From positions 496,001 through 560,000 of the forward strand of contig NZ_CP025257.1 of assembly GCF_002843565.1 (NCBI RefSeq): a DNA stretch of 64,000 bases. The letters run 5' to 3'. The position numbers were made by a program, and so were the translations under genes. Position 1 is the stretch's first letter. Each line of letters opens with the position of its first letter. The notes beneath the pieces are model-generated. The model searched no databases. It was given only the letters and a program-made list of their open reading frames with translations, and was not told the origin of the DNA. Positions 1 to 64,000 of the stretch are shown one piece after another. The stretch comes from Mesoplasma syrphidae. GTDB lineage: Bacteria; Bacillota_I; Bacilli_A; Mycoplasmatales; Mycoplasmataceae.

Positions 1-2
1 TA

Positions 3-410
3 GCAACTACAACAACACTTGCAACTCAAATGTATATTTTAAAAAACTTTGCCGTCTTTTTTATCTATATTTTGATTTTTTTGAGTTTAGGTTTAACTGT
101 CGGCGCAAGAAATCGCTTAAAGGATATGAATTATGGATCGCACCGTGGTATAAAAGTGTTTATGGCTATGAAAGAATTGGGACGTGATACTTCAAAATTT
201 GCTACTTTTAAAACTCGAAGAAATAGTCAAAAGCCAAAGTACAGTTTTCACTGAAAAACTTTGTCAAAATCTTTTGATCAAGAGTTGTATATGAAATGTC
301 GAGAACTATTTCCATTTGAAGGAGAATTTAAATGACACAAGAGCAAAACTTATGACTTTGTGCAGAAGCCAAATTATTCAGATGAAGACCAGATTTCTAG
401 AAATGAATAA
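3..410 (+). CDS. C-terminal part of an unknown membrane protein (cut by left edge)
   Basis: The frame is already open at the first base, and the first ATG (position 30) has no ribosome binding site, so this is most likely the end of a longer gene. What is visible is one hydrophobic segment (FFIYILIFLSLGLTV) followed by a basic, aromatic-rich cytoplasmic tail containing the stretches DMNYGSHRGIK and FPFEGEFKW. Two TGA codons (252, 333) are read as Trp and the frame ends at TAA 408-410. It sits upstream of ribF and is separated from it by a terminator. I do not recognise the family. Confidence 0.6.
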
Positions 411-425
411 TATTTAGATATATTA

Positions 426-460
426 AAAAAGAAACTTTTAAAAGTTTCTTTTTATTTTAT
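426..460 (+). terminator. Rho-independent terminator after the left-edge gene
   Basis: The arms AAAAAGAAACT and AGTTTCTTTTT form a stem with a short loop, followed by a T-rich tract. It lies between the left-edge gene and ribF. Confidence 0.75.
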
Positions 461-488
461 AATTAAGATATTGAAATAAGAGGATTAC

Positions 489-1325
489 ATGAGAAATATA
501 TATTACAGTGAACTAACAAAAATGCTTTATAATATGGACCCATCAATTGCAATAATTGGTGACTTTGGAAATTGAACTAAGAACGAGTCAAATTTATTGT
601 TGGAAGCTAAAAAAAGATTTGCGAATGAAAATTTAAGTATGATAGTTGATTCAGACAATTATAATATTGCTAATATTATTTCAAACAACATTTTAAAAGC
701 TAAATGCCAAGAGCAGAAACTTACGTATGTCGAATATTACAAAGCAGTTTTTGAACGTAACTGAAGCAATTTTAAACAGGATTTAAATATTAAAAAGGTA
801 ATTACATTTGATAATTATTCTGAATTGTCAAATTTAGTAAAGGCTTTTGGAAAAGAAAATGTCATTACTATTAATTGAAATGAAAATCAAGATCAATGTC
901 TGCTAGAAATTTTAAACGCATTAGGAACGGCGAATTTAGATAAATACTTTAATCTAACAGGGCACAATTTTATTTTCAAAGGTCACGTCGAACATGGAAA
1001 TCATTACGGTCGAGAACTTGGTTTTCCAACAGCGAATCTTTTAACTAATAAGATGTTAAAGGCTAAATATGGAGTTTATTTAGTAAAAGTTACTTTACCC
1101 AATGAAGATTTTACTCATTGAGGAATTGCCTCTTTTTGAATTAACAATCAAGGTGTCGAAGTTTTTGAAACCCACATTTTAAATTTTGATCAAGATATCT
1201 ATGGTTGAGGAATCCAAATTGAGCTAATAAAATATTTACGTGATAATCAAAAAGTTAGTTCAGTTAAAGAACTAAAAGAAATAATCAACAATGATAAAAT
1301 AGAGGCATTAAAATTAATTGCCTAG
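489..1325 (+). CDS. ribF: Riboflavin kinase / FAD synthetase family protein
   Basis: This 278-residue protein should make FMN from riboflavin. Its C-terminal half carries clear flavokinase motifs: GHVEHGNHYGRELGFPTANL, then a YGVYLVKV strand and FETHILNFDQDIYG with the expected catalytic Glu. The N-terminal half, where bifunctional RibF proteins have an FMN adenylyltransferase with a GxFDGxHxGH nucleotide-binding motif, instead reads IGDFGNWTKNESNLL, so the two motif histidines are absent. Kinase activity therefore looks intact and FAD synthesis doubtful. ATG 489 follows AGAGGA. It heads a run ribF-nfo-nusB-tlyA-dinB, with nfo starting 8 nt after its stop. Confidence 0.88.
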
Positions 1326-1333
1326 GAGGCTTT

Positions 1334-2218
1334 ATGAAAAAATATCCAATTCTTGGTTCACATGTTTCAGCATCAGAAAAAAATAACTATTTAATTGGGG
1401 CTGTGACTGAAAGTGTTAATAATGACGCAAACACTTTCATGATTTATACGGGCCCACCTCAAAATGCTAATCGCAAACCAATAGAGAATTTTAAAATAGC
1501 AGAAATGCATGAATTATTGAAAAAGTATAATCTTGATATTAATGATTTAGTGGTTCATGCTCCATATTTAATTAATATATCTAATCCTGTTAATGAGGCA
1601 ACTTGAAATTTTGGGATTCAATTGCTAATTCGTGAAATTGAAAGATGCGAAGCAATTGGAATTAATATTTTAGTATTGCATCCTGGCGCATATACTAAAG
1701 GAGAACCAACTCAGGCATTAGAGAAACTAATTGAGGGTTTGAACCTTGTTAGTGAATATCAAAATAATGTTAGAATAGCGATTGAAACAATGAGCGGCAA
1801 AGGAACTGAAGTCGGAACTGATTTGCAACAAATTGCTTATGTAATATCCAAATTAAACAATCCTGAAAAAGTTGGAGTTTGCTTAGATACCTGTCATATG
1901 AATGATGCTGGATATGATTTAAGTACTTGATCTGCTATCAAAGAAACAATCACTAAAACAGTAGGTTCTGATAAGATTTTGGTATTTCATTTAAATGATT
2001 CAAAAAATCCTATTGGAGCTCATAAAGATCGCCATGAAAATATTGGTTATGGAACAATTGGGTTTGAAATACTAAATGAGATTTTATGAGATACTGATTA
2101 TCAAGAAATTCCAAAAATTTTGGAAACACCATATGTTCGAGACGTTTCACCATATAAAGCAGAAATTAGCGATTTGAGAAATAAAACTTTTACAGATCCC
2201 TTTAAAAGTCTGAAATAG
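1334..2218 (+). CDS. nfo: Endonuclease IV (AP endonuclease)
   Basis: Metal-dependent AP endonuclease that cuts the backbone 5' to abasic sites in base excision repair; 294 residues, normal for the family. The TIM-barrel metal-site motifs are all present in order: LGSHVS at the N-terminus, [44 protein letters not shown] and [13 protein letters not shown] near the C-terminus. The start ATG 1334 is preceded by AGGAGG, which overlaps the ribF stop, indicating translational coupling. Trp codons at 1604, 1928 and 2087 are TGA. Confidence 0.95.
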
Positions 2219-2277
2219 GAATTGCTTATAAGTCTGGGAAATGAGATAATAATAAGGATGAAAAGGAGAGCTTTAAA

Positions 2278-2682
2278 ATGGAAGAATTAAAAATTAGTTT
2301 AACTACTAGAAGAAAACTTTTAGTTCAAATGTATTATAGATATTTGCTGGCCAGCTCTTCTTTAGAATATATTAAGCAAGATATTTTAGATGAAACTCAA
2401 GCGCAACTAGACGAGAAAACGGCTCTGATTGCTAATGATATTAATGAAAAACTAGAAGAACTTATTATAATTGTTGAAGAACATTTATCAATTGACTGAA
2501 AATGAGAAAGGCTACCAGCTTTAATTGGAGCAATTTTTGTAATTGGCTCTTATGAAATAAAATATACTGATACTCCAAAGCCAGTGACAATTAATGAGAT
2601 GGTTAAACTCACAAAGGAATTGGAGCCAGATTTTGACTATAAATTTATAAACGCTGTTTTAGATAAAATTAGAAAAATATAG
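2278..2682 (+). CDS. nusB: Transcription antitermination factor NusB
   Basis: A 134-residue all-helical protein that, with NusE (S10), binds boxA RNA in rRNA antitermination complexes. The C-terminal half is diagnostic: WERLPALIGAIFVIGSYEI, then KYTDTPKPVTINEMVKLT and a FDYKFINAVLDKI end typical of NusB. ATG 2278 follows AAGGAGAG. Trp codons are TGA (2497, 2503). It ends 3 nt before tlyA, so the two are translationally coupled. Confidence 0.9.
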
Positions 2683-2685
2683 CTT

Positions 2686-3492
2686 ATGAAAATGAGATTG
2701 GATCACTATTTAGTTGATAATGGTTTGGCTGAAAATCGCAGCAAAGCTAAACTATATATTTCCGGACAAAAGAAAGTTTATGTTAACAATAAACTTATTA
2801 ATAAAGCCGGCTTTTCTGTTTCTCAAGAAGATATTATAAAAGTAGTGGATATTGAAAAGGAATTTGTTTCACGAGCCGGGCTAAAACTTTATAAAGCAAT
2901 CAAAGTTTGAAACATCAATTTGGATAACAAAATTTGTCTAGATATTGGAGCTTCAACGGGTGGATTTACTCAATGTTGCTTAGAAAATAATGCTCGAAAA
3001 GTTTTTGCTGTTGATGTTGGAATAGATCAATTGCATTCAACTTTAAAAAATGATCATCGAGTTATAAGCATGGAGAAGTATAATTTTCGCAATGCTAAGA
3101 AAAATGATTTTGGCAATAATATTGACTTTTTTTCTTGTGATGTAAGTTTTATTTCAGTTATTAAAATTTTAGAGGCACTTACAGATATTCTAGAAGAAAA
3201 TGCCCAAGGAGTAATTCTTATTAAGCCACAATTTGAGTCTGAGGTTTTTGAAATAAAAAATGGAAAAGCTAATTCAAAAGAACTTCATGTTAAAGCAATT
3301 TTAAAAATAGTCACTTTCGCAAATGGCTTGGGTTTTGATTTAACTGATTTGGACTTCTCTCCAATAACTGGTAACAAAAAGCAAAATATTGAATATTTGG
3401 CTTTTTTAACTAAAAAATCTGGTTCGGCAAAAATATGAGCTATCGATGAAATTGAAGCTATCGTTAATTGCGCCTGAAAGGCTCTATCTTAA
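2686..3492 (+). CDS. tlyA: TlyA family rRNA methyltransferase / hemolysin A
   Basis: This 268-residue protein has an N-terminal S4 RNA-binding domain (MRLDHYLVDNGLAENRSKAK) followed by an FtsJ-like SAM-dependent methyltransferase domain with motif I CLDIGASTGGFTQCC and a catalytic-type region around VILIKPQFE. TlyA proteins 2'-O-methylate cytidines of 16S/23S rRNA; some members were named hemolysins, but the sequence argues for an RNA modification enzyme. TGA Trp codons occur at 2908, 3436 and 3475. ATG 2686 is only 3 nt after the nusB stop; a start at the next in-frame ATG (2692) is also possible. Confidence 0.9.
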
Positions 3493-3506
3493 GGAGGAAA
3501 TTAGTT

Positions 3507-4826
3507 ATGAGTATGAATAATCATAAAATTATTTTTCACCTTGATATGGATGCTTTTTTTGCAAATTGTATGCAATCACGTTATCCAGAATTAAAGGGTA
3601 AGCCCGTTGTTATTTCTCGAGATGATCGTCGTAGCATTATTACGGCAGCTTCTTATGAAGCACGCAAATATGGAGTCAAAAGTGCTATGCCAATTTTTGA
3701 GGCAAAAAAATTATGTATTGATTTAATTATTATGGAACCTGATTATGCATTGTTTTCTGAAATCTCTCGAAAAATCTGAGAATTAATTGATAAGCATTTT
3801 ACACCAAAATTAGAAATTGCATCAATTGATGAATGCTATATTGATGTCACAAGTAGCTGGCAAAAATTTGGCTCACCCAAAAAAATGGCTGAAAAAATTC
3901 AAGAAACAATTTATAAAGAATTGAAGCTTACATGTTCAATTGGCATTAGCTTTACAAAATTTTTGGCCAAAATGAGTTCTGATATGAATAAGCCTAATGG
4001 TATTACGATGTTAAGTCCACAACTCTTTAATCAAAAAATATGGCGACTACCAATTGGTCAAATGTATGGTGTAGGAAAACGAACAGCTGAACTAATGACC
4101 GCCAATGGGATTTTGTTAATTCATGATTTGGCAAAAGCTGAAAATAACTTTCTAATTGAAAAATTTGGAGACTATGCAATTAAGTTGAAATTAAATGCTT
4201 TGGGACAGGGAAGTGATTTAGTAAAAATAGATAACAACATTTTAAAATCAATATCAAATGAAATAACTTTGGATATTTTTACAAATGATATCAACGAGCT
4301 AGAAGATAAAATCTTTCATATTGCGGCTAATGTTTCTTCAAGAGCAGTTAAGCGCCGAATGAAGGCAAGAACAGTGTCAATTATTATTCGGTATGAGGAA
4401 ATTCGCAATAAGGGGCAGGTATTTGATAAATTGGATCATATTAAAACGAAACGTCGTCAAGAGTCAATTCCTGAATATAGCAATGATTTGGAAATAATTT
4501 ATTCAACAGCAAAATTTTTATTTAATGAAATGTACGATTCTTCGAAGCGAATTTCATTAATTGGTGTCGGACTTAGTAATCTGGTTTTAGAAAATTCGAT
4601 ACCTCAGCAATTAAGTCTTTGAAGTGAAAATGCAAATTTAAAAGCTTTTAAGGATTCTTCAAAGTTGATAAGCGAGATTAATGAAAAGCTCGGATTTAAT
4701 TCTTTAACTTCAGGAAAAGAATTTCAAAAAGTGAATCAGTCGCAAATTGATAATGGAAAATTTTTAAAGAACTATGATTCTCATATTCTTAATAAAGAAT
4801 TGCGAAAAATCAAAAAGGGCAAATAA
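3507..4826 (+). CDS. dinB: Y-family DNA polymerase IV
   Basis: Error-prone translesion polymerase, 439 residues. The palm-domain acidic motifs are HLDMDAFFA near the N-terminus and SIDECYIDVT; CSIGISFTKFLAKMSSDMNK and the helix-hairpin-helix region LPIGQMYGVGKRTAELM follow, then a little-finger domain ending in a Lys-rich tail. I chose ATG 3507, just after TAAGGAGGAAA, rather than an upstream in-frame start at 3468, which would overlap tlyA. It is the last gene of the ribF run and ends at a bidirectional terminator. Confidence 0.92.
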
Positions 4827-4828
4827 TA

Positions 4829-4865
4829 GAAAAAATAGTTCACTTAATCGTGAACTATTTTTTCT
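4829..4865. terminator. Bidirectional terminator between dinB and coaE
   Basis: A long near-perfect hairpin (AGAAAAAATAGTTCAC against GTGAACTATTTTTTCT) with a short loop and T/A runs on both sides serves convergent dinB (+) and coaE (-). The coaE stop codon (4844-4846) lies in the loop. Confidence 0.85.
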
Positions 4866-5407
4866 ATTATTTGATCAATCTTTAAAAAAGTTGCTCTTGA
4901 TTTGCGATTTTTTATTTTAAAATTATAGGCAAACTTTTTTAACTTTTGTTGCTTTAAGATTTTGACTGTTTGATACCAGCCTTTTTTATCTCTTGAATAA
5001 ATTCTTAAACAGTTTATTAAAGGATTTCCAACTGTAACTTTTATATAAATATCAATTTGGGAAATACTTAAGAGTGGTAAAATTGCTCCATCAATGACAA
5101 TATCACTGTTATACAATGCGATTTTCTGAATAATAGCTTCTTTCAATCGCGGCCAAATAATTTTGTTAATGAGCTCAGTATTACTTGCCGATTTTGCCAG
5201 CTCTTGTCTTAATTTAGCACGATTTAAAACATTACCATCAAAGCAATGTGGGAAAGCTTTTCGTAGTTTTTCCTTAATTTCTTTTTCTTCTACTATCTCT
5301 TTGGCAAGTTCGTCTACATCAATAAGGTCAAAATCATATTTGCTACGAATATATTTAGCAATAGTTGTTTTACCAGAGCCAATTTTTCCATACAACCCTA
5401 TAATCAT
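4844..5407 (-). CDS. coaE: Dephospho-CoA kinase
   Basis: Catalyses the last step of coenzyme A synthesis, phosphorylating the 3'-OH of dephospho-CoA. The 187-residue protein has a P-loop GKIGSGKTT at residues 7-15, IDVDELAKEIV (substrate region), and the family pattern VLNRAKLRQELA in place of the usual LDRxxLxxxVF. Its start is 1 nt after the stop of the upstream small gene, so translation is probably coupled. Both Trp residues use TGG. Confidence 0.88.
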   Translation of the reverse strand: MIIGLYGKIGSGKTTIAKYIRSKYDFDLIDVDELAKEIVEEKEIKEKLRKAFPHCFDGNVLNRAKLRQELAKSASNTELINKIIWPRLKEAIIQKIALYNSDIVIDGAILPLLSISQIDIYIKVTVGNPLINCLRIYSRDKKGWYQTVKILKQQKLKKFAYNFKIKNRKSRATFLKIDQIIEKIVHD

Positions 5408-5408
5408 T

Positions 5409-5690
5409 TTATAGTCCCCTACTCATTATACTCAATTGCTTTTCAGCAGAAATTTTTGTTGCAGTAATAATTAAATTGCTTCTGCGATCAATAATAAAAT
5501 ATATTTGTGTATTTGAAGCTGATATATAAATTTCGTTTCCAGCTTCAAAACTTCTTGTCGAATTTTCAATATGTTTAATAACAGCTTCCTTCACTTCATA
5601 ATCAGGTGCCATTTTAAGATTTAGACGTTCACGACATCTTTGCAATCCATGATCAGAAAAAACATAGTTATGCTTATAGTAAAAACTCAC
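5409..5690 (-). CDS. Small DUF4258-like protein (possible RelE-fold)
   Basis: A 93-residue protein starting with GTG, preceded at 7 nt by a strong AGGAGGG. The pattern SDHGLQRCRERLNL, a central EVKEAV helix, then strands around GNEIYIS, IYFIIDRRSN and LIITATKIS resembles the DUF4258 layout (H..R..R near the N-terminus, a final I-T strand). That family shares the RelE/BrnT-type fold, but no antitoxin partner is visible. It forms a two-gene unit with coaE. A 12-bp inverted repeat (5702-5739) overlaps its presumed promoter. Function unknown; the family call is a pattern judgement only. Confidence 0.4.
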   Translation of the reverse strand: MSFYYKHNYVFSDHGLQRCRERLNLKMAPDYEVKEAVIKHIENSTRSFEAGNEIYISASNTQIYFIIDRRSNLIITATKISAEKQLSIMSRGL

Positions 5691-5701
5691 TCTAAGACCC
5701 T

Positions 5702-5739
5702 CCTGCTTGTATATAAAATAATTATATTATACAAACAGG
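5702..5739. promoter_or_regulatory. Inverted repeat over the promoter of the DUF4258-like gene and coaE
   Basis: The arms CCTGCTTGTATA (5702-5713) and TATACAAACAGG (5728-5739) are 11/12 complementary across a 14-nt AT-only spacer. On the minus strand the upstream arm contains TATAAT-like sequence (GTATAATATAA), so the repeat brackets the likely -10 region. This is the layout of an operator, although it could also form a leader hairpin just upstream of the ribosome binding site. Confidence 0.5.
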
Positions 5740-5778
5740 CTAAACCAATGATTTACTAAAAATTTCTTTCAGTTCCCC

Positions 5779-5800
5779 AACAATTTTGCTTAAAATTGTT
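5779..5800 (-). other. Perfect 9-bp stem-loop abutting the stop codon of the sigma-like gene
   Basis: AACAATTTT (5779-5787) and AAAATTGTT (5792-5800) are perfectly complementary around a 4-nt loop. On the minus strand the stem begins with the last base of the TAA stop of the sigma-like gene. No T-tract follows (the next minus-strand bases are GGGGAACTG), so it is not a standard terminator. Confidence 0.7.
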
Positions 5801-6342
5801 TATAACTTATTTCGGGAAATATTATATCTTTCACAAATGGTTTTCTTAGTTATTCCATTAACATAATCATTAAATATTTTTCGAAACCGTTCATCATGAT
5901 ATTTTACAAAGTACTTATCTAGAATGTCCTGATATCCTAAACCAACTGACCAATCAGATTCACAAAAATTTTCATAGTCATGATCTGTTTGCTCATGCAA
6001 CGAATAAGCTTGGTTGACGATTCTAAATTTATTATTAGAATATTTGATACAAACATCCATAGTTTTTCAATATACAGCATCAATAATATAAGATATAAAT
6101 TTTTTACGCTTACTTTTTATTTTGTAATCCTTGATTGCCAACTCAAAGACTTCTCAAGCGGTGCTTTGCAAATCCTCTTTTTCAATTGGCAAACAACTAA
6201 ACTTTTTAAATGCCTTATCAATTGCGTAGTTTATAGGCTTTTTTAAAATACCAAAAAGATGTAGTTTTTCTTTCTCCGTTAATCTAGTCAAACCCTTGTG
6301 ACAATAATATTCAACAGCTTGCGCATAATTAGAATTTTCCAT
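5800..6342 (-). CDS. SigH/ComX-like alternative sigma factor
   Basis: This 180-residue protein looks like a small sigma-70 family factor. Residues ~30-110 match region 2: a helix KPINYAIDKAFKKFS, the signature EKEDLQSTAWEVFELAIKDY (compare EDLVQEG..GL..A...F in SigH), then FISYIIDAVYWKTMDVCIK and the RIVNQAYSLHE segment at the 2.4 position. The C-terminal part, FRKIFNDYVNGITKKTICE then RYNISRNKL, resembles region 4 but ends inside the helix-turn-helix. The same frame stays open for 19 codons past the TAA. ATG follows AAAGGAGA. Mycoplasmas have at least one known small alternative sigma (MG428 of M. genitalium); whether this is an orthologue cannot be judged here. Trp codons are TGA. Confidence 0.65.
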
Positions 6343-6354
6343 AAAAATTCTCCT

Positions 6355-6374
6355 TTCAAAAAGTATTAGAATTT
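6355..6374 (-). promoter_or_regulatory. Element upstream of the sigma-like gene resembling the comEC/C39 boxes
   Basis: Minus-strand sequence TTCTAATACTTTTTGAAAGG shares TTCTAATxCTTTT with the elements upstream of comEC (14931-14950) and of the C39 gene (49081-49100). TCTAAT is also one mismatch from a sigma-A -10 hexamer. The match is shorter than that between the other two copies, so this is tentative. Confidence 0.3.
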
Positions 6375-6387
6375 TTTTGAAATTTTG

Positions 6388-6410
6388 TTCTTATGTTTAT
6401 TCTTATGTTT
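6388..6410. repeat. Tandem 11-bp direct repeat between glpK and the sigma-like gene
   Basis: TTCTTATGTTT occurs at 6388-6398 and again at 6400-6410, a 12-bp period. It lies in the 70-nt gap between glpK and the sigma-like gene, where no terminator is visible. It could be a binding site or simply low-complexity sequence. Confidence 0.6.
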
Positions 6411-6412
6411 CT

Positions 6413-7927
6413 TTATTTTGTTTCAAGTTCCTTAACTCACCCAAAAGTTCTTGTTACTGCAGAAGTTCAACCCTGAATTAAATTTTTTGCCTCTTCTTTT
6501 TTAATTTGTGGTTTTCAACTCATATCAACAGCATAATTTTGTTTTATTTCTTCAACATCTTTTCAATATTTAACTGCCAACCCTGCCATATAGGCAGCTC
6601 CCATTGCAGTTGTTTCAATGTTAGTCGGCTTAATTACTTCTCCTTGAGAAATATTTGCTTGGAACTGCATTAAGAATTTATTTCTACAAGCTCCTCCATC
6701 AACTTTAATATGCAAGAATGGTTTTTTGATATCTTTTGACATTGCACTAATTACGTCATTTGCCTGATAAGCAATTGCCTCTAAAGTAGCACGAACAATG
6801 TGCTCACGTTTAGTTCCTCTGTCTAAACCAAAAATAGCTCCTCGTGAATATGAATCTCAATATGGTGATCCCAATCCTGTAAATGATGGAACTACATATA
6901 CACGACGATCATCAGAAACTTGACCAGCATATCATTCGGTTTCAGTCGCATTATAAACCAAACGCAAATTATCTCTTAATCATTGAATGGCAGCTCCAGC
7001 AATCATTACCGAACCTTCTAATGCATAAGTAATTTCACCGTTATAAGCAGCAGCAATAGTAGTTAATAAACCATGCTCAGAAAATATTTTGCTTGCTCCG
7101 GTATTCATCAAAATAAAAGCTCCAGTCCCGTAAGTAATTTTTGCTTCTCCTTGTTTTGTGCATAGTTGGCCAAATAAGGCTGATTGTTGGTCTCCAATTG
7201 AGGAAGCAATTTTAATACGTGTATTATCTGCTTTTGATATTAAACCTGCAAATGTTTCTCCATAAACTTCACTACATGATTTAATTTCTGGGAGAATATT
7301 TTTAGGAATATTAAACAATTGTAATAATTCCTCATCTCAGTCATTAGTATGGATATTATAAAGTAAAGTACGCTGAGCATTCGTATGGTCAGTTATAAAT
7401 TTTTCCCCGCCAGTTAAGCGATAAATTAATCATGTATTGATTGTTCCAAATTTTAATTTTCCCTCTTCTGCTAGTTGTCTCGCTCCCTGAACGTTATCCA
7501 AAATTCATTGAACTTTTGTCGCTGAAAAGTATGGATTAATGATTAATCCTGTTTTATTACGAACCATATCAACTTGTTCTTGTGTCATTTGCTCACAAAG
7601 TTTTGCTGTTCGTTGGTCTTGTCAAACAATCGCATTATAAATTGGTAAACCAGTTTCACTGTTCCATAAGACCACAGTTTCACGTTGATTGGTGATTCCG
7701 ATTGCCTCAATTTGATTTCCCTTAATTTTTGATTTATTCAAAACTGATACTAGCGTAGTACGTTGAGTATTTCAAATTTCAACAGCATCATGTTCTACTC
7801 AGCCTTCTTTTGGAAAATACTGCGTAAATTCACTTTGTTCAACTGCAATAATATCTCCTTGTTTGTTTGTAATTAAACTTCTTGCACTAGTTGTCCCCTC
7901 ATCAAGAGTCAAAATATATTTTTCCAT
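6413..7927 (-). CDS. glpK: Glycerol kinase
   Basis: ATP-dependent phosphorylation of glycerol to glycerol-3-phosphate; 504 residues, the usual size. It starts [17 protein letters not shown] (FGGY kinase phosphate-binding motif), carries [12 protein letters not shown] and the C-terminal pair [14 protein letters not shown] and [16 protein letters not shown]. The start follows AAAGGAGA and lies 16 nt beyond glpO. It is the last gene of glpF-glpO-glpK and supplies substrate for GlpO. Trp is mostly TGA. Confidence 0.95.
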
Positions 7928-7943
7928 AGTTCTCCTTTATAAA

Positions 7944-9095
7944 TTAGTTTTCAATTGGATTTCAATTTAACTTATTAGTCAGTTTAATTTTTGTTTTAAT
8001 CATTTCAATGACGTAGTCAGCAAGTGCTGGGGCTGAAGAAATTCCTGGACTTTTAATTCCAGCGACATTGATGAAGTGATCATTTTGGCTTGAAAAATTG
8101 ATATAAAAATCATCATTTTCTTTTCAAATTGCTCTTGATCCTGAAAAGTGATAACAAGTGTGCTCCATTTTTAATCCAGGAACAATACGAGTTCCAATTT
8201 CACCAATTTCGTTATATTTATTAGTTGTAATTAGTCTTGTTTCGTCGCGAGAAATTCCCTCCTCGGCAGTTGGTCCAACTAATGTACGACCATCTAGCAT
8301 TGGTGCCACTAAGACACCTTTTCCATAAACAGTAGGTACCATAAATAGAACTGAATTTATTTGAGGCTGACTGAAACGCTCCAAAACACGATATTCTCCT
8401 CTTCGACGCTTTAATGTAAAATCTGTCGCCCCCGTAAATTTGGCAATTTCGTCTCCTCAGTGACCAGCACAATTAATAATTATTTTTGCTTTAATAACAT
8501 CTCCATCAGAATTTCTTACTTTCATAAAATCTTTACTCTGAGTATCAATAGATGCCACTTTTCAATTTAATTTTAATTCCACATTGTTTTTGATTGCATT
8601 GCTGAGCAACTTTTTAGATAATGCTACAGGATCAATTAAAACTGATGAATTACAAAGTAGTGCCCCCACTACATCAGTACTAATATTAGGCTCTCTTTTT
8701 TGAACTTCTTCAAAGTTTAAAATTTTCATTTCATGAGCTTGTAATCCATTTGACAAACCTCGGTTGTACAAAACTTCAAGTTCTCCTTTTTCATATTCGT
8801 TAAAAGCCAATACTAATGAGTCAATTCGCTTATAAGGAAAATTTAATTGCTTAAATCATTCTTCGTAGCGAATTTTTCCAAGCACATTTAATTTGGCATT
8901 TAGTGTTCCTATTTTTGCGTCAAATCCACCATGAATTAATCCTGAATTGCCTGTTGTAGTTTCGTCAGCAACAACTGGATTTTTTTCTAAAATTACTACA
9001 TTAGTATGATACTTTCCTAATTCCCGAGCAATTGAAGCTCCCATTATTCCTGCTCCGATAATGCAAATATCATAATTTATTTCTTTTCTAATCAT
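7944..9095 (-). CDS. glpO: Glycerol-3-phosphate oxidase (H2O2-forming)
   Basis: FAD-dependent oxidoreductase of 383 residues. It opens with a dinucleotide-binding motif CIIGAGIMGASIARELG, a second FAD-contact region ETTTGNSGLIHGG, an ATG-like motif IIINCAGHWG and a C-terminal NVAGIKSPGIS. In mycoplasmas this short form is an oxidase that passes electrons to O2, giving dihydroxyacetone phosphate and H2O2, a known cytotoxic product in M. mycoides and M. pneumoniae. Oxidase rather than dehydrogenase activity is inferred from family and operon. The ribosome binding site (AAAGAG) is weak for this genome. It lies between glpF and glpK. Confidence 0.87.
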
Positions 9096-9114
9096 ATTTT
9101 CTCTTTCTGCTGTT

Positions 9115-9903
9115 TTATATTGCTAATCAAATTAGCCCTGATACGATTGCTGCTGAAAGTGGTGCAGCCACTGGAATTCATGCATACTCTCAGTCACTTT
9201 TTCCCTTACCTCTGGTTGGCATTAAAGCGTGAACAATTCTTGGCCCCAAATCACGAGCGGGATTAATTGCATAACCAGTAGTTCCCCCTAAAGATAGACC
9301 AATTGAAATTACAACAATACCAACAATTACAGGACCAAGTCCTCCAATAATGTTTCCATTTAAAGCACTAAATCTTGGAATTGCTAAAATGGCAAAAATC
9401 AAAATAAATGTACCAACAAATTCCATTCCAAAATTTGCGGCAATAGATTTTGTTGTAGCTCCAGTTGAATGCATTCCCAAAACATTTGCAGTTGCAAATT
9501 CTTCTTTTGATCCCAAGGTCATTTGAATATGTTTATAGTATAATAAATCTACAATAATTTGTCCTAATGCAGCTCCAATAAATTGAATCACTAGAACTCC
9601 AAAAAATAATCCAACTTGTGCTCCAGTTGAAGAGTCAACAAAGCCTCAAGTTCCTTTTCAATCTGCAATTGAAGCTCCAAGCATAACAGCAGGATTTAAT
9701 CATCCTTTACCGCCTAAAAAAGCAGACGAAATTAAGGCAGCAACTGTTACAGCAAATCCTCATCCAAAACAAATAGATAATCATCCAGCATTGTTTCCTT
9801 TTGTACCTTTTAATACAATATTAGCAACAATTCCATTTCCCAAAACTATTAATAATGCTGTTCCAAATAACTCCGTTAACAGCAAAGTACTTGTTTGTGT
9901 CAT
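9115..9903 (-). CDS. glpF: Glycerol uptake facilitator (aquaglyceroporin)
   Basis: A 262-residue six-helix MIP channel for glycerol entry. Both half-helix motifs are present: LNPAVM in the first half and INPARDLGPR in the second; the Asp after NPAR is typical of glycerol-conducting members. It is the first gene of the glp operon; its stop is 19 nt upstream of the glpO start. The promoter region 9904-10023 carries direct repeats. Several Trp codons are TGA. Confidence 0.93.
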
Positions 9904-9947
9904 ATTTTTTATTCCTTTTCTATTCTACTCTTTAATTTAATCTTTTT

Positions 9948-9985
9948 AAAATATTTTTGCAAGTTAATTTCCGAAAATATTTTTG
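9948..9985. promoter_or_regulatory. Repeated AAAATATTTTTG boxes in the glp operon promoter region
   Basis: AAAATATTTTTG occurs exactly at 9948-9959 and 9974-9985, 26 bp apart (start to start), with a weaker AAAATACTTTG at 10009-10019. A minus-strand -35-like TTGCAA (9957-9962) overlaps the first copy. Repeated boxes over a promoter suggest a regulator site, but the sequence is AT-rich and chance cannot be excluded. Confidence 0.35.
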
Positions 9986-10023
9986 AAATTGGAAAAAATT
10001 CCATAAGCAAAATACTTTGCATC

Positions 10024-10048
10024 AAAAAAAGTGGAGTATTACTCCACT
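10024..10048 (-). terminator. Terminator after the membrane gene downstream of holA
   Basis: The minus-strand hairpin AGTGGAG / CTCCACT is followed by seven T. It closes the holA-membrane protein unit and insulates it from the glp operon. Confidence 0.85.
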
Positions 10049-10075
10049 AAACTTTTCAAAATATAAGCTAAATTT

Positions 10076-11485
10076 TTAACTTTCGTTCTCATCTTTTTCA
10101 AATAATGAAGGATCCATTTCATATTTTTGACCCTGCATTGCAGCCATTACAGCTTTTTGATATTCATTATTTGCACGCATAATTTTTTCTCTATCTGGTC
10201 TTGGATTAATTACTAATAACCCAATTCCATATACAACAGTTATAACAATAAATACTAACGCAACAATTGCCATTGAAGTAACAGTCGCAAATTTAGATCC
10301 ATTTAATTCTGTTAGTTTTGATCAAAATAGATTAAATTCTTCGGGACTAACCTTGTTTTCTAAAGCTGTTCCATTCAGATTTTTTCACATATTTTCAAAA
10401 AATGATCATCACAATGATTTAAAGTTACCAACTGATACATAACGGTATATTGTAAAAATGACAATTCCATATACAACAACTAAAAATACAACTGTAAATG
10501 TTCCTACACGGTATTTGGTTCTTGCAGGCTGAACTGTTTTTCCATTAACACGCACTTTTTTATTAATATCTAATCATAAATACAAAGGCGGTAGAATATA
10601 CAAGACATATGACAACCAATTCATCGTCTGATTTGATACACTTAATGGCAAGCTTCCAATTGAAACAAGCTGATAACTTGTTCTTCCTGGCAATTGATAA
10701 TACAGTTTTCCTGATTCTGTTAACCCTCCAAAAATTTTGTCAATCTCAGTATTACTCATTTCTGCTTTAAATGAAACTACAAGAGACATTGTAATGATTA
10801 ATAAAACCGCTGCTATTGATGAAATAATTGCCAAAATCATTTTCATTATTGGCATATATTTATTTTTTCGATCAAAAGCATAAAAATAGGGATTTTGCAT
10901 TGGATGAATTGGTAAACCAGAAGCTGGTCCCCCAAAAGGTCCTTGACCAAATTGCTGTTGATTAAACCCTTGATTTGAATTTGATCCAATTCCGCCTCCA
11001 AAAGTAATATTTTCAGGATTAACTTTTTCTACTTCAGGTTGAACTGACTCCTCTTTAAGATTTTCAGCTTTATCAAAATTTTCAACTTGTTCTTTTGACA
11101 ATTTGGCATTTAAAAGTACTACTTCTTGACTAAGATTACCAGTTTGATCCAAAAGATCCTTATGATCAACTTCATATGTTTTACCTACATAAGAAATAAA
11201 TTCAGAATATTGAGCATAAATTGAATCAATCTCAGCATTTTCAACTTTTTCTAAACGAATTTTTTCAGCAGTTAACTTAACAATTGCTTTTCCAAAAACA
11301 GTTGATCATTGAATTTCTTGATAGTCCTGCTCAAAGTCTTTTTCTAATGTTAGCAAGCTATTTACTTGTTTTAAAAAATTATTTCTAAATTCCACATTTT
11401 TAATCAAGAAGTATTTCAACCTCTCATTTTTAATAATGTTATTTAGTAAAAAAATAATACTCTCATATACTTTATTAGATTTCAT
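10076..11485 (-). CDS. Unknown four-helix membrane protein with Gly/Gln-rich linker
   Basis: A 469-residue protein of no family I recognise. Residues 1-155 are charged and helical. Residues ~160-190 are a low-complexity Gly/Gln/Asn/Phe/Pro linker (GFNQQQFGQGPFGGP). Four hydrophobic helices follow near 212-235, 290-306, 325-347 and 405-426, with a short acidic tail. It starts 5 nt after the holA stop, with AAGAGGT as ribosome binding site, so it is co-transcribed with holA. The layout suggests a cytosolic N-domain tethered to a membrane bundle; the function is unknown. Confidence 0.75.
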
Positions 11486-11490
11486 AAATC

Positions 11491-12450
11491 TTATACCTCT
11501 TGTCTCATATTTTTTACAAACTCATATTCTGGTAAAACTGAAACTTCAAATTTTCCATTGAGAATACTTTTGTGAATTTTATATAACACTTCTATTTTAT
11601 CATTTAATTGACTAATTTTACTACTATTATTTGATATCGCCAATTTTATCCGATAAGGATGTGCATTTAAAATAGTTGCAATTTCACTACTTGATTTGCG
11701 GGTCATTCTTAAAATTTTGACATCACGAATAAAACTTACATTTGCTCCAATTAGTCCAATTAGTCCAAACAAGTCATCATTTAATAATAAATATTGCTTA
11801 TATAGTTTTAAAAAGCCATCAATGTCATTTTTTATGAAGCAGTTTGAGATTTCAAAAATATCATTTTCCAAATATCTTGTTAAGTTATTCTTAATAACTT
11901 CGCAAGTTAGCGGTTGCGACAAATTCACCAGTTTATTCAATTCATTGTTAATAACTTGCATATCATTTGGCAGATTTTGATAGATATAGGTTGCAAGTTT
12001 TCGATCCAAATTGACATTTGCTTTTGCAAAAAAAGTCGTAATATATTTAATAATTGTTTGCTCACTCATTAATTCTAACTTTTCAACTTGCATCAACTGA
12101 TTAATAGTCTTAGCAATTTTTAATTTTTTTGAAAACTTATCACTATTTAAAGTAAAAATCAAAATAGTTTCAGGATTAGCGTTTTTCAACATTGCTTCTA
12201 ACTTTTCAAGATTGAAACTTTTGTGCAACGTGACCTTCTCCTCATTAACAAATCAACAATCCCTAACTAAAACGATTTTTTTATTTTCGAATAATGAAAA
12301 TGTATTGATGCTATCTCAAATTTGATTAAAATCATCTTCAATTAGTGAAAATTTTAAGACTTCATATTCATCATTTTTATTGATAGTTTTAATTAACTTA
12401 TTTGTAGCTTTAGTTAATAAAAAATAGTCCAAAGAATATATAAAGTTCAT
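11491..12450 (-). CDS. holA: DNA polymerase III subunit delta
   Basis: Clamp-loader delta subunit, which opens the beta clamp during loading. The 319-residue protein begins MNFIYSLDYFLLTKATNKLI, has SLIEDDFNQIWDSINTFSLF (the usual clamp-binding region ending in F), a conserved FFAKANVNLD segment, and LPNDMQVINNELNKL with the C-terminal helical collar. Divergence is high, as usual for mollicute HolA. ATG 12450 is preceded by AAGGTGG. It is divergent from rpsT, a common neighbour of holA in Firmicutes, which supports the call. Confidence 0.82.
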
Positions 12451-12525
12451 TTGACAGCACCACCTTCTTACTAGTAATTTTACTACTAATATTTTGCTTT
12501 TAATCTATCATAATAAATCTTTTTT

Positions 12526-12534
12526 TGCTATACT
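12526..12534 (+). promoter_or_regulatory. Extended -10 promoter of rpsT
   Basis: TGCTATACT is a TGn extended -10 element 45 nt upstream of the rpsT start, after a T-run. No good -35 is visible, as is common for extended -10 promoters. Confidence 0.5.
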
Positions 12535-12578
12535 TTATATTGTATTGAAAAGTTATAAAAATAAAAGGAGTTGAAAAT

Positions 12579-12824
12579 ATGGCAAACATCAAATCACAAA
12601 AAAAACGTGTTTTAACTAACGAAAAATCTCGTTCAGCAAATAAAGCTTTTAAATCAGAAATTAAAACTGCAATTAAAAAAGTTTCTATTGCTAAAGCTGA
12701 AAATGCAGATAACGTAAATGAATTAATTACTCATGCAGTTAGTTTAATTGATAAAGGGGTTAAAAAAGGAATCCTAAAAATGAACAAAGCTGCAAGAGAA
12801 AAATCTCGTTTAATGAGTGCTTAA
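12579..12824 (+). CDS. rpsT: 30S ribosomal protein S20
   Basis: A small basic helical protein of 81 residues that binds 16S rRNA early in 30S assembly. It begins MANIKSQKKRVLTNEKSR and includes SANKAFKSEIKTAIKK and a C-terminal KGILKMNKAAREKSRL, all typical of S20. An AAAGGAG ribosome binding site precedes ATG 12579. It is monocistronic, with its own promoter and terminator. Confidence 0.97.
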   Translation: MANIKSQKKRVLTNEKSRSANKAFKSEIKTAIKKVSIAKAENADNVNELITHAVSLIDKGVKKGILKMNKAAREKSRLMSA

Positions 12825-12854
12825 TTTCAATTAATCAATTATTAAAATAATACG

Positions 12855-12880
12855 AAAACACCGATTTTGGTGTTTTTTTA
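12855..12880 (+). terminator. Terminator of rpsT
   Basis: The stem AAAACACC / GGTGTTTT with a six-base loop is followed by T7. The comEC stop codon on the other strand lies just beyond at 12883. Confidence 0.85.
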
Positions 12881-12882
12881 TT

Positions 12883-14925
12883 TTACAGAACTTTAACTAA
12901 TCCTGAACTAAAGTTGATGCGAACATTTTTAAAACCTTCAGTTATATAATAAACTATATTAAGTGATTTAAAGGTGTTCAAGGTTTGTTGATCAGGGAAT
13001 TTTAGTCTTTGATAATACATTCCACTAATTAACCCCATTCTAGGATTTAATAATTTAATAAAATCATAATTTGATGACGTCTTCGAACCATGATGAGCAA
13101 CTTGAAGAATATCTAAACGGCGAAGTCTTAAATAGTTTAAAAATTCAGAGTTAGTCATTAAATAATTTTCTGTTACTCTTTCAATGTCACCAGTGAACAA
13201 AAGTCTGGTATTGGCAAAATCAACAATGATAACTAACGACTTATTATTTTCGCTTTTTGCTAAAGAATTATTGAAAATTTTAATTGTCAAATTTTTGATA
13301 ATTAGTTCGTCAAAATTACCAATTCGATAGTAAACATTTTTTACATAGAATTTCATTTGTAAATTTTCAAGAGCATTAAAATGATCTTCATGATTATGTG
13401 AAATAAAAATGGCATCAATTTTATTGATTCCTAAATATTTTAAATACTGAGATGGTAATTGTTTGCTAAAACCTTTACCAACCCCGCAATCAAATAAAAC
13501 TGTTAAATTCTTATATTTATTAAAATAAATAAACGAATTTCCATTTCCGACATTTAACATTTCTAAATGGTGACTTGGCTTCATTAGTCAAATAATTAAG
13601 TAAATGCTTCCAACCAATATTAATCAAAGTAATTGATATTTTCAATTTCATTGAAAACTACATCATAATATCAAAATCATATAAATCAAAAAAACACCAA
13701 AAAAATCTTGATATCCTATATTTATTGAATAACTTAGTCATCCAACAATTTTAAATAAATGGTTTAATCAAAGTTCTAATCCATTTAGTCAAACGGGATT
13801 TGCCCCAAATATAAAAGTAGTTGTCACAATAACATTTATTAGAAGTAAAAATGGGGCTAATATAAAGTCTCATACAGGCGATAATAAATTAATCTGAAAG
13901 TCATAATAAATTTTTAAAGGAATTAATAGTAATCCAATCAAACTTATTTTAACTCTTTGTCTTTTGAGTAGCTTCAAAAATAAGTAACATATTGTGAAAT
14001 ATCAAAAACCATTACTTCCTACATAACTTGGAAATAATAAGCAAGGAACTCAAAAACTAGCAAAATTGGACCAAGGTTTTAATTTCTTATAATTTTTAAA
14101 TGTTGCTTTAAGCAAAAACCGCATTAAAACTCATGAATAATTTAGAAAAAATCATCAGATTCATAAAAGACTAAATAAAACTTTTAGTATATTTTGATGA
14201 TTATTAATATTGGGAATTTTGGTTATCAATATTCATAATCCTCAAATACTCAAGCTATTAAAATTTAATAAATGGCTAAGATTTAAATTCTGAATCAGGC
14301 TTTGAAAATTTTGACTTTTATCCTTGATATTAAATAAAAATAAGTGAATAAGTTCATGATCTGCAAAATTAAAAATTGTTTGATAAAAATAGTATCGTAG
14401 ATAGTGCCAATTTTGATTAGTGATTTCGATTTCTTTAATCTGCTTAAACACTCGCTGATGATTTAAATATGTTTGAAATTGAAAAGTGAAGTAATGATTT
14501 TTGGATAATATTTCTACGTTACCATTAATTCTTACTCGTTGGTCTAAAATAAGATTTAAATGATAATTTGAGACATAATAATTTTGGTAATTGACTTTAA
14601 TAATTGCATAACTAGGTTTCGCTTCAATGACAGTACCCTCTTGATTTGTAATTGATACAATATCTTTTGAATTTTGATTCAAATAAACTCATAATAGAAT
14701 TGCAGCTGCAATAATTATATTTATTAAGAGCGTTCGCTTTCAATGACGTTTATTAAGAAAAATGCTACCTGCAGTGCAAAGAATAGCAAGGCTTGAAATT
14801 CAATAATTTTGACTTTTTATCATCAAATTTAAAAATAGCAGAGTCCCTAGAATCAGATAGTTTTCTAAGTTTGAAATTACTAAACGATATTTACAAGTAT
14901 TTTTTAATGTAAATCCAATTTCAAT
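12883..14925 (-). CDS. comEC: ComEC/Rec2-type DNA uptake channel, probable ATT start
   Basis: One open frame, with many TGA Trp codons, encodes about 680 residues. N-terminal hydrophobic helices are followed by a small beta domain (EGTVIEAKPSYAIIKVNY), a Trp-rich multi-helix competence domain, and from about residue 448 a metallo-beta-lactamase domain with LFDCGVG, SHNHEDH (HxHxDH), LLFTGDIE and VAHHGSKTSS. ComEC passes single-stranded DNA across the membrane in transformable bacteria. No ATG exists near the required N-terminus: the first is at 14823, inside the first hydrophobic helix. I place the start at ATT 14923-14925, 5 nt after GGGGTG; the same arrangement occurs at the C39 gene (49075). 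The metal ligands look intact, so the nuclease-like domain should be functional. Confidence 0.85.
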
Positions 14926-14930
14926 TATTT

Positions 14931-14950
14931 CACCCCAAAAGAATTAGAAA
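14931..14950 (-). promoter_or_regulatory. Shared 20-bp element upstream of comEC
   Basis: Minus-strand TTTCTAATTCTTTTGGGGTG matches the sequence upstream of the C39 gene (49081-49100) at 18 of 20 positions and at the same distance from an ATT codon. It includes a -10-like TCTAAT and a G-rich ribosome binding site. It directly follows the valS terminator, so it is well placed to restart transcription of comEC. Confidence 0.6.
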
Positions 14951-14974
14951 AAAAGCAAAGCTATCAACTTTGCT
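14948..14974 (-). terminator. Terminator of valS
   Basis: The minus-strand hairpin AGCAAAG / CTTTGCT with a seven-base loop is followed by T8. It overlaps the end of valS and separates it from comEC. Confidence 0.85.
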
Positions 14975-17601
14975 TACTTTAGCGTTTTAAGTTTAACTTC
15001 AATTGCTTTTAATTGCTCTTTATAAGCTTGATATTTATTTTTCTCATCTTGAATCTTATCTTTGCTTGCTCTATTAATAAAATTCTCATTTTCTAACATT
15101 TTTTCTGATCTTGAAATTTCATTTACTAACATTGCTTGTCGATCAATAAGTTCTTGAATTAATTCATCTTTATTAATAAAACTTTCATTTGCAATCTCCA
15201 AGAAATATTCTTCAATTGCAATTGCAGTTAAATCTTCACTGGCAATTTTCTGAACAATTTCGGTATTTACAATTCCTTTAAGAAGATGATTAATTTCAGT
15301 GTTGAAAGCTTTAAATAATTCCCTATTATGGCTGTTTAAATTGGTTAATTTAAATTGTAATGGTAAGTTATTTTTAAGATTATTTTTACTTCTAAATTCG
15401 CGAACAACGGTAATTATATTAACAACTTGATTGATATAATCTGTATTAAATTCAAATTTATCAATTTTTCATTCCTCTTCAGTGATTGAACTTTTTAGGT
15501 TCAAATTTAAATAAATTTCTTCTGTCATAAACGGCGCAAAAGGATGTAACATAATTAAAATATTTTTCAAAACATAAAATAATGTTTGTTGGGTTGAATT
15601 ATAAATAACAGAATCATTGGAATTTAAATTAATTTTTGCAAATTCAATATATCATGAACAATATTTAGTTCATACGAATTCATAAATTAATTTCCCAGCA
15701 ATTGCAAACTCATATTTTTCAATTAACACTCGTACTTGTTGTTCGACCTTACTTAGTTCATTCAAAATTCATTTATCTGTAGCTGAAAGATGACTTATAA
15801 AGTTCATATCAGGAATAAAATTTTCATCTAAAGTCATTAATACATAACGAGAAGCATTTCATAATTTATTCATAAAGTTTCATGCACTGCGAACTTTTTC
15901 TGTTGAGTATTTAATATCTTGTCCTGGAGTTGAATTGGTTAACAAGAAAAATCTTAAGCTATCAACTCCATATTCAGCAATTATTTCCATTGGATCAATT
16001 CCATTTCCCAATGATTTTGACATTTTACGGCCTTGCTCATCACGAACCAAACCATGAATCAAAACATCATTAAATGGTTTTGAACCAGTAAACTCTTCTG
16101 TTTGAAAAATCATTCTAGCAACCCAAAAGAAAATAATGTCATACCCGGTAACTAATACATTAACCGGGAAATACGCTTGATAGTATTTTGAATCAATTCC
16201 TTCGCCACGCATTAGCGTTGCAAACGGCCATAGTCCTGAAGAAAATCAAGTGTCCAAAACATCTTCATCTTGAACTCAATTTTCTAAATCAGTTGGCTCT
16301 TTATCCCCAACATAAAGTTCATTAGTTTTTTTATTATATCAAGCTGGAATACGATGCCCTCATCATAATTGACGAGAGATACATCAATCATGAGCATTTT
16401 CCATTCATTTTTCTAAAACGCTAGCAAAACGCTCTGGAAAAAATTTAACCGCTTCATCACTATTTTGCAATTGTAAAATCATTGCAGCAAACTTTTCCAT
16501 TTTCACAAATCATTGATCTGATAAATATGGTTCAACTATTGCATTTGAACGTTCTGAAAATCCTACTTGATGAGTAATTTCGTCGGCTTTAATAAAAGTA
16601 TTTGCTTCAGACGTCATCTTAATAATTTTTTCACGTGCAACAAAGCGATCTAATCCTTGATAGTTTTCCCCACCAAGTTCGTTAATTGTTCCGTCTTCAT
16701 TCATACATAGTGGCTTAGCCAAATCATGACGTTCACCAATCTCAAAATCATTAGGATCATGTGCTGGAGTACATTTCATAACTCCTGTTCCAAAATCAAC
16801 TTCAACATATTCATCAGCAATTACTGGAATAACATCACCGTTAACTGGATTGATAACTTTCTTGCCAATATATTGAATATAGCGCTCATCTGTTGGATTA
16901 ACTACAACACACTGATCAGCAAACATTGTTTCTGGTCGAGTTGTAGCAACTTCAAGATAAGCATCAGAATCTACTAGTTTATATTTAAAATAGTACATTG
17001 ATCCAGTAATTTCTGAATAAATTACTTCAACATTTGAAATAGCTGTTTTTTGTTGAGGGTCTCAGTTAACAATTCGTTTTCCACGATATATCAATCCCTT
17101 ATTATAAAAATCAATAAAAATTTGTTTTACTAATTCATTAACATCGTCATCTAAAGTAAATTTTTCAACACTATAATCTAAAGCCAAACCTAATTTAGCT
17201 CATTGTTGACGAATAATTGCTGCATACTCTGCTTTTCAAGTTCATGCCTCTTCTAAAAATTTTTCACGTCCTAAATCAAAACGATTAATTCCTTGTTCAC
17301 GAAGTTTTGCTTCAACTTTTACTTGTGTACTAATTCCTGAATGATCCATTCCTGGAACAAATAACACATCAAATCCAACTAACTTTTTAAAGCGAATTAT
17401 AGCATCTTGTAAACTTCCATCTCATGCATGACCAATATGAAGTTTACCAGTAACATTTGGAGGTGGTAAAATAATTGAAAATTTTGGCTTTTTAGAATTC
17501 GGATTAGCTGCAAAACGATTATCGGCAATTCATTGTTCATATTTTCCGTTTTCAACTTCATTTGGATTATATTTTGGTGCTAATTCTTTTCTAATTTTCA
17601 T
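14974..17601 (-). CDS. valS: Valyl-tRNA synthetase
   Basis: Class I synthetase of 875 residues that charges tRNA-Val. It contains the HIGH motif in [16 protein letters not shown], an editing domain ([30 protein letters not shown]), the KMSKS motif in [14 protein letters not shown], and a C-terminal coiled arm (residues ~800-875, rich in Lys/Glu) that binds tRNA. Many Trp codons are TGA, which breaks naive frames. ATG 17601 follows GAGGAAA. The gene is terminated before comEC. Confidence 0.96.
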
Positions 17602-17746
17602 ATTTTTTCCTCACGTTCAATACTATAATTTTACAATAGATTTTAGTTTGAACAAAGATTTTTAGTAAATATCTTCGATGTTATTATCACAAGTAAGTAT
17701 CATATAATTTTTGATATTAGGTTTTTCATTATTATTAAAAATAAAT

Positions 17747-18499
17747 CTAAATTAGTTTATTGTCGTTATAAAAAATTTTACGCATATAAACAAAATTATT
17801 AATTAATATACTCGGTAGTACTTCTATTGAATCTTTCTTATTATTATGAAGTATGTCTAAATTTTGATAATAATCAATTCTATTAATAATAGCTCCATAA
17901 ATTCTAAGATAATTTAAAAAAATCTTAAATTCTTTATCTAAAGCATTTTTATTATTGACATTTTTTTGAAGTTTTTTTTGAAAACGCTTTTGATTAAATT
18001 GTATGGGTCCATTATGAACTGAAACTTTTTTATTCTCATACAACACAAAATTATCATAAAAATTTATATTCTCATAATCATTAAGCATCATTACATAATA
18101 TTTAACAGCTTCCTTTTTTGAAAAGAATGTTTTATGTTTGATTTTATTTTTAAATTTACATTGTAAATATACTATTGATAGTACGGATAGTAAATAAATT
18201 ATCGTTATTAATAATATATAAATTCAAAATTCTTGATAACCAATGGGTATTAAAAAGCAAAATACAATATATAAAGTAGTATTTAGTATAGCAGTTATGT
18301 AATACCAACATAAAAGTTTGAGTTTATCACTTTTTAAAAGCAATGGAAAAGACTTAGTATCAATTTCTTTACCAAATCATAAAATAACAAATTTTGTTTT
18401 AAAACGTCAACTTAAACTAGTAACTAAGTACGGAATGAGTGTTAATTCTAATGCCGCTGAAAAACTTAAAACTAAATACAAATATAAACCAAATTCCAT
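17747..18499 (-). CDS. Unknown membrane protein with cytosolic C-terminal domain
   Basis: A 250-residue protein starting at ATG 18499 behind AAGGAG. Hydrophobic helices lie near residues 3-25 and in two segments between about 60 and 110 (including ITAILNTTLYIVFCFLIPIG and WIYILLITIIYLLSVLSIVY). The remaining ~130 residues are charged and rich in Asn, Tyr and Lys. No motif is recognisable. It is separated from valS by 145 nt and from the ATPase terminator by about 220 nt, so it is probably transcribed alone. Confidence 0.65.
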
Positions 18500-18787
18500 A
18501 TTTTCTCCTTATAAATTACTCTAAGATTTATTGTCGCAATAATTTATTACATTAAATTTAAACTATTATTATTAATAAAAATTAATTACCTGATTTGAAT
18601 TAAAAACTGTCATTTGTAAATTTATTTTGACTTCTCCTCTACTTTATCATTTAAAAAAGAAAATCAAAAAACAAAAAAAGATTTGAAAATTGAAATGGTG
18701 CTAATGATTAAGTTTAATAAAAAAACAAGCTATAAAGCTTGTTTGTTATTTTTAGGTTCTATTATAATTTGTTTTTTACAAACATAA
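18500..18787. other. AT-rich intergenic region
   Basis: The gap between the unknown membrane gene and the P-type ATPase gene. It holds the ATPase terminator (18717-18744) and presumably the promoter of the membrane gene near 18510-18560. I see no reading frame with a ribosome binding site, no RNA gene and no repeat in it. Confidence 0.6.
18717..18744 (-). terminator. Terminator of the P-type ATPase gene
   Basis: The minus-strand stem AAACAAGC / GCTTGTTT with a six-base loop is followed by a T7 run, about 45 nt past the ATPase stop codon. Confidence 0.85.
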
Positions 18788-21691
18788 CTATTTTTTAATT
18801 TGCTTATTTTTTTTGGCTTGTGCAATTTCTTCTTTGCGATCCGCTTCTAACATTTTTAACACTAATTCACGATTTGTTTGTCATGATTTTGGAGCTAAGT
18901 GATAAGAATAAAACACAATTGCATCAGTTAATAAAATTCCTAACGGAGCAATTAAAGCCATTCCAAATGACGCAAAAATTAATCATATATTTTGAGCATT
19001 TCATCCTTGCAACATTCGTCCATCAATTTCTTTTGTTCCATAATGAACTAATCCAAAAATATTATCATTAATTCCTGGAATGAATGTAACGATCATTCCT
19101 AGTCCTAATGCAATTAATGAAGCATATACTAATGGCATTGAAATCGTTCAATTAACTTTACGGTTTGCCTGTCAGTTTGATAACTTAATTAAATGTGCAA
19201 ATAGCAACGGTGATGAAACTGTAGTAATAAACATTGCAGTTCGACCAAATGAAATAAATTGAATTTTATCTGTTAATGTTAAATTTGATGTTGTTTTGAA
19301 AAAAGTATATCAAGAACTTTCGTCAATTGCTCCTCAAACTTTTATATCTACAGCTTCCATTCCTACAAAGAAAGCGAGAATTGATGCTGCTCCTGAAAAT
19401 AAACCAATTTTTACAATTGGAAGAAGTGATCCTTTAAGCAACCCATTTTTTCCAAATTTTGGTGGTAATAACATTAAGGTATCATCTAATGGACCCATTC
19501 CAATCGCAATTGCTAAACATGATTCAACAATTAAGTTAATAAACAAAATATTTGTGGCTTCTAGTGGTGAAACATGCAGAATCATTGAAATAACAAAAAT
19601 TGAAACAACGTTTGCTAAGTTGAATCCCATTAATAAAACAATTGCTCGTTTTATTTTTTGATAAACGTTACGTCCTTCATTAACACCTTTCATAATTGTG
19701 GCAAAGTTATCATCAGTTAAAATAACGTCTGCTGCTTGTTTAGCAACATCTGTTCCAGTAATTCCCATTGCTACTCCAATATCAGCTTTGCTTAAACTTG
19801 GAGCATCATTAACTCCATCTCCTGTCATTGAAACAATGTTACCTTTTTTTTGCAATGCATTTACAATACGAACTTTATGATCAGGGTTAACTCTGGCAAA
19901 AACTTTAATGTTATCGATTACTCGAAGCAATTCTTCTTCACTGTAGCGCTCTAAAGCTTCTGAAGACATAACTTCATATGGTGTATAAGCTAAGTCTAAA
20001 TCACGAGCAATAGCCAAAGCTGTAATCGCATGATCACCTGTAATCATTACTACACGAATTCCTGCAGCGTGTGCTTCTTCAATTGCTTGAACAGCTTCGA
20101 TTCTAACCGGGTCAATCATTGCGACTGCTCCTACAAAAATTAAATTCGCTTCATAATTAGCTTTAGTTTGATTAATATCGTCACTATAAGCAAATGCTAA
20201 AACTCTCAAAGCATCATCACTTAAAGTAGTTGCTGACTTTAAAATTTCATGACGATGTTCGTCCGTCAAATTAATAATTTGATCATTTAAAATAATTCGT
20301 GAACAAACTTTTAATAACTGATCAATTGCTCCTTTAGTAAAAGTCACTTGTTTGCTATCAATTTCATTAACTGTAGTCATTAGTTTACGTTCACTATCAA
20401 ATGGTATTTCATCTGTTCTCAATCATAGTTCACGAGACTTTTGCTCATCAATTCCCATTAATTCAGCATAGTCAACTAGCGCCAATTCAGTTGGATCTCC
20501 AATTCGTTCTGTACCTTCAGTTACTGAATCATTTGGCAATACTAAGCTTTTTAAAAATAGCTCTTTTTGTAAGGAACTTGGCAATTTAACATAATCTTTT
20601 TGAGTAATAATTTTATTATTAACAATAACCTTTTGTACAGTCATTTTATTTTGAGTAAGTGTTCCAGTTTTATCTGTACAAATAACGTTTACTGAACCCA
20701 AAGTTTCTACAGATGCCAACTTTTTAACAATTACATTTTCTTTAGCCATACGTTTTGTTGAAAACGATAATGTGATAGAAACAACAGCTGCTAACGATTC
20801 AGGAATTACTCCAATTGCTAACGTAATTGCCACCATTAAGTAATTTGCTCAAGCATTACGATCACCTGTAAATAACATTGCTGCAAAAATTGTCACTCCC
20901 ACAAAAGCAGCAGCACATGAAATTCAGTAACTAAATGAAGTTAATTTTTTTTCTAATGGTGTATGCTCATCTTCATTGCTATTAACTGCTGCTGCAATTT
21001 TACCAATTTCACTGTTAATTGCCGTTGCAATAACAACACCAATTCCTCTTCCCGCTGTTGTAAATGTTGACATAAAGGCAATATTTTTTTTCTCTGCTAA
21101 AATAACAGTCGGTGAAATTTTATTGGCATGCTTATCCACTGGAACTGATTCTCCAGTTAAAATTGATTCATCAATCATAAAATCGGAAGCTTTAATAATT
21201 CGTAATTCAGCTGGAACATATTTACCAGCTTCTAAAACAACAATATCTCCAACAACCAAATCTGCTGCATCAATTTCTTTTTGTTGTCCATCACGAATTA
21301 CAACACTTCGTGGTTTTGATAAAGCTTTCAGCGCATCTACAGATTTTCGCGCTTTAACCGTTTGAACTGTTTCTAAAATAGCATCGATAATAACAATCGC
21401 AATGATTACTATAAAATCAATAAAATCATGAAAACTCATATGTCCTGTTTTATTAGCAACTATTGGAGCAACAACCGAAATTATTGCTGCAATGATCAAA
21501 ATAATTTGTAATGGCTCAATAAATGCTAATAAGAAAGTTCTATATCATGGAGTAACTCTGGCAACTGGTAGCTCGTTTTTCCCATCACTTAAAAGTTTTT
21601 TATCAACTTGTTCTTGGGTTAGACCTTTTTTAAAATCAGTTTGCAAATCTTTTTCAATGTCTGCTAACTTTTTCGATTCATAATTTTCCAT
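18788..21691 (-). CDS. P-type cation-transporting ATPase (P2-like)
   Basis: A 967-residue ion pump with all catalytic motifs: DESILTGESVPVDK in the actuator domain, the phosphorylation site ICTDKTGTLTQNKM (Asp340), MITGDHA near 553 and SMTGDGVNDAPSL near 624. The family fold is that of Ca2+/Mg2+ pumps (PacL/MgtA). The ion-binding helices differ from the Ca2+ type: M4 reads IPESL instead of PEGLP, M5 reads GFNLANVVSIF without the usual Glu, and M6 reads NLIVESCLAIAIG instead of NLxTDGLPAxALG. The transported ion is therefore uncertain. It follows engB by 21 nt. Confidence 0.88.
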
Positions 21692-21712
21692 TTATTATTT
21701 TTCCTTTATAAT

Positions 21713-22300
21713 TTAATTTTCTATAATTTTAACAAATTCTATTCATGCATCTTGAATATTTGTCTTATTTAAATTCGAAACCTTTAAAAATGCATCATTT
21801 TCATAAAATTTTAATGTTTCTTTAATCATTTTTTCATTTCTAGCAATTTCATTGCGTTTCAATTTATCCAATTTGGTTCCAATCATTAATACTGGAATTT
21901 CACATTGTTTTAAAAAATCATACATTGCCTTATCATCATTTGTTGGTTGGTGACGAAGATCAACTAGCATACAGACTCCTTTAAGATTATCGCGATTCAT
22001 TAGATAATCTTCCATCATTTCTCCAAACTTTATTTTCATTTTAATATTAATTTTGGCATATCCATATCCTGGTGCATCAACGATACGAAAATATCCCTTA
22101 TTAATATCAAAAAAGTTTAGTAGTCGAGTTTTGCCTGGTGTATTAGCAACTTTAGCTAACTTATTTTGATTTGCAATTGAGTTAATAAAGCTTGACTTAC
22201 CTACATTACTACGCCCAACAAAGCAAATTTCTGGAATTTCATCTTCAATTCAACCGCTTCTGTCTGCTGCTGATTTTATAAATACCGCTTGTTTAATCAT
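21713..22300 (-). CDS. engB: Ribosome biogenesis GTPase YsxC/EngB
   Basis: A 195-residue TRAFAC GTPase needed for 50S subunit assembly. It has G1 GRSNVGKSS (residues 29-37), G2/G3 NTPGKTRLLNFFDIN and VDAPGYGYA, G4 GTKLDKL and G5 VSNLNKT. Its ribosome binding site (AGGGGAAA) overlaps the stop codon of the upstream membrane gene, so they are coupled. TGA is used for both Trp codons. Confidence 0.93.
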
Positions 22301-22312
22301 TTTAAATTTCCC

Positions 22313-22885
22313 CTATTCAAATGCTGTTTTAATTTCTAATGTTTTCAAAAAGTCTTTCAATTCTCAATGATATCGTAGTTTCATTTGCATCACTAAATTA
22401 CTGTTTTCATCCATATAATTAATAAAAATTTTACGACGTTTCAAGTCATTTGTCACTCCAATAATACTTTCATAGCTAATAACATCATTTAAAAATGCTA
22501 ACTTATGATTTTTGGCAATTACAAGTGCAGATTCTGCAAGTTTGAGCCCTCAAACAAGAAAAATAAAAGCTGCAATTACATATCCCAAGAATAAGGTTAT
22601 TCCAATTCCATAAACTATTGAAGTCATATCACTTTTAACAACAAAATATAAACCGAAAGTAACAATGGCTAAAACAAATAAAATTGGCATAACTAAATAT
22701 ATTCAAGCATTAATAAAAAATAAAATGCGTTTGTTTTCATAAACAGCAACTTTTTGAGATTTAAATTTTTTCAGCTTATTAAGTTTTTTAATAACATCAA
22801 CAATTAAATAAATCATTAGTAAAAAAATAATGATTGATAGAATCGTCAAGGTTGGTAATAGAATAAGTGTTTTAGATGCTAACAT
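22313..22885 (-). CDS. Unknown membrane protein with C-terminal soluble tail
   Basis: A 190-residue protein with three predicted membrane helices (residues ~7-32, ~60-82, ~92-115) and a ~70-residue soluble C-terminus containing ISYESIIGVTNDLKRRKIF, which resembles the strand-turn pattern of bacterial PH-like domains. Its start lies inside the end of the upstream gene (14-nt overlap), showing tight coupling. That neighbour is also a membrane-anchored PH-like protein, so the two may form a pair. Function unknown. Confidence 0.65.
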
Positions 22886-23528
22886 TGTTATCTCCTTGTT
22901 GCATTTTTTTAATTTGATTAATGATTAAGGTTATTTCAGGACTACTTGAAATAATTTTGTATAAGCATTTTTGTGTATGAATTATATATCCGGGAAAATA
23001 ATTACCATTGTCGTAAATAATTGCAATATATGCTTTTACAATATCTTTAAAGATAATTTGCTGATAAATACCATCTTGGTCAAAAATTATGCGCTTATTT
23101 GTCACATACATAGTTTTAGATTCTGCTTGAAAGTTTCTTTTCTTAAATCCAAATAGTTGATAATCTGACTTAAAGCCCATAAATTCAACTTCATCATAAT
23201 AGTTTTCCATTTGATCATATTTACCAAATCCATACTTATTGAGTTCTTTAAGATCACGATTCTTATCATCAAAAATATAACTTTGATTTTCTTCAACAAA
23301 ATAAAGTTTTTCACCTGTTGGTAATTCAAATTTGGTCGAAATTGGCTTTAGCAACTCTGTTTTCATTCACTTCAGCTTTTGAACTTTTCAATAACGCTGA
23401 TATTCTTCAGCAACCTTTCGATATGGTCTATGTTTTTGCTGATATTTTAATGCCATTAAGCCAGAAATTAATAAAGCTATGAAATATAAAATAGCACAGA
23501 TAATTAAAGCTAAGTACTTAGTTTGCAT
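22872..23528 (-). CDS. Membrane-anchored protein with PH-like domain
   Basis: A 218-residue protein with an N-terminal helix (YLALIICAILYFIALLISGL) and a basic juxtamembrane segment. A soluble domain follows whose core TMYVTNKRIIFDQDGIYQQ and IIFKDIVKAYI fits the bacterial PH (bPH) pattern, in which a TxxRI(I/V)F strand is typical. It overlaps the next gene by 14 nt and starts 5 nt after the upstream one, so three genes are coupled. The ribosome binding site is weak and purine-rich. Its role is unknown; the domain call rests on pattern. Confidence 0.55.
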
Positions 23529-23533
23529 AACTA

Positions 23534-24229
23534 TTATTCTTCTTCAAAATTGTCTTGTTCTCAAAAGATCATTAGCGTTAATAGGCCTTCAAGATTGTTT
23601 AAAAGTCTTCATATTTTTAAATAGCCTAACTCATTTATCACTGGATTTTCCAAAATAAATAATTCAACTAAAACAGTATTGCCTTCTTTGAGATCATTAA
23701 AGTCCTTTTCTTTAGTCAAGATATTTAAAATCTTTTTAAATTCATCGCTGTAGTTAATTATTTCCAAGTTTGTTAATATGTCTTGATATTGCTCATGAGC
23801 ATACTCAGTAATCATAGTTTTATATTCTGCAATTAAATTTTCTTCTGTGTTTTCAAAAATACCTTCCGACATTTTTTGCTCTATTTTTGTAGCTATTTGC
23901 ATTAATAATTCTGTCTCTTTTAAGTTATTTGCAATGCCACTTGCTAAATATAAAAACGATAATAACTTAGCTTGATCAACATCAACAATTTCAAAAATTA
24001 CTTTCTCTATAGCTGCTGTCATTTTTACTAAATCATCGACTAAATTTTCAAATTCTTCAATTACTTCCAATTCACTAAATTTATCAATTAATTTCGTCAG
24101 CTTGTCAAAATTTTTATTTTCTTGTTTCAATTCATCCTCTAAAAACTCTAAATTTGTAATTATTAATCCTAAGGCAGGTTCAAAAAATCCTAATTCCAGT
24201 TCTTGATTTGATTGTTTTTCTTTACTCAT
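23534..24229 (-). CDS. Unknown acidic helical cytosolic protein
   Basis: A 231-residue protein with no signal or membrane segment, rich in Glu, Leu and Lys with long amphipathic helices (for example FENLVDDLVKMTAAIEKVIF), ending WEQDNFEEE. It starts behind AGAGGTGC and heads the unit that continues into the PH-like protein and the three-helix membrane protein. The composition suggests a helical scaffold or partner protein; I do not recognise a family. Confidence 0.65.
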
Positions 24230-24252
24230 AATAGCACCTCTATTTAATATAA

Positions 24253-24292
24253 ATTATACCTTATATACATTGATAGTTTATTTTTATATAAT
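24253..24292. promoter_or_regulatory. Back-to-back -10 elements in the divergent intergenic region
   Basis: A minus-strand TATAAT (24253-24258) points to the acidic helical gene and a plus-strand TATAAT (24287-24292) to the gene at 24315. Neither has a convincing -35 at standard spacing. Confidence 0.45.
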
Positions 24293-24314
24293 GAAATAGT
24301 TGAAAGGAGTTATT

Positions 24315-25010
24315 ATGATAGAAATATTTAAATTGAAAGAATTAAAGTCAAATGATTTAAAACAGTTAGCCCATGTCACTCCTTGATGAGAAAAAAACAT
24401 AAATCAAATATTGAAAAAAAATAAGCGCTGAATAGAAAAATTTGGCATTAATTCAAATGATTTTATACCTTTTGAAAAAATTGAACAAGCAACTTATTCT
24501 AAGCTATTTGCGGCGAGCAATAATTATTTGAATTTTTTTAAACCAAAGTTAAAACAATTTATTAATGACGAGCGCTTATTCAAAAAATTTGATCAAATGC
24601 TTACTGATTACATGACTTTAAATGGATTTTGCTGAGGTATTCAAACAGTTATTGATTATTATCTTTTCTTAGAAACTAACGATGTTGAAAATAAACGTAA
24701 ATGTGCAATAAAACTTGGTAATCAAGTCATCAACAAAAAATATCTACGTTTTAAAAACGAAATCTATAAGACAATTATAGAACATGATGTTTTGGATGAA
24801 ATTTTTTCAAATGAAGTTCACTTGGACTCTCAATTATTTGAGTCAAAAGTTATTATTTTGACGTTGGCAAAATTTTCTGCAAAGCTTTTAAAAGCAAAAA
24901 AAATATCAAAAGAGGTTCATCTTCGAGTAACTTACCTTTGTTATCTGCAATTAGGATTTAATCAAGCTTACAATTGACTATATTATGATTTGATAAATAG
25001 ACTATATTAA
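24315..25010 (+). CDS. Unknown cytosolic protein
   Basis: A 231-residue protein rich in Lys, Asn, Leu and aromatic residues with no membrane segment. It opens MIEIFKLKELKSNDLKQLA and includes PWWEKNINQILKKNKRW and a Tyr-rich C-terminus. Trp codons are TGA. AAAGGAG lies 8 nt upstream of ATG 24315. It is monocistronic, between a divergent promoter region and a bidirectional terminator. I find no motif that assigns it to a family. Confidence 0.65.
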
Positions 25011-25036
25011 AAAAATCCTCAAAGAGGATTTTTTTA
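25009..25036. terminator. Bidirectional terminator
   Basis: A perfect stem AAAAATCCTC / GAGGATTTTT with a three-base loop and A/T runs on both sides, between convergent genes at 24315 (+) and 25559 (-). Confidence 0.85.
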
Positions 25037-25040
25037 ATTC

Positions 25041-25559
25041 TTAATCAGCTTTTACAAATGTCAACTCAAGTTTTTCAACTTTGTTGTATCTTTCTTCAAC
25101 TACAAAAGTAACAATAATATTTTTGCCATCTTTATCTTTTTCAACTTTAACTGTTTTTACACCTTCAGGTTTGGCAATTCCTTGAATTGCTGTAACTGCA
25201 GCATCAATAGTAGAATGTTTTTTATTAGTCTCTTTTTCGGCATTCTCCTTAAAATTTTTAAAATCAACTACTTTCATATCAGCTGAATCATTAAATGCTT
25301 TCATGGCCTTAACAATTGCTGCATAAGCCTTTGAAACGTCTTCTTCTTTTTTAACTTTTTTGGCTTCTAGAATTGCCTGTTTCAATGCTTCAAAGGCAGT
25401 TTTAGTTTTTTTGCCTTGTTGAATTTTTTCGGCCTTTTCAATTTGTGCTTTCAAAGCCTGCAAGTTAGGTTTTTTAGCCTCTTTTGTACATGATACGACC
25501 GTTGAGCCAACCGTTGCAGCTAAACTAACTGCTCCTAAAACAGTAAGTAATTTTTTCAT
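25041..25559 (-). CDS. Prolipoprotein with FIVAR-like helical repeat
   Basis: A 172-residue surface lipoprotein. The signal peptide MKKLLTVLGAVSLAATVGST ends in a lipobox VVSC, so the mature protein begins at Cys24. Residues ~33-93 (LKAQIEKAEKIQQGKKTKTA and following Lys/Ala-rich helices) follow the spacing of FIVAR-type three-helix modules found in Gram-positive surface proteins. The C-terminal part is a predicted beta/alpha domain ending LELTFVKAD. AAGGAG precedes the start, and the gene appears monocistronic. Exact role unknown; adhesion or binding is plausible only by analogy. Confidence 0.75.
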   Translation of the reverse strand: MKKLLTVLGAVSLAATVGSTVVSCTKEAKKPNLQALKAQIEKAEKIQQGKKTKTAFEALKQAILEAKKVKKEEDVSKAYAAIVKAMKAFNDSADMKVVDFKNFKENAEKETNKKHSTIDAAVTAIQGIAKPEGVKTVKVEKDKDGKNIIVTFVVEERYNKVEKLELTFVKAD

Positions 25560-25654
25560 ATTTTTCTCCTTTTGTTAATTTCTATATAACACTTATATAA
25601 TTGCACTCATTACATGCTTATAAAATAATCAGTCAAGCTAACGGTTCATTAAAC

Positions 25655-25676
25655 AAAAAAAATTGGTTTCCCAATT
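25655..25676 (-). terminator. Terminator of hisS-aspS
   Basis: The minus-strand stem AATTGG / CCAATT with a GAAA loop is followed by T8, about 45 nt after the aspS stop codon. Confidence 0.75.
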
Positions 25677-25718
25677 CTAAAAAGAATTTTTAACCAATTG
25701 AATATTTTAGTATTTTAT

Positions 25719-27440
25719 CTATGTTGTTTTAATAAAAAGTTCGCTTAGTTGTTTTTCAGCAACATAATCTGGAGCGTTATTCATTGGATCAATTCCAGAT
25801 GAATTTTTTGGAAATGCAATGACATCACGAATTGATTCAGCATTTGACATTATCATTGCTCAACGATCAATTCCTAAACCCATTCCAGCATGATAAGGGG
25901 CTCCATATTTATATGCATTCATAAATCAACCAAAATTGCGCTCAACTGTTTCTGAAGTTAGTTCTACAGCATCAAACATACGTTGTTGAATTTCAGGATC
26001 AGTAATTCGTTGTGATCCTGAGCCAATTTCATAACCATTAATGACTAAATCATAAGCATAAGCAACCGCATTAGCCTTATTTGTGTCAAAGTCAGCTAAA
26101 GAGCAATCTTTTGGCATTGTAAATGGATGATGGGCAGCCTCAAAACGTTGCTCGTCTTCGTTTCACTCAAACAAAGGAAAATCAGTAACTCACAATGGCT
26201 TACAATCATTTAAATCTGCCATATTAAATATTCTTGCCAAATGAATTCTTAATGCTCCCATTGCTTGTGAAATTACATTATAAGGGCCAGTTTGAAGTAG
26301 TAATGTTCCATTTGAGATTACTTCAAATTCTTCTAGTATTTTAACTTTTTCTTGCTCACTCAATTGACTTGCAATTGAACCCGATCAAATTCCATTTTCA
26401 ACTTTTGCAAAACCAAAACCGTTAAGCCCATTTTGTTTTGCTGTTTCTGTTAATTCTTCAATTTGCCTTTTACCTAGAAGTTGGTCAATCATAATTCCTC
26501 TAATTGGCATTGCTGTTCCGACTAACATTTTAACAGTTGTATTGCTAAAGATTTCCTCCAAATCATGAATTTTTAAGTCATATCTTAAATCTGGTTTATC
26601 AATTCCATAGTTTTTAATTGCTTCTCTATACGGCATTCTTAATAAAGGTTCTTTAATGTCAATTCCCTTAAATTCTTTTAAAGTTTTTTTAACTAGTTCT
26701 TCAACAATTACCATCACATCTTCACCTGTTGCAAAACTCATTTCTAAATCCAACTGAGTAAATTCGGGTTGACGATCAATTCTTAAATCTTCATCTCTAA
26801 AGCATCTAGCAATTTGATAGTAACGATCAATTCCCGATATCATTAATAATTGTTTATATAATTGCGGTGATTGAGGTAGTGCATAAAATTTATTTCTATT
26901 TAAACGTGACGGAACTAAAAAATCTCGTGCTCCTTCTGGAGTTGATTTTCCAAAATAAGGTGTTTCAACTTCTAAAAAATTATTATATTCTAGAACAGAT
27001 CTAAATATTGAGTTTAACTTTGCGCGAACTTTTAAATGTTGTTGCATTGAAGTACGTCTTAAATCTAAATAACGATATGTCATTCTAGTGTCTTCAAGCG
27101 CTTCTAGATCTTCTTCAATTTGAAATGGTGTCAATTCAGATTGATTAATAATACTAATACCTGTAACTTTAATTTCAATTTCCCCTGTTGGTAACTCTAA
27201 GTTTTTTGATTTACGCTCGACTACAGTTCCTGTTACTTCAATCACGTACTCAGGCCTAATTGATTGTATTAATTCACTATGTGCTTCATCTATAATTAAC
27301 TGAGTAATTCCATAAAAATCACGCATATCAATAAAATTCATTGCCCCCATTTTACGAATTTTTTTAACTCATCCTTGTAAAAGAACTGCTTGTCCAACAT
27401 TTGCAATATTAAGTTGACCACAGTTATGTGTTCTTTTCAT
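25719..27440 (-). CDS. aspS: Aspartyl-tRNA synthetase
   Basis: Class IIb synthetase, 573 residues. It has an OB-fold anticodon-binding domain (residues ~15-110, [20 protein letters not shown]), motif 2 [22 protein letters not shown] (18-residue core around FRDED), the bacterial GAD insertion and a motif 3 region GLGIDRW near the C-terminus (GMGLGIDR pattern). The start codon is 2 nt downstream of the hisS stop, an arrangement common in Firmicutes. TGA Trp codons split the frame. Confidence 0.95.
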
Positions 27441-27442
27441 TT

Positions 27443-28696
27443 TTATTCTCCTTTTAAATTATTTATTAATTCTTCAATTGCTAAAATTGTATTTTGCTTA
27501 GTAAACTGATTTTTAACTTGAAGTTTACGTGATTCATATTCTTTATCACCAATGACAATGACATTATGGGCCTTAAATTTATCAGCTTGTTTAAATGCAG
27601 ATTTGAAACTTCGATTCATTAAATCTGTATCAGCTTTAATTCCAGCATTGCGCAATTTAAATAACAATTCCTGATTAAGTTGCATTCCTTTTTCAGATAC
27701 TGCAATTGTATAAACATCCAAATCATCTGAAGTGGCCAATGATATATTTTCAGCTGCTAACATAATTAAAAGGCGTTCTAATCCCATTCCAAATCCAGCG
27801 CTGGGAACCATTGGGCCTTCAAGTTCAGAAACCAAATTATTGTATCGCCCTCCAGCAATTATTGTTTGCTGACCACCAAGTTTTTCTGATAAACATTTTA
27901 ATTCAAAGATAAACCCTGTGTAATAATCTAACCCTCGCACCAGTTTTGGATTGATTACAGTTTTAATCCCCAAATTATTTAATCCATTGATTAAATTATT
28001 AAATTCTGTTTGCTCACTAGCTGATAAAAAAATATTCATATCTGGAATGTTTGTAAATTTGTATCCATCAACTTTACAATCTAGAATGCGCAATGGATTT
28101 TGAACCATTCTAATTTGACAATCACCACATAATTCAAATGTCTGCAAGTATTTTTTTAATTCAGCAACATAAGCAATTCGCGCATCCCCTGTTACTAAAT
28201 AGTTAATTTCAATTTCCAAATTTTTATCCAATTGCAGTTCCTTAACAATTTGATTAGCAATTATAATAATCTCCATATCTTGGTTAAAACTATTAGCCCC
28301 AAAAGCCTCAATTCCCAGCTGATGAAATTGTCGATTGCGACCAACTTGCGGACGTTCATACCTAAACATTGGTCCAATATAAAAAACTTTAAATGGCAAA
28401 TATTCTGGAGCATATAATTTATTTTCAACTAAGCTACGTACAATTGATGCAGTTCCTTCAGGACGTAAAACAAATTCACGTCCTTTTTTATCAACTAACT
28501 CATACATTTCTTTGGAAACAACATCACTTGTTTCACCAACACTTCTTACAAATAATTCTTTGGCTTCAAAAATAGGAGTACGAATTTCCGAATAATTAAA
28601 CTTCGCCAAAATGTTTTTCAGTTTATTTTCAAGTGCTGACCATTGTTTAGCATCTTGCCCAAATATATCTTGGGTCCCACGAGGTTTTTGAATCAT
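27443..28696 (-). CDS. hisS: Histidyl-tRNA synthetase
   Basis: Class II synthetase of 417 residues: PRGTQDIFG at the N-terminus, motif 2 GPMFRYERPQVGRNRQFHQ, the histidine-specific LVRGLDYYTGFIFE and GGRYNNLV, motif 3 GFGMGLERLL and a C-terminal anticodon-binding domain. The frame contains no TGA; its Trp is TGG. ATG 28696 follows AAAGGACG. It is the first gene of the hisS-aspS pair. Confidence 0.96.
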   Translation of the reverse strand: MIQKPRGTQDIFGQDAKQWSALENKLKNILAKFNYSEIRTPIFEAKELFVRSVGETSDVVSKEMYELVDKKGREFVLRPEGTASIVRSLVENKLYAPEYLPFKVFYIGPMFRYERPQVGRNRQFHQLGIEAFGANSFNQDMEIIIIANQIVKELQLDKNLEIEINYLVTGDARIAYVAELKKYLQTFELCGDCQIRMVQNPLRILDCKVDGYKFTNIPDMNIFLSASEQTEFNNLINGLNNLGIKTVINPKLVRGLDYYTGFIFELKCLSEKLGGQQTIIAGGRYNNLVSELEGPMVPSAGFGMGLERLLIMLAAENISLATSDDLDVYTIAVSEKGMQLNQELLFKLRNAGIKADTDLMNRSFKSAFKQADKFKAHNVIVIGDKEYESRKLQVKNQFTKQNTILAIEELINNLKGE

Positions 28697-28722
28697 ATTT
28701 TCACGTCCTTTATATGTTATTA

Positions 28723-28728
28723 ATTATA
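28723..28728 (-). promoter_or_regulatory. -10 element of hisS-aspS
   Basis: Minus-strand TATAAT, about 27 nt upstream of the hisS start, in a short intergenic region after the relA terminator zone. No clear -35. Confidence 0.4.
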
Positions 28729-28763
28729 TAACAAGCATAGATTATTTATGATGCTAAGATAAA

Positions 28764-28793
28764 TAAAAAAATAACGCTTTTGCGTTATTTTTG
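28764..28793 (-). terminator. Terminator of relA
   Basis: The stem AAAAATAACGC / GCGTTATTTTT with a four-base loop is followed by a T-run on the minus strand, about 66 nt past the relA stop. Confidence 0.85.
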
Positions 28794-28858
28794 AACTGAT
28801 TATTTATTTTGCTATTTGCTACACCAAAATGTCGTTAATAAATTTGGTTTAAATAACA

Positions 28859-31159
28859 TTAACGCTTTTTATATCCACGCTCAACTTCATTAATTGATGG
28901 AATTGATTTTATAGCTGAAATAATTTGATTTAGTTGATCTGAATTTTTAATTTTAATTGTTAAAACTCCTGAGCAAGTTAAAAGTTTTTCATCAGTTGCA
29001 ATATTGGCATTAATAATTGAGGCCTTTAGACTTGTTAAGACTTTGGATACATCATAAATTAAATTTGGACGATCTATTCCATAATAACAAATTTTAGTTG
29101 TATAAAAATGTGTTTCAGCCACTGCTGAATTTCATTGTACTGCAATTAAACGTTTCTGATCTTCAGGGTTGGAAATATTAAAACATTCTTTTAAATGAAC
29201 TTTAATCCCACTGCCCTTTGAAACATATCCAACAACATCCTCATAAGGAATCGGCATACAACAACTTGCTAATGACGTTTTTATATTTGTAATGCCATCA
29301 ATTACAATATCATTTTTTAAGTCAAGATTGTTGACAACTTTTGACTTAATATTTTCAAGTGCTTCATCGTCTTTAGAATAATTTTTATCAATGTATACTA
29401 AATCAGTTGCTTCAGCAATTGTGTAGTCTCCTTTGGCTTGAGCCAGTAGAAAATCTTCTAAAGTAGCAAATCCAAGCTTTTTTACACTTTCTAAAATTTC
29501 ATCATTTGATTTACGTTTTCAGCGTCAATCTTTTTGATTTATATAAGCATTAATTGTTGCCTCAACTTTTTTTGCAATCAATCGATTTTCTTCTTTTTTA
29601 TCCTTAATATTTTCATCAGTCATTTTAGCACTTAAATATTTTTTAATTCGATTTCTTGCTGCTGCTGTTACTACAATTTTTAATCATTCATGTGTTGGTT
29701 CTTGCTTTGATGAAGTTTTAATTTCAACAACTTCTCCTGATTTTAAAACTGTATTTATTGGTGAGAAAACTCCATTAATTTTAGCACCAATTGTTTTCTC
29801 ACCAACTTCTGTATGAATTCGGTAAGCAAAATCTAAAACTGTTGATCCATAGGGAAGTGTTTTGACAGCACCTCCTGGTGTTAAAACATAAATTGAGGCT
29901 GTAAACAAATCTTCTTTTAATGTATTTTCAATACTTTCTTTAATTGATGAATTATCATCAACTGAAGTTTGACGATCTAAATCTAAAATACGATTAAAAA
30001 TATCAATTTGTTCGTCAATTTCTTTTTGCTTTTTGGCAATATCAGTGACTTCACCTTCTTTATATCTTCAATGAGAAGCTGCTCCAGTTTCAGCAATTTC
30101 ATCCATCGCTTCAGTTCTAATTTGGACTTCAAAAATACTTCCAGAATTATCAGCTAAAGTAGTATGCAATGACTGGTAAACGTTATTTTTGGGAGTTGCA
30201 ATGTAGTCTTTAAAACGTTTAGCCAATGGAGTATATTTCTGATGAATAAATCCTAAAATTTTGTAACAATCATCAATTGATTTGGTAATAATTCGAATTG
30301 CTAAAACGTCATTAATTTCTTCAAACTGTTTACCCACCATATTCATTTTACGATATACAGAGTAAACTGTTTTAGCTCTTCCAAAAATGTCTAATAATTT
30401 AATATGTTTTTCTTTACGTAAATAAAGATCAATATCACTAATAATTGCATTAATATTTTGTGTGCGTTTTTCACGATCACTGTCCATTAATTCCTTAGTT
30501 TTTTGATATTCTAAGGGATTTAAAACTTCAAATGACATATCTTCTAAAAATGATTTTGCATTTTTCATCCCAATTCGATGTGCGATTGCTGAATAAATGT
30601 CTAAAGTTTCCCGTGCAATAATAATTTGCTTAGCTTCTGGCAAATTGCGAATTGTTAGCATGTTATGTAAGCGATCAGCAATTTTAATAATAATTACCCT
30701 AATATCTTTAGCCATTGACAAATATAGTTTACGCAAATATTCTGACTTTAGTTGCTCACGATTTTCTTTTGCAAAATAACTGACTTTTGTTACTGATTCT
30801 ACTAAATTTGCGACCTCACTTCCAAACTTTTCTTCAATATTTTCAACAGTATAAGGTGTATCCTCTAAAATATCATGCAACAATCCTGCAATAATTGTTT
30901 TAGGGCCCATTTTAAGTTGCGCCAAATAATAAGCAGTTGATAATGGATGATAAATATAAGGATCACCATTGCGACGCAATTGTCCATCATGTTTTTCATA
31001 AGCATATTGATAAGCTATTTCAATTTCTCGCAACTCTTTTTTATTAAAAATATACTTTTTTAATTCGCTTTCCAATTGCCTATACTCACGAATTTCTATA
31101 ATATCCAAAATATTATTATATGTTTTCTTAGTTTGTTTTTTTTGTACAAATCCTGCCAT
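28859..31159 (-). CDS. relA: Bifunctional (p)ppGpp synthetase/hydrolase
   Basis: A Rel-type stringent response enzyme, 766 residues. The HD hydrolase domain (GLLHDILEDT near residue 95, IKIADRLHNM) and the synthetase domain (DVLAIRII, RFKDYIATPKNNVYQSLHTT, FEVQIRTEAMDEIAE, ASHWRYKEG) both look complete. A TGS domain (IYVLTPGGAVKTLPYGSTVL), a zinc-finger-like segment (SLASCCMPIPYEDVVGY) and a C-terminal ACT domain follow. It should make and degrade (p)ppGpp in response to uncharged tRNA on ribosomes. It has its own start region after the apt terminator. Confidence 0.95.
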
Positions 31160-31181
31160 AAATACTCCTCTTTGTTTTTCA

Positions 31182-31187
31182 ATTATA
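31182..31187 (-). promoter_or_regulatory. -10 element of relA
   Basis: Minus-strand TATAAT, about 23 nt upstream of the relA ATG and just past the apt terminator. Confidence 0.4.
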
Positions 31188-31201
31188 CAATTATATATAT
31201 T

Positions 31202-31231
31202 AAAAAATAAAGACTTCCGTCTTTATTTTTT
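31202..31231 (-). terminator. Terminator of apt
   Basis: A long stem AAAAAATAAAGAC / GTCTTTATTTTTT with a TTCC loop; it overlaps the apt stop codon and ends the secDF-apt unit. Confidence 0.85.
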
Positions 31232-31742
31232 AATACTTCAATAATTTTTGAACATTATATTCAGAAAGTAGCTTCTCATCATGTAAATAAGTTAAGTCTG
31301 CCAAGAATGAAATTCCTTTAACCTCAGCACCTTCTCTTGCAATCAATTTGATAATTGCTTCAATTGTTCCGCCTGTTGCAAGAACATCATCAATAATAAC
31401 GACTTGATCACCAGGTCTAATATCACCTTTATGAATTTGTTGATGATTAGTTCCATATTCCAAAGAATATTCAATGTCGATTACTTCTCGAGGCAATTTA
31501 CCGGGTTTTCTAACCAAAACAAATCTTGTTTTGGTATTGAACGCAACTGCTGATGCTAATAAAAAACCTCTTGCCTCTGGAGCAACTACAACATTAGCTC
31601 CAGTTTTTTTGACAAACTTTGAAATTTCTTCAATCATAAAATGAAACGCTTGAGCATCATTTAACAAGGGAGTAATATCTTTAAAATTGACTCCAGGTTT
31701 TGGAAAGTCTTGAACATCCAAAATATACTTTTTTAAATTCAT
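31230..31742 (-). CDS. apt: Adenine phosphoribosyltransferase
   Basis: Salvages adenine to AMP with PRPP; 170 residues. It begins with the Apt-specific DFPKPGVNFKDITPLL, has APEARGFLLASAVA, and the PRPP-binding loop VVIIDDVLATGGTIEA. Mollicutes rely on purine salvage. It starts 11 nt after secDF and precedes relA, as in many Firmicutes (secDF-apt-relA order). Confidence 0.95.
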   Translation of the reverse strand: MNLKKYILDVQDFPKPGVNFKDITPLLNDAQAFHFMIEEISKFVKKTGANVVVAPEARGFLLASAVAFNTKTRFVLVRKPGKLPREVIDIEYSLEYGTNHQQIHKGDIRPGDQVVIIDDVLATGGTIEAIIKLIAREGAEVKGISFLADLTYLHDEKLLSEYNVQKLLKY

Positions 31743-31753
31743 ATTTGTCCTTT

Positions 31754-34700
31754 TTAATCGTTAATATCTTTAATTGTTTGTTCTTCAGCTGAAACAACAA
31801 TTTTTCTAATAAATTTTTTGTATCCGTACTTAGCATTAATACGCTTTCTTTCCAATCAAATTCAAACTGGAATTGAAACTGTTATAAACACAACAGAAGC
31901 AATTACAACTCCAATTGCCAAAGTCATTCCCATTCCTGAGATAACCGGCAACGTAATTGCAGCAATTACACCAATTGCAATATAGATGGTTCCAACTGCA
32001 ATAAATCTAAAAATTCCAAATTTAATAATATCTAAGAAAATTTGTTTCAAGAAATTATTTTTTCTTGACTCAATTGTTACTTGCTTTTTAGTTTCACCTT
32101 TAAAAATAGCAAAACTTTTAAGAACATTCTTACGATCTTTTTTAAACTGAGTTTGAAGAGTTTTTTGGCTGACTTTGAATTGCTTTTTAATACCTTGTCT
32201 TTGCTCTTTTTCTTTTATTTCAGATAGCTCTTTTGCCAATTTCTTTTTCAATTCTTTATGCGCCTTTTTCAATTGTTTTTTTAATTGATCAAGTTCTTTG
32301 CCCTTAGCATTTTTGGCCTCATTAATCATTACATGCAACTCAATTTCTTTTGCAAATTGTTTATTGATTGTACGCTCATCTTTTGAAGCCAAAATGGTTT
32401 TCCCTTTACCCATAATCAAAATTCCAGTAACCAAACTAAACATTATTATTCCTAAAATGGCTGTAATGATTTCAATTGATACTGGGATTCTAAATAAGAC
32501 AATTAAGGCAACTGTTATTGACATTGTCATTACTAATCCTAATGCTAAAGCAACATAGTAAGTTCATTTAAATCTAATAACCATATAAATAATTAAGGCC
32601 AACAATAAAATTCCAAACATAACTGCAATTTGTCGAATTTGATCATACGCAGTATAAGGTGTTTCTTCAAGACCCAAAATTCCACGATTTGGGTTATTGT
32701 AGTCAGGTGGTAAGTAAAGATATCCTGCAAGAGTTGCCTGAGTTCTTTTCATCTGCTTTAGACTTACTTTTTTTGATGTTTGAATTGAAACTCATCCTGT
32801 GGTTTCTCTAACATTTGTATCCTCATTAATTACTGCAAAATTATTACCATATGAAATTTGTGATTTTCTTAATGATGTTTTGTCCATTCTTGTATTAAAT
32901 GAATCTAAATAATTATTAGATAATAAGAATTCATATGATTGAGCAACGGTTTGAGCCATTCAATAATTTTGTTGCTCTAGTGTTGCATTGTCTATTGAAA
33001 TTACTTGATACAAATTTTTAAAATAAGCATCATTCTTTTCTTTAAGACCTGTCAAGCCGTCATAAATTTTGTCACGATTTTTGTCATTTTCATTTGGCAA
33101 TAATGATTCTTTTGTTGATTCAAGATTTTTATAAGTTTCAGAAACAGCTTCACCATATAAAATAAAGTTTTGCCCTTTTCCTAAATTTGCAGATAAATTA
33201 GCTCCAAATATTCCACCAATAATTGCACCAAAAATAACAATTACTACTCAAAAAATTGATATAAGTTTTCCAAAATAAGCAACTTTTTTTTCAATTTGAA
33301 TTGCCTGAATATTTTGCGATTGTTTCTTATCTGCAAAGTTAGACTCACTTTGTTCAATTAACATTCCTTGATAATTTGATAACTCTAACTTCTTGTTATT
33401 TGCTTTAACGCTTTGATTCGGCTTACTTTCATATTTAGCTTTTGAGGATTCAATTTTATTAATTTGATGTTGAATTTTATCAATTTCCTTTTGATTTCTT
33501 GCAACTTTTTTAGCTAAGCGGTCATTAATCATTTCTTTTTGAATTTCATATAATCGATTCAGTTCATCTTGATTTTCTTTTGTTCTAATCAAATCTTTTG
33601 AAGAAACTTCTATTTTTTTAGAAGCATTTTGAATTTTGACTTCTAAATAACGAATTTTTAAATCAATAAAAAATGATCCTTGAACTTCTTTGGAGGTATC
33701 AATTGGAAGCAAATTTGCATTTTCATGTAGTAATCTTGATTTTACAAGTAAATAGCAAATTACACGCATTATAATAACACCAAATAATATTACAAATAAC
33801 GCTCCAATTCCTGTAATTGTTGCAAAGTTTTTCATAGCACCGGTTCCAATTCAAAATAAAATAATATTTGGAATTAAAACAACAATGGCAGCATCAATTA
33901 CTAGTCATAGAGTTTCTCTGCCACTTATTTTAAATGAAGATTCAATAGAATGCTTATCTTCATATATACTTCGCTTAATGGACTCAAAATACAAAATATT
34001 AATATCAATTGTCAAACCAATTATTATAAATATAATACTGAATATTTCTGGTCCTAATGCAAAACCAAATCAAAATGGTACTAAGAATGTTAGTGCTCCA
34101 ATAATTGCAGCAATGATAATTGTAAACAGTCCTAATAATCGATAAGCAAATATTACATAAATCATTAACATTATTGCAATAATCATTAATGCTACTATAG
34201 AAACAATAAATAATGTTCTTGAGATCAATGCATTAAATTCAGAAATTGAAAAAACTTTAAATGATAATCCTGAAGTTGTTTGTAAGATTGTTGCTACAGC
34301 TTTTTTTGCTTTTGTATATGATGATGTTTTAACAAGCAACTTATTATCTTGAATATATGCTGGTGTTGAAGAAGGAACTTGCGCGTTAGCTTCTGCGATA
34401 ACTTGAATTTGCCCTTTTTGAATAATATTGTCAGAAAAAATTGATTTTTCCAACGCAATATTAACTAAACTATCATCCTTAACATCTTTAAATAATGATT
34501 CTTTAAATAAAACGCTAGTTAGTTTTGAAAAAACATCTTGAATATTTCCTAATTCATTATGATCTGCTTCTGATATTAGTTTTTTTCCATAAATACCATT
34601 TTCATTAAACTCTTTAGCATCAGCATTTTGATCATAAATATACTTACTTAAGTCTGTGTTTACAAAGCTAAACTTATAATTATTATATGGTTCATCGGCT

Positions 34701-35698
34701 GTAGAACTTCCATACAAAATTCTTCTTAAATGTTCTCTAGTATTAATTTCTCCTGAAAATCCTGCATCAAATTTATTATCAAGTAAAGATGCTGTTTTTG
34801 TCTCTCATCCATTGGCTCCTTCTCTTTGATAGTTAACTAAGAAAAAGTCATCTAAAACACGTTTACCCAATTCATCTTTAATTCCAGAATTATTTCGGTA
34901 AAGTCGCAATGGTTTAATAATTCCATCTAAATAAGCATCTAAAAACTTATCTGTATCATTTTTTTGTGAGTATAATGAATAATATTCACGCATATTTGAT
35001 AAAATTGTTTCTACAGAAGTAAACATGTTTAAAGATGGTGCATCACCACCAGTATTTTCACCTTCAGTTGTTGGAGCTACAATTTTAGATAAGTATTGTT
35101 GTGACAAAGAAAACTGAATATATGGTTCATTCGTAATTGCTTGGTTACTTTTAATTGAAACAGTTTCTGCTTTTCCCAATAGCTGAGAAACACCAATTTT
35201 TTCTTTTACAACTTTCTTGTCACCTTCTGATTCATAAATTTTTACATCAGCTTTTGACATTAATGTTTGGTCAAATAAAACATCTTCATAGCTACTGTTT
35301 GTTACTAAGATACCACCACTCATTTCAATTGCATTTTGAAAAAATTTAGTATTGTTAAAGTAAGCATCACGAGATGCTTTTACAGATACCCTACTTGCTC
35401 CAACTTGGGTAACTTCAATTGTATTATCTGAAAATGGTGATAATTTGCTTTCTAATGCTTTTGCTCCTTGAGCAGCATCTCCATTTGGCAAAAATTCATT
35501 ATTTTCTTCTGATGATTGCTTATTATTATCATAAACTCCAACTAAAGCCTCATATCCACCCTTATATTTTGGTCCAAGGACATTATTTGATATACCGCTT
35601 ACACTTGAAAAAATAATTCCCACAATTAGAGAAAGAACAACAAGTCCCATTACAGAAATATGAATTATTTTTTTAGAATTCTTTTTAGGATTTTTCAT
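31754..35698 (-). CDS. secDF: SecDF fusion protein with two long coiled-coil inserts
   Basis: One frame of 1314 residues, interrupted only by TGA Trp codons. SecDF assists Sec-dependent export using ion motive force. Residue 12-32 is the first helix, followed by a large extracellular P1 domain (KYKGGYEALVGVY) and the SecD membrane bundle (~530-660). Residues ~670-800 are a charged coiled coil (FIDLKIRYLEVKIQNASKKI onward). The SecF half follows with its own bundle, interrupted by a second Lys/Glu-rich coiled coil (~1105-1200) before the last helices. The usual SecDF is about 740-900 residues, so both inserts are additional. It heads the secDF-apt unit. Confidence 0.88.
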
Positions 35699-35829
35699 AT
35701 TCTTTCTCCTTTTTACTTTTTCTTAAAAACAAGAAAAGCCAATATATAATCTATATTTTTACATACTAGCAATTGTAATTTGTCTATTGCTTTAAATCTC
35801 AATAAACCATAAATATATTATATAATATT

Positions 35830-37326
35830 TTAATCGCTTTTTTGAGTAGCTTTCTCATTTTTTAAATCATTTTTAATTTTAGCATTGGCAATAAAGATTG
35901 CATCATGTTCAATCTTTTTCATCCACTTATCATTTGTGACAACTCTTTCATGAATAATTTGCAAACGTCTTTCATTGTCAAGTTCATATTTAAATGGTCC
36001 CTTAACTCTTTGAGTTTTTACAACATTAATATTCATATGCTGATCAATATTGATTAATCCTGCTTCCAATTTATTTCAGTTAATAACTGTAACTGTTGCC
36101 ATTAAAACTTTCTTATTAGTTACTCCAACACCTTTTTTTGATGTCTCCGCTTCTCAAATAAAAACGTTATTACGATATCCTGCCTCAAACAAGTATTGTT
36201 GAACTTCATCAGATTTAATAGTTGTAATCATAATTGTTTGAATTTTATTTTTCGGATATAAGAAGTCAACTACTAAAGCTTGCGCAATTATCAATGTAAA
36301 TGAGGCAAATAAACTTGGTCCAAAAATAAATTTAAATCTCATCAAATTCATCATTCCTGTTGAGTATTCTGTAAATCCAACATCTGATGCTGCCTTACGT
36401 AATGCTTCTCCCAAATTTAAATTCGTAATTTCTCCGCTACCAAATAATTCCTTAATTGCTATTGCGCAAATGTCATTTTTGTTTACTGCTTGATAAAAAA
36501 TATCAACACTTGAATAGTGGCTATTCAAAATTGAAAATTTAATTGACTCATCAAATTCTTCAGATTTAAGCATTAAAGTATTTAATATAATAACAACCGT
36601 TAAAATAATAAAATTAATTTTCATATTAATCTTTCCAATATTTTTGTTTCGTTGTTGCGAAAAATAAACAGTTGCAAAATCTGTTCCACCTGTAGAAGAA
36701 GAAGCTTTATAAATTACTGCATATGATCATCCTAAGATAATTCCTCCAAAAATTGCAAAAATAAATAGCCATATAGTACTATTTCATGCTTGAGGAATTG
36801 CATTAATAAGTTGATAGTCAATGATTAAATGTCATTCTGAAGGATTAATAACCGGAATCAAACGAATAATTTGATCAAAGCAAATGCTTAGTAAAATATA
36901 AGTCACCGTTGTTAATGTGAACTTGTTTCCTAACTTTCAGAATCCAAAACAAATGAATGGAATATTGAACGCAAAGTAAAAAACAAAGTATAAACTAGCT
37001 TGCTTTTCTTGTGAAGAAACAACAATAACAGAAATAAATCGCGTTATACCACCTAAACCACCTGGAAATAGTCCCATTTTACCGGTTGCTGATACGAAAT
37101 AATCAAAAGCAACAGTTGTACCAAGAGCAGCTATTGAAATTAGTAGCAAATCTTTTCAAAATCCTTGCTTAAAATAAATTTGTCTGTCTAGTTTTTTTTC
37201 AGCTTTCGCTACTAAATCAGTGTGTGCTTTTTCATACTTAGGGCTTTCTTTAATTTCTTTTAGTTGCGCTGCTGATAATTCTAAAACTTCCTGACCATCA
37301 GATGATCTAATTTTAATTTTTCTCAT
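35830..37326 (-). CDS. YitT family (DUF161/DUF2179) membrane protein
   Basis: A 498-residue protein. A ~55-residue charged N-terminus precedes membrane helices starting at FWKDLLLISIAALGTTVAFD. The family motifs are GLFPGGLGGITRF, FYFAFNIPFICFG and ASSSTGGTDFAT. The C-terminus carries a DUF2179-like domain (KNKIQTIMITTIKSDEVQQY ... GVGVTNKKVLMATVT). YitT proteins are widespread integral membrane proteins of unknown transport function. Compared with the ~280-residue family norm it has an extra ~80-residue loop (KSEEFDESIKFSILNSHYSS region). It has its own ribosome binding site AGAGGAT. Confidence 0.82.
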
Positions 37327-37372
37327 GGTCAATCCTCTTTATTTTTTCTAAATATTACAATAATAATACAAT

Positions 37373-37400
37373 AAAAAAAGAGAAAAGCAATTGCTAATCT
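37373..37400 (-). terminator. Probable terminator after the DEAD-box helicase gene
   Basis: An imperfect minus-strand hairpin GAGATTAGC / GCTTTTCTC around AATT is followed by T7. It overlaps the stop codon of the helicase. Confidence 0.55.
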
Positions 37401-38770
37401 CCAAATAATTCTTCACGTCTTTTTTTGTATTTTTCTTTTTTAATTTTTGATATATTTTCTTTAATATGCGCACGACGACGTTTCTTTTTAATTTCTTCTA
37501 ACTCACGCTTACGTTTTTGCTTATATCCTGGCTTAACAATTTGTTTTTTATATTTTGAAATTACTTTTTGAGATTCGACATCTAAATTTTGTTGATTTTT
37601 TTTAGGCGTTCTTTGACGAGCTTTTTTAATGTTTACAAGCTCGCCGTCTAAAAGTTTCTGAACTTCAAATTCAATCCCTTTATCTTTCAATTCCTCAATT
37701 TTTTCTTGATTCTTAGCATTAAACAATACATAGCTAATTCCAGTCATCTTTGAACGTCCTGTTCTTCCTGAACGATGAATATAGTAACTTAAATCTCGAG
37801 GTAAATCAATTGATATTACATGACTAACTCCAGTAATATCAACGCCTCGAGCTGCAACATCAGTTGCAACGACAAATTTAAACTCGTTACTTTTTATTTT
37901 CTTTAACATATTCATGCGAGTTCTTGGCTGTAAATCACCATGTAATTCACCTAATGAATTAATTCCAGCATTACGTAAAATTTTAATAATTTTAGACACA
38001 TCTTCTTTTTGGTTTACAAAAATCAGACACAAGTAAGGGTTGATTGAGGAAGTGACCTTCGTTAATACCTCTTCAAGCTCACGATTTTTAGTATCAATTA
38101 TAATATGCTGAATATTTTTGTTTGATGGTGTTGATTCTGAATCATCAACAAATATTGAATCATTAAGATATTTTTTGACAAATGGCCTTAAAGTTTCATG
38201 AATTGTTGCGGAAAATAATGATATTACTGCGTTTTGTTTTGCTTTTGAAATCATAAAATCGACATCTTCAATAAAACCTAAATCAAAAATCATATCGCAT
38301 TCATCCACAACAATATAATCAGCTGTTGTAATGCGCAAATGGTTTCCCTCATATAATTCTCTAATTCTTGTTGGCGTTCCAACAACAATCATTGGTTGAG
38401 TTTTTCCCAATTGCTCAATTGTCTTGTTAATATCTTCTCCCCCAATAAACAAACCTGTAGTAATTTTAGGCTCATTTTTTTGAAAAGGCTTGATATTATC
38501 ATAAATTTGTTTTGCCAATTCTCTGGTTGGTGCAATTATTAATGCTTGAACATGTCTTTTATCAAAAGCCACATTTATATTCAAATTATTAATAATCGGT
38601 AGCAAAAAACTATGCGTTTTTCCAGTTCCAGTGTGAGCTAAGGCAACAATATTACGATGTTTTTTAATTAATGGAATAACCTTTTCTTGAACTGATGTGG
38701 GAGTAACAAAATTAATTTCTTGTAAGGTGTCATTAATAAATTTTTTAAATCCAAAGCTTGAAAATTCCAT
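37394..38770 (-). CDS. ATP-dependent RNA helicase, DECD variant
   Basis: A 458-residue DEAD-box family helicase. Motif I is AHTGTGKT (45-52), Ia APTRELAKQ, motif II DECD (156-159; Cys instead of the usual Ala), motif III SAT, IV-VI VATDVAARGVDITG and YIHRSGRTGRS. A Lys/Arg-rich C-terminal tail (~80 residues) probably binds RNA. It may act in ribosome assembly or mRNA turnover like CshA/CshB. It is the last gene after nif3-like (14 nt apart). No Trp codons are used. Confidence 0.92.
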   Translation of the reverse strand: MEFSSFGFKKFINDTLQEINFVTPTSVQEKVIPLIKKHRNIVALAHTGTGKTHSFLLPIINNLNINVAFDKRHVQALIIAPTRELAKQIYDNIKPFQKNEPKITTGLFIGGEDINKTIEQLGKTQPMIVVGTPTRIRELYEGNHLRITTADYIVVDECDMIFDLGFIEDVDFMISKAKQNAVISLFSATIHETLRPFVKKYLNDSIFVDDSESTPSNKNIQHIIIDTKNRELEEVLTKVTSSINPYLCLIFVNQKEDVSKIIKILRNAGINSLGELHGDLQPRTRMNMLKKIKSNEFKFVVATDVAARGVDITGVSHVISIDLPRDLSYYIHRSGRTGRSKMTGISYVLFNAKNQEKIEELKDKGIEFEVQKLLDGELVNIKKARQRTPKKNQQNLDVESQKVISKYKKQIVKPGYKQKRKRELEEIKKKRRRAHIKENISKIKKEKYKKRREELFGD

Positions 38771-38784
38771 GTTTAATTCCTTTT

Positions 38785-39567
38785 CTATATTTGTTTAAAC
38801 AAATTCGTAGTATCAAACTTTATTATTTCAAGCGTTTGATCTAAGGCGGCTAGTTTTTCATAGATATCATCTACAAAGTAATTTTCCATATAGTGGCCTA
38901 TTCCAATTAAGTTTACATTATTATCGTTAGCATATACTCATTCATTTCATTTAATCTCACCTGTGACAAAAGTTTTATTAGTAAAAGCTTGCGATATCAT
39001 TGAACTTCCACCTGAACCTGTTGTTAAGTAATATTCTTTAGTGTGAGATTCTAAGTTTAATTTTTTTGAATAATCAATTGCTTGACAACTAAAAAGTTTT
39101 TGTATTTTATTTATTAATTCTAGGTGGCTTATTTCTTTTTTAAGAATAATTTTGAGACACTCTTTTTCCATTCCTACTCGATCAATTTTTTTAATTTGAA
39201 ACTCTTTATCTAATTGCTTTTGTATTCCCTGATTAATTGAAGCATCATAGTTTGAATGAATTGAATAAATCAAAATATCTGCACTTTTTAGTTTTTTAAA
39301 CATAAGCATTTTAGCTGGATTACTTTGCTCTTCTTTCAACTCATTAAAAACAAAAGGGTGTCTCGTAATAATCAAATCGACATTATTTTTAATTGCTTTT
39401 TCAACTCCCTGAATTGTTAAATCAAGACATATAAATAATTTATTAATATCCCTATCCAATAAGATTTGCTTTTTAGTATAAATTTGAAAACCTGGTCGAT
39501 CTCATTTTCCGGCAAGTTTAGAAGGAAACTTTTTTTCTAAGTATTTGATTATTTTATTTAATTTCAT
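38785..39567 (-). CDS. Nif3-like dinuclear metal centre protein
   Basis: A 260-residue member of the Nif3/YqfO/YbgI family. Matching motifs are KWDRPGFQI (family WDxxG pattern), ICLDLT, DLIITRHPFVF (metal-binding H), IYSIHSNYDA (second metal-binding H) and a C-terminal GIGHYMENY where most members have GH..SE. It starts inside trmK (14-nt overlap). These proteins were once annotated as GTP cyclohydrolase I type 2; the actual activity is unsettled. The neighbourhood rpoD-trmK-nif3 is conserved in Firmicutes. Confidence 0.85.
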
Positions 39568-40243
39568 TAAGAAAAACCTCGATATCTTGTTGCTGTCGTT
39601 TTAAATCCTCTACCTTTTGAAAATTGTTTTTAGTGCTTTCAATATTTTCAATAATTTTATCAATCTTATCAATCTCTGATAATAAATATTTTTTGTAGAA
39701 TTGATTGTCTGCAAAGTATTTTTTTTCGCCAAATTTAATTTCTTGCTGACTTATAGTATTACTATTTGAAATTTTGGCAATTTTAACTAACCAATAATTG
39801 ACATTGTAGTCTTCAAAAAAATCTTCAAAATCAATTCGATATTGATTATCAACCACTCATTTTCTTAGTGCAGTAATATTTGTATTGGAGCAAATAATAT
39901 AATTCTTTATTTTATTATTATCGTCTTTTAGAATATTCAAAATTGTTTGTGTGCCTAATCCAGATATTGTTACGTAATCAATTTCAGTTTTGACATCTCC
40001 ATTCATAAATTCTAAACCATTACTTAAAATTGTAAAAATTTGGTTTTGATAGCCAAACTTTTTGATGTTTTTTTGAGCGCTTAGCAGGGGCTTTTCATTA
40101 ACATCAACTGCATAAACAATTTCCGCTTTTTGAGTATCAATAATTGATATTGGCAAATAAGCGTGATCTGTCCCAATGTCAGCAACCATTTTCGTTTTAG
40201 GAATTAATTTTAAAACTTTATCCAATCTTAAGGTTAAAATCAT
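39554..40243 (-). CDS. trmK: tRNA (adenine-22 N1)-methyltransferase
   Basis: A 229-residue SAM-dependent methyltransferase that modifies A22 in the D-loop of some tRNAs. Motif I is VADIGTDHAYLP, then YAVDVNEKPLLSAQKN; the catalytic-type motif is ISGLGTQTI where most relatives have ISGMGG. The C-terminal coiled-coil half (KYLLSEIDKIDKIIENIEST) is typical of TrmK. It starts 1 nt after rpoD and overlaps the Nif3-like gene by 14 nt. Confidence 0.88.
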
Positions 40244-40244
40244 T

Positions 40245-41648
40245 TTATCCTTTGTAAAATTCTTTTAATGTTTTACCTAACTTATTAGAATTTGATGGAG
40301 TTTTTAATTTTCGAATTGTTTTTGCTTCAATTTGGCGAATACGTTCACGTGTTACATTTAACTCTTTTCCAACCTCTTCTAAAGTTTTTGGTGAGTCATA
40401 TTTGGTTAAATGTGATTTAATAACTTCATTTTCATAAACCCTTACTTTTTCAATTGGCGTATCAAAATGCAAATCTAGCTCCTTAATAGCATTTTTCAAT
40501 TCCTCAGCAGTATCATCACCACATTCAGAAGCTAATCTTAAGATTGTTCTTAACTTTGTAGGAATAATTCCATATCTCATGCGAATAACTTTTTCTTCTC
40601 TTGCTGGCATTTCAGAAAATACTTTGTCTATTTCTTCTCTCAAAACTTCTTTTTCAGCAAAATCATTTGGAGAAATCATATCCTTATCTTCAACAAAATC
40701 TCCGAAATGAGTATCATCTTCATCTCCAAATGGTTTTTCTAATGAAACGGGTTCTACGGACAATTTTTTAATTTCAATAACCTTAGCAGGAGTTAAACCT
40801 GTTCCAACTTTATCAGCAATTTCTTCAGCTGATGGCTCTCTACCTAATTCCTGAGTTAGCTGACGTTCAACTCTTGCTAATTTGTTAATTGTTTCAACCA
40901 TATGAACTGGAATACGAATTGTTCTTGCCTGATCGGCAATTGCACGAGTAATAGCTTGACGAATTCATCAAGTTGCGTAAGTTGAAAATTTAAAACCTTT
41001 TGTATAGTCAAACTTGTCCACAGCTTTCATTAATCCAATATTTCCTTCTTCAATTAAATCTGGAAAATCCAAACCACGATTTAAATGTTTTCTAGCAACA
41101 GAAATAACCAATTTCAAGTTTGATTCAATTAATTTGTGACGTCCTTCCTGAACTTCTTCAGGATCTGGAGAGGTTAACATTTTGGCGTATTCAATTTCCT
41201 CATCTTTTGTCAAAATTTTTCCTGATCCAATTTTATGGAAGTATGTCTTGATAATATCCTGAATTTTTGTTTCATTTGAAATTCCACCAACACGATATTT
41301 CATTTGTGTTGTATCTTTTGCTTCTTTTCTACCCTTTGCAGCAGACTTTTTAGCAATTGCCATTTCATCAGCAAAATCATCATCAATCTCAACTTCATCA
41401 AATTCTTCTGCAAGAGATACCAAATCAACATCCAAGTCCGTAAATTTTGCTCCCAGTTTTTCCAAATCATTTAACAAATTTTCATAAACATTGTCATCTG
41501 CATTTGGAAAAATTGATGTGAATCCCTCCTGAACTTCTTCTGTAGAAATTTCATTTTCATTCTCTTTTAAATAATGACTAACATATTCTCTAAACTCGTC
41601 CACACTTTTAATATTTTTGATACTTTTTTTATCATTAAACTTTTTCAT
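40245..41648 (-). CDS. rpoD: Primary sigma factor (sigma A) with an insertion in region 4
   Basis: Housekeeping sigma factor, 467 residues. Region 2 is intact ([44 protein letters not shown]); region 3 and the start of region 4 ([14 protein letters not shown], 348-360) follow. Instead of about ten residues there are about 62 before [20 protein letters not shown] (423-441), giving an insert of roughly 50 residues (361-420) containing two predicted helices. The -35-reading helix itself is normal. It lies in the dnaG-rpoD macromolecular synthesis operon, 3 nt after dnaG. Confidence 0.95.
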
Positions 41649-41651
41649 TTT

Positions 41652-43484
41652 TTACCTCTTCATTTTGTTTGCCATTTTTCTTAAAATATCCAAACGTTGC
41701 ATAATTAACATTTTTTCTTCAGAACTGGTTGCATTTTTTAGTTCAATCTCTGCTCGATGAACTGCCAAATATGATTGATACTGATTCAACATTATGAAAG
41801 CATCATCAATTTCTTTTTCTGAAGCATCAAGCATAATAATTTTGTTGGCTAATATTAATTCAATTTGGTTTCGATAGTCAACTATTCTATCTTCAATTAG
41901 TTTTAAGGCTTGCTCGGGATTACCACCATGATAATTACCACAACGATATTCTGAGATAATTCCTCTCATTGCACTGCGAATATTATTATTAATTATCAAT
42001 TCTATATTCTGTGCAATCTTATCTAAATACTGACTAGATTTTAACAACGAAACAAAGACTTTTTGCTCAGCAATTTCATAAGCCTTTTTAATAATTGGGT
42101 CAACTTCTCTTGCAAGTGGTTTGCTATTTTTGATTGTATTTTCTTGTTTGTCAACAAAAATCTTTTTCGAGTTTCCGTTTACTTTATTTGAAGATACAGT
42201 TGATTGAATTCTGAGCATTTGTATGATTGTAGATTGGGTCAACTTCGTTAATTTCATTAATAACAATATCGTTTTATCAATAATCACCGGATCTTTAATG
42301 CCATCAATAAAATCTCCAATTTTGGTCAAATACTGAGATATGGAATCAGGATTATTATTGTCCACATTTTCCCACATTTTTTTTACCAAAAAAATAGCAG
42401 GATGAGTTGAATCTTCAATTCTTGAAATAACAAAATCTTTTTGACCATCCTGAATTAATTCATCCGGGTCTTGATTTGTATTGTTATCAACAATTGTTGT
42501 TTTTATGTTTGCTCTCATTAATGCTTTTGCTGCTTTGATTGTGGCATTAATTCCTGCTAAATCTCCATCCAAGAATAGCTTAACTTCCATTTTATTACTT
42601 TTAAATAACTTTATATGATATTCGCTTAATGCAGTTCCCATAATTGCAATTGCATTTTTAATGCCAATAGATTCAAGACTTATCACATCCATGAATCCTT
42701 CTAAAACAATCACCTGATTATTTTCCATATGCATTCTTAAAACATTTTGAATATTATACGCTAATTGTGATTTTTTAAAAATCAAATTCTCACGACTGTT
42801 TATATATTTTGGTTTCTCATCATTTAAAGCTCTTGCTGAAAATCCAATAATATAATTATCTTCATTTTTAATGGGAAAAATAATTCTATTAACAAAATAA
42901 TCCTTAATTTCCAAATCATAAACTGTCCCTAATCCAGCATCACTAATTTGCTGTTTGGAGTATCCTTTTTCCAATAGCCTTTCGCATAAACTTGCTTGGC
43001 GTGATGAATAACCAATTTCGAAGCTAGAAATCTGATCATTTAGAATATTTCGACTTGACAAGTATTCATGAGCAGTTTTTCCTAATTGAGAAAACATTAA
43101 AGTTCTATAAAAATTGTTAGCCTCTTCATTTAATTTAAAAATCATCTTTTCATCATCTGAATATTTTTCCTTGATTGCATAATTTTTTAACTCATTGATT
43201 TCAATTCCGGTAATCTCAGCTACTTTTTTTAATGCAGATGGAAAGTTAATTTTTTCGAACTTTTTGACAAATTCAATAACTGTTCCTCCAACATGACAAG
43301 AAAAACAACTGAATATTTTTTTTTCTGGAGACACAGACATTGATGGATTTCCATCTTGATGAAAAGGACATACTCCTCAATAATTTCTCCCCTTTTTTTG
43401 AAGAGTCAAATAAGATGAGATTATGGTAACAATGTCAGCTTTCTCAACTATTTCAGCAATTTTTTTTTCAGAAATAATCGCCAT
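41652..43484 (-). CDS. dnaG: DNA primase
   Basis: Makes RNA primers for replication; 610 residues. The N-terminal CHC2 zinc finger is CPFHQDGNPSM ... CFSCHVGG. The TOPRIM core contains VIVLEGFMDVISLESIG and KLFLDGDLAGINAT (DxD). A C-terminal helicase-interaction domain follows. ATG 43484 is preceded by GAGGGGGAT. It sits between glyS and rpoD, a classical bacterial arrangement. Confidence 0.96.
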
Positions 43485-43512
43485 ATTACCATCCCCCTCA
43501 CTTTTTTAGAGT

Positions 43513-44892
43513 CTAATTTTTTTGTTTTAATTTTTGTTTCAAATATTCTTCAATTTGCGAAATTTCAATTCGCTCTTGCAGCATTGAATCACGATTTCTA
43601 AGTGTAACCTTATTATCATCTAAAGAATCAAAATCATAAGTTATTACAAAAGGTGTCCCTATTGCATCTTGTCGACGATAACGTTTACCCACATTGCCAG
43701 TCTCGTCATATGTTGCATCAAAATTCACTAATAATTTTTCAAATAGTTGCTTAGCTGGTTCAATTAGTTGTTTCTGGAGCGGCATAATAGCTACTTGATA
43801 TGGAACTAATGAATATGGAAGTTTCATAACAACTCTAGAGTTATTTGCTTCTAATTGCTCTACAGTGTATGCCTGTCACATAATTGCTAACATCATACGT
43901 TCAACCCCAACAGATGGTTCAATTACATTTGCCAAAATTTTTTGATTTGATAATGGATCTAAATATGTCAAATCTTGACCCGAACTGCTCTGATGAGCGT
44001 TCAAATCAAAATTGCCACGATCAGCTATTCCTCATAACTCACCTCATCCAAATGGAAACTTAAATTCAATGTCACTTGTTTGATTTGAATAGTGAGCCAG
44101 TTCATCATTTTCATGTTTGCGAATGCGATAGTTTTTTTTATCAATTTGAATTTTCTCAGTTAGAAAAGTTTCAACTTTCTCCATTCAATATTCAAATCAG
44201 TTTTCACCATCATTTGGGTTATAAAAAAATTCTAGCTCCATTTGTTCAAATTCACGAGTTCTAAAAATAAAATTTCCAGGCGTGATTTCATTTCTAAATG
44301 ACTTTCCAATTTGCCCTATTCCAAATGGCAATTTTTTACGCAGTGATCTTTGAGAATTTTTAAAATTAATAAAAATGCCTTGAGCTGTTTCTGGTCTTAA
44401 AAAAACTGCTGACGATTCATCTTCTAGTACTCCTTGATTTGTTTTAAACATTAACGCAAATTTACGGATATTAGTGAAATTTGTTTCTCCACACTTTGAA
44501 CATTTAATTTGGTGCTCTTTAATATAATCTTCCATCTCTAAATTTGTCATTGCTCCTGATATAACAGTTTCATCAAACTCTTCAATCAATTTATCAGCTC
44601 GCCAACGAGAACCACATTTTTTGCAATCTATTAATGGATCATTAAATCCGTCAATATGACCCGATGCTTTCCAAACTTTGGAATTTAAAATAATTGAGCT
44701 ATCTAATCCAATATTCATTGGATTCTTTTTAACAAAGTAGTTTCATCATTCAGCTTTAAGCTTGGTCTTAATTTCAGCTCCCAACGGTCCATAGTCTCAA
44801 CTGTTTGCTAAACCTCCATAAATTTCTGATCCTTGAAAAACAAATCCTTGCGTTTTCAAATGATTAATCATTTCTTCCATATTTTTAACCAT
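43513..44892 (-). CDS. glyS: Glycyl-tRNA synthetase (dimeric alpha2 type)
   Basis: Class II synthetase of 459 residues: [20 protein letters not shown] at the N-terminus, zinc-binding CKKCGSRW and CSKCGET, motif 2 [20 protein letters not shown], motif 3 [10 protein letters not shown] and a C-terminal anticodon-binding domain. This is the single-chain type of mollicutes and some Firmicutes. TGA Trp codons break the frame. It is separated from recO by a terminator and runs on towards dnaG (28 nt). Confidence 0.95.
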
Positions 44893-44912
44893 AAATTGCC
44901 CCCATTTTTAAT

Positions 44913-44938
44913 AACAAAAGTCAGCATATCGCTGACCT
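44913..44938 (-). terminator. Terminator of ybeY-era-recO
   Basis: The minus-strand stem AGGTCAGC / GCTGACTT with a GATAT loop is followed by a T-rich tract, 25 nt after the recO stop codon. Confidence 0.75.
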
Positions 44939-44962
44939 ATAAAATTTCTTTTCTATCAATAA

Positions 44963-45772
44963 TTATCCCAAATATTCTGTCGTTGTCAAGACACTATAAG
45001 TGTAGTTACTAAAGGTCTCTTCTTCAAATATTTTTTTAGAATTTAGAATTTTCATTGCATTGGTGTAAATTCCCAAATTATGTGAATAATGTTCCAATAA
45101 TACTTTGCATAAAATTAAAACATAAGCTGTTTCAAATTGATGATTAAAGACTGTAGAAAAAGTTTCAGAGTAAATTATTTTTAAAAAATTAATAAACTTA
45201 ACTGACTGCGGTTGCTCATTCAATTTAATGCAGTTTGGGCAAACAAATCCACACTCCTTAAAATCAAACAAGCGATAAAGTTTATTTGGTTTGTTACATC
45301 GATAACATTTATTTAATGAAAATTTACCACCCAAAGGTTTCAATAGATAAAATAGAAAAAAAACCATAGTAGAAAAAGGATCATTATTTTCATTAATATT
45401 GTTAAGCGCCTTTTCTAGACTCACAAAAATCTGAAAATTTTTGTTGTTAAAATCATTGCTTTCTAAAATTATAGAAATAATCACACTTGCAAATAAATAA
45501 TTGTCATAGTTCTTTGTTATGTTAAAGTTATTTTGAATTAAATCTCCAGTTTTGAGTTTTGACAATGAATTAGCTCTACGAGATTTGAAAATTTGAAAAT
45601 TTGAAACTGAAAAATTTTGAACAGAATAGCGATTTTTGCTTTCAGGTTTATTGATTCCCTTAGCGACAAAGCTTAGTTTACCATATTTGTCAGAATAAAT
45701 TGTAACAATTTTATCAAACTCTTCATAGTCAAATGAACTAATTACGATACCTTTTAAAATAGTCTCTGCCAT
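44963..45772 (-). CDS. recO: DNA repair protein RecO
   Basis: A 269-residue recombination mediator that loads RecA on SSB-coated DNA. It has an N-terminal OB-fold (ILKGIVISSFDYEEFDKIVT), KLSFVAKGINKPESKNR, and a zinc finger CYRCNKPNKLYRLF ... CPNC. It begins 2 nt after the era stop; era-recO is a conserved pair in Firmicutes. Contains no Trp. Confidence 0.92.
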   Translation of the reverse strand: MAETILKGIVISSFDYEEFDKIVTIYSDKYGKLSFVAKGINKPESKNRYSVQNFSVSNFQIFKSRRANSLSKLKTGDLIQNNFNITKNYDNYLFASVIISIILESNDFNNKNFQIFVSLEKALNNINENNDPFSTMVFFLFYLLKPLGGKFSLNKCYRCNKPNKLYRLFDFKECGFVCPNCIKLNEQPQSVKFINFLKIIYSETFSTVFNHQFETAYVLILCKVLLEHYSHNLGIYTNAMKILNSKKIFEEETFSNYTYSVLTTTEYLG

Positions 45773-45774
45773 AA

Positions 45775-46683
45775 CTAATATTTATTTTTATCATATCCCA
45801 TTTTTTTAATTAAACTTGGAGAATTACGTCAGTTTTCTTGTACCTTAACAAATAACTCTAAATGAACATTCTTTTCAAATAATTCCTTAATTTGTTTTTT
45901 TGATTTATATTTGATATCAGAAATTTTTGACCCTTGTTTTCCGATAATAATACCCTTCTGTGATTTTCGCTCAACAATTATGGATGCTGTTATCTCTATA
46001 TCATCTTCGCTTTCTTCAAGTTCATCAATCATTATCGCCACGCTGTGAGGAATTTCCTGACCAGCTTTCATTAAAATATTTTCACGAATTATTTCTCTAA
46101 TTGCAAAACGATTTGGCTGATCAGTTACAATATCATCATCATAAAATTGATAATCGTTTTCAGGTAAATTTTTAACAATTAAACTAACCAATTTATCAAT
46201 ATTAATATTATCAATTGTTGAAGTGACAATTGTATCTAAAAACTTATCTGACAATTCCTTTCATTCCAAAACTTTAGCAAATAGCTTATCTTTTGGAACT
46301 AAATCAGCTTTCGTGATTACTAGCACTTTGCTTACCTCGCTTTTCTCCAATTCTTTCAAAATAAACAGATCATTTTTACCAATAACTTCATCAGCTGGTA
46401 CCAAGAATAAGGCTAAGTCAACATCTTTCATGCTTCTTAACGCCGAAGCATTCATAATTCGATCCAATTCTTTTTTTGAAGTATGAATTCCAGGAGTATC
46501 GACAAAGACAACTTGATATTCATCCTTCTTTGTTAAAATTCCTCGAATATTATTTCTTGTAGTCTGAGCTTTATTTGTAACAATTGAAACTTTTGCTCCA
46601 ATAATTTTATTTAATAAAGTTGACTTACCAACATTTGGTCTTCCAACAATTGTTACAAATCCTGATTTAAATTCTTGTTTCAT
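45775..46683 (-). CDS. era: GTPase Era
   Basis: A 302-residue GTPase for 16S rRNA maturation and 30S assembly. G1 is GRPNVGKSTLL, then QTTRNNIRG, G3 DTPGIH and G4 TKAD; the KH domain contains ERKSQKGIIIGKQGSKI. The C-terminus is KKMGYDKNKY. TGA Trp codons lie at 46259 and 45829. It is between ybeY (4 nt) and recO (2 nt). Confidence 0.96.
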
Positions 46684-46687
46684 TATT

Positions 46688-47182
46688 TTATTCTCCTATG
46701 TAATCTTCATCTACAAATTTTATTTCATAGTTAATTTGACTCTCTAATAAAATATCATCTTGAAGTTTAAACATTCTTGTTTCATCTTCTAAACTAGTTT
46801 CATGATCATAACCCAACAAATGCAAAAATCCATGTGCAAATAAAAATCCCATCTCTTGTTCAATTGTATGATCGTATTTAATAGTTTTACGTTGAGCCTC
46901 TTCTAAACATAAAAATATATCTCCAACTTCTCTCACACCTAAAGCAATAACTTCTTGACTGCTCAATTCAACTGGAAAAGAGGTAACATCAGCAATATAA
47001 TTTTTACCACGATATTGTTGGTTGATTTCTTGTGCTCGTTGAGAATTTACAAATGTCACTGACAATTCAATTTTTTCTTTCAAGTTTAAAACCTTATGTG
47101 CATTAGTAAAAATATTTTTGGCAAATTTTTCTCATTTTTTCATATCGCTTGATGTTTCATTTATAAAATTTATTTCGATCAT
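46688..47182 (-). CDS. ybeY: Endoribonuclease YbeY
   Basis: A 164-residue zinc-dependent RNase involved in 16S rRNA 3' end maturation. The signature HGFLHLLGYDH and the upstream REVGDIFLCLE are intact. I chose ATG 47182, which is preceded by GGGGAT and gives a complete N-terminus (MIEINFINET); one TGA Trp codon follows soon after. It is the first gene of ybeY-era-recO. Confidence 0.94.
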
Positions 47183-47202
47183 TATTTATCCCCGTTTTTA
47201 TA

Positions 47203-47208
47203 ATTATA
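47203..47208 (-). promoter_or_regulatory. -10 element of ybeY-era-recO
   Basis: A minus-strand TATAAT about 21 nt upstream of ybeY, directly after the end of the C39 gene. The -35 region is weak. Confidence 0.4.
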
Positions 47209-47224
47209 CCCTACCGATATTGAG

Positions 47225-49075
47225 TTAGTATAAATCGTTAAAAACAATTAGCAAATTAGAATTAATCTCAGCTGCCAACTCTATAATTTTTAAAACATCC
47301 TCACGTCTTATCAAATAAAAATTTTGATCAATGATATAAACACTTTTGGATGTAAATAAGACACGACATAAAACAATAAGCTCTTTTTGAAATTCGCTTA
47401 ATCCTTCAGGAATAATTAAACTCTGAATTTTCACACCATATTTATTAGAGAATTCTAAGAAGGCATCGGTACTTAAAATTTTGTTTGCATTAATTGAAAA
47501 ATTATTATCTACTAAATTACTTAGTAGAGTTCCATATCAAATGTCTAGATTATAACTATTGCCATAATAAATTTGGGCTCGAATACTTAAAGTAGTAAAG
47601 TTAGAAACTTCCAAATTATTAATGAATACTTCAATAAGAGAATTTTTTACTGACTTATTAACAACTTTCAAAAAATTTCTTTCCTTTTTGAGAATATTAA
47701 TTCCTTTTAATAAGATGATTGGTGGCTGAGCAATTTCAACTAACTTGATAGTATGAATATTCGGACAACTATTGTTTGTCTTCGTATCAATAAAAAGTTT
47801 GTTAAGTTTGAAAACATAACTAAAATATTTTTTGCGATGTTTGAGAAAACTTAGCACCAGCTTTAAGTGAGTTTGGCTTAAACTATTAAGCACCAAAATG
47901 ATTATTAAATTTTCAAAAATAATTGCCTGTTTTTTTAAATCAAACCACAAAACTCAGTAAATCAAAAGTACTAAAATCTTATCCAATACTAGCTCAAAAT
48001 TTTTAAATCAGTCGATTTGAAAATGATGATTATTGTTTTTTAATTTTAGTAAAATCTGATCAATCATGACTTTTTCTTTTCCAGAATTTTGATAAATCTC
48101 TTTACTAGTTATATATTTTATAACTTCAATATTAGCTGATGGCGCTTGAATTGGAGTAGTGACGAGTAAGCTGATTCCTATTATGATAAAGTTATGAACA
48201 AAAATTAACCCCGCAACACCAAAATTAAGTTTGGCTATTACGAATGAACATATAACATTGGAGATTGTATTCGGAATTATGGGAATAATTATATTAATCA
48301 TAAAATCGATAATAAATTTGCTTTCTTCAAAAATTTTATAGTAGTCAATCTGATGACTATAATTGGTACAAAAATAGAAAAATTTTTTGAGCATAAAAAT
48401 ATGCTGTTTTTTTCGCAATTTTTCTACGACCAATGCATTGAGTTCTTTAAATAATAAGTTTAAAACAAATAATGTAAAAAAATAAATATACAAATAAATA
48501 TTAGGTTGGGAATAAACAAGATCTTGGCCATATTTTTTAATAAACTGTGCTTCGCCAATAAAAATTATTGTTGTAACAAAAGTTATTATTGAATAATTTA
48601 TTATGTATAATTTGTATCCTTTAAAATTAAATGCTTTTCAAAAGCCACGTTCTGCTTTGTAAAGTTTTCTATTAGCCGTAAAAATAATTATATTACCTGC
48701 AAAAATGCTTTGAAACTCTTTTCACGACAACATCGATTGACGAGATTTGCTTGGGTCATTAATAATTATTTTATTATCAGTAATTTGACTGACAATAATA
48801 AAATGCAAAATTCCTTGTTTATCAACAGTTTGAGCCAAAAAAGGTTTCTGCTTTTTTAATAACTCAAAATCAGTTACTTTTTCAAAAGCCTCTCCATTTA
48901 AAAAATAGGCTTTGGCAATGACCACTAAATCAAAAAAATTCAAACTCTTCGAGTCTAAATTTTGTTCGTATTTTATTTGATCAATATCAATAGTTGTATT
49001 ATGAAAAAAATTAATAAGCATAGCTAAACATGCAATGCCACATTCTTGATACCCTGTTTGCTTTATGTGTCTAAT
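47225..49075 (-). CDS. C39-peptidase ABC-transporter-like protein with degenerate ATPase, probable ATT start
   Basis: About 616 residues in one TGA-containing frame. The N-terminus is a C39 bacteriocin/pheromone-processing peptidase with Gln6, Cys12 (QTGYQECGIACLAM), His91 (GILHFIIV) and Asp107 (NDPS): all triad positions present. A multi-helix ABC type membrane domain follows (~150-400). The C-terminal nucleotide-binding domain keeps the start of the fold (PPIILLKGINI) but Walker A is replaced by VVNKSVKNSLIEV (~471-483), the signature is EGLSEFQKELIVLCR, and Walker B ends IIDQ. ATP hydrolysis seems unlikely. The frame has no ATG before residue 19; ATT 49073-49075 lies 5 nt after AGGGTG. It follows the DJ-1 gene. 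Confidence 0.75.
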
Positions 49076-49080
49076 TTTCT

Positions 49081-49100
49081 CACCCTTAAAGAATTAGAAA
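49081..49100 (-). promoter_or_regulatory. Shared 20-bp element upstream of the C39 gene
   Basis: Minus-strand TTTCTAATTCTTTAAGGGTG, 18/20 identical to the element before comEC (14931-14950) and again exactly 5 nt before an ATT codon. It fills almost the whole gap between the DJ-1 stop codon and the C39 reading frame. Confidence 0.6.
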
Positions 49101-49102
49101 AA

Positions 49103-49657
49103 TTAGTTGATTACCAGCGCTTTTGCCACTTTTTCACTTATTGTTTGGTCTTTTAGATACCCGACTATTGTCAATGCAAACTTTATAGCCGTCCCTGCAG
49201 ATTGCCCAGTTATAATATTTTCATCAATTGAGTAAGGCTTATTGTTTAAAATTGCTTCATCTAAAAATCTATTGCATCCAGGATATCCTGTAATTTTTTT
49301 GTTTACTGTAATTCCAGCTTTTCCCAATAATTGTGGTGCTGCGCAAATTGCCGCAACCATTTTTTGAGTTTCATTAAATTTCTTTATTGTCGATATCAAG
49401 AAGTCATTTTCAAATAACCCATTAACTCCTGGTCCCCCAGGAATGATAATTCCTTGATAATCATTATCTATAAAATTATGGCAGCTATAATCAGTATTAA
49501 TCTCGATTTGATGAGACCCCATTACCTTCAAACTGTCACTTAAAGCAATTAAATCAATTTCAATTTCAGCCCTACGTAAAATATCAATTATTGTAATTGC
49601 CTCAATTTCTTCAAAGCCTGGATGAATAAAAATTGCCACTTTGTTGTTTTTTATCAT
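49103..49657 (-). CDS. DJ-1/PfpI family protein
   Basis: A 184-residue protein with the DJ-1 fold: VAIFIHPGFEEIEAITIIDI with the conserved Glu of the nucleophile elbow partner, IIIPGGPG and the nucleophile MVAAICAAPQLL (Cys). Relatives act as glyoxalases/deglycases or chaperones; which applies here is open. A GAGGT ribosome binding site precedes the start. The C39 gene follows by about 27 nt. Confidence 0.88.
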   Translation of the reverse strand: MIKNNKVAIFIHPGFEEIEAITIIDILRRAEIEIDLIALSDSLKVMGSHQIEINTDYSCHNFIDNDYQGIIIPGGPGVNGLFENDFLISTIKKFNETQKMVAAICAAPQLLGKAGITVNKKITGYPGCNRFLDEAILNNKPYSIDENIITGQSAGTAIKFALTIVGYLKDQTISEKVAKALVIN

Positions 49658-49702
49658 TTTACAAACCTCGTTTCCTATAATATTATTTTACTCTAATGAA
49701 AT

Positions 49703-49727
49703 AAAAAAAGAACCCAATAGGTTCTTT
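49703..49727 (-). terminator. Terminator of the giant FtsX-type permease gene
   Basis: The minus-strand stem AAAGAACC / GGTTCTTT with a five-base loop is followed by T7, immediately after the permease stop codon. Confidence 0.85.
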
Positions 49728-49730
49728 AAA

Positions 49731-52700
49731 CTAATCTCCAAAACCGGTCATTAATTCCGAAGGATTTCCCCGACGAATTTTTCCCGAAGATACCACTAAC
49801 GATCCAATAAATGAAGACATAATAATTACAAAACTGATAACTGGTGGCCATCACGATACTCCAAAAGGAACTGCAAGACCTAGAGCATAAATTCCCAGAA
49901 TTCCTAGAGCTATTAATCCTCAAGTCACTGCTGTTGCTAATATTCAAACAAGTAATCCAAAAATAGTTACTGTTCCAAAAGCATATTTTTGAACTTTCCA
50001 GTTTGAGTATCCCAATGCCCGCATTAAAATCATAAATTTTTGATATTGAGAAATATAAATATCCCCCACTAACATAATTAATAATGCTGCTGTTATTATT
50101 ACAGCTATAATTAATAACATCCCAATTGAAGCTGCCAAAACAGAAATTTGATTAATTAAGTCTTTTGATGTGCTTAATAATTTTTGTGATTCAATCATTG
50201 ACTCAACAAAGTTATTGGCCAAGTTTCCACCCAAACCTAAAGCATATTGCCCTGTATTTCCAGCAGATAGATATGAAATTCCGGATGTCAATCCCAAAGG
50301 CTCTTCAACATTTGAGTATTTTCCATTATGTCAATATAGGGGTGCATAATCTAGGGCTTGTTTACCCATATAAGTTAGCTCTCATCAGTTAGTATTCAGA
50401 ACATCTTTAGAATTTGCGTCACGCAATTTATAGCGATCAAATTTGTCAGATATTGTTCCTGTTGATTGATCGATTTCTCCTGCCGGAACTTTTGTGCTGT
50501 AATCAAAGGTTGTATCTTTAATTCCGATTTTTCTGGCAGTTGAATAATTTCCAATTAAGTTAGCAAGACTTGAATCCATTACAATAATTTTTTCATTGTA
50601 TGAAGTCATATTTCCAACAGCTTTAATATTAACTATTAAATCTTTATTAATATAATTGGTTTTAATATTTAGTCCTTGTTTTAATGCTGGAATATCACCA
50701 GTCAGAGCGTACTTAAATCAATATTTTGGTTGAGATAACAAGTTAGACATTCCCTGATTTTCAACATCTCCAAGTGTGTAAGATGTATCAAATGGTCTAA
50801 CAAGCAAGTACTTCTCGTTTTGATTTTCTTCAGTTTGTCAAGCTTTTTGAACAGCTTTAGGAACATTCCTTGAAGGTACATCTTTTTCGTATCATTGATT
50901 ATGTTTTGAAATATTTCCTGGACTGTACCCATTTAAGAACATTTCCACACCAGCTCCATTTTCCAATTGTGAATATGGAATGAATAATTCCAAATTTTTG
51001 TATTCATAATATGGTCGAATTAACGTTGCTTGCAGTTCACCATCAACATTGTATGAAAAATCATTAAACATTGATGCCTTATCTTTAAGTTTATTAGACC
51101 CATAATTTACCTGATTGTATTGTTTTGAATAAGTGAACTTATTATTGTCAAGTGCAAATGGATTTAAATAACTTTCTTCGCCTTCAATTACACCAGTTCT
51201 AGTTTTTGCAAAATCAGCATATGATCTTGTTTCACCAGAATCATCTATAGCTTTAATTTTTGAATTTGTATAATAATCTGAATTTACATAATCGTTATCA
51301 TTATAAATTCATGCTTGTTTTGGCAATTCAATTCCATTTTTTGCAAGCTGTAAAACTTTTGATGTTGTTTCCAAATTTGTCAATGTCTGATCTTTTTTCA
51401 ATTTGTAGACTGTGCGTGATTGTTGATTTGTTATAACTGGAGCAGTTAATGTATTTGTTGCCTTGTCATAAACTTTAGTACCATTAAATTCAATATCGTT
51501 AATTGACGCATCTGCTTGTGGATTTGATGAATTGAAAACTTTTTCTAAGGCTTTAATAGTTTTTCTATCAAAAAATGCTCTTTCTTCAGACTCTTGATCA
51601 AGTTTATAAGCCACTTGGCTTTTATCTAAACCAGTAATTCCAACATTGTTATATCGGTCACTTGAAACATTCAATTCAGTCGAAATAGATTCTTTTTTCG
51701 GAATGAATTGTTCAAAATTATAACCTAAACTGTATTGTTCCAAACGTGACTCTTTTTGAATATAACCTTTAACATAAGGTGGAACCTCGCTCATTAATAC
51801 ATCAATAATTTGTTGTTTTCAATTATTACTTTCACTATTTCCAGGCCCAACACCAGAAACTGATCCCATAACTGCTTTAATAAGTGTTGGAATTGATTCA
51901 GTAACTGAAGATGATATTTGCCTTACCATCGCTAGTTTTGCCTCATCATTTCAATTTGCATCGCTAATTTTTGGATTTAAACTTTCTTTACTATTTAAAA
52001 TCATTGCAAACATTTGATCAATCATTCCAATTGAAAATGCTTGTCCCAATACTGTATAAAAGTGATTTCCAAAATAGTCTGAAACAGTATTGAAAATTGT
52101 TTCTGGATTTGATGTTAAATATTCAAAAGAACTTTGAACTTTAAATTCATCAGTCTGATTTCCCGAACTATAAAGATATTTACTAAATGGGGTAGCATCA
52201 AATGTCGATGAATTATAATTCTTTGGAGTTTTATAATATCCATAACCAACTCCAGTTCCATCCATATCCAATTTATCATCTATAAAATCAGCTTCAAGCA
52301 CATCTTGCCCTTCTCAAAAACTGTAAGCTGGTTTTGATAATGGGGAGTTCAATGTTGTATCTTTATTTTGATAAGCATTAGCATATTTAACACTCTTGTA
52401 ATAAGACTTCTGAGCGTTTAATGCAACTGATGGAATTGCTAAACCAGTAGAAATTAAGATTGATGAAAAAGCAATAACTGTAACTAATAAAGCAATCGGT
52501 TTTTTTCCTGAACTTGCCAATGTTAAAGAAAATTTTAATGTGAATTTAGAATTTTTAAATACTCCATTTTTTAACTTGTTGATTAATTTTGATGATGACC
52601 ATTTTGTATTAACAACCAAAATATCCATGACTGATTTATTCGTTAATAAGAACGCGCAAACTAATGATATTATAATTGCTAAAACTCCAAATGCCACAAA

Positions 52701-55082
52701 TGAAATTGCCAACGAAATTCCTTCAAAAATAAATCCATGATATGGCGAACTAAAGTAACTAATAAACATTGAAGAAAATGGAATTTGCATTCCAACTCCT
52801 GCCAGTCAGCCTAACGGAATAACTATAAATGCAATAATCAAAGATTGAGCAATATACGAGACAGCAATCATTCAGGGGTTAGTTCCAATAGCTTTCAAAA
52901 TTCCAATTTGTTTAGCGTTGAAATGAATAGTTTTTTTAATGCAAATGATTAAAGCAATTATTGCAATTATTGCAATAACTAGTGAGGCAATAACCGTGAT
53001 AATATTGAACACTCTTAATGCTAATGGTTGTAAAGTTCATGACAATCTAAAATTAGAATCCGCAAATTTTACTGTTTTGAAAAATGATTTTATTTTTTCA
53101 CTTGAAGTACCTGAATTTAGATACTCATAATTTGATTTTAAAGATTTTCCAACATTCATTTGTAATGCCAAGAATTTATTAACATCTGTTTTATATTGAT
53201 TCTCAGTTCCAGTTAAAAAGAAATTAAATGATTGAGTTGCACTTCTTTCTGACTGTCCCGACGAAATTCCACTTGTTAAATCTCTTATTGTATCCCTATA
53301 GGCATAAATAATTGCACTTGTTTTTGTTTGAGGAACTGGAAAATCAGGATCAGCAGTAGGAAAATATGAATATGTATCAGTTGCAAAACCAACTACTTTA
53401 TATAAAGCATCTCCAATACGTAAATGATCATTAAGTTTAATTTTGTTGGCTCTTGCGTATTGTTGAGAAAGTAAAATTTCTCCTCTATTTAAAGCATTAC
53501 GACCATCTAAAATAGTGAAATTCATGTTATCACGATTATTTAAAATTACTGCACGATAACGAATTTGTGAAATACTATCAAAAATATAAGTTTCTTTTCT
53601 AAAATTTGCTTTGTAACCTGAAACTTTTGCTGTTTGCTGCAAATGATATTGATAAGCTGAGACTCTTGTTTGATTTCCAAAATTATTTCAGTCAATATCT
53701 TCTGGCTTTTCTGGAATTTCTTTATTAGGGTCCTTCATTGCTTCTTCTTCATCATTGTCAATAATTGCCTTATAATGGTCATCAAAGTAATCGTTTAGGT
53801 CAAAGTTTTCATAAGCATCCATTCTTTGCAAAATGCTTTGTTCTTGATCTAAATATTTAAAAGTTTTAAATTCAGCTGTATTTCCAAGAAAGCTTGCATC
53901 GCTAATAATTTTTTTACCATCTTTTTCAACAATTTTGGCTGCAGTTTGATTCACAATTCCACGAAAACCTTTCTTTTCCAAAAAATGGTTTCGTATACTT
54001 ACTCCTTGTTTAATTTGTTCTTGATCAAGTTCAATTGAGTTATATAAGTATTGATTTTCATTTGTTTTACTAAATTCAGAACCTAGTTTTGTATCAAGTG
54101 TATAGTAATTTTCGTCACTAACAATATATTCAGGTCTAATTGCTTGTTCTTTATTAAATTTATAACCAGAAACAACTTCATAGAATAACTCTCCCGAATT
54201 TTCTATATCTTGACCCTTGAAAGGTCCACCATCCTTAAGGAATAACACTTCATATTCACTTTTCAGTCATTCAACAACTGTTGTTGCAACAATTTGAATA
54301 TATGAATAAAAATCCCGTTTTTCTAAACTAACGTTTGCTCATGCTTGCTCTTTTTCTTCTGAAGTTTTAGCTGATTCATATTTATGTTTAGCTGAAATAA
54401 TTGTATCAATAAAATTTGGCTCTTTAACCATTTCTCCAGCCATTGTATTATTTAAATACTTTTCTTCAATTTTTTCAGGATTGCTTAAAGAAAATTTTTG
54501 ACTAGAATCTGCAAACGCCTTTAATGACAAAATAATTTCATTTGTCATAATATTTTTTTGAGTTTTTGCTCACTCATCACGATTATCGTTAGTAAGTTTT
54601 GAAAAATTTGTCTTGAATTCAGAATTTGCCTGTGGATTCAAAGAATTTCCTTCAAATAACCTTGTCAAAAATGTTTCTTTAAAAGAATATTCATGGTTTG
54701 TTGGATCATTAAATTTTTGAAGATAGTAACTATTTAAAGTAAAGTTGTAATCAACTTGGACTGTCTCTTCAGTTTGACTATCATAAATTCCAACATTGTC
54801 GAAATTCATAAAATCATTCAAAGGTATAAAAGTTGGCGTGGTATCTCCACCATTAACGCTTTTTCTTCCAGTATACAAAGAAGTTGAATAATCAAATCTT
54901 GGAACAGATTTAACAATTTGATTATATGAATTATTAAGACGAACCGTAATTGATAAAGAAGTCGACAAAATAAAAGTTGACAAAAAAGCTAAAATCATAA
55001 TTATGATAAATTGAATTCTAAATTTAAATATTCCTTTAATCCCTTGCTTTAGCAACAAAAAGAAATTGTTTTGCTTTTTCAT
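49731..55082 (-). CDS. Giant FtsX/MacB-type ABC permease (1783 residues)
   Basis: A single frame of 5.35 kb, broken in naive translation only by TGA. N-terminal helix ~23-45, a large extracellular domain to ~680, a first FtsX core (~690-860) with IGILKAIGTNPWMIAVSYI, a second extracellular domain (~880-1600), and a last FtsX core (~1625-1775) with MILMRALGYSNWKVQKYAF. This is the layout of FtsX-family permeases that couple cytosolic ATP hydrolysis to work on the outer face, enlarged several-fold. No ATPase partner is encoded next to it. It is a single-gene unit, divergent from a MOLPALP lipoprotein. RBS GGAAGGG. Confidence 0.85.
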
Positions 55083-55203
55083 AATATTGCCCTTCCTATC
55101 TCAACTTATAGTATGAATATTTGAAATTATTAATGTTCTAAACATATAACACCTTTTATTTATACCATTTTTAAAAAATAAAAACATAATAATTTGCAAA
55201 AAA

Positions 55204-55222
55204 TAACACTTAATGTGTGTTA
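55204..55222. promoter_or_regulatory. Inverted repeat upstream of the MOLPALP gene
   Basis: TAACAC (55204-55209) and GTGTTA (55217-55222) are perfectly complementary with a 7-nt spacer, just downstream of a TTGCAA -35-like hexamer (55194-55199). Position fits an operator in the divergent permease/lipoprotein intergenic region. Confidence 0.35.
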
Positions 55223-55271
55223 AAATTATTTTGATTTTAATTTCACTTTTAAAAAAGAAAGGCATATTAGT

Positions 55272-57578
55272 ATGAAAAAATTATTAATTATCTTAGGTTC
55301 AGTAAGCATTTTTGCTTCATCTGGAAGTACTGCTGCCTGCTCATGAGGAAACAAATATAAGGCTGATATTGTAAAAGACGTTCAAGACTATATTGCTGCT
55401 TCTTCATTTGTTGCTCAAGCAGCTATTTTAAATAATAAAGATGGCGCTAATATGGATTTGGATTATACTGCAAGTTATATTAAATCTTTAAAAATAGTTG
55501 ATGTTTTGGGAGAAGAATGAATTAAGGGAATTGGTAACAGTACAATAACCAAAGAATCAAGTTTAGAATTTTTACTGAAGCAAGTTTTTGGTAATGATCG
55601 TTATAAAGTTAATAAAGATGACCTTGAGCAGGACTCAAAAATTGCTAGATCTATGGCCGAATTTGATGAAGAGGCAAAACAAAAAACTTTATCTGGTAAT
55701 AGTTCGACTGCTAAAACACTTTCTTTAATTTCAGGATTAGTTAATATTTTATTTGGTGGTAGTTCATTCACTCCTCAAGGGCAGGGAGCTTTATTAGAAA
55801 GTATTATTGGAAGTGGCGACACTATTGGTAATCTAATTAAAGGAATATTGACACCGCAGCTTATTGAAACTTTAGATAGTGCCTTATCAGAAAAGGGACT
55901 TATAAATTTATTAAAACAAGCACTAAAGGAAATTCCTGGAAAGCAACCTGGTCAAGAGTATGTCACTGTAAAAGATGCTGTTAATAGTTGTATGAAACAA
56001 ATTATCGACGCCATTATTAAAAAAGACACTACTTCTTTAGTAGTACCGCTGATTCAATATATTAGAGTTCTTGCTTATTATATGTCGGAATTTAAGCCAT
56101 ATCTTAATAATGTTGATGTTAATGATGTTATAAAAACAGATGCCGGTTTTGTAAATATTTTTGATATGACAAAAACAAATTCAGAAATTGTGTCTGAAGT
56201 TTTATTAAAAAATGATGGAAAAATTAATGAAGAAAAATTTGATCAAATTAATTTTAAAGAGTTGTTTAGCTTTTTGCAAATCTTTTTAGTTCCCGAACAA
56301 AAAGACCGTAATGGAATTAATTTTCAAAAATTGATATCAATTTTATTTCAAACACCTTCTATTCCCGAATTGGAAAATCCTTTTTTTGGAGCATTGCTGA
56401 CAAATTTGAAAGATATATTGCAAACGCAATTGGCTACAAAATTAGCTTCTTCTGATGCGGTTAATGAAGTTGTTGGCTTAATTATTAAATTATTAAAAGA
56501 TATCGGAAATGCTTTTGCGAACCAAGGTCCGCTTCCAGGAAAAGACTCTTTAAAAATAATTTTAAAAATTTTAGGAATGCTAGGTATTGAAAGTTTAAAA
56601 CCATATAAACCATTATTTGATTATTTAAATACTAATAGTGAAATTTTTGATAACTTACTTGGCTCTCTATATAGTGGTAACGCCTTATCAGGAATTTTAA
56701 AAGCTTTAAACGATGGCGGAGTTATTAAAATCAGTGATGAAATTATTAATTCTTTAACAAATATAAAAACTGTTCTAACGACTCCAATTGCCAAACTTTT
56801 AAAAGCATTTGGAATAGACATTGAGACTAAGGCAATATTTTTATATGGACTAAAAACGATATCCTTAGCAGATATTATTGATAGCGCTGCTAGTTTTTTT
56901 GAAACAGGAAGAAAATATCCAAATTCCAAGTCAGAATATATTTTAGACACGAAAGATATGGCAAACTTGTTAGACGTTCTTAACACCCCAGAATTAATTA
57001 AATGAAAAGACAAACCAATTGAGGGATATCCTGAAATATTTAACAATACATTATCAGCTTTGTTAGTAGCAATAGTTTATCCAAATGATATTGAGCTAAC
57101 AGAAGAGAGTCCAAAACTTAATGGAATTTCAAAAGCATCATATATTTTAGGTTTAAGAAAAAAAGCTGACAATACTGGATTTGATAATTTTAAAGAAAAC
57201 TCAGTTTATGATGCAATTTATCAAGCCTATGGAAACAAAGAGTTGCCCGAAAGTCCAATGGCCGAAATTAAGGGAAAAACTATGTCAAAAATGGCTAATC
57301 TTTTAATCAAGGTATCAAAATGAATTCAAGATAAATCTTTACCAGCATATGTTAATGATAAATTTGGAGATTATTTGGACCAAAAAAACTGGACAACAAA
57401 ATTTTTATCTGAGGAAAACTTTTATTATGTTTATAATGATGCTTTTATTAAGTATGAATTATATTACAATGATAAGGAATCAAAAACAAGGCAAACTTAT
57501 ATTGTTACTATTAAGCGTGATCGTATTAAGGGACATGAAAATCCAGGGAAAGAATGAAAAGTTTATGCAATAGATTAA
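55272..57578 (+). CDS. MOLPALP family lipoprotein
   Basis: A 768-residue surface lipoprotein. The signal MKKLLIILGSVSIFASSGS ends in TAAC (Cys23 becomes the lipidated N-terminus). The mature protein is largely helical with repeated short hydrophobic-acidic segments such as LIKGILTPQLIETLDSALSE, TPSIPELENPFFGALLTNL and LPGKDSLKIILKILGMLGIE, which fits the MOLPALP paralogue family that is specific to mollicutes. The C-terminal ~190 residues look like a separate domain. Six or more Trp are TGA. It is divergent from the giant permease and monocistronic. Function of the family is unknown. Confidence 0.78.
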
Positions 57579-57606
57579 AAAAGAACTAGTTAATCTAGTT
57601 CTTTTT
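57577..57606. terminator. Bidirectional terminator between the MOLPALP gene and rarA
   Basis: The stem AAAAAGAACTAG / CTAGTTCTTTTT with a five-base loop ends convergent transcripts; the rarA stop codon (57595-57597) lies in the stem. Confidence 0.85.
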
Positions 57607-58830
57607 CATTTTCAAATATAATTCATAAACTTTTTTCTCATATGATGAATGAGATTTATTTTTATAATACTTTATATCTTTAATTTCATTAGGCAAATAT
57701 TGTTGATCTACTCAATCGTTTGGATAGTCATGAGCATACTTATATCCAATTCCACGATTAAGTTTTTTAGCGGACTTATAATGAGCATCTTTAAGATAGT
57801 CTGGCATATCATAAACTAAGCCATTTTGAATGTCACTATGAGCTTGCTTAACAGCCAAATAAGCTGAATTAGATTTTTCGCTCAACGCCATTTCAATTAC
57901 TGCTAATCCCAAAGGAATAATTCCTTCTGGAAAACCCAATTGACGGAAGGCATTTGTCGCCATTAGAATTCTTGGTGGAAGTGTTGGATTAGCCATTCCA
58001 ATATCTTCGTAGGCTATAATTAACATTCGACGCATTAAAGTTTCATAGTCTCCTATTTCATAGAGTCTGGCAAAATAATAAAGTGCTGCGTCCACATCGC
58101 TTCCTCGAACTGATTTTTGGAACGCTGATTTTAAGTCATGAATATCATCACCATAAGCACCTGAAGGATTTTTGGCATTTGGAACGGCTTTTAAAACTAA
58201 ATTAATATCAATGTTTTGCTCGCTATAAAGCTTAACAAATATTTCTAGACTATTAATTAATGTTCGCACATCACCACTTGCCAAGTTACATAAATAATTC
58301 AAGGCTTCATCATTGATTGACAGCTTAATCGTCTTATTTGCAATTAGCTTTTTCACATACTTAAACATTTCCCCTGCTTCAACGCGTTTCAACTCAATAA
58401 TATTTGCCCGTGAACGAATAGCCGGATTGATTACAAAAAATGGATTTTCTGTAGTTGTAGCAAACAGTTTAATATTACCTTTTTCCATATATTCTAGCAA
58501 TATATCTTGCTTGTCCTTATTCATTCGATGAATTTCATCAATAATTAAAATAAAATTAGGCTCATCAATGGCCCTATTGACAATTTTAGTCAAGCGCTCT
58601 TTCTTATCATATGTTGCATTAAAAGTATCATAAGCAATATTCAAATCCTCAGCAAGAGCTACTGCAAAGGTAGTCTTTCCTGTCCCCGAAGGTCCATAAA
58701 AAATTAATGAAGTACAAAATTTTTTTTCTATCATTTTAATGATCATATCATTTGGGCCAAGAATATGAGTTTGTCCAATGATATCATTAACAGATTTTGG
58801 TCTTAACAAAAACGCCAACGGTTGATTCAT
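57595..58830 (-). CDS. rarA: Replication-associated recombination protein A (MgsA/RarA)
   Basis: A 411-residue AAA+ ATPase acting at stalled forks. Walker A is YGPSGTGKTTFAVALAEDL, Walker B LIIDEIHRMNKDKQD, sensor TTTENPFFVINPAIRSR; NAKNPSGAYGDDIHDLKSAF and ARLYEIGDYETLMRRMLIIA mark the tetramerisation part typical of RarA. One TGA Trp near the C-terminus extends the frame by 39 residues past the first TGA. RBS GGAGG. It follows the lon terminator. Confidence 0.93.
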
Positions 58831-58843
58831 TTCCTACCTCCAT

Positions 58844-58872
58844 AAAAAAATAACTAGCATCCTAGTTATTTT
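58844..58872 (-). terminator. Terminator of lon
   Basis: The minus-strand stem AATAACTAG / CTAGTTATT with a four-base loop is followed by T7, just past the lon stop codon. Confidence 0.85.
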
Positions 58873-58883
58873 ACATTACATGA

Positions 58884-61199
58884 TTAGTTAGATGTGAAAA
58901 CTTCGTCAAATACTTGATCATAAGTTTCCATTCCCTTAATTTCTAAAACTGATTTAACTTCATCAGGAATTTCATCTAAATCTTTTAAATTTTTAACTGG
59001 TACTAAAATTTTTTTCAAACCACTACGTGCAGCCGAAATCGATTTTTCTCTTAATCCCCCAATTGGAAGCACAGAACCAGTTAGAGTAATTTCACCAGTC
59101 ATACCTAAATCACGTGAAACTGGTTTATTTGATAAAGCCGATACTAACGCAGTTGTCATTGTAATTCCTGCTGATGGACCGTCTTTTGGAACAGCACCTT
59201 CAGGAACGTGAATATGTATGTCGCTTGTTTCAAAAATTGCTTTATCTATTCCAAATTTTTCATAATTTGATTTAACATAAGTTAAAGCAATTGTTGCTGA
59301 TTCTTTCATAACTTCTCCAAGCTTACCAGTCAAAGTTAAATTTCCTTTACCTGGATAAACATTAACCTCAATTGGTAAAATATCCCCTCCAAATTGGGTA
59401 TAAGCCAATCCGGTTACAACTCCAACATTTGATTGTCCTTGTTTTTCAGTGTGATCGAAAATACGTTTTCCTAAAAACTCATTAATAACTGCCGGAGTAA
59501 CTACTAAATTTTCAATTTCCATATTTAATAATTTAACAATAAACTTACGAGCAATTGCTGAAATATGGCGTTCTAATTGACGAACTCCAGCTTCACGAGT
59601 GTAATATTTAATAATCTCATCAAAACTTTCATCAGTAAACATTAGTTCTTCTTTAGTTAAAGAGTGCTCTTTTAAAACACGTTCCACCAAATAGTCTTTA
59701 GCAATCTTCATCTTTTCAATTTCAGTATAGCTTGATAAATTAATGATTTCCATACGATCGTATAAAGCCTCAGGAATGTCTTCTGGGTAGTTTGCAGTCG
59801 CAATAAACATAACTTCGCTTAAATCATATGGCTCTTCAATATAATGATCAGAAAACTCCACGTTTTGTTCAGGATCTAAAACTTCCAACATTGCTGATGC
59901 TGGATCTCCTCGTTGATCGGAAGCCATTTTGTCAATTTCGTCTAATAAAAATAATGGATTTTTAACCTTTGCACGTTTCATTGTTTGAATTATACGCCCT
60001 GGCATTGCACCGATATATGTTTTACGGTGTCCTCTAATTTCAGACTCATCTTTAACACCACCCAAAGATATTTTTACAAAATTTTTACCCAAAGCTTCGG
60101 CAATTGATTTTGCCAAAGAAGTTTTACCAACTCCTGGAGGACCTACTAGAGTAATAATAGGCCCTTTTAATGATTTGGTCTTTTGCTTAACAGCCAAGAA
60201 CTCAATAATTCGATCCTTAACCTTTTTAAGACCATAATGATGTTTATCCAAAATTTCTTGAGCAAATCTTAAATCTGCAATATCTTCTGTTGATTGTCAT
60301 CACGGTAATGACATCATTCAATCAATATAATTTCTCTCTACAGTCGCTTCTGCTGAAGATGACTGCATATTTTCTAATTTAGAAATTGATGACAGAATTC
60401 GCTCCTTAACTTGTTTGGGAAATGGTTCCTTTTCCAAACGATCCTTATACTTTTCAACAGCTGATTTATCCGAATCTTCATCATTAAGCTCATCTTTAAT
60501 AATACGCATCTTTTCACGTAAGTAGTATTCTTTTTGTTGTTGATCCATGCGATCTTTCAACTTTTTATTAATTTCTGAGTCAACATCTAGTGAAACATCT
60601 TTTTTACCTAAAAAATTTAAAATTTCTTCCAAACGCTTAACAAAATTTTGCTCACCTAAAAGAATATTTCTAGTTTCTAAGGAAATAAACGGCAAAGATT
60701 TTGCAATTGAATCGACAACATAATTGATGTTATCTAATGATTTAGTTTTTAGTCATTCAACAGCGACCTCCGGAAAATCCTTTGAAAGACTCGCAATTTC
60801 TGTTATTTGTTTATGAATAGTATCGACTTGACCTTCAATATTTGACACATCAGCTTCTAGAATTTCAGCTGAAGCCATAAAGTAACCATCTTTTTGCTCT
60901 GTAGAAATTAATTTTATACGTTCTTCTCCGGTTACTTCAACAGTCAAAGTTCCATCTTTTCATGTTTTAATAATTTTAATAGTTGCCAGAGTTCCAAAAT
61001 CAAATAATTCGTCCATTGCTGGTTCATTGTCCATAACTTTACGTTGCGAAACAACAATAATTTTACCTTCAAATTCAGCAATTGCTGTCTTTGTAGATTC
61101 TTGAGTTTGTTTTCTACCTACTTCTACAGTTTCTGTAAATTTAGGAAATATGCAAATTCCTCTTGTGATAAATATAGGAAATTTGATTGTTTTATTCAT
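58884..61199 (-). CDS. lon: ATP-dependent protease Lon
   Basis: A 771-residue AAA+ serine protease for damaged proteins. N-terminal substrate domain, coiled-coil (QQKEYYLREKMRIIKDEL), Walker A VGPPGVGKTSLAKSIAEALG, sensor/arginine motifs (HRKTYIGAMPGRIIQ), and the protease dyad Ser in KDGPSAGITM and Lys in GLREKSISA. It is preceded by a CIRCE element, so heat-shock control through HrcA is expected. RBS AAGGGGGAG; TGA Trp codons split the frame. Confidence 0.97.
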
Positions 61200-61244
61200 A
61201 ATTTCTCCCCCTTATTTTGGTACAAATAAATAATAACATATATA

Positions 61245-61271
61245 TTAGCACTTTAATAGTCTTAGTGCTAA
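61245..61271. promoter_or_regulatory. CIRCE element (HrcA operator) upstream of lon
   Basis: TTAGCACTT-N9-TAGTGCTAA matches the CIRCE consensus TTAGCACTC-N9-GAGTGCTAA with one compensated change per arm; the 9-bp arms are perfectly complementary except the innermost T/T pair, and the 9-nt spacer is exact. It lies about 45 nt upstream of the lon start, over the promoter. HrcA repressing lon is documented in other mollicutes. Confidence 0.9.
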
Positions 61272-61273
61272 TA

Positions 61274-61299
61274 TAAAAACAAAGCCTTTCGACTTTGCT
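61274..61299 (-). terminator. Terminator of tig
   Basis: The minus-strand stem CAAAGTC / GGCTTTG with a GAAA tetraloop is followed by T5. It closes the efp to tig segment before the CIRCE element. Confidence 0.75.
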
Positions 61300-61311
61300 T
61301 ATTTTATTATT

Positions 61312-62598
61312 CTACTTTCCGTTATTTTCGTATAAAAAGTCGTTTAATAAATCATTCAATAATTCAACCTTAATTTGATCAGGCTTAATAATATTTTTAA
61401 TATAATCAATTTCAACTCCAAACTGAGATGCTAGATCTTGATATTTAGAATCAATTTGTTCTTCAGTTGCCTCAAACTTTTCTTTGGCCTTAATTTCTGA
61501 AGTCACTAAGTACCCCTCTAATTTAGCCTTAGCATCACCTAAAATCTCAGCTTCAATATCTTTATCAGTTAGTCCCGTTGCTTTTTTATAAGCCTTTAAA
61601 GTCAATCCTTGCTTTTGAACTTCTTGTTCAAATTCTTTTTTCATTTCCTGAACTTGACTATCAATTGCTGACTTTGGTAATTCAACTGTTGAGCCTTTAA
61701 TGATTTCTCCAATAACTTCATTTACAAATTGAGCTTTCAATCCTTGAGCTTTTCTGGTTTGGAATTCATTTTTAATTTTCTCTTTTAATTGCTCAAAATT
61801 TTCAACCCCTGGAATATTTAAGTCTTTTGCCAATTCATCATCACGATTTGGTAAAATTCTTTCACTGATTGCTGTGATATTCAAAACAAACTTAGCTTCT
61901 TTACCAGCTAATTCTGGAGCATATTCAGTTGGAAAAGTTACAGATATTGCTTGATTATCGCCTAATCCTAAACCAATCATTGATGTTTCAAATCCTGGAA
62001 TGAATTGATTAGACCCAATGATCAATTTATGTCCCTTAGCTTCTCCACCTTTAAAAGGAACATCATCAACATAACCTTTAAAATCAAAAGTAACAGCATC
62101 ACCTTCAGCAATTTTAGCATCATTTGCTTTTGGTTTTTCCATTGCAAATTGCTGTTGATATTGAGTAATTGCTGTATCAATTTCTTCTTCTGTAACTTCT
62201 ATACTTTGTTTTTCTACACTTTTAATTCCTGTATATTTTCCCAGTTTAATTTCAGGACGCAAATCAAAAAAGAAGTCAATAATAATTTCTTTTTCGCTTA
62301 CTTTAAATGGCACTGGTGATGGAGAATTCATTGGTTCAATTTTCACATCTGAGTTACGAGCAAATTCAAATGCTGGTTGAATTGCCATTCTGAAACCTTC
62401 ATTAAAAATTTTTGAAGGTGTTAAGTATTTATCAACTTCTTTTTGAGGTGCTTTACCCTTTCTAAATCCTGGGACTTCAACATTTGACTTCAATCTATTT
62501 TTAGCTTTTGTTAAAATTGTTGCTCACTCTTGACCATCAATTGTAACTGTTCATTTTCCCTGTCCTTGTTCAATTATTTTACTTTCTGCGAATTTCAT
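61312..62598 (-). CDS. tig: Trigger factor
   Basis: Ribosome-bound chaperone and peptidyl-prolyl isomerase, 428 residues. The ribosome-docking signature is VEVPGFRKGKAPQKEVDKY; the PPIase domain (AIAEGDAVTFDFKGYVDDVP, IPGFETSMIGLGLGD) and the helical C-terminal chaperone arms follow. I chose ATG 62598 behind AAGGAG; residues 1-35 then restore the usual N-terminal domain (KWTVTIDGQEW). TGA Trp at two places. Confidence 0.95.
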
Positions 62599-62633
62599 TC
62601 TATTTTCTCCTTTTTCATATTTAATTTTCCATT

Positions 62634-62930
62634 TTATCTTCCGTATGCTACAGATATGTTTCTCGGTTTAATATTTAATGTTTGGGTGATAATATCTTCA
62701 ACGTTTTTACTAATTAGCTTTTCTTCAAAAATAAAATCAGATGCTTGACCCTCAAATTTAATTTTAATCAAAATATATAATAAATTATCGTGATAAATTT
62801 CTGTAATTACTTCTATATTTGCAATGCTTGCTGAAGTTGAAGAAACTACTGTTGATTCAACTAGTTTATTTAAAGCGTATTGTTCAATATCTAAAGTTCC
62901 ACGACTATTTCTTTCAATTGAAATATACAT
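62634..62930 (-). CDS. Asp23/Gls24-like small protein
   Basis: A 98-residue protein with a strong AGGGAGGAT ribosome binding site. It opens MYISIERNSRGTLDIEQYAL with the pattern strand-turn-helix of Asp23/Gls24 proteins (GxIxIxxxAL), then alternating strands (HDNLLYILIKIKF) and a C-terminal VEDIITQTLNIKPRNISVAY, which matches the V..ItvxD family ending. It follows efp by 40 nt. Mollicutes commonly carry a short Asp23-like protein next to efp; function unknown. Confidence 0.5.
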   Translation of the reverse strand: MYISIERNSRGTLDIEQYALNKLVESTVVSSTSASIANIEVITEIYHDNLLYILIKIKFEGQASDFIFEEKLISKNVEDIITQTLNIKPRNISVAYGR

Positions 62931-62970
62931 AATATTATCCTCCCTTTACTTTTTAATTAAATTTAACACT

Positions 62971-63525
62971 TTATGCTCTACCAGAATATTTACCATCAAT
63001 AGTACTAATAAGCACTTTTGTTCCTTCATTTACAAATAATGGAACTTGAATTTCTAATCCTGTTTCAACAACTGCTTTTTTTTGAGCACCACTGGTTGTA
63101 TCACCTTTAACAGCTGCTTCAGCAGAAGTTACTGTTAACTCAACTTTATCTGGTAAGGCAATTCCTAAAATTTCTCCATCATATTCTGCCATTTTAATCA
63201 TTAATCCATCAATCAAAAATTTTGATTCTCATTCCAATTTTGTCATTGGAATTTGCACTTGTTCATAAGTTTCAGTGTCCATCAAGTATGCCTCATTACC
63301 ATCATTATATAAATATTGCATATCTTTTCTTTCAATCATTGCCTTACCAACTTTGTCACCACCCGTAAATGTGATTTCAACACGAGCACCAGTACGCAAA
63401 TTTTTAACTTTTACTGTTACTTTTCCTTGTTGTCTGCCAGTTTTTGAAAATGATTGATCAATAACTACAAAGATATTTCCTTCGTATAAGAATGTTGTTC
63501 CAGGACGTAAGTCATTTACTTGCAT
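62971..63525 (-). CDS. efp: Translation elongation factor P
   Basis: A 184-residue EF-P that relieves ribosome stalling at polyproline. It begins MQVNDLRPGTTFLYEGNIFV, the domain I loop is SFSKTGRQQGKVTVKVKNL, domain II contains MIERKDMQYLYNDGNEAYLM and domain III LPDKVELTV and STIDGKYSGRA. The residue at the loop tip that is a modified Lys in most bacteria is Arg31. RBS AAGGAG. Extended -10 promoter upstream (63560-63568). Confidence 0.96.
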
Positions 63526-63559
63526 TATTAATATCTCCTTTTATTTTTTAGTCTAATTT

Positions 63560-63568
63560 ATTATAACA
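63560..63568 (-). promoter_or_regulatory. Extended -10 promoter of efp
   Basis: The minus-strand TGTTATAAT is a TGn extended -10 hexamer with a perfect TATAAT, about 35 nt upstream of the efp ATG and just after the terminator of the upstream gene. Confidence 0.6.
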
Positions 63569-63573
63569 TTTTT

Positions 63574-63602
63574 CTAAAAAAAATAAGACTAAAAGTCTTA
63601 TT
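63574..63602 (-). terminator. Terminator of the right-edge membrane gene
   Basis: The minus-strand stem AATAAGACT / AGTCTTATT with a three-base loop is followed by T8. It overlaps the stop codon of the gene at 63598. Confidence 0.85.
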
Positions 63603-64000
63603 GAGAGGTCTTATTGAATTCAAATAAATGCTTTCTAATATTCGGAGCACTTAAACCCTTATAAATTATGAATCCCACCAATATGGTAACTGCAAATTGG
63701 ATTGAATCAGTAATTAAAGCCTTTATAATCACGGAATCACTAAACCCATAAACTAATCCCGTATAAGGTATATATATAAATACTAATGCAGCTGCAAATA
63801 TGATTGTTCCATAAACCGTAAGATATTTGCTTAAACCTTTTATAATAATAAACATTAGCATATTTATTAAAATTGTCATTGGAATAAATATAAGTCCTCC
63901 TGCAATTGCATCAAGCATGGTTCCATAAATAATTCCAACTATTAATAGTGATGGTCCAGGCATTAAAGCACACAAAGCTAAATAAAATCCTGATGTTAGC
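63598..64000 (-). CDS. C-terminal part of an ECF-type transporter S component (cut by right edge)
   Basis: The frame is open through the right edge; about 134 residues are visible. They form at least four hydrophobic helices (LLIVGIIYGTMLDAIAGG, FIPMTILINMLMFIIIKGL, YGTIIFAAALVFIYIP, SIQFAVTILVGFIIY) with a basic C-terminus. The small-residue-rich helix before LDAIAGGLIFIP resembles mollicute ECF S components (vitamin uptake subunits). Substrate cannot be inferred, and the call is tentative because the N-terminus is missing. Confidence 0.45.
   Translation of the reverse strand, partial: LTSGFYLALCALMPGPSLLIVGIIYGTMLDAIAGGLIFIPMTILINMLMFIIIKGLSKYLTVYGTIIFAAALVFIYIPYTGLVYGFSDSVIIKALITDSIQFAVTILVGFIIYKGLSAPNIRKHLFEFNKTSQ

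Follow-up and report, generated by a model that had tools for sequence, protein, structure and literature searches.

In a 64,000-nucleotide stretch of the Mesoplasma syrphidae chromosome (NZ_CP025257.1, positions 496,001 to 560,000; hereafter the window), we found a truncated gene whose product almost certainly belongs to the SigH-type sigma factor family. The explanation that best accounts for the evidence overall, to which we give a probability of about 0.75, is that this gene is a mollicute orthologue of sigH that is autoregulated and drives DNA uptake together with the export of a double-glycine (GG) peptide. Mollicutes, which are among the smallest bacteria, serve as models of minimal life and are usually modelled with one sigma factor. 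The single-sigma rule in mollicutes has many more exceptions than MG428 of Mycoplasma genitalium. Putative alternative sigma factors in mollicutes have been described as mostly species-specific and often comprising a -35-binding domain only (PMC5138195), and M. florum is stated to have one sigma factor (PMC7745072). Our literature search returned no account of mollicutes that carry SigH at the ancestral locus; the main MG428 papers lay outside its reach, and priority is uncertain. If the proposed regulon is true, whether mollicutes take up DNA naturally, a long-standing uncertainty, would become directly testable through the expression of one small gene, and a second, orthogonal transcription system would become available for near-minimal cells.

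The sigma factor gene and its family

The gene occupies positions 5803-6342 of the window on the minus strand, with its stop codon at 5800-5802, and encodes 180 amino acids under genetic code 4, in which TGA is read as tryptophan (twice here). The original prediction had proposed at this place a 180-residue SigH/ComX-type alternative sigma factor with a recognisable region 2, a region 4-like C-terminus and an upstream element shared with comEC and a C39-type gene. The reading frame, both quoted region 2 peptides and the shared element are indeed present; a complete region 4 is not. The product is 81% identical to its counterpart in Mesoplasma seiffertii (dN 0.10, dS 1.10, dN/dS ~0.09), and a single-sequence search detected homologues in 21 of the 60 family genomes. 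This is a real gene, maintained by selection.

Searched alone, the window protein yielded no sigma domain in Pfam, no relevant match in the PDB, and a non-significant match to the sigma70-ECF model TIGR02937 (E = 0.075 over residues 45-178). The lack of a significant match favors an ordinary helix-turn-helix regulator or an unrelated helical protein, a reading that is contradicted by profile, fold and gene-order evidence at the family level and that we consider hardly credible. Single-sequence searches against Pfam, NCBIfam and the PDB would by themselves have wrongly dismissed the sigma finding. In an alignment of 20 family members (A1), all 20 matched TIGR02937 (best 2e-11) and 7 matched SigH models (best 1.5e-6), with SigI and SigBFG models scoring similarly to SigH for single members; Pfam models of region 2 and region 4 were matched by several family members. 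When the A1 profile was searched against the PDB, SigH of Fusobacterium (3mzy) was the top match (E = 6.8e-8), ahead of further sigma factors and helix-turn-helix proteins. Aligned by hhalign with twelve SigH-like sequences of Firmicutes, the same profile gave a probability of 98.9 and an E value of 3.2e-17 over 178 columns that span region 2. This region covers residues 42-115 approximately (5998-6219, minus strand), where E54, D57, W92 and N110 are invariant in A1, and by homology it would bind core RNA polymerase and recognise the -10 element.

The predicted structure agrees with the profiles. An AlphaFold model of the intact protein (pLDDT 79, pTM 0.49) retrieved Bacillus subtilis SigH as its first Foldseek match (E = 2.4e-5, probability 1.00), and the further top matches were nearly all sigma factors; the low TM-scores (0.24-0.38) are what one expects when a flexible linker joins two domains. 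The profile search and structure prediction proposed with the original prediction both support a sigma factor of the SigH/ComX type. The NCBIfam SigH model TIGR02859 matched only rpoD in the M. syrphidae genome (29 bits), and its cut-off of 294.8 bits was reached by no genome in a 120-genome sample of the class. This rpoD, the principal sigma factor, is a separate gene at 40245-41648 on the minus strand.

Gene order in relatives is the strongest evidence for the proposed SigH/ComX-type factor. In Bacillus, sigH lies in the order cysS-rlmB-sigH-rpmG-secE-nusG. Ten of 18 family loci read cysS-rlmB-sig-rpmG(L33)-secE-nusG-L11-L1 or a close variant, and the core order rlmB-sig-rpmG-secE-nusG occurs in genera g2, g6 and g8-g12, in most genomes of the Spiroplasma group and in several other mollicute families; Spiroplasma genomes that were blank in a simple search carry a diverged gene at the same locus. 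That the retained sigma genes sit mostly at the ancestral sigH locus is hard to dispute. The gene adjoins coaE instead in g1 (the genus of M. syrphidae), g3 and g7, and in its own genus it has moved there. For Lactobacillus sakei SigH, which drives competence genes, orthology was likewise argued from gene order (PMC3364868). We hold membership of the SigH-type family to be nearly certain, and it is highly likely that the gene is a strongly diverged, vertically inherited orthologue of sigH.

Between the sigma gene and coaE lies a small conserved reading frame of 93 amino acids (5409-5690, minus strand), found in the same order in g1, g3 and g7 and with remote relatives in IMG/VR contigs. We considered this frame as an anti-sigma factor and put the reading aside because the frame outlives the sigma gene: it is kept where that gene is lost (genome G013) or broken (genome G012).

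A shared upstream element and its predicted targets

The 64-kb window holds exactly three copies of the sequence TTCTAATNCTTTT, against an expectation of 0.17, and none of 100 shuffles reached three. Two copies precede genes, at 6359-6371 before the sigma gene and at 14937-14949 before comEC. The third (35450-35462, plus strand) lies on the strand opposite to and inside a coding frame of 1314 amino acids (31754-35698), and as a regulatory site it was treated as chance. A one-mismatch copy is found at 49087-49099 by the C39 gene. The element that had been predicted to be common to the three genes is thus real, exact before two of them and altered by one mismatch before C39. Across the whole genome there are 7 exact copies, of which 4 lie inside genes on the opposite strand.

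The sites before the sigma gene, comEC and C39 are all on the minus strand. Before the sigma gene, the element CTAATACTTTTTGAAAGGAG (6350-6369) is identical in M. seiffertii and reads as a putative -10 box plus ribosome-binding site, consistent with autoregulation. Before comEC, CTAATTCTTTTGGGGTG (14931-14947) is conserved in M. seiffertii and appears as CTAATACTAT in the more divergent genome G053, and before the C39 gene, CTAATTCTTTAAGGGTG (49081-49097) is conserved in M. seiffertii, G054 and G053. We built a strict pattern that includes the ribosome-binding site, CTAATNCTTTN{1,6}RGGNG, on these three window sites. It found 4 sites in the 908-kb M. syrphidae genome, against an expectation of 0.24 per 908 kb in Markov sequence, and 5 in M. 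seiffertii; the reversed control gave 0 in all four genomes. Those of M. syrphidae lie before the sigma gene, comEC, C39 and a gene for a 110-residue peptide with a double-glycine leader. The first three had served to design the pattern, which makes the fourth site an independent result; GG-leader peptides are the substrate class of C39 peptidases, and this new target fits the C39 protein. Each of the four sites has a conserved counterpart in M. seiffertii. The fifth site of M. seiffertii (C5:44007) lies before a 369-residue protein without an assigned family, and a small membrane protein comes next.

The comEC gene (12883-14925, minus strand) encodes the DNA-uptake channel and matches TIGR00361 (ComEC_Rec2, E = 1.6e-26); a search of the genome with Pfam PF03772 gave nothing, and the gene was found using the protein itself as query. 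The C39 double-glycine peptidase/exporter-like gene (47225-49075, minus strand) matches PF03412 (E = 1.8e-23, residues 3-135), NF045998 (E = 4.4e-30) and ComA peptidase structures. In comEC, C39 and the GG peptide gene of M. syrphidae, 22 nt separate CTAAT from the start codon, and this spacing puts the probable start codon of comEC at 14925 and that of C39 at 49075, both ATT; the C39 start is also needed to include the expected catalytic cysteine of YQECG. Two putatively co-regulated genes would thus have rare start codons. In M. seiffertii, comEC appears to start with ATC, equally spaced from the element. Pfam detects neither an ABC-transporter ATPase nor a membrane domain in the C39 protein, and its exporter half may therefore be degenerate. 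The GG-leader peptide (MKKMSAAVMKQTEGG|AVSGAFLAGLGKL...) is encoded outside the window at about 626,520-626,850 of the genome, between genes taken as rsmI and rplU. It has orthologues in M. seiffertii and G053 and no Pfam or NCBIfam family; it may act as a pheromone or bacteriocin, or form a surface or pilus-like component.

The sigma protein of G053 shares 39% identity with its M. seiffertii counterpart, and this genome carries a variant of the element, CCTAATACTATW, at the same place before the comEC operon, C39 and the GG peptide; only one other CTAATACTAT was found in the 135 kb searched, and there is no obvious copy upstream of its sigma gene. G054 was informative for its C39 gene, which the element precedes. 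Upstream regions in g7 contain only loosely similar AT-rich sequences. By eye, no convincing -35 element was seen in 13 sites. A loosened pattern (CTAATNCTTTN{0,14}GG) gave 28 matches in M. syrphidae (overlaps counted) against 7 in the control, and was too noisy to extend the regulon. Two local features accompany these genes. Just upstream of comEC in G053, directly after the element, a 30-codon membrane peptide with a GTG start overlaps the comEC start. Upstream of C39 in g7 lies an inverted repeat, CACCTTACTAATATAGTGAGGTG, predicted to pair with the C39 ribosome-binding site; by analogy, it is possibly a translational switch like that reported for Staphylococcus aureus sigH (PMC3486894).

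The same element might be nothing but the RpoD -10 box and translation-initiation context of weakly expressed genes, unread by the SigH-type protein. The sigma-70 -10 boxes of M. florum are TAWAAT without a clear -35 (PMC7745072), CTAAT resembles TATAAT, and the ribosome-binding site forms part of our pattern. Nevertheless, each genome has only four such sites or so and the control none, the genes that carry the sites, among them that of the sigma factor, are linked in function, and in the divergent G053 three of the same genes share a separate variant. We consider this alternative unlikely. A regulon of the sigma gene, comEC, C39 and the GG peptide gene is, in our estimation, probable.

Truncation in M. 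syrphidae and loss in relatives

The region 4-like C-terminus of the original prediction is incomplete in the window copy. Region 4 (residues about 137-180, 5803-5934, minus strand) was delimited by the helix boundaries of the model and by an in-frame stop, and the protein ends after ISRNKL, while intact relatives run ~20 residues further through the recognition helix; M. seiffertii has 20 extra C-terminal residues, ISRNKLQTILSKIVIELKEIFSKSLV. In the AlphaFold model of the intact protein this helix comprises residues 177-198, so the stop falls inside it and the window protein is without nearly all of it. Relatives have a complete region 4 helix-turn-helix (Pfam Sigma70_r4_2, best E = 1.6e-7) that the window copy lacks, and the genome that we take to be florum L1 carries an intact sigma gene. 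Past the stop, the remainder of the ancestral frame (5740-5802 including the in-frame stop, minus strand; 19 codons plus stop) is still open, with 18 of its 19 residues identical to M. seiffertii and a dN/dS of ~0.04 over few sites. Given this conservation, the stop would reflect a very recent loss, a mutation in culture, or an error in sequencing or assembly.

We read the status of the sigma gene and, among competence genes, of comEC in 60 family genomes. Both were intact in 41, both broken or absent in 12, the sigma gene alone affected in 3 (including M. syrphidae) and comEC alone in 4. Thus, 12 of the 15 sigma losses coincide with a broken or absent comEC (Fisher p = 4.6e-7, uncorrected for phylogeny), and the lesions in the two genes differ between genomes. 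In G012, for example, the sigma gene is riddled with stops, and it is broken along with comEC and C39, while the genes mapped next to the sigma gene have normal lengths; in G013, the sigma gene is absent. On a NusG tree, sigma status requires at least 13 changes and comEC status 10. Restricting the test to well-supported branches left 7 independent pairs, with a mean of 3.7 concordant and 0 discordant, which is not significant because the pairs are too few. The sigma gene and comEC tend to decay together, and general genome decay, especially in g8, possibly contributes. If the regulon is true, these recurrent losses would represent a competence programme repeatedly abandoned by lineages.

The repeated decay and the stop in the recognition helix both favor a SigH-type gene that is dead or dying in M. 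syrphidae, its regulon orphaned. Against this, the tail past the stop is still conserved, and M. syrphidae has kept comEC, C39 and all four elements intact. We give a dying gene a little better than an even chance; it is compatible with the autoregulated SigH programme in intact relatives. With most of the recognition helix lost, the sequenced strain probably runs the programme weakly or not at all, provided that the stop is genuine.

A proposed programme and its relation to known systems

The regulon with autoregulation suspected at the outset gains support from how specific the element is across the genome, from its conservation among relatives, from the GG-leader target and from the co-decay of the sigma gene with comEC. 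In the mechanism that we propose, the intact protein would use region 2 to take the place of RpoD on core RNA polymerase. Transcription would start at a -10-type element, CTAATNCTTTW, read with little -35 requirement and located 1-6 nt upstream of the ribosome-binding site, which would produce very short leaders. The factor would activate its own gene, a positive feedback, along with the ComEC channel, the C39 peptidase/exporter and the GG-leader peptide that this exporter would process. In the genus of M. syrphidae the outcome would be a reduced competence-plus-peptide programme. Promoter binding, transcription start, DNA uptake and peptide export are what we infer from genome comparison. More broadly, and on balance rather likely, the Mollicutes as a whole inherited SigH, and the Mesoplasma group built around it a minimal autoregulated competence programme (comEC, C39 exporter and GG peptide), with a -10 code drifting between species and AUU/AUC starts in comEC and C39.

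The original prediction had named MG428 as a known exception among mollicutes, and our profiles place it as a remote family member. The family profile recovered MG428 of M. genitalium (we take the match in genome G180 to be this gene), and hhalign gave a probability of 96 and an E value of 4.7e-9 over 133 columns. Like the Mesoplasma protein, MG428 (sigma-20) is a small mollicute alternative sigma factor; it differs in lying away from the sigH locus and in controlling recombination genes. The MG428 promoter, TTGTCA-N18/19-ATTWAT, differs from CTAATNCTTTW. Since MG428 controls recA, ruvA and ruvB (review PMC9262362), this homology leaves some room for an MG428-like recombination or antigenic-variation factor acting on recA and ruvAB. 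In M. syrphidae, the strict element lies only before the sigma gene, comEC, C39 and the GG peptide, with recA and ruvAB absent from the sites listed, and the promoters are unlike each other; we judge this reading improbable.

The SigH of Firmicutes (B. subtilis, S. aureus and L. sakei) is a further close counterpart. It shares the architecture of region 2 plus region 4, the profile match (E = 3e-17) and, in relatives of the Mesoplasma gene, the cysS-rlmB-sigH-rpmG-secE-nusG order; S. aureus SigH drives comE and comG (PMC3486894). The Mesoplasma gene differs in being too diverged for the SigH model in its own genome, in its place beside coaE in its own genus, in its -10 element, and in its few predicted targets, which include the C39/GG-peptide pair.

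The ComX/SigX factors of streptococci couple a sigma factor to DNA uptake and double-glycine peptides, and their promoter is dominated by one -10-type box. The proposed Mesoplasma system has the same linkage. The streptococcal C39 exporter, ComAB, acts upstream of ComX by handling the pheromone; in Mesoplasma, by contrast, the C39 gene itself carries the putative target element.

Follow-up and report, generated by a model that had tools for sequence, protein, structure and literature searches.

What does a C39 peptidase do once the ABC transporter that carries it has lost the motifs for ATP hydrolysis? The question is posed by a gene on the minus strand of the Mesoplasma syrphidae genome (G000), within a 64,000-nucleotide stretch that we call the window and whose numbering is used below unless another contig or locus is named. 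In PCAT1 the NBDs are canonical and cleavage is coupled to ATP-driven export, and the C39-ABC proteins known to us are either complete or, as in the HlyB type, have kept the ATPase and lost the peptidase. We found no report in the open-access literature of a PCAT that is ATPase-dead and peptidase-live across an entire clade.

An intact peptidase joined to a degenerate NBD

The gene is a complete CDS of 616 aa encoding a C39 peptidase, a TMD and a dead NBD (47225..49075, minus strand, as are all features of the gene described here), and it forms a single 616-codon frame that stays open only with NCBI table 4, where its five TGA codons are read as Trp. The Mesoplasma seiffertii (G002) orthologue is 60% identical over the full length. 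If only ATG, GTG and TTG are admitted as starts, the ORF begins at 49021 and Cys12 is missing; the 18 codons 5' of that position, together with an SD-like AGGGTGAG and an ATT, are conserved in M. seiffertii, so that the ATT at 49075 likely starts the gene (probable start codon 49073-49075, with the SD-like AAGGGTGAG directly upstream; 49073..49087, same ATT and SD in G002).

The C39 peptidase domain spans residues 1-136 (48668..49075), of which residues 3-135 are covered by Pfam Peptidase_C39 (PF03412) with an E of 1.8e-23, and the same model matches 45/45 homologues. The oxyanion Gln6 (49058..49060), the catalytic Cys12 (49040..49042) and the catalytic His91 (48803..48805) are invariant in 45/45 and are the only invariant columns of that alignment, while the catalytic Asp107 (48755..48757) is conserved in at least 90% of the 45 sequences. 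The description of the triad and Gln6 as intact in the initial annotation therefore stands, and the loss of Cys or His in relatives, which it had named as evidence against its reading, was seen in none of the 45.

The remainder of the protein is recognizable by structure. Residues ~150-430 (47786..48628) form the long helices of a type IV ABC exporter TM region, as judged from the AlphaFold2 model and Foldseek, and residues ~437-616 (47228..47767) correspond to an NBD by motif table, AlphaFold2 and Foldseek, with neither ABC_tran nor ABC_membrane giving a Pfam match in the protein. Built on the alignment of 45 homologues, the AlphaFold2 model shows a full-length PCAT fold at pLDDT 84, with ~90 over much of the NBD, and its best PDB match in Foldseek is PCAT1 (6v9z, E 2.9e-23). 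The fold and this match argue that the gene is an ABC half-transporter rather than a chance ORF, one whose NBD is ATPase-dead as far as its motifs indicate. As first reported, those motifs are indeed gone: the Walker A region reads VVNKSVKNSLIEV (47627..47665), the ABC signature has become EGLSEFQKEL (47378..47407), the Walker B remnant VYIIDQ (47324..47341) carries Gln in place of the catalytic Glu, and the H-loop His is absent, the chain stopping there. With Gln, Cys, His and Asp of the C39 domain in place and the exporter TMD identified by structure and not by Pfam, failure at Walker A, signature, Walker B Glu and H-loop marks the protein as a putative ATPase-dead PCAT derivative and not a functional PCAT.

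Comparison with described systems sharpens this picture. The protein shares with PCAT1 (6v9z, 4ry2) the same three-part architecture, the intact C39 catalytic residues and, here as a candidate, a GG-leader substrate, but unlike PCAT1 it has lost all ATPase motifs and has a shortened coupling loop (TM4-TM5, 78 residues vs. 92 in relatives with live NBDs). The best family model is the mollicute Mbov_0121 family peptidase domain-containing ABC transporter (NCBIfam NF045998), which matches over C39 and TMD with 104.5 bits, far under its 500-bit cutoff, and ends before the NBD core; four relatives with live NBDs that were tested against it score ~260-332 bits, likewise under the cutoff. FapD-type C39 peptidases have no ABC ATPase. 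Other dead-NBD members give weak NCBIfam matches to this type (NF058616), which differs in not being joined to an ABC-like body and in having different substrates.

Distribution of NBD loss and selection on the two domains

Within the family, a PF03412 search places the C39 gene in 50 of 60 genomes, in addition to a broken remnant in G011. Viral contigs gave no relative. The motif table of the 45 homologues divides them into 27 in which the NBD motifs are canonical (genera g8, g11 and g12, and G019; G071, counted here, breaks off past Walker B) and 18 in which all are lost (g1-g5 plus G012). In the GlyRS tree g1-g5 form a single clade with 99/95 support and no live NBD inside it; all 17 readable members (17/17) have a dead NBD, which makes the Walker A loss lineage-wide, and the pseudogene carrier G031 also falls within the clade. 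Since G012 is instead the sister of the live-NBD G019, the NBD has been lost at least twice. G001 has gone further: its NBD has been deleted along with a large part of the TMD, while Cys, His, Asp and the GG peptide described below are kept. The TM4-TM5 coupling loop measures exactly 92 residues in 27/27 live-NBD proteins vs. 75-79 residues in the dead-NBD G000, G002, G003, g2, g5 and G022, with 88 in g4, 96 in G005 and 92 in G012, G015 and G027.

The gene has been passed on vertically in a position directly 5' of ybeY, which lies at 46688..47182 (minus strand) and is its downstream neighbour throughout the C39 family. On the other side, a DJ-1/PfpI gene (49103..49657, minus strand) directly precedes the C39 gene in the genomes of g1-g5 and g12, and stands 5' of it in most genera examined. 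Near the G006 C39 gene, past DJ-1, is a 509-aa frame (L094:11138-12664, minus strand) with two weak profile matches over NBD positions, possibly a double-NBD ABC protein. Most live-NBD C39 genes are adjoined or overlapped at their end, before ybeY, by a gene for a one-TM protein of ~125 aa (loci L045, L046, L047, L048, L050 and L097-L115), which is absent in g1 (window included), g2, g3 and g5 and kept in g4 and G012. Its C-terminus (..LLSYLLSxIF) resembles that of membrane fusion proteins; the HlyD-like identity at which this hints found no confirmation, with no relevant Pfam match. Beside DJ-1 and the C39 gene, most dead-NBD genomes have a 1844-aa FtsX-type permease (PF02687; 49731-55265, minus strand, in the window) and a 768-aa putative lipoprotein (55272-57578, plus strand), a pair not seen there in the live-NBD genomes examined.

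Degenerate NBDs are normal in heterodimeric ABC exporters, and the initial annotation had raised the need for a partner ATPase. The protein could accordingly be the dead half of a heterodimeric PCAT, in which the ATPase sites come from a second ABC half-transporter or from a distinct ATPase subunit and ATP-driven export continues. Retention of the NBD fold at high model confidence and under purifying selection would fit such an arrangement, as would the seven other ABC_membrane proteins of G000. The degenerate halves of known heterodimers, however, usually retain Walker A together with some of the site, whereas no ATPase motif is left here; most dead members have a shortened version of the loop that would dock on the other half's NBD; G001 does without any NBD; and the clade members G015 and G016 have, besides this gene, a single exporter pair, whose genes are in tandem to each other. 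Among the ABC-exporter proteins of G000, G015 and G016 no conserved dedicated partner half-transporter was found. The proposed partner ATPase thus gained no positive support, and we regard a heterodimer as unlikely.

Selection has treated the two domains differently. In most dead-clade pairs dN/dS is 0.06-0.16 for C39 and 0.16-0.34 for the NBD (the dead pair G007/G017 being higher overall), while in live pairs the order is reversed, at 0.22-0.29 and ~0.14, respectively. Likewise, C39 identity exceeds NBD identity in 119/120 dead-clade pairs vs. 67/351 live pairs. These values bear on the idea that the gene is in slow decay, with the NBD dead and the rest to follow. The existence of relatives with a canonical NBD, which the initial annotation had anticipated as a sign of a decaying copy, is borne out by the 27 above, and breaks in the C39 gene occur in G031, G064 and G011, with a split gene in G018, G036 and G080. 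Yet 17 of the 18 dead-NBD genomes belong to one old clade of five genera whose frames are long and open and whose dN/dS is far under 1, the only invariant residues are those of the peptidase, and the candidate substrate family is conserved alongside. Because NBD loss is fixed across five genera and the frame is under purifying selection, the window gene is, on this comparative evidence, not a decaying copy; slow decay is already contradicted by these data and seems very improbable. One point against a role as peptidase alone is that the dead NBD is, in most members, full length and under purifying selection, which such a role would not call for; the old transporter body may thus do more than anchor the C39 domain.

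A conserved GG-leader peptide family

That no precursor with a GG leader lies next to the gene is true locally, but one is encoded ~80 kb away in the same genome. A leader-shaped DNA pattern gave ~40 matches, two real leaders among them, and led to a 130-aa ORF in g5, MEKLKVDDLKEIKGG|AASGALLNGIGSIIGK..., just upstream of rplU. A three-sequence profile found relatives of this peptide in 48/60 family genomes, and a better profile with inspection added G072, G076 and G011, bringing the GG-leader family to 51/60, with one gene per genome. The precursor of the window genome, also upstream of rplU, has 110 aa, MKKMSAAVMKQTEGG|AVSGAFLAGLGKLITAS..., and lies outside the window on the minus strand (G000:C1:626518-626850; L269:2019-2351). 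The position upstream of rplU is shared by most genomes, g8 being an exception. In 45 sequences the 15-residue leader has L/M/I at -12 in 45/45, I/V/L at -4 in 41/45, G/A at -2 in 44/45 and G at -1 in 43/45. The genes are usually preceded by a strong SD, after which ATT, ATC or ATA seems to serve as the start at L277:1888 (+), L279:2122 (-), L250:2077 (-), L265:1794 (+) and L235:1770 (-); several GG-leader genes thus apparently start, like the window gene with its ATT, at codons that would cause standard gene callers to miss or trim them.

Such precursors resemble those of double-glycine class II bacteriocins in their hydrophobic -12 and -4 positions and the GG at -2/-1. Class II bacteriocins are typically variable, whereas this family is kept at one copy per genome with a mature-core dN/dS of ~0.02-0.05; over the first 55 mature residues the values are 0.016-0.055 for pairs from the dead clade whose C39 gene is intact, and ~0.1 in pairs involving G031. 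Searches against Pfam and NCBIfam left the peptides unmatched beyond the leader, with no bacteriocin family match over the mature part and weak, leader-only matches to the lactococcin G-beta and cerein 7B models. Structure prediction of the peptide with AlphaFold2 gave a low-confidence, uninformative model. In the open-access literature we found no earlier report of the family.

Peptide and peptidase go together. With broken genes counted, the C39 locus is present in 51/60 family genomes, and the peptide in 50/50 of the informative ones; the absence of the peptide from G023 was dropped as evidence, the fetched stretch being all N and rplU itself not being found in that genome. Among genomes without the C39 gene the peptide is found in 1/9 (G024), where the absences in G009 and G061 rest on the weaker three-sequence profile, and the contrast of 50/50 vs. 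1/9 gives a Fisher p of 4e-9 with phylogeny ignored. Losses fall at separate places on the GlyRS tree (G008, G009, G061 and the G063 branch). The two genes also deteriorate together: in G024, which has no C39 gene, the leader GG has become GV, in G031, with its C39 gene in pieces, it has become EV, and G036, whose C39 gene is split, has an interrupted peptide frame. In G011 and G064 the C39 gene is broken and the GG leader intact, which is explicable as recent decay. G011 had been considered as a counterexample, a peptide with no C39 gene, and was set aside once a fragmented C39 gene was recognized at the syntenic site.

Beyond this family, weaker relatives of the peptide turn up in two others, in most cases with a visible GG leader, and all 19 peptide-bearing genomes of these (19/19) carry a C39 gene; the other C39 genomes of the two families gave no peptide match, possibly because the profile reaches no further. 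In another family, L329 (G119) and L326 (G121) each have two GG-leader peptide genes a short distance apart.

JCVI-syn3A 0401 of Mycoplasma mycoides, compared here by its published description only, is likewise a mollicute C39-peptidase ABC-type protein, to which lipoyl transamidation was tentatively assigned because no double-glycine peptide was known for it as a candidate (PMC6609329). By analogy with this model assignment for 0401 (PMC6609329) the present protein would be a lipoyl-peptide importer or transamidase, but the finding of a matching GG-peptide family that decays together with the C39 gene removes the reason for the assignment in these genomes and leaves it the least probable of the readings considered.

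Proposed leader cleavage without a motor

NBD loss, retention of the peptidase, the co-occurrence of leader and peptidase and their correlated decay are all supported by the comparison of genomes; what we infer from it is that the peptide is cleaved, that the protein has no ATPase activity and that the product inserts into the membrane. The reading that we prefer, at a probability of roughly 0.7, is that the protein acts as a GG endopeptidase anchored in the membrane, has given up ATP-driven export of its own and has the GG-leader family as its substrate. The earlier suggestion of a possible peptidase role has good support. The ancestor would have been an ordinary PCAT, inherited vertically beside ybeY, whose NBD ceased to bind and hydrolyse ATP in the common ancestor of the clade to which Mesoplasma belongs (G002, M. 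seiffertii, included; M. grammopterae is G034) and once more in G012, most members presumably losing the adjoining one-TM gene and the full-length coupling loop as well. The C39 domain, kept at the membrane by what was once the transporter body, would have stayed under selection as a site-specific endopeptidase, with the GG-leader peptide, usually encoded upstream of rplU, as its substrate. Cutting after Gly-Gly, it would take off the 15-residue leader and leave free, at the new N-terminus, a conserved hydrophobic stretch, ..SGALLNGIGSII.. This stretch most likely goes into the membrane, or through it, with no help from the C39 protein's own ATPase.

Extended to the whole order, the endopeptidase reading would describe a mollicute system of one C39 protease and conserved GG peptides that serves housekeeping rather than bacteriocin production, in which the ATPase has been dispensed with at least twice, maturation proceeds by cleavage alone and the product enters the membrane without that protein's ATP; we give this wider proposal an even chance.

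The family supplies a candidate substrate for mycoplasma C39 proteins, whose substrate was stated to be unidentified in PMC6609329, and it amounts to a strongly conserved leader peptide, present once in each of these near-minimal genomes and linked to a type of protease that JCVI-syn3A has kept. A question of unknown function thereby becomes testable in Mesoplasma or in syn3A, and the GG family may shed light on the puzzling gene of this kind that the minimal cell, JCVI-syn3A, carries.
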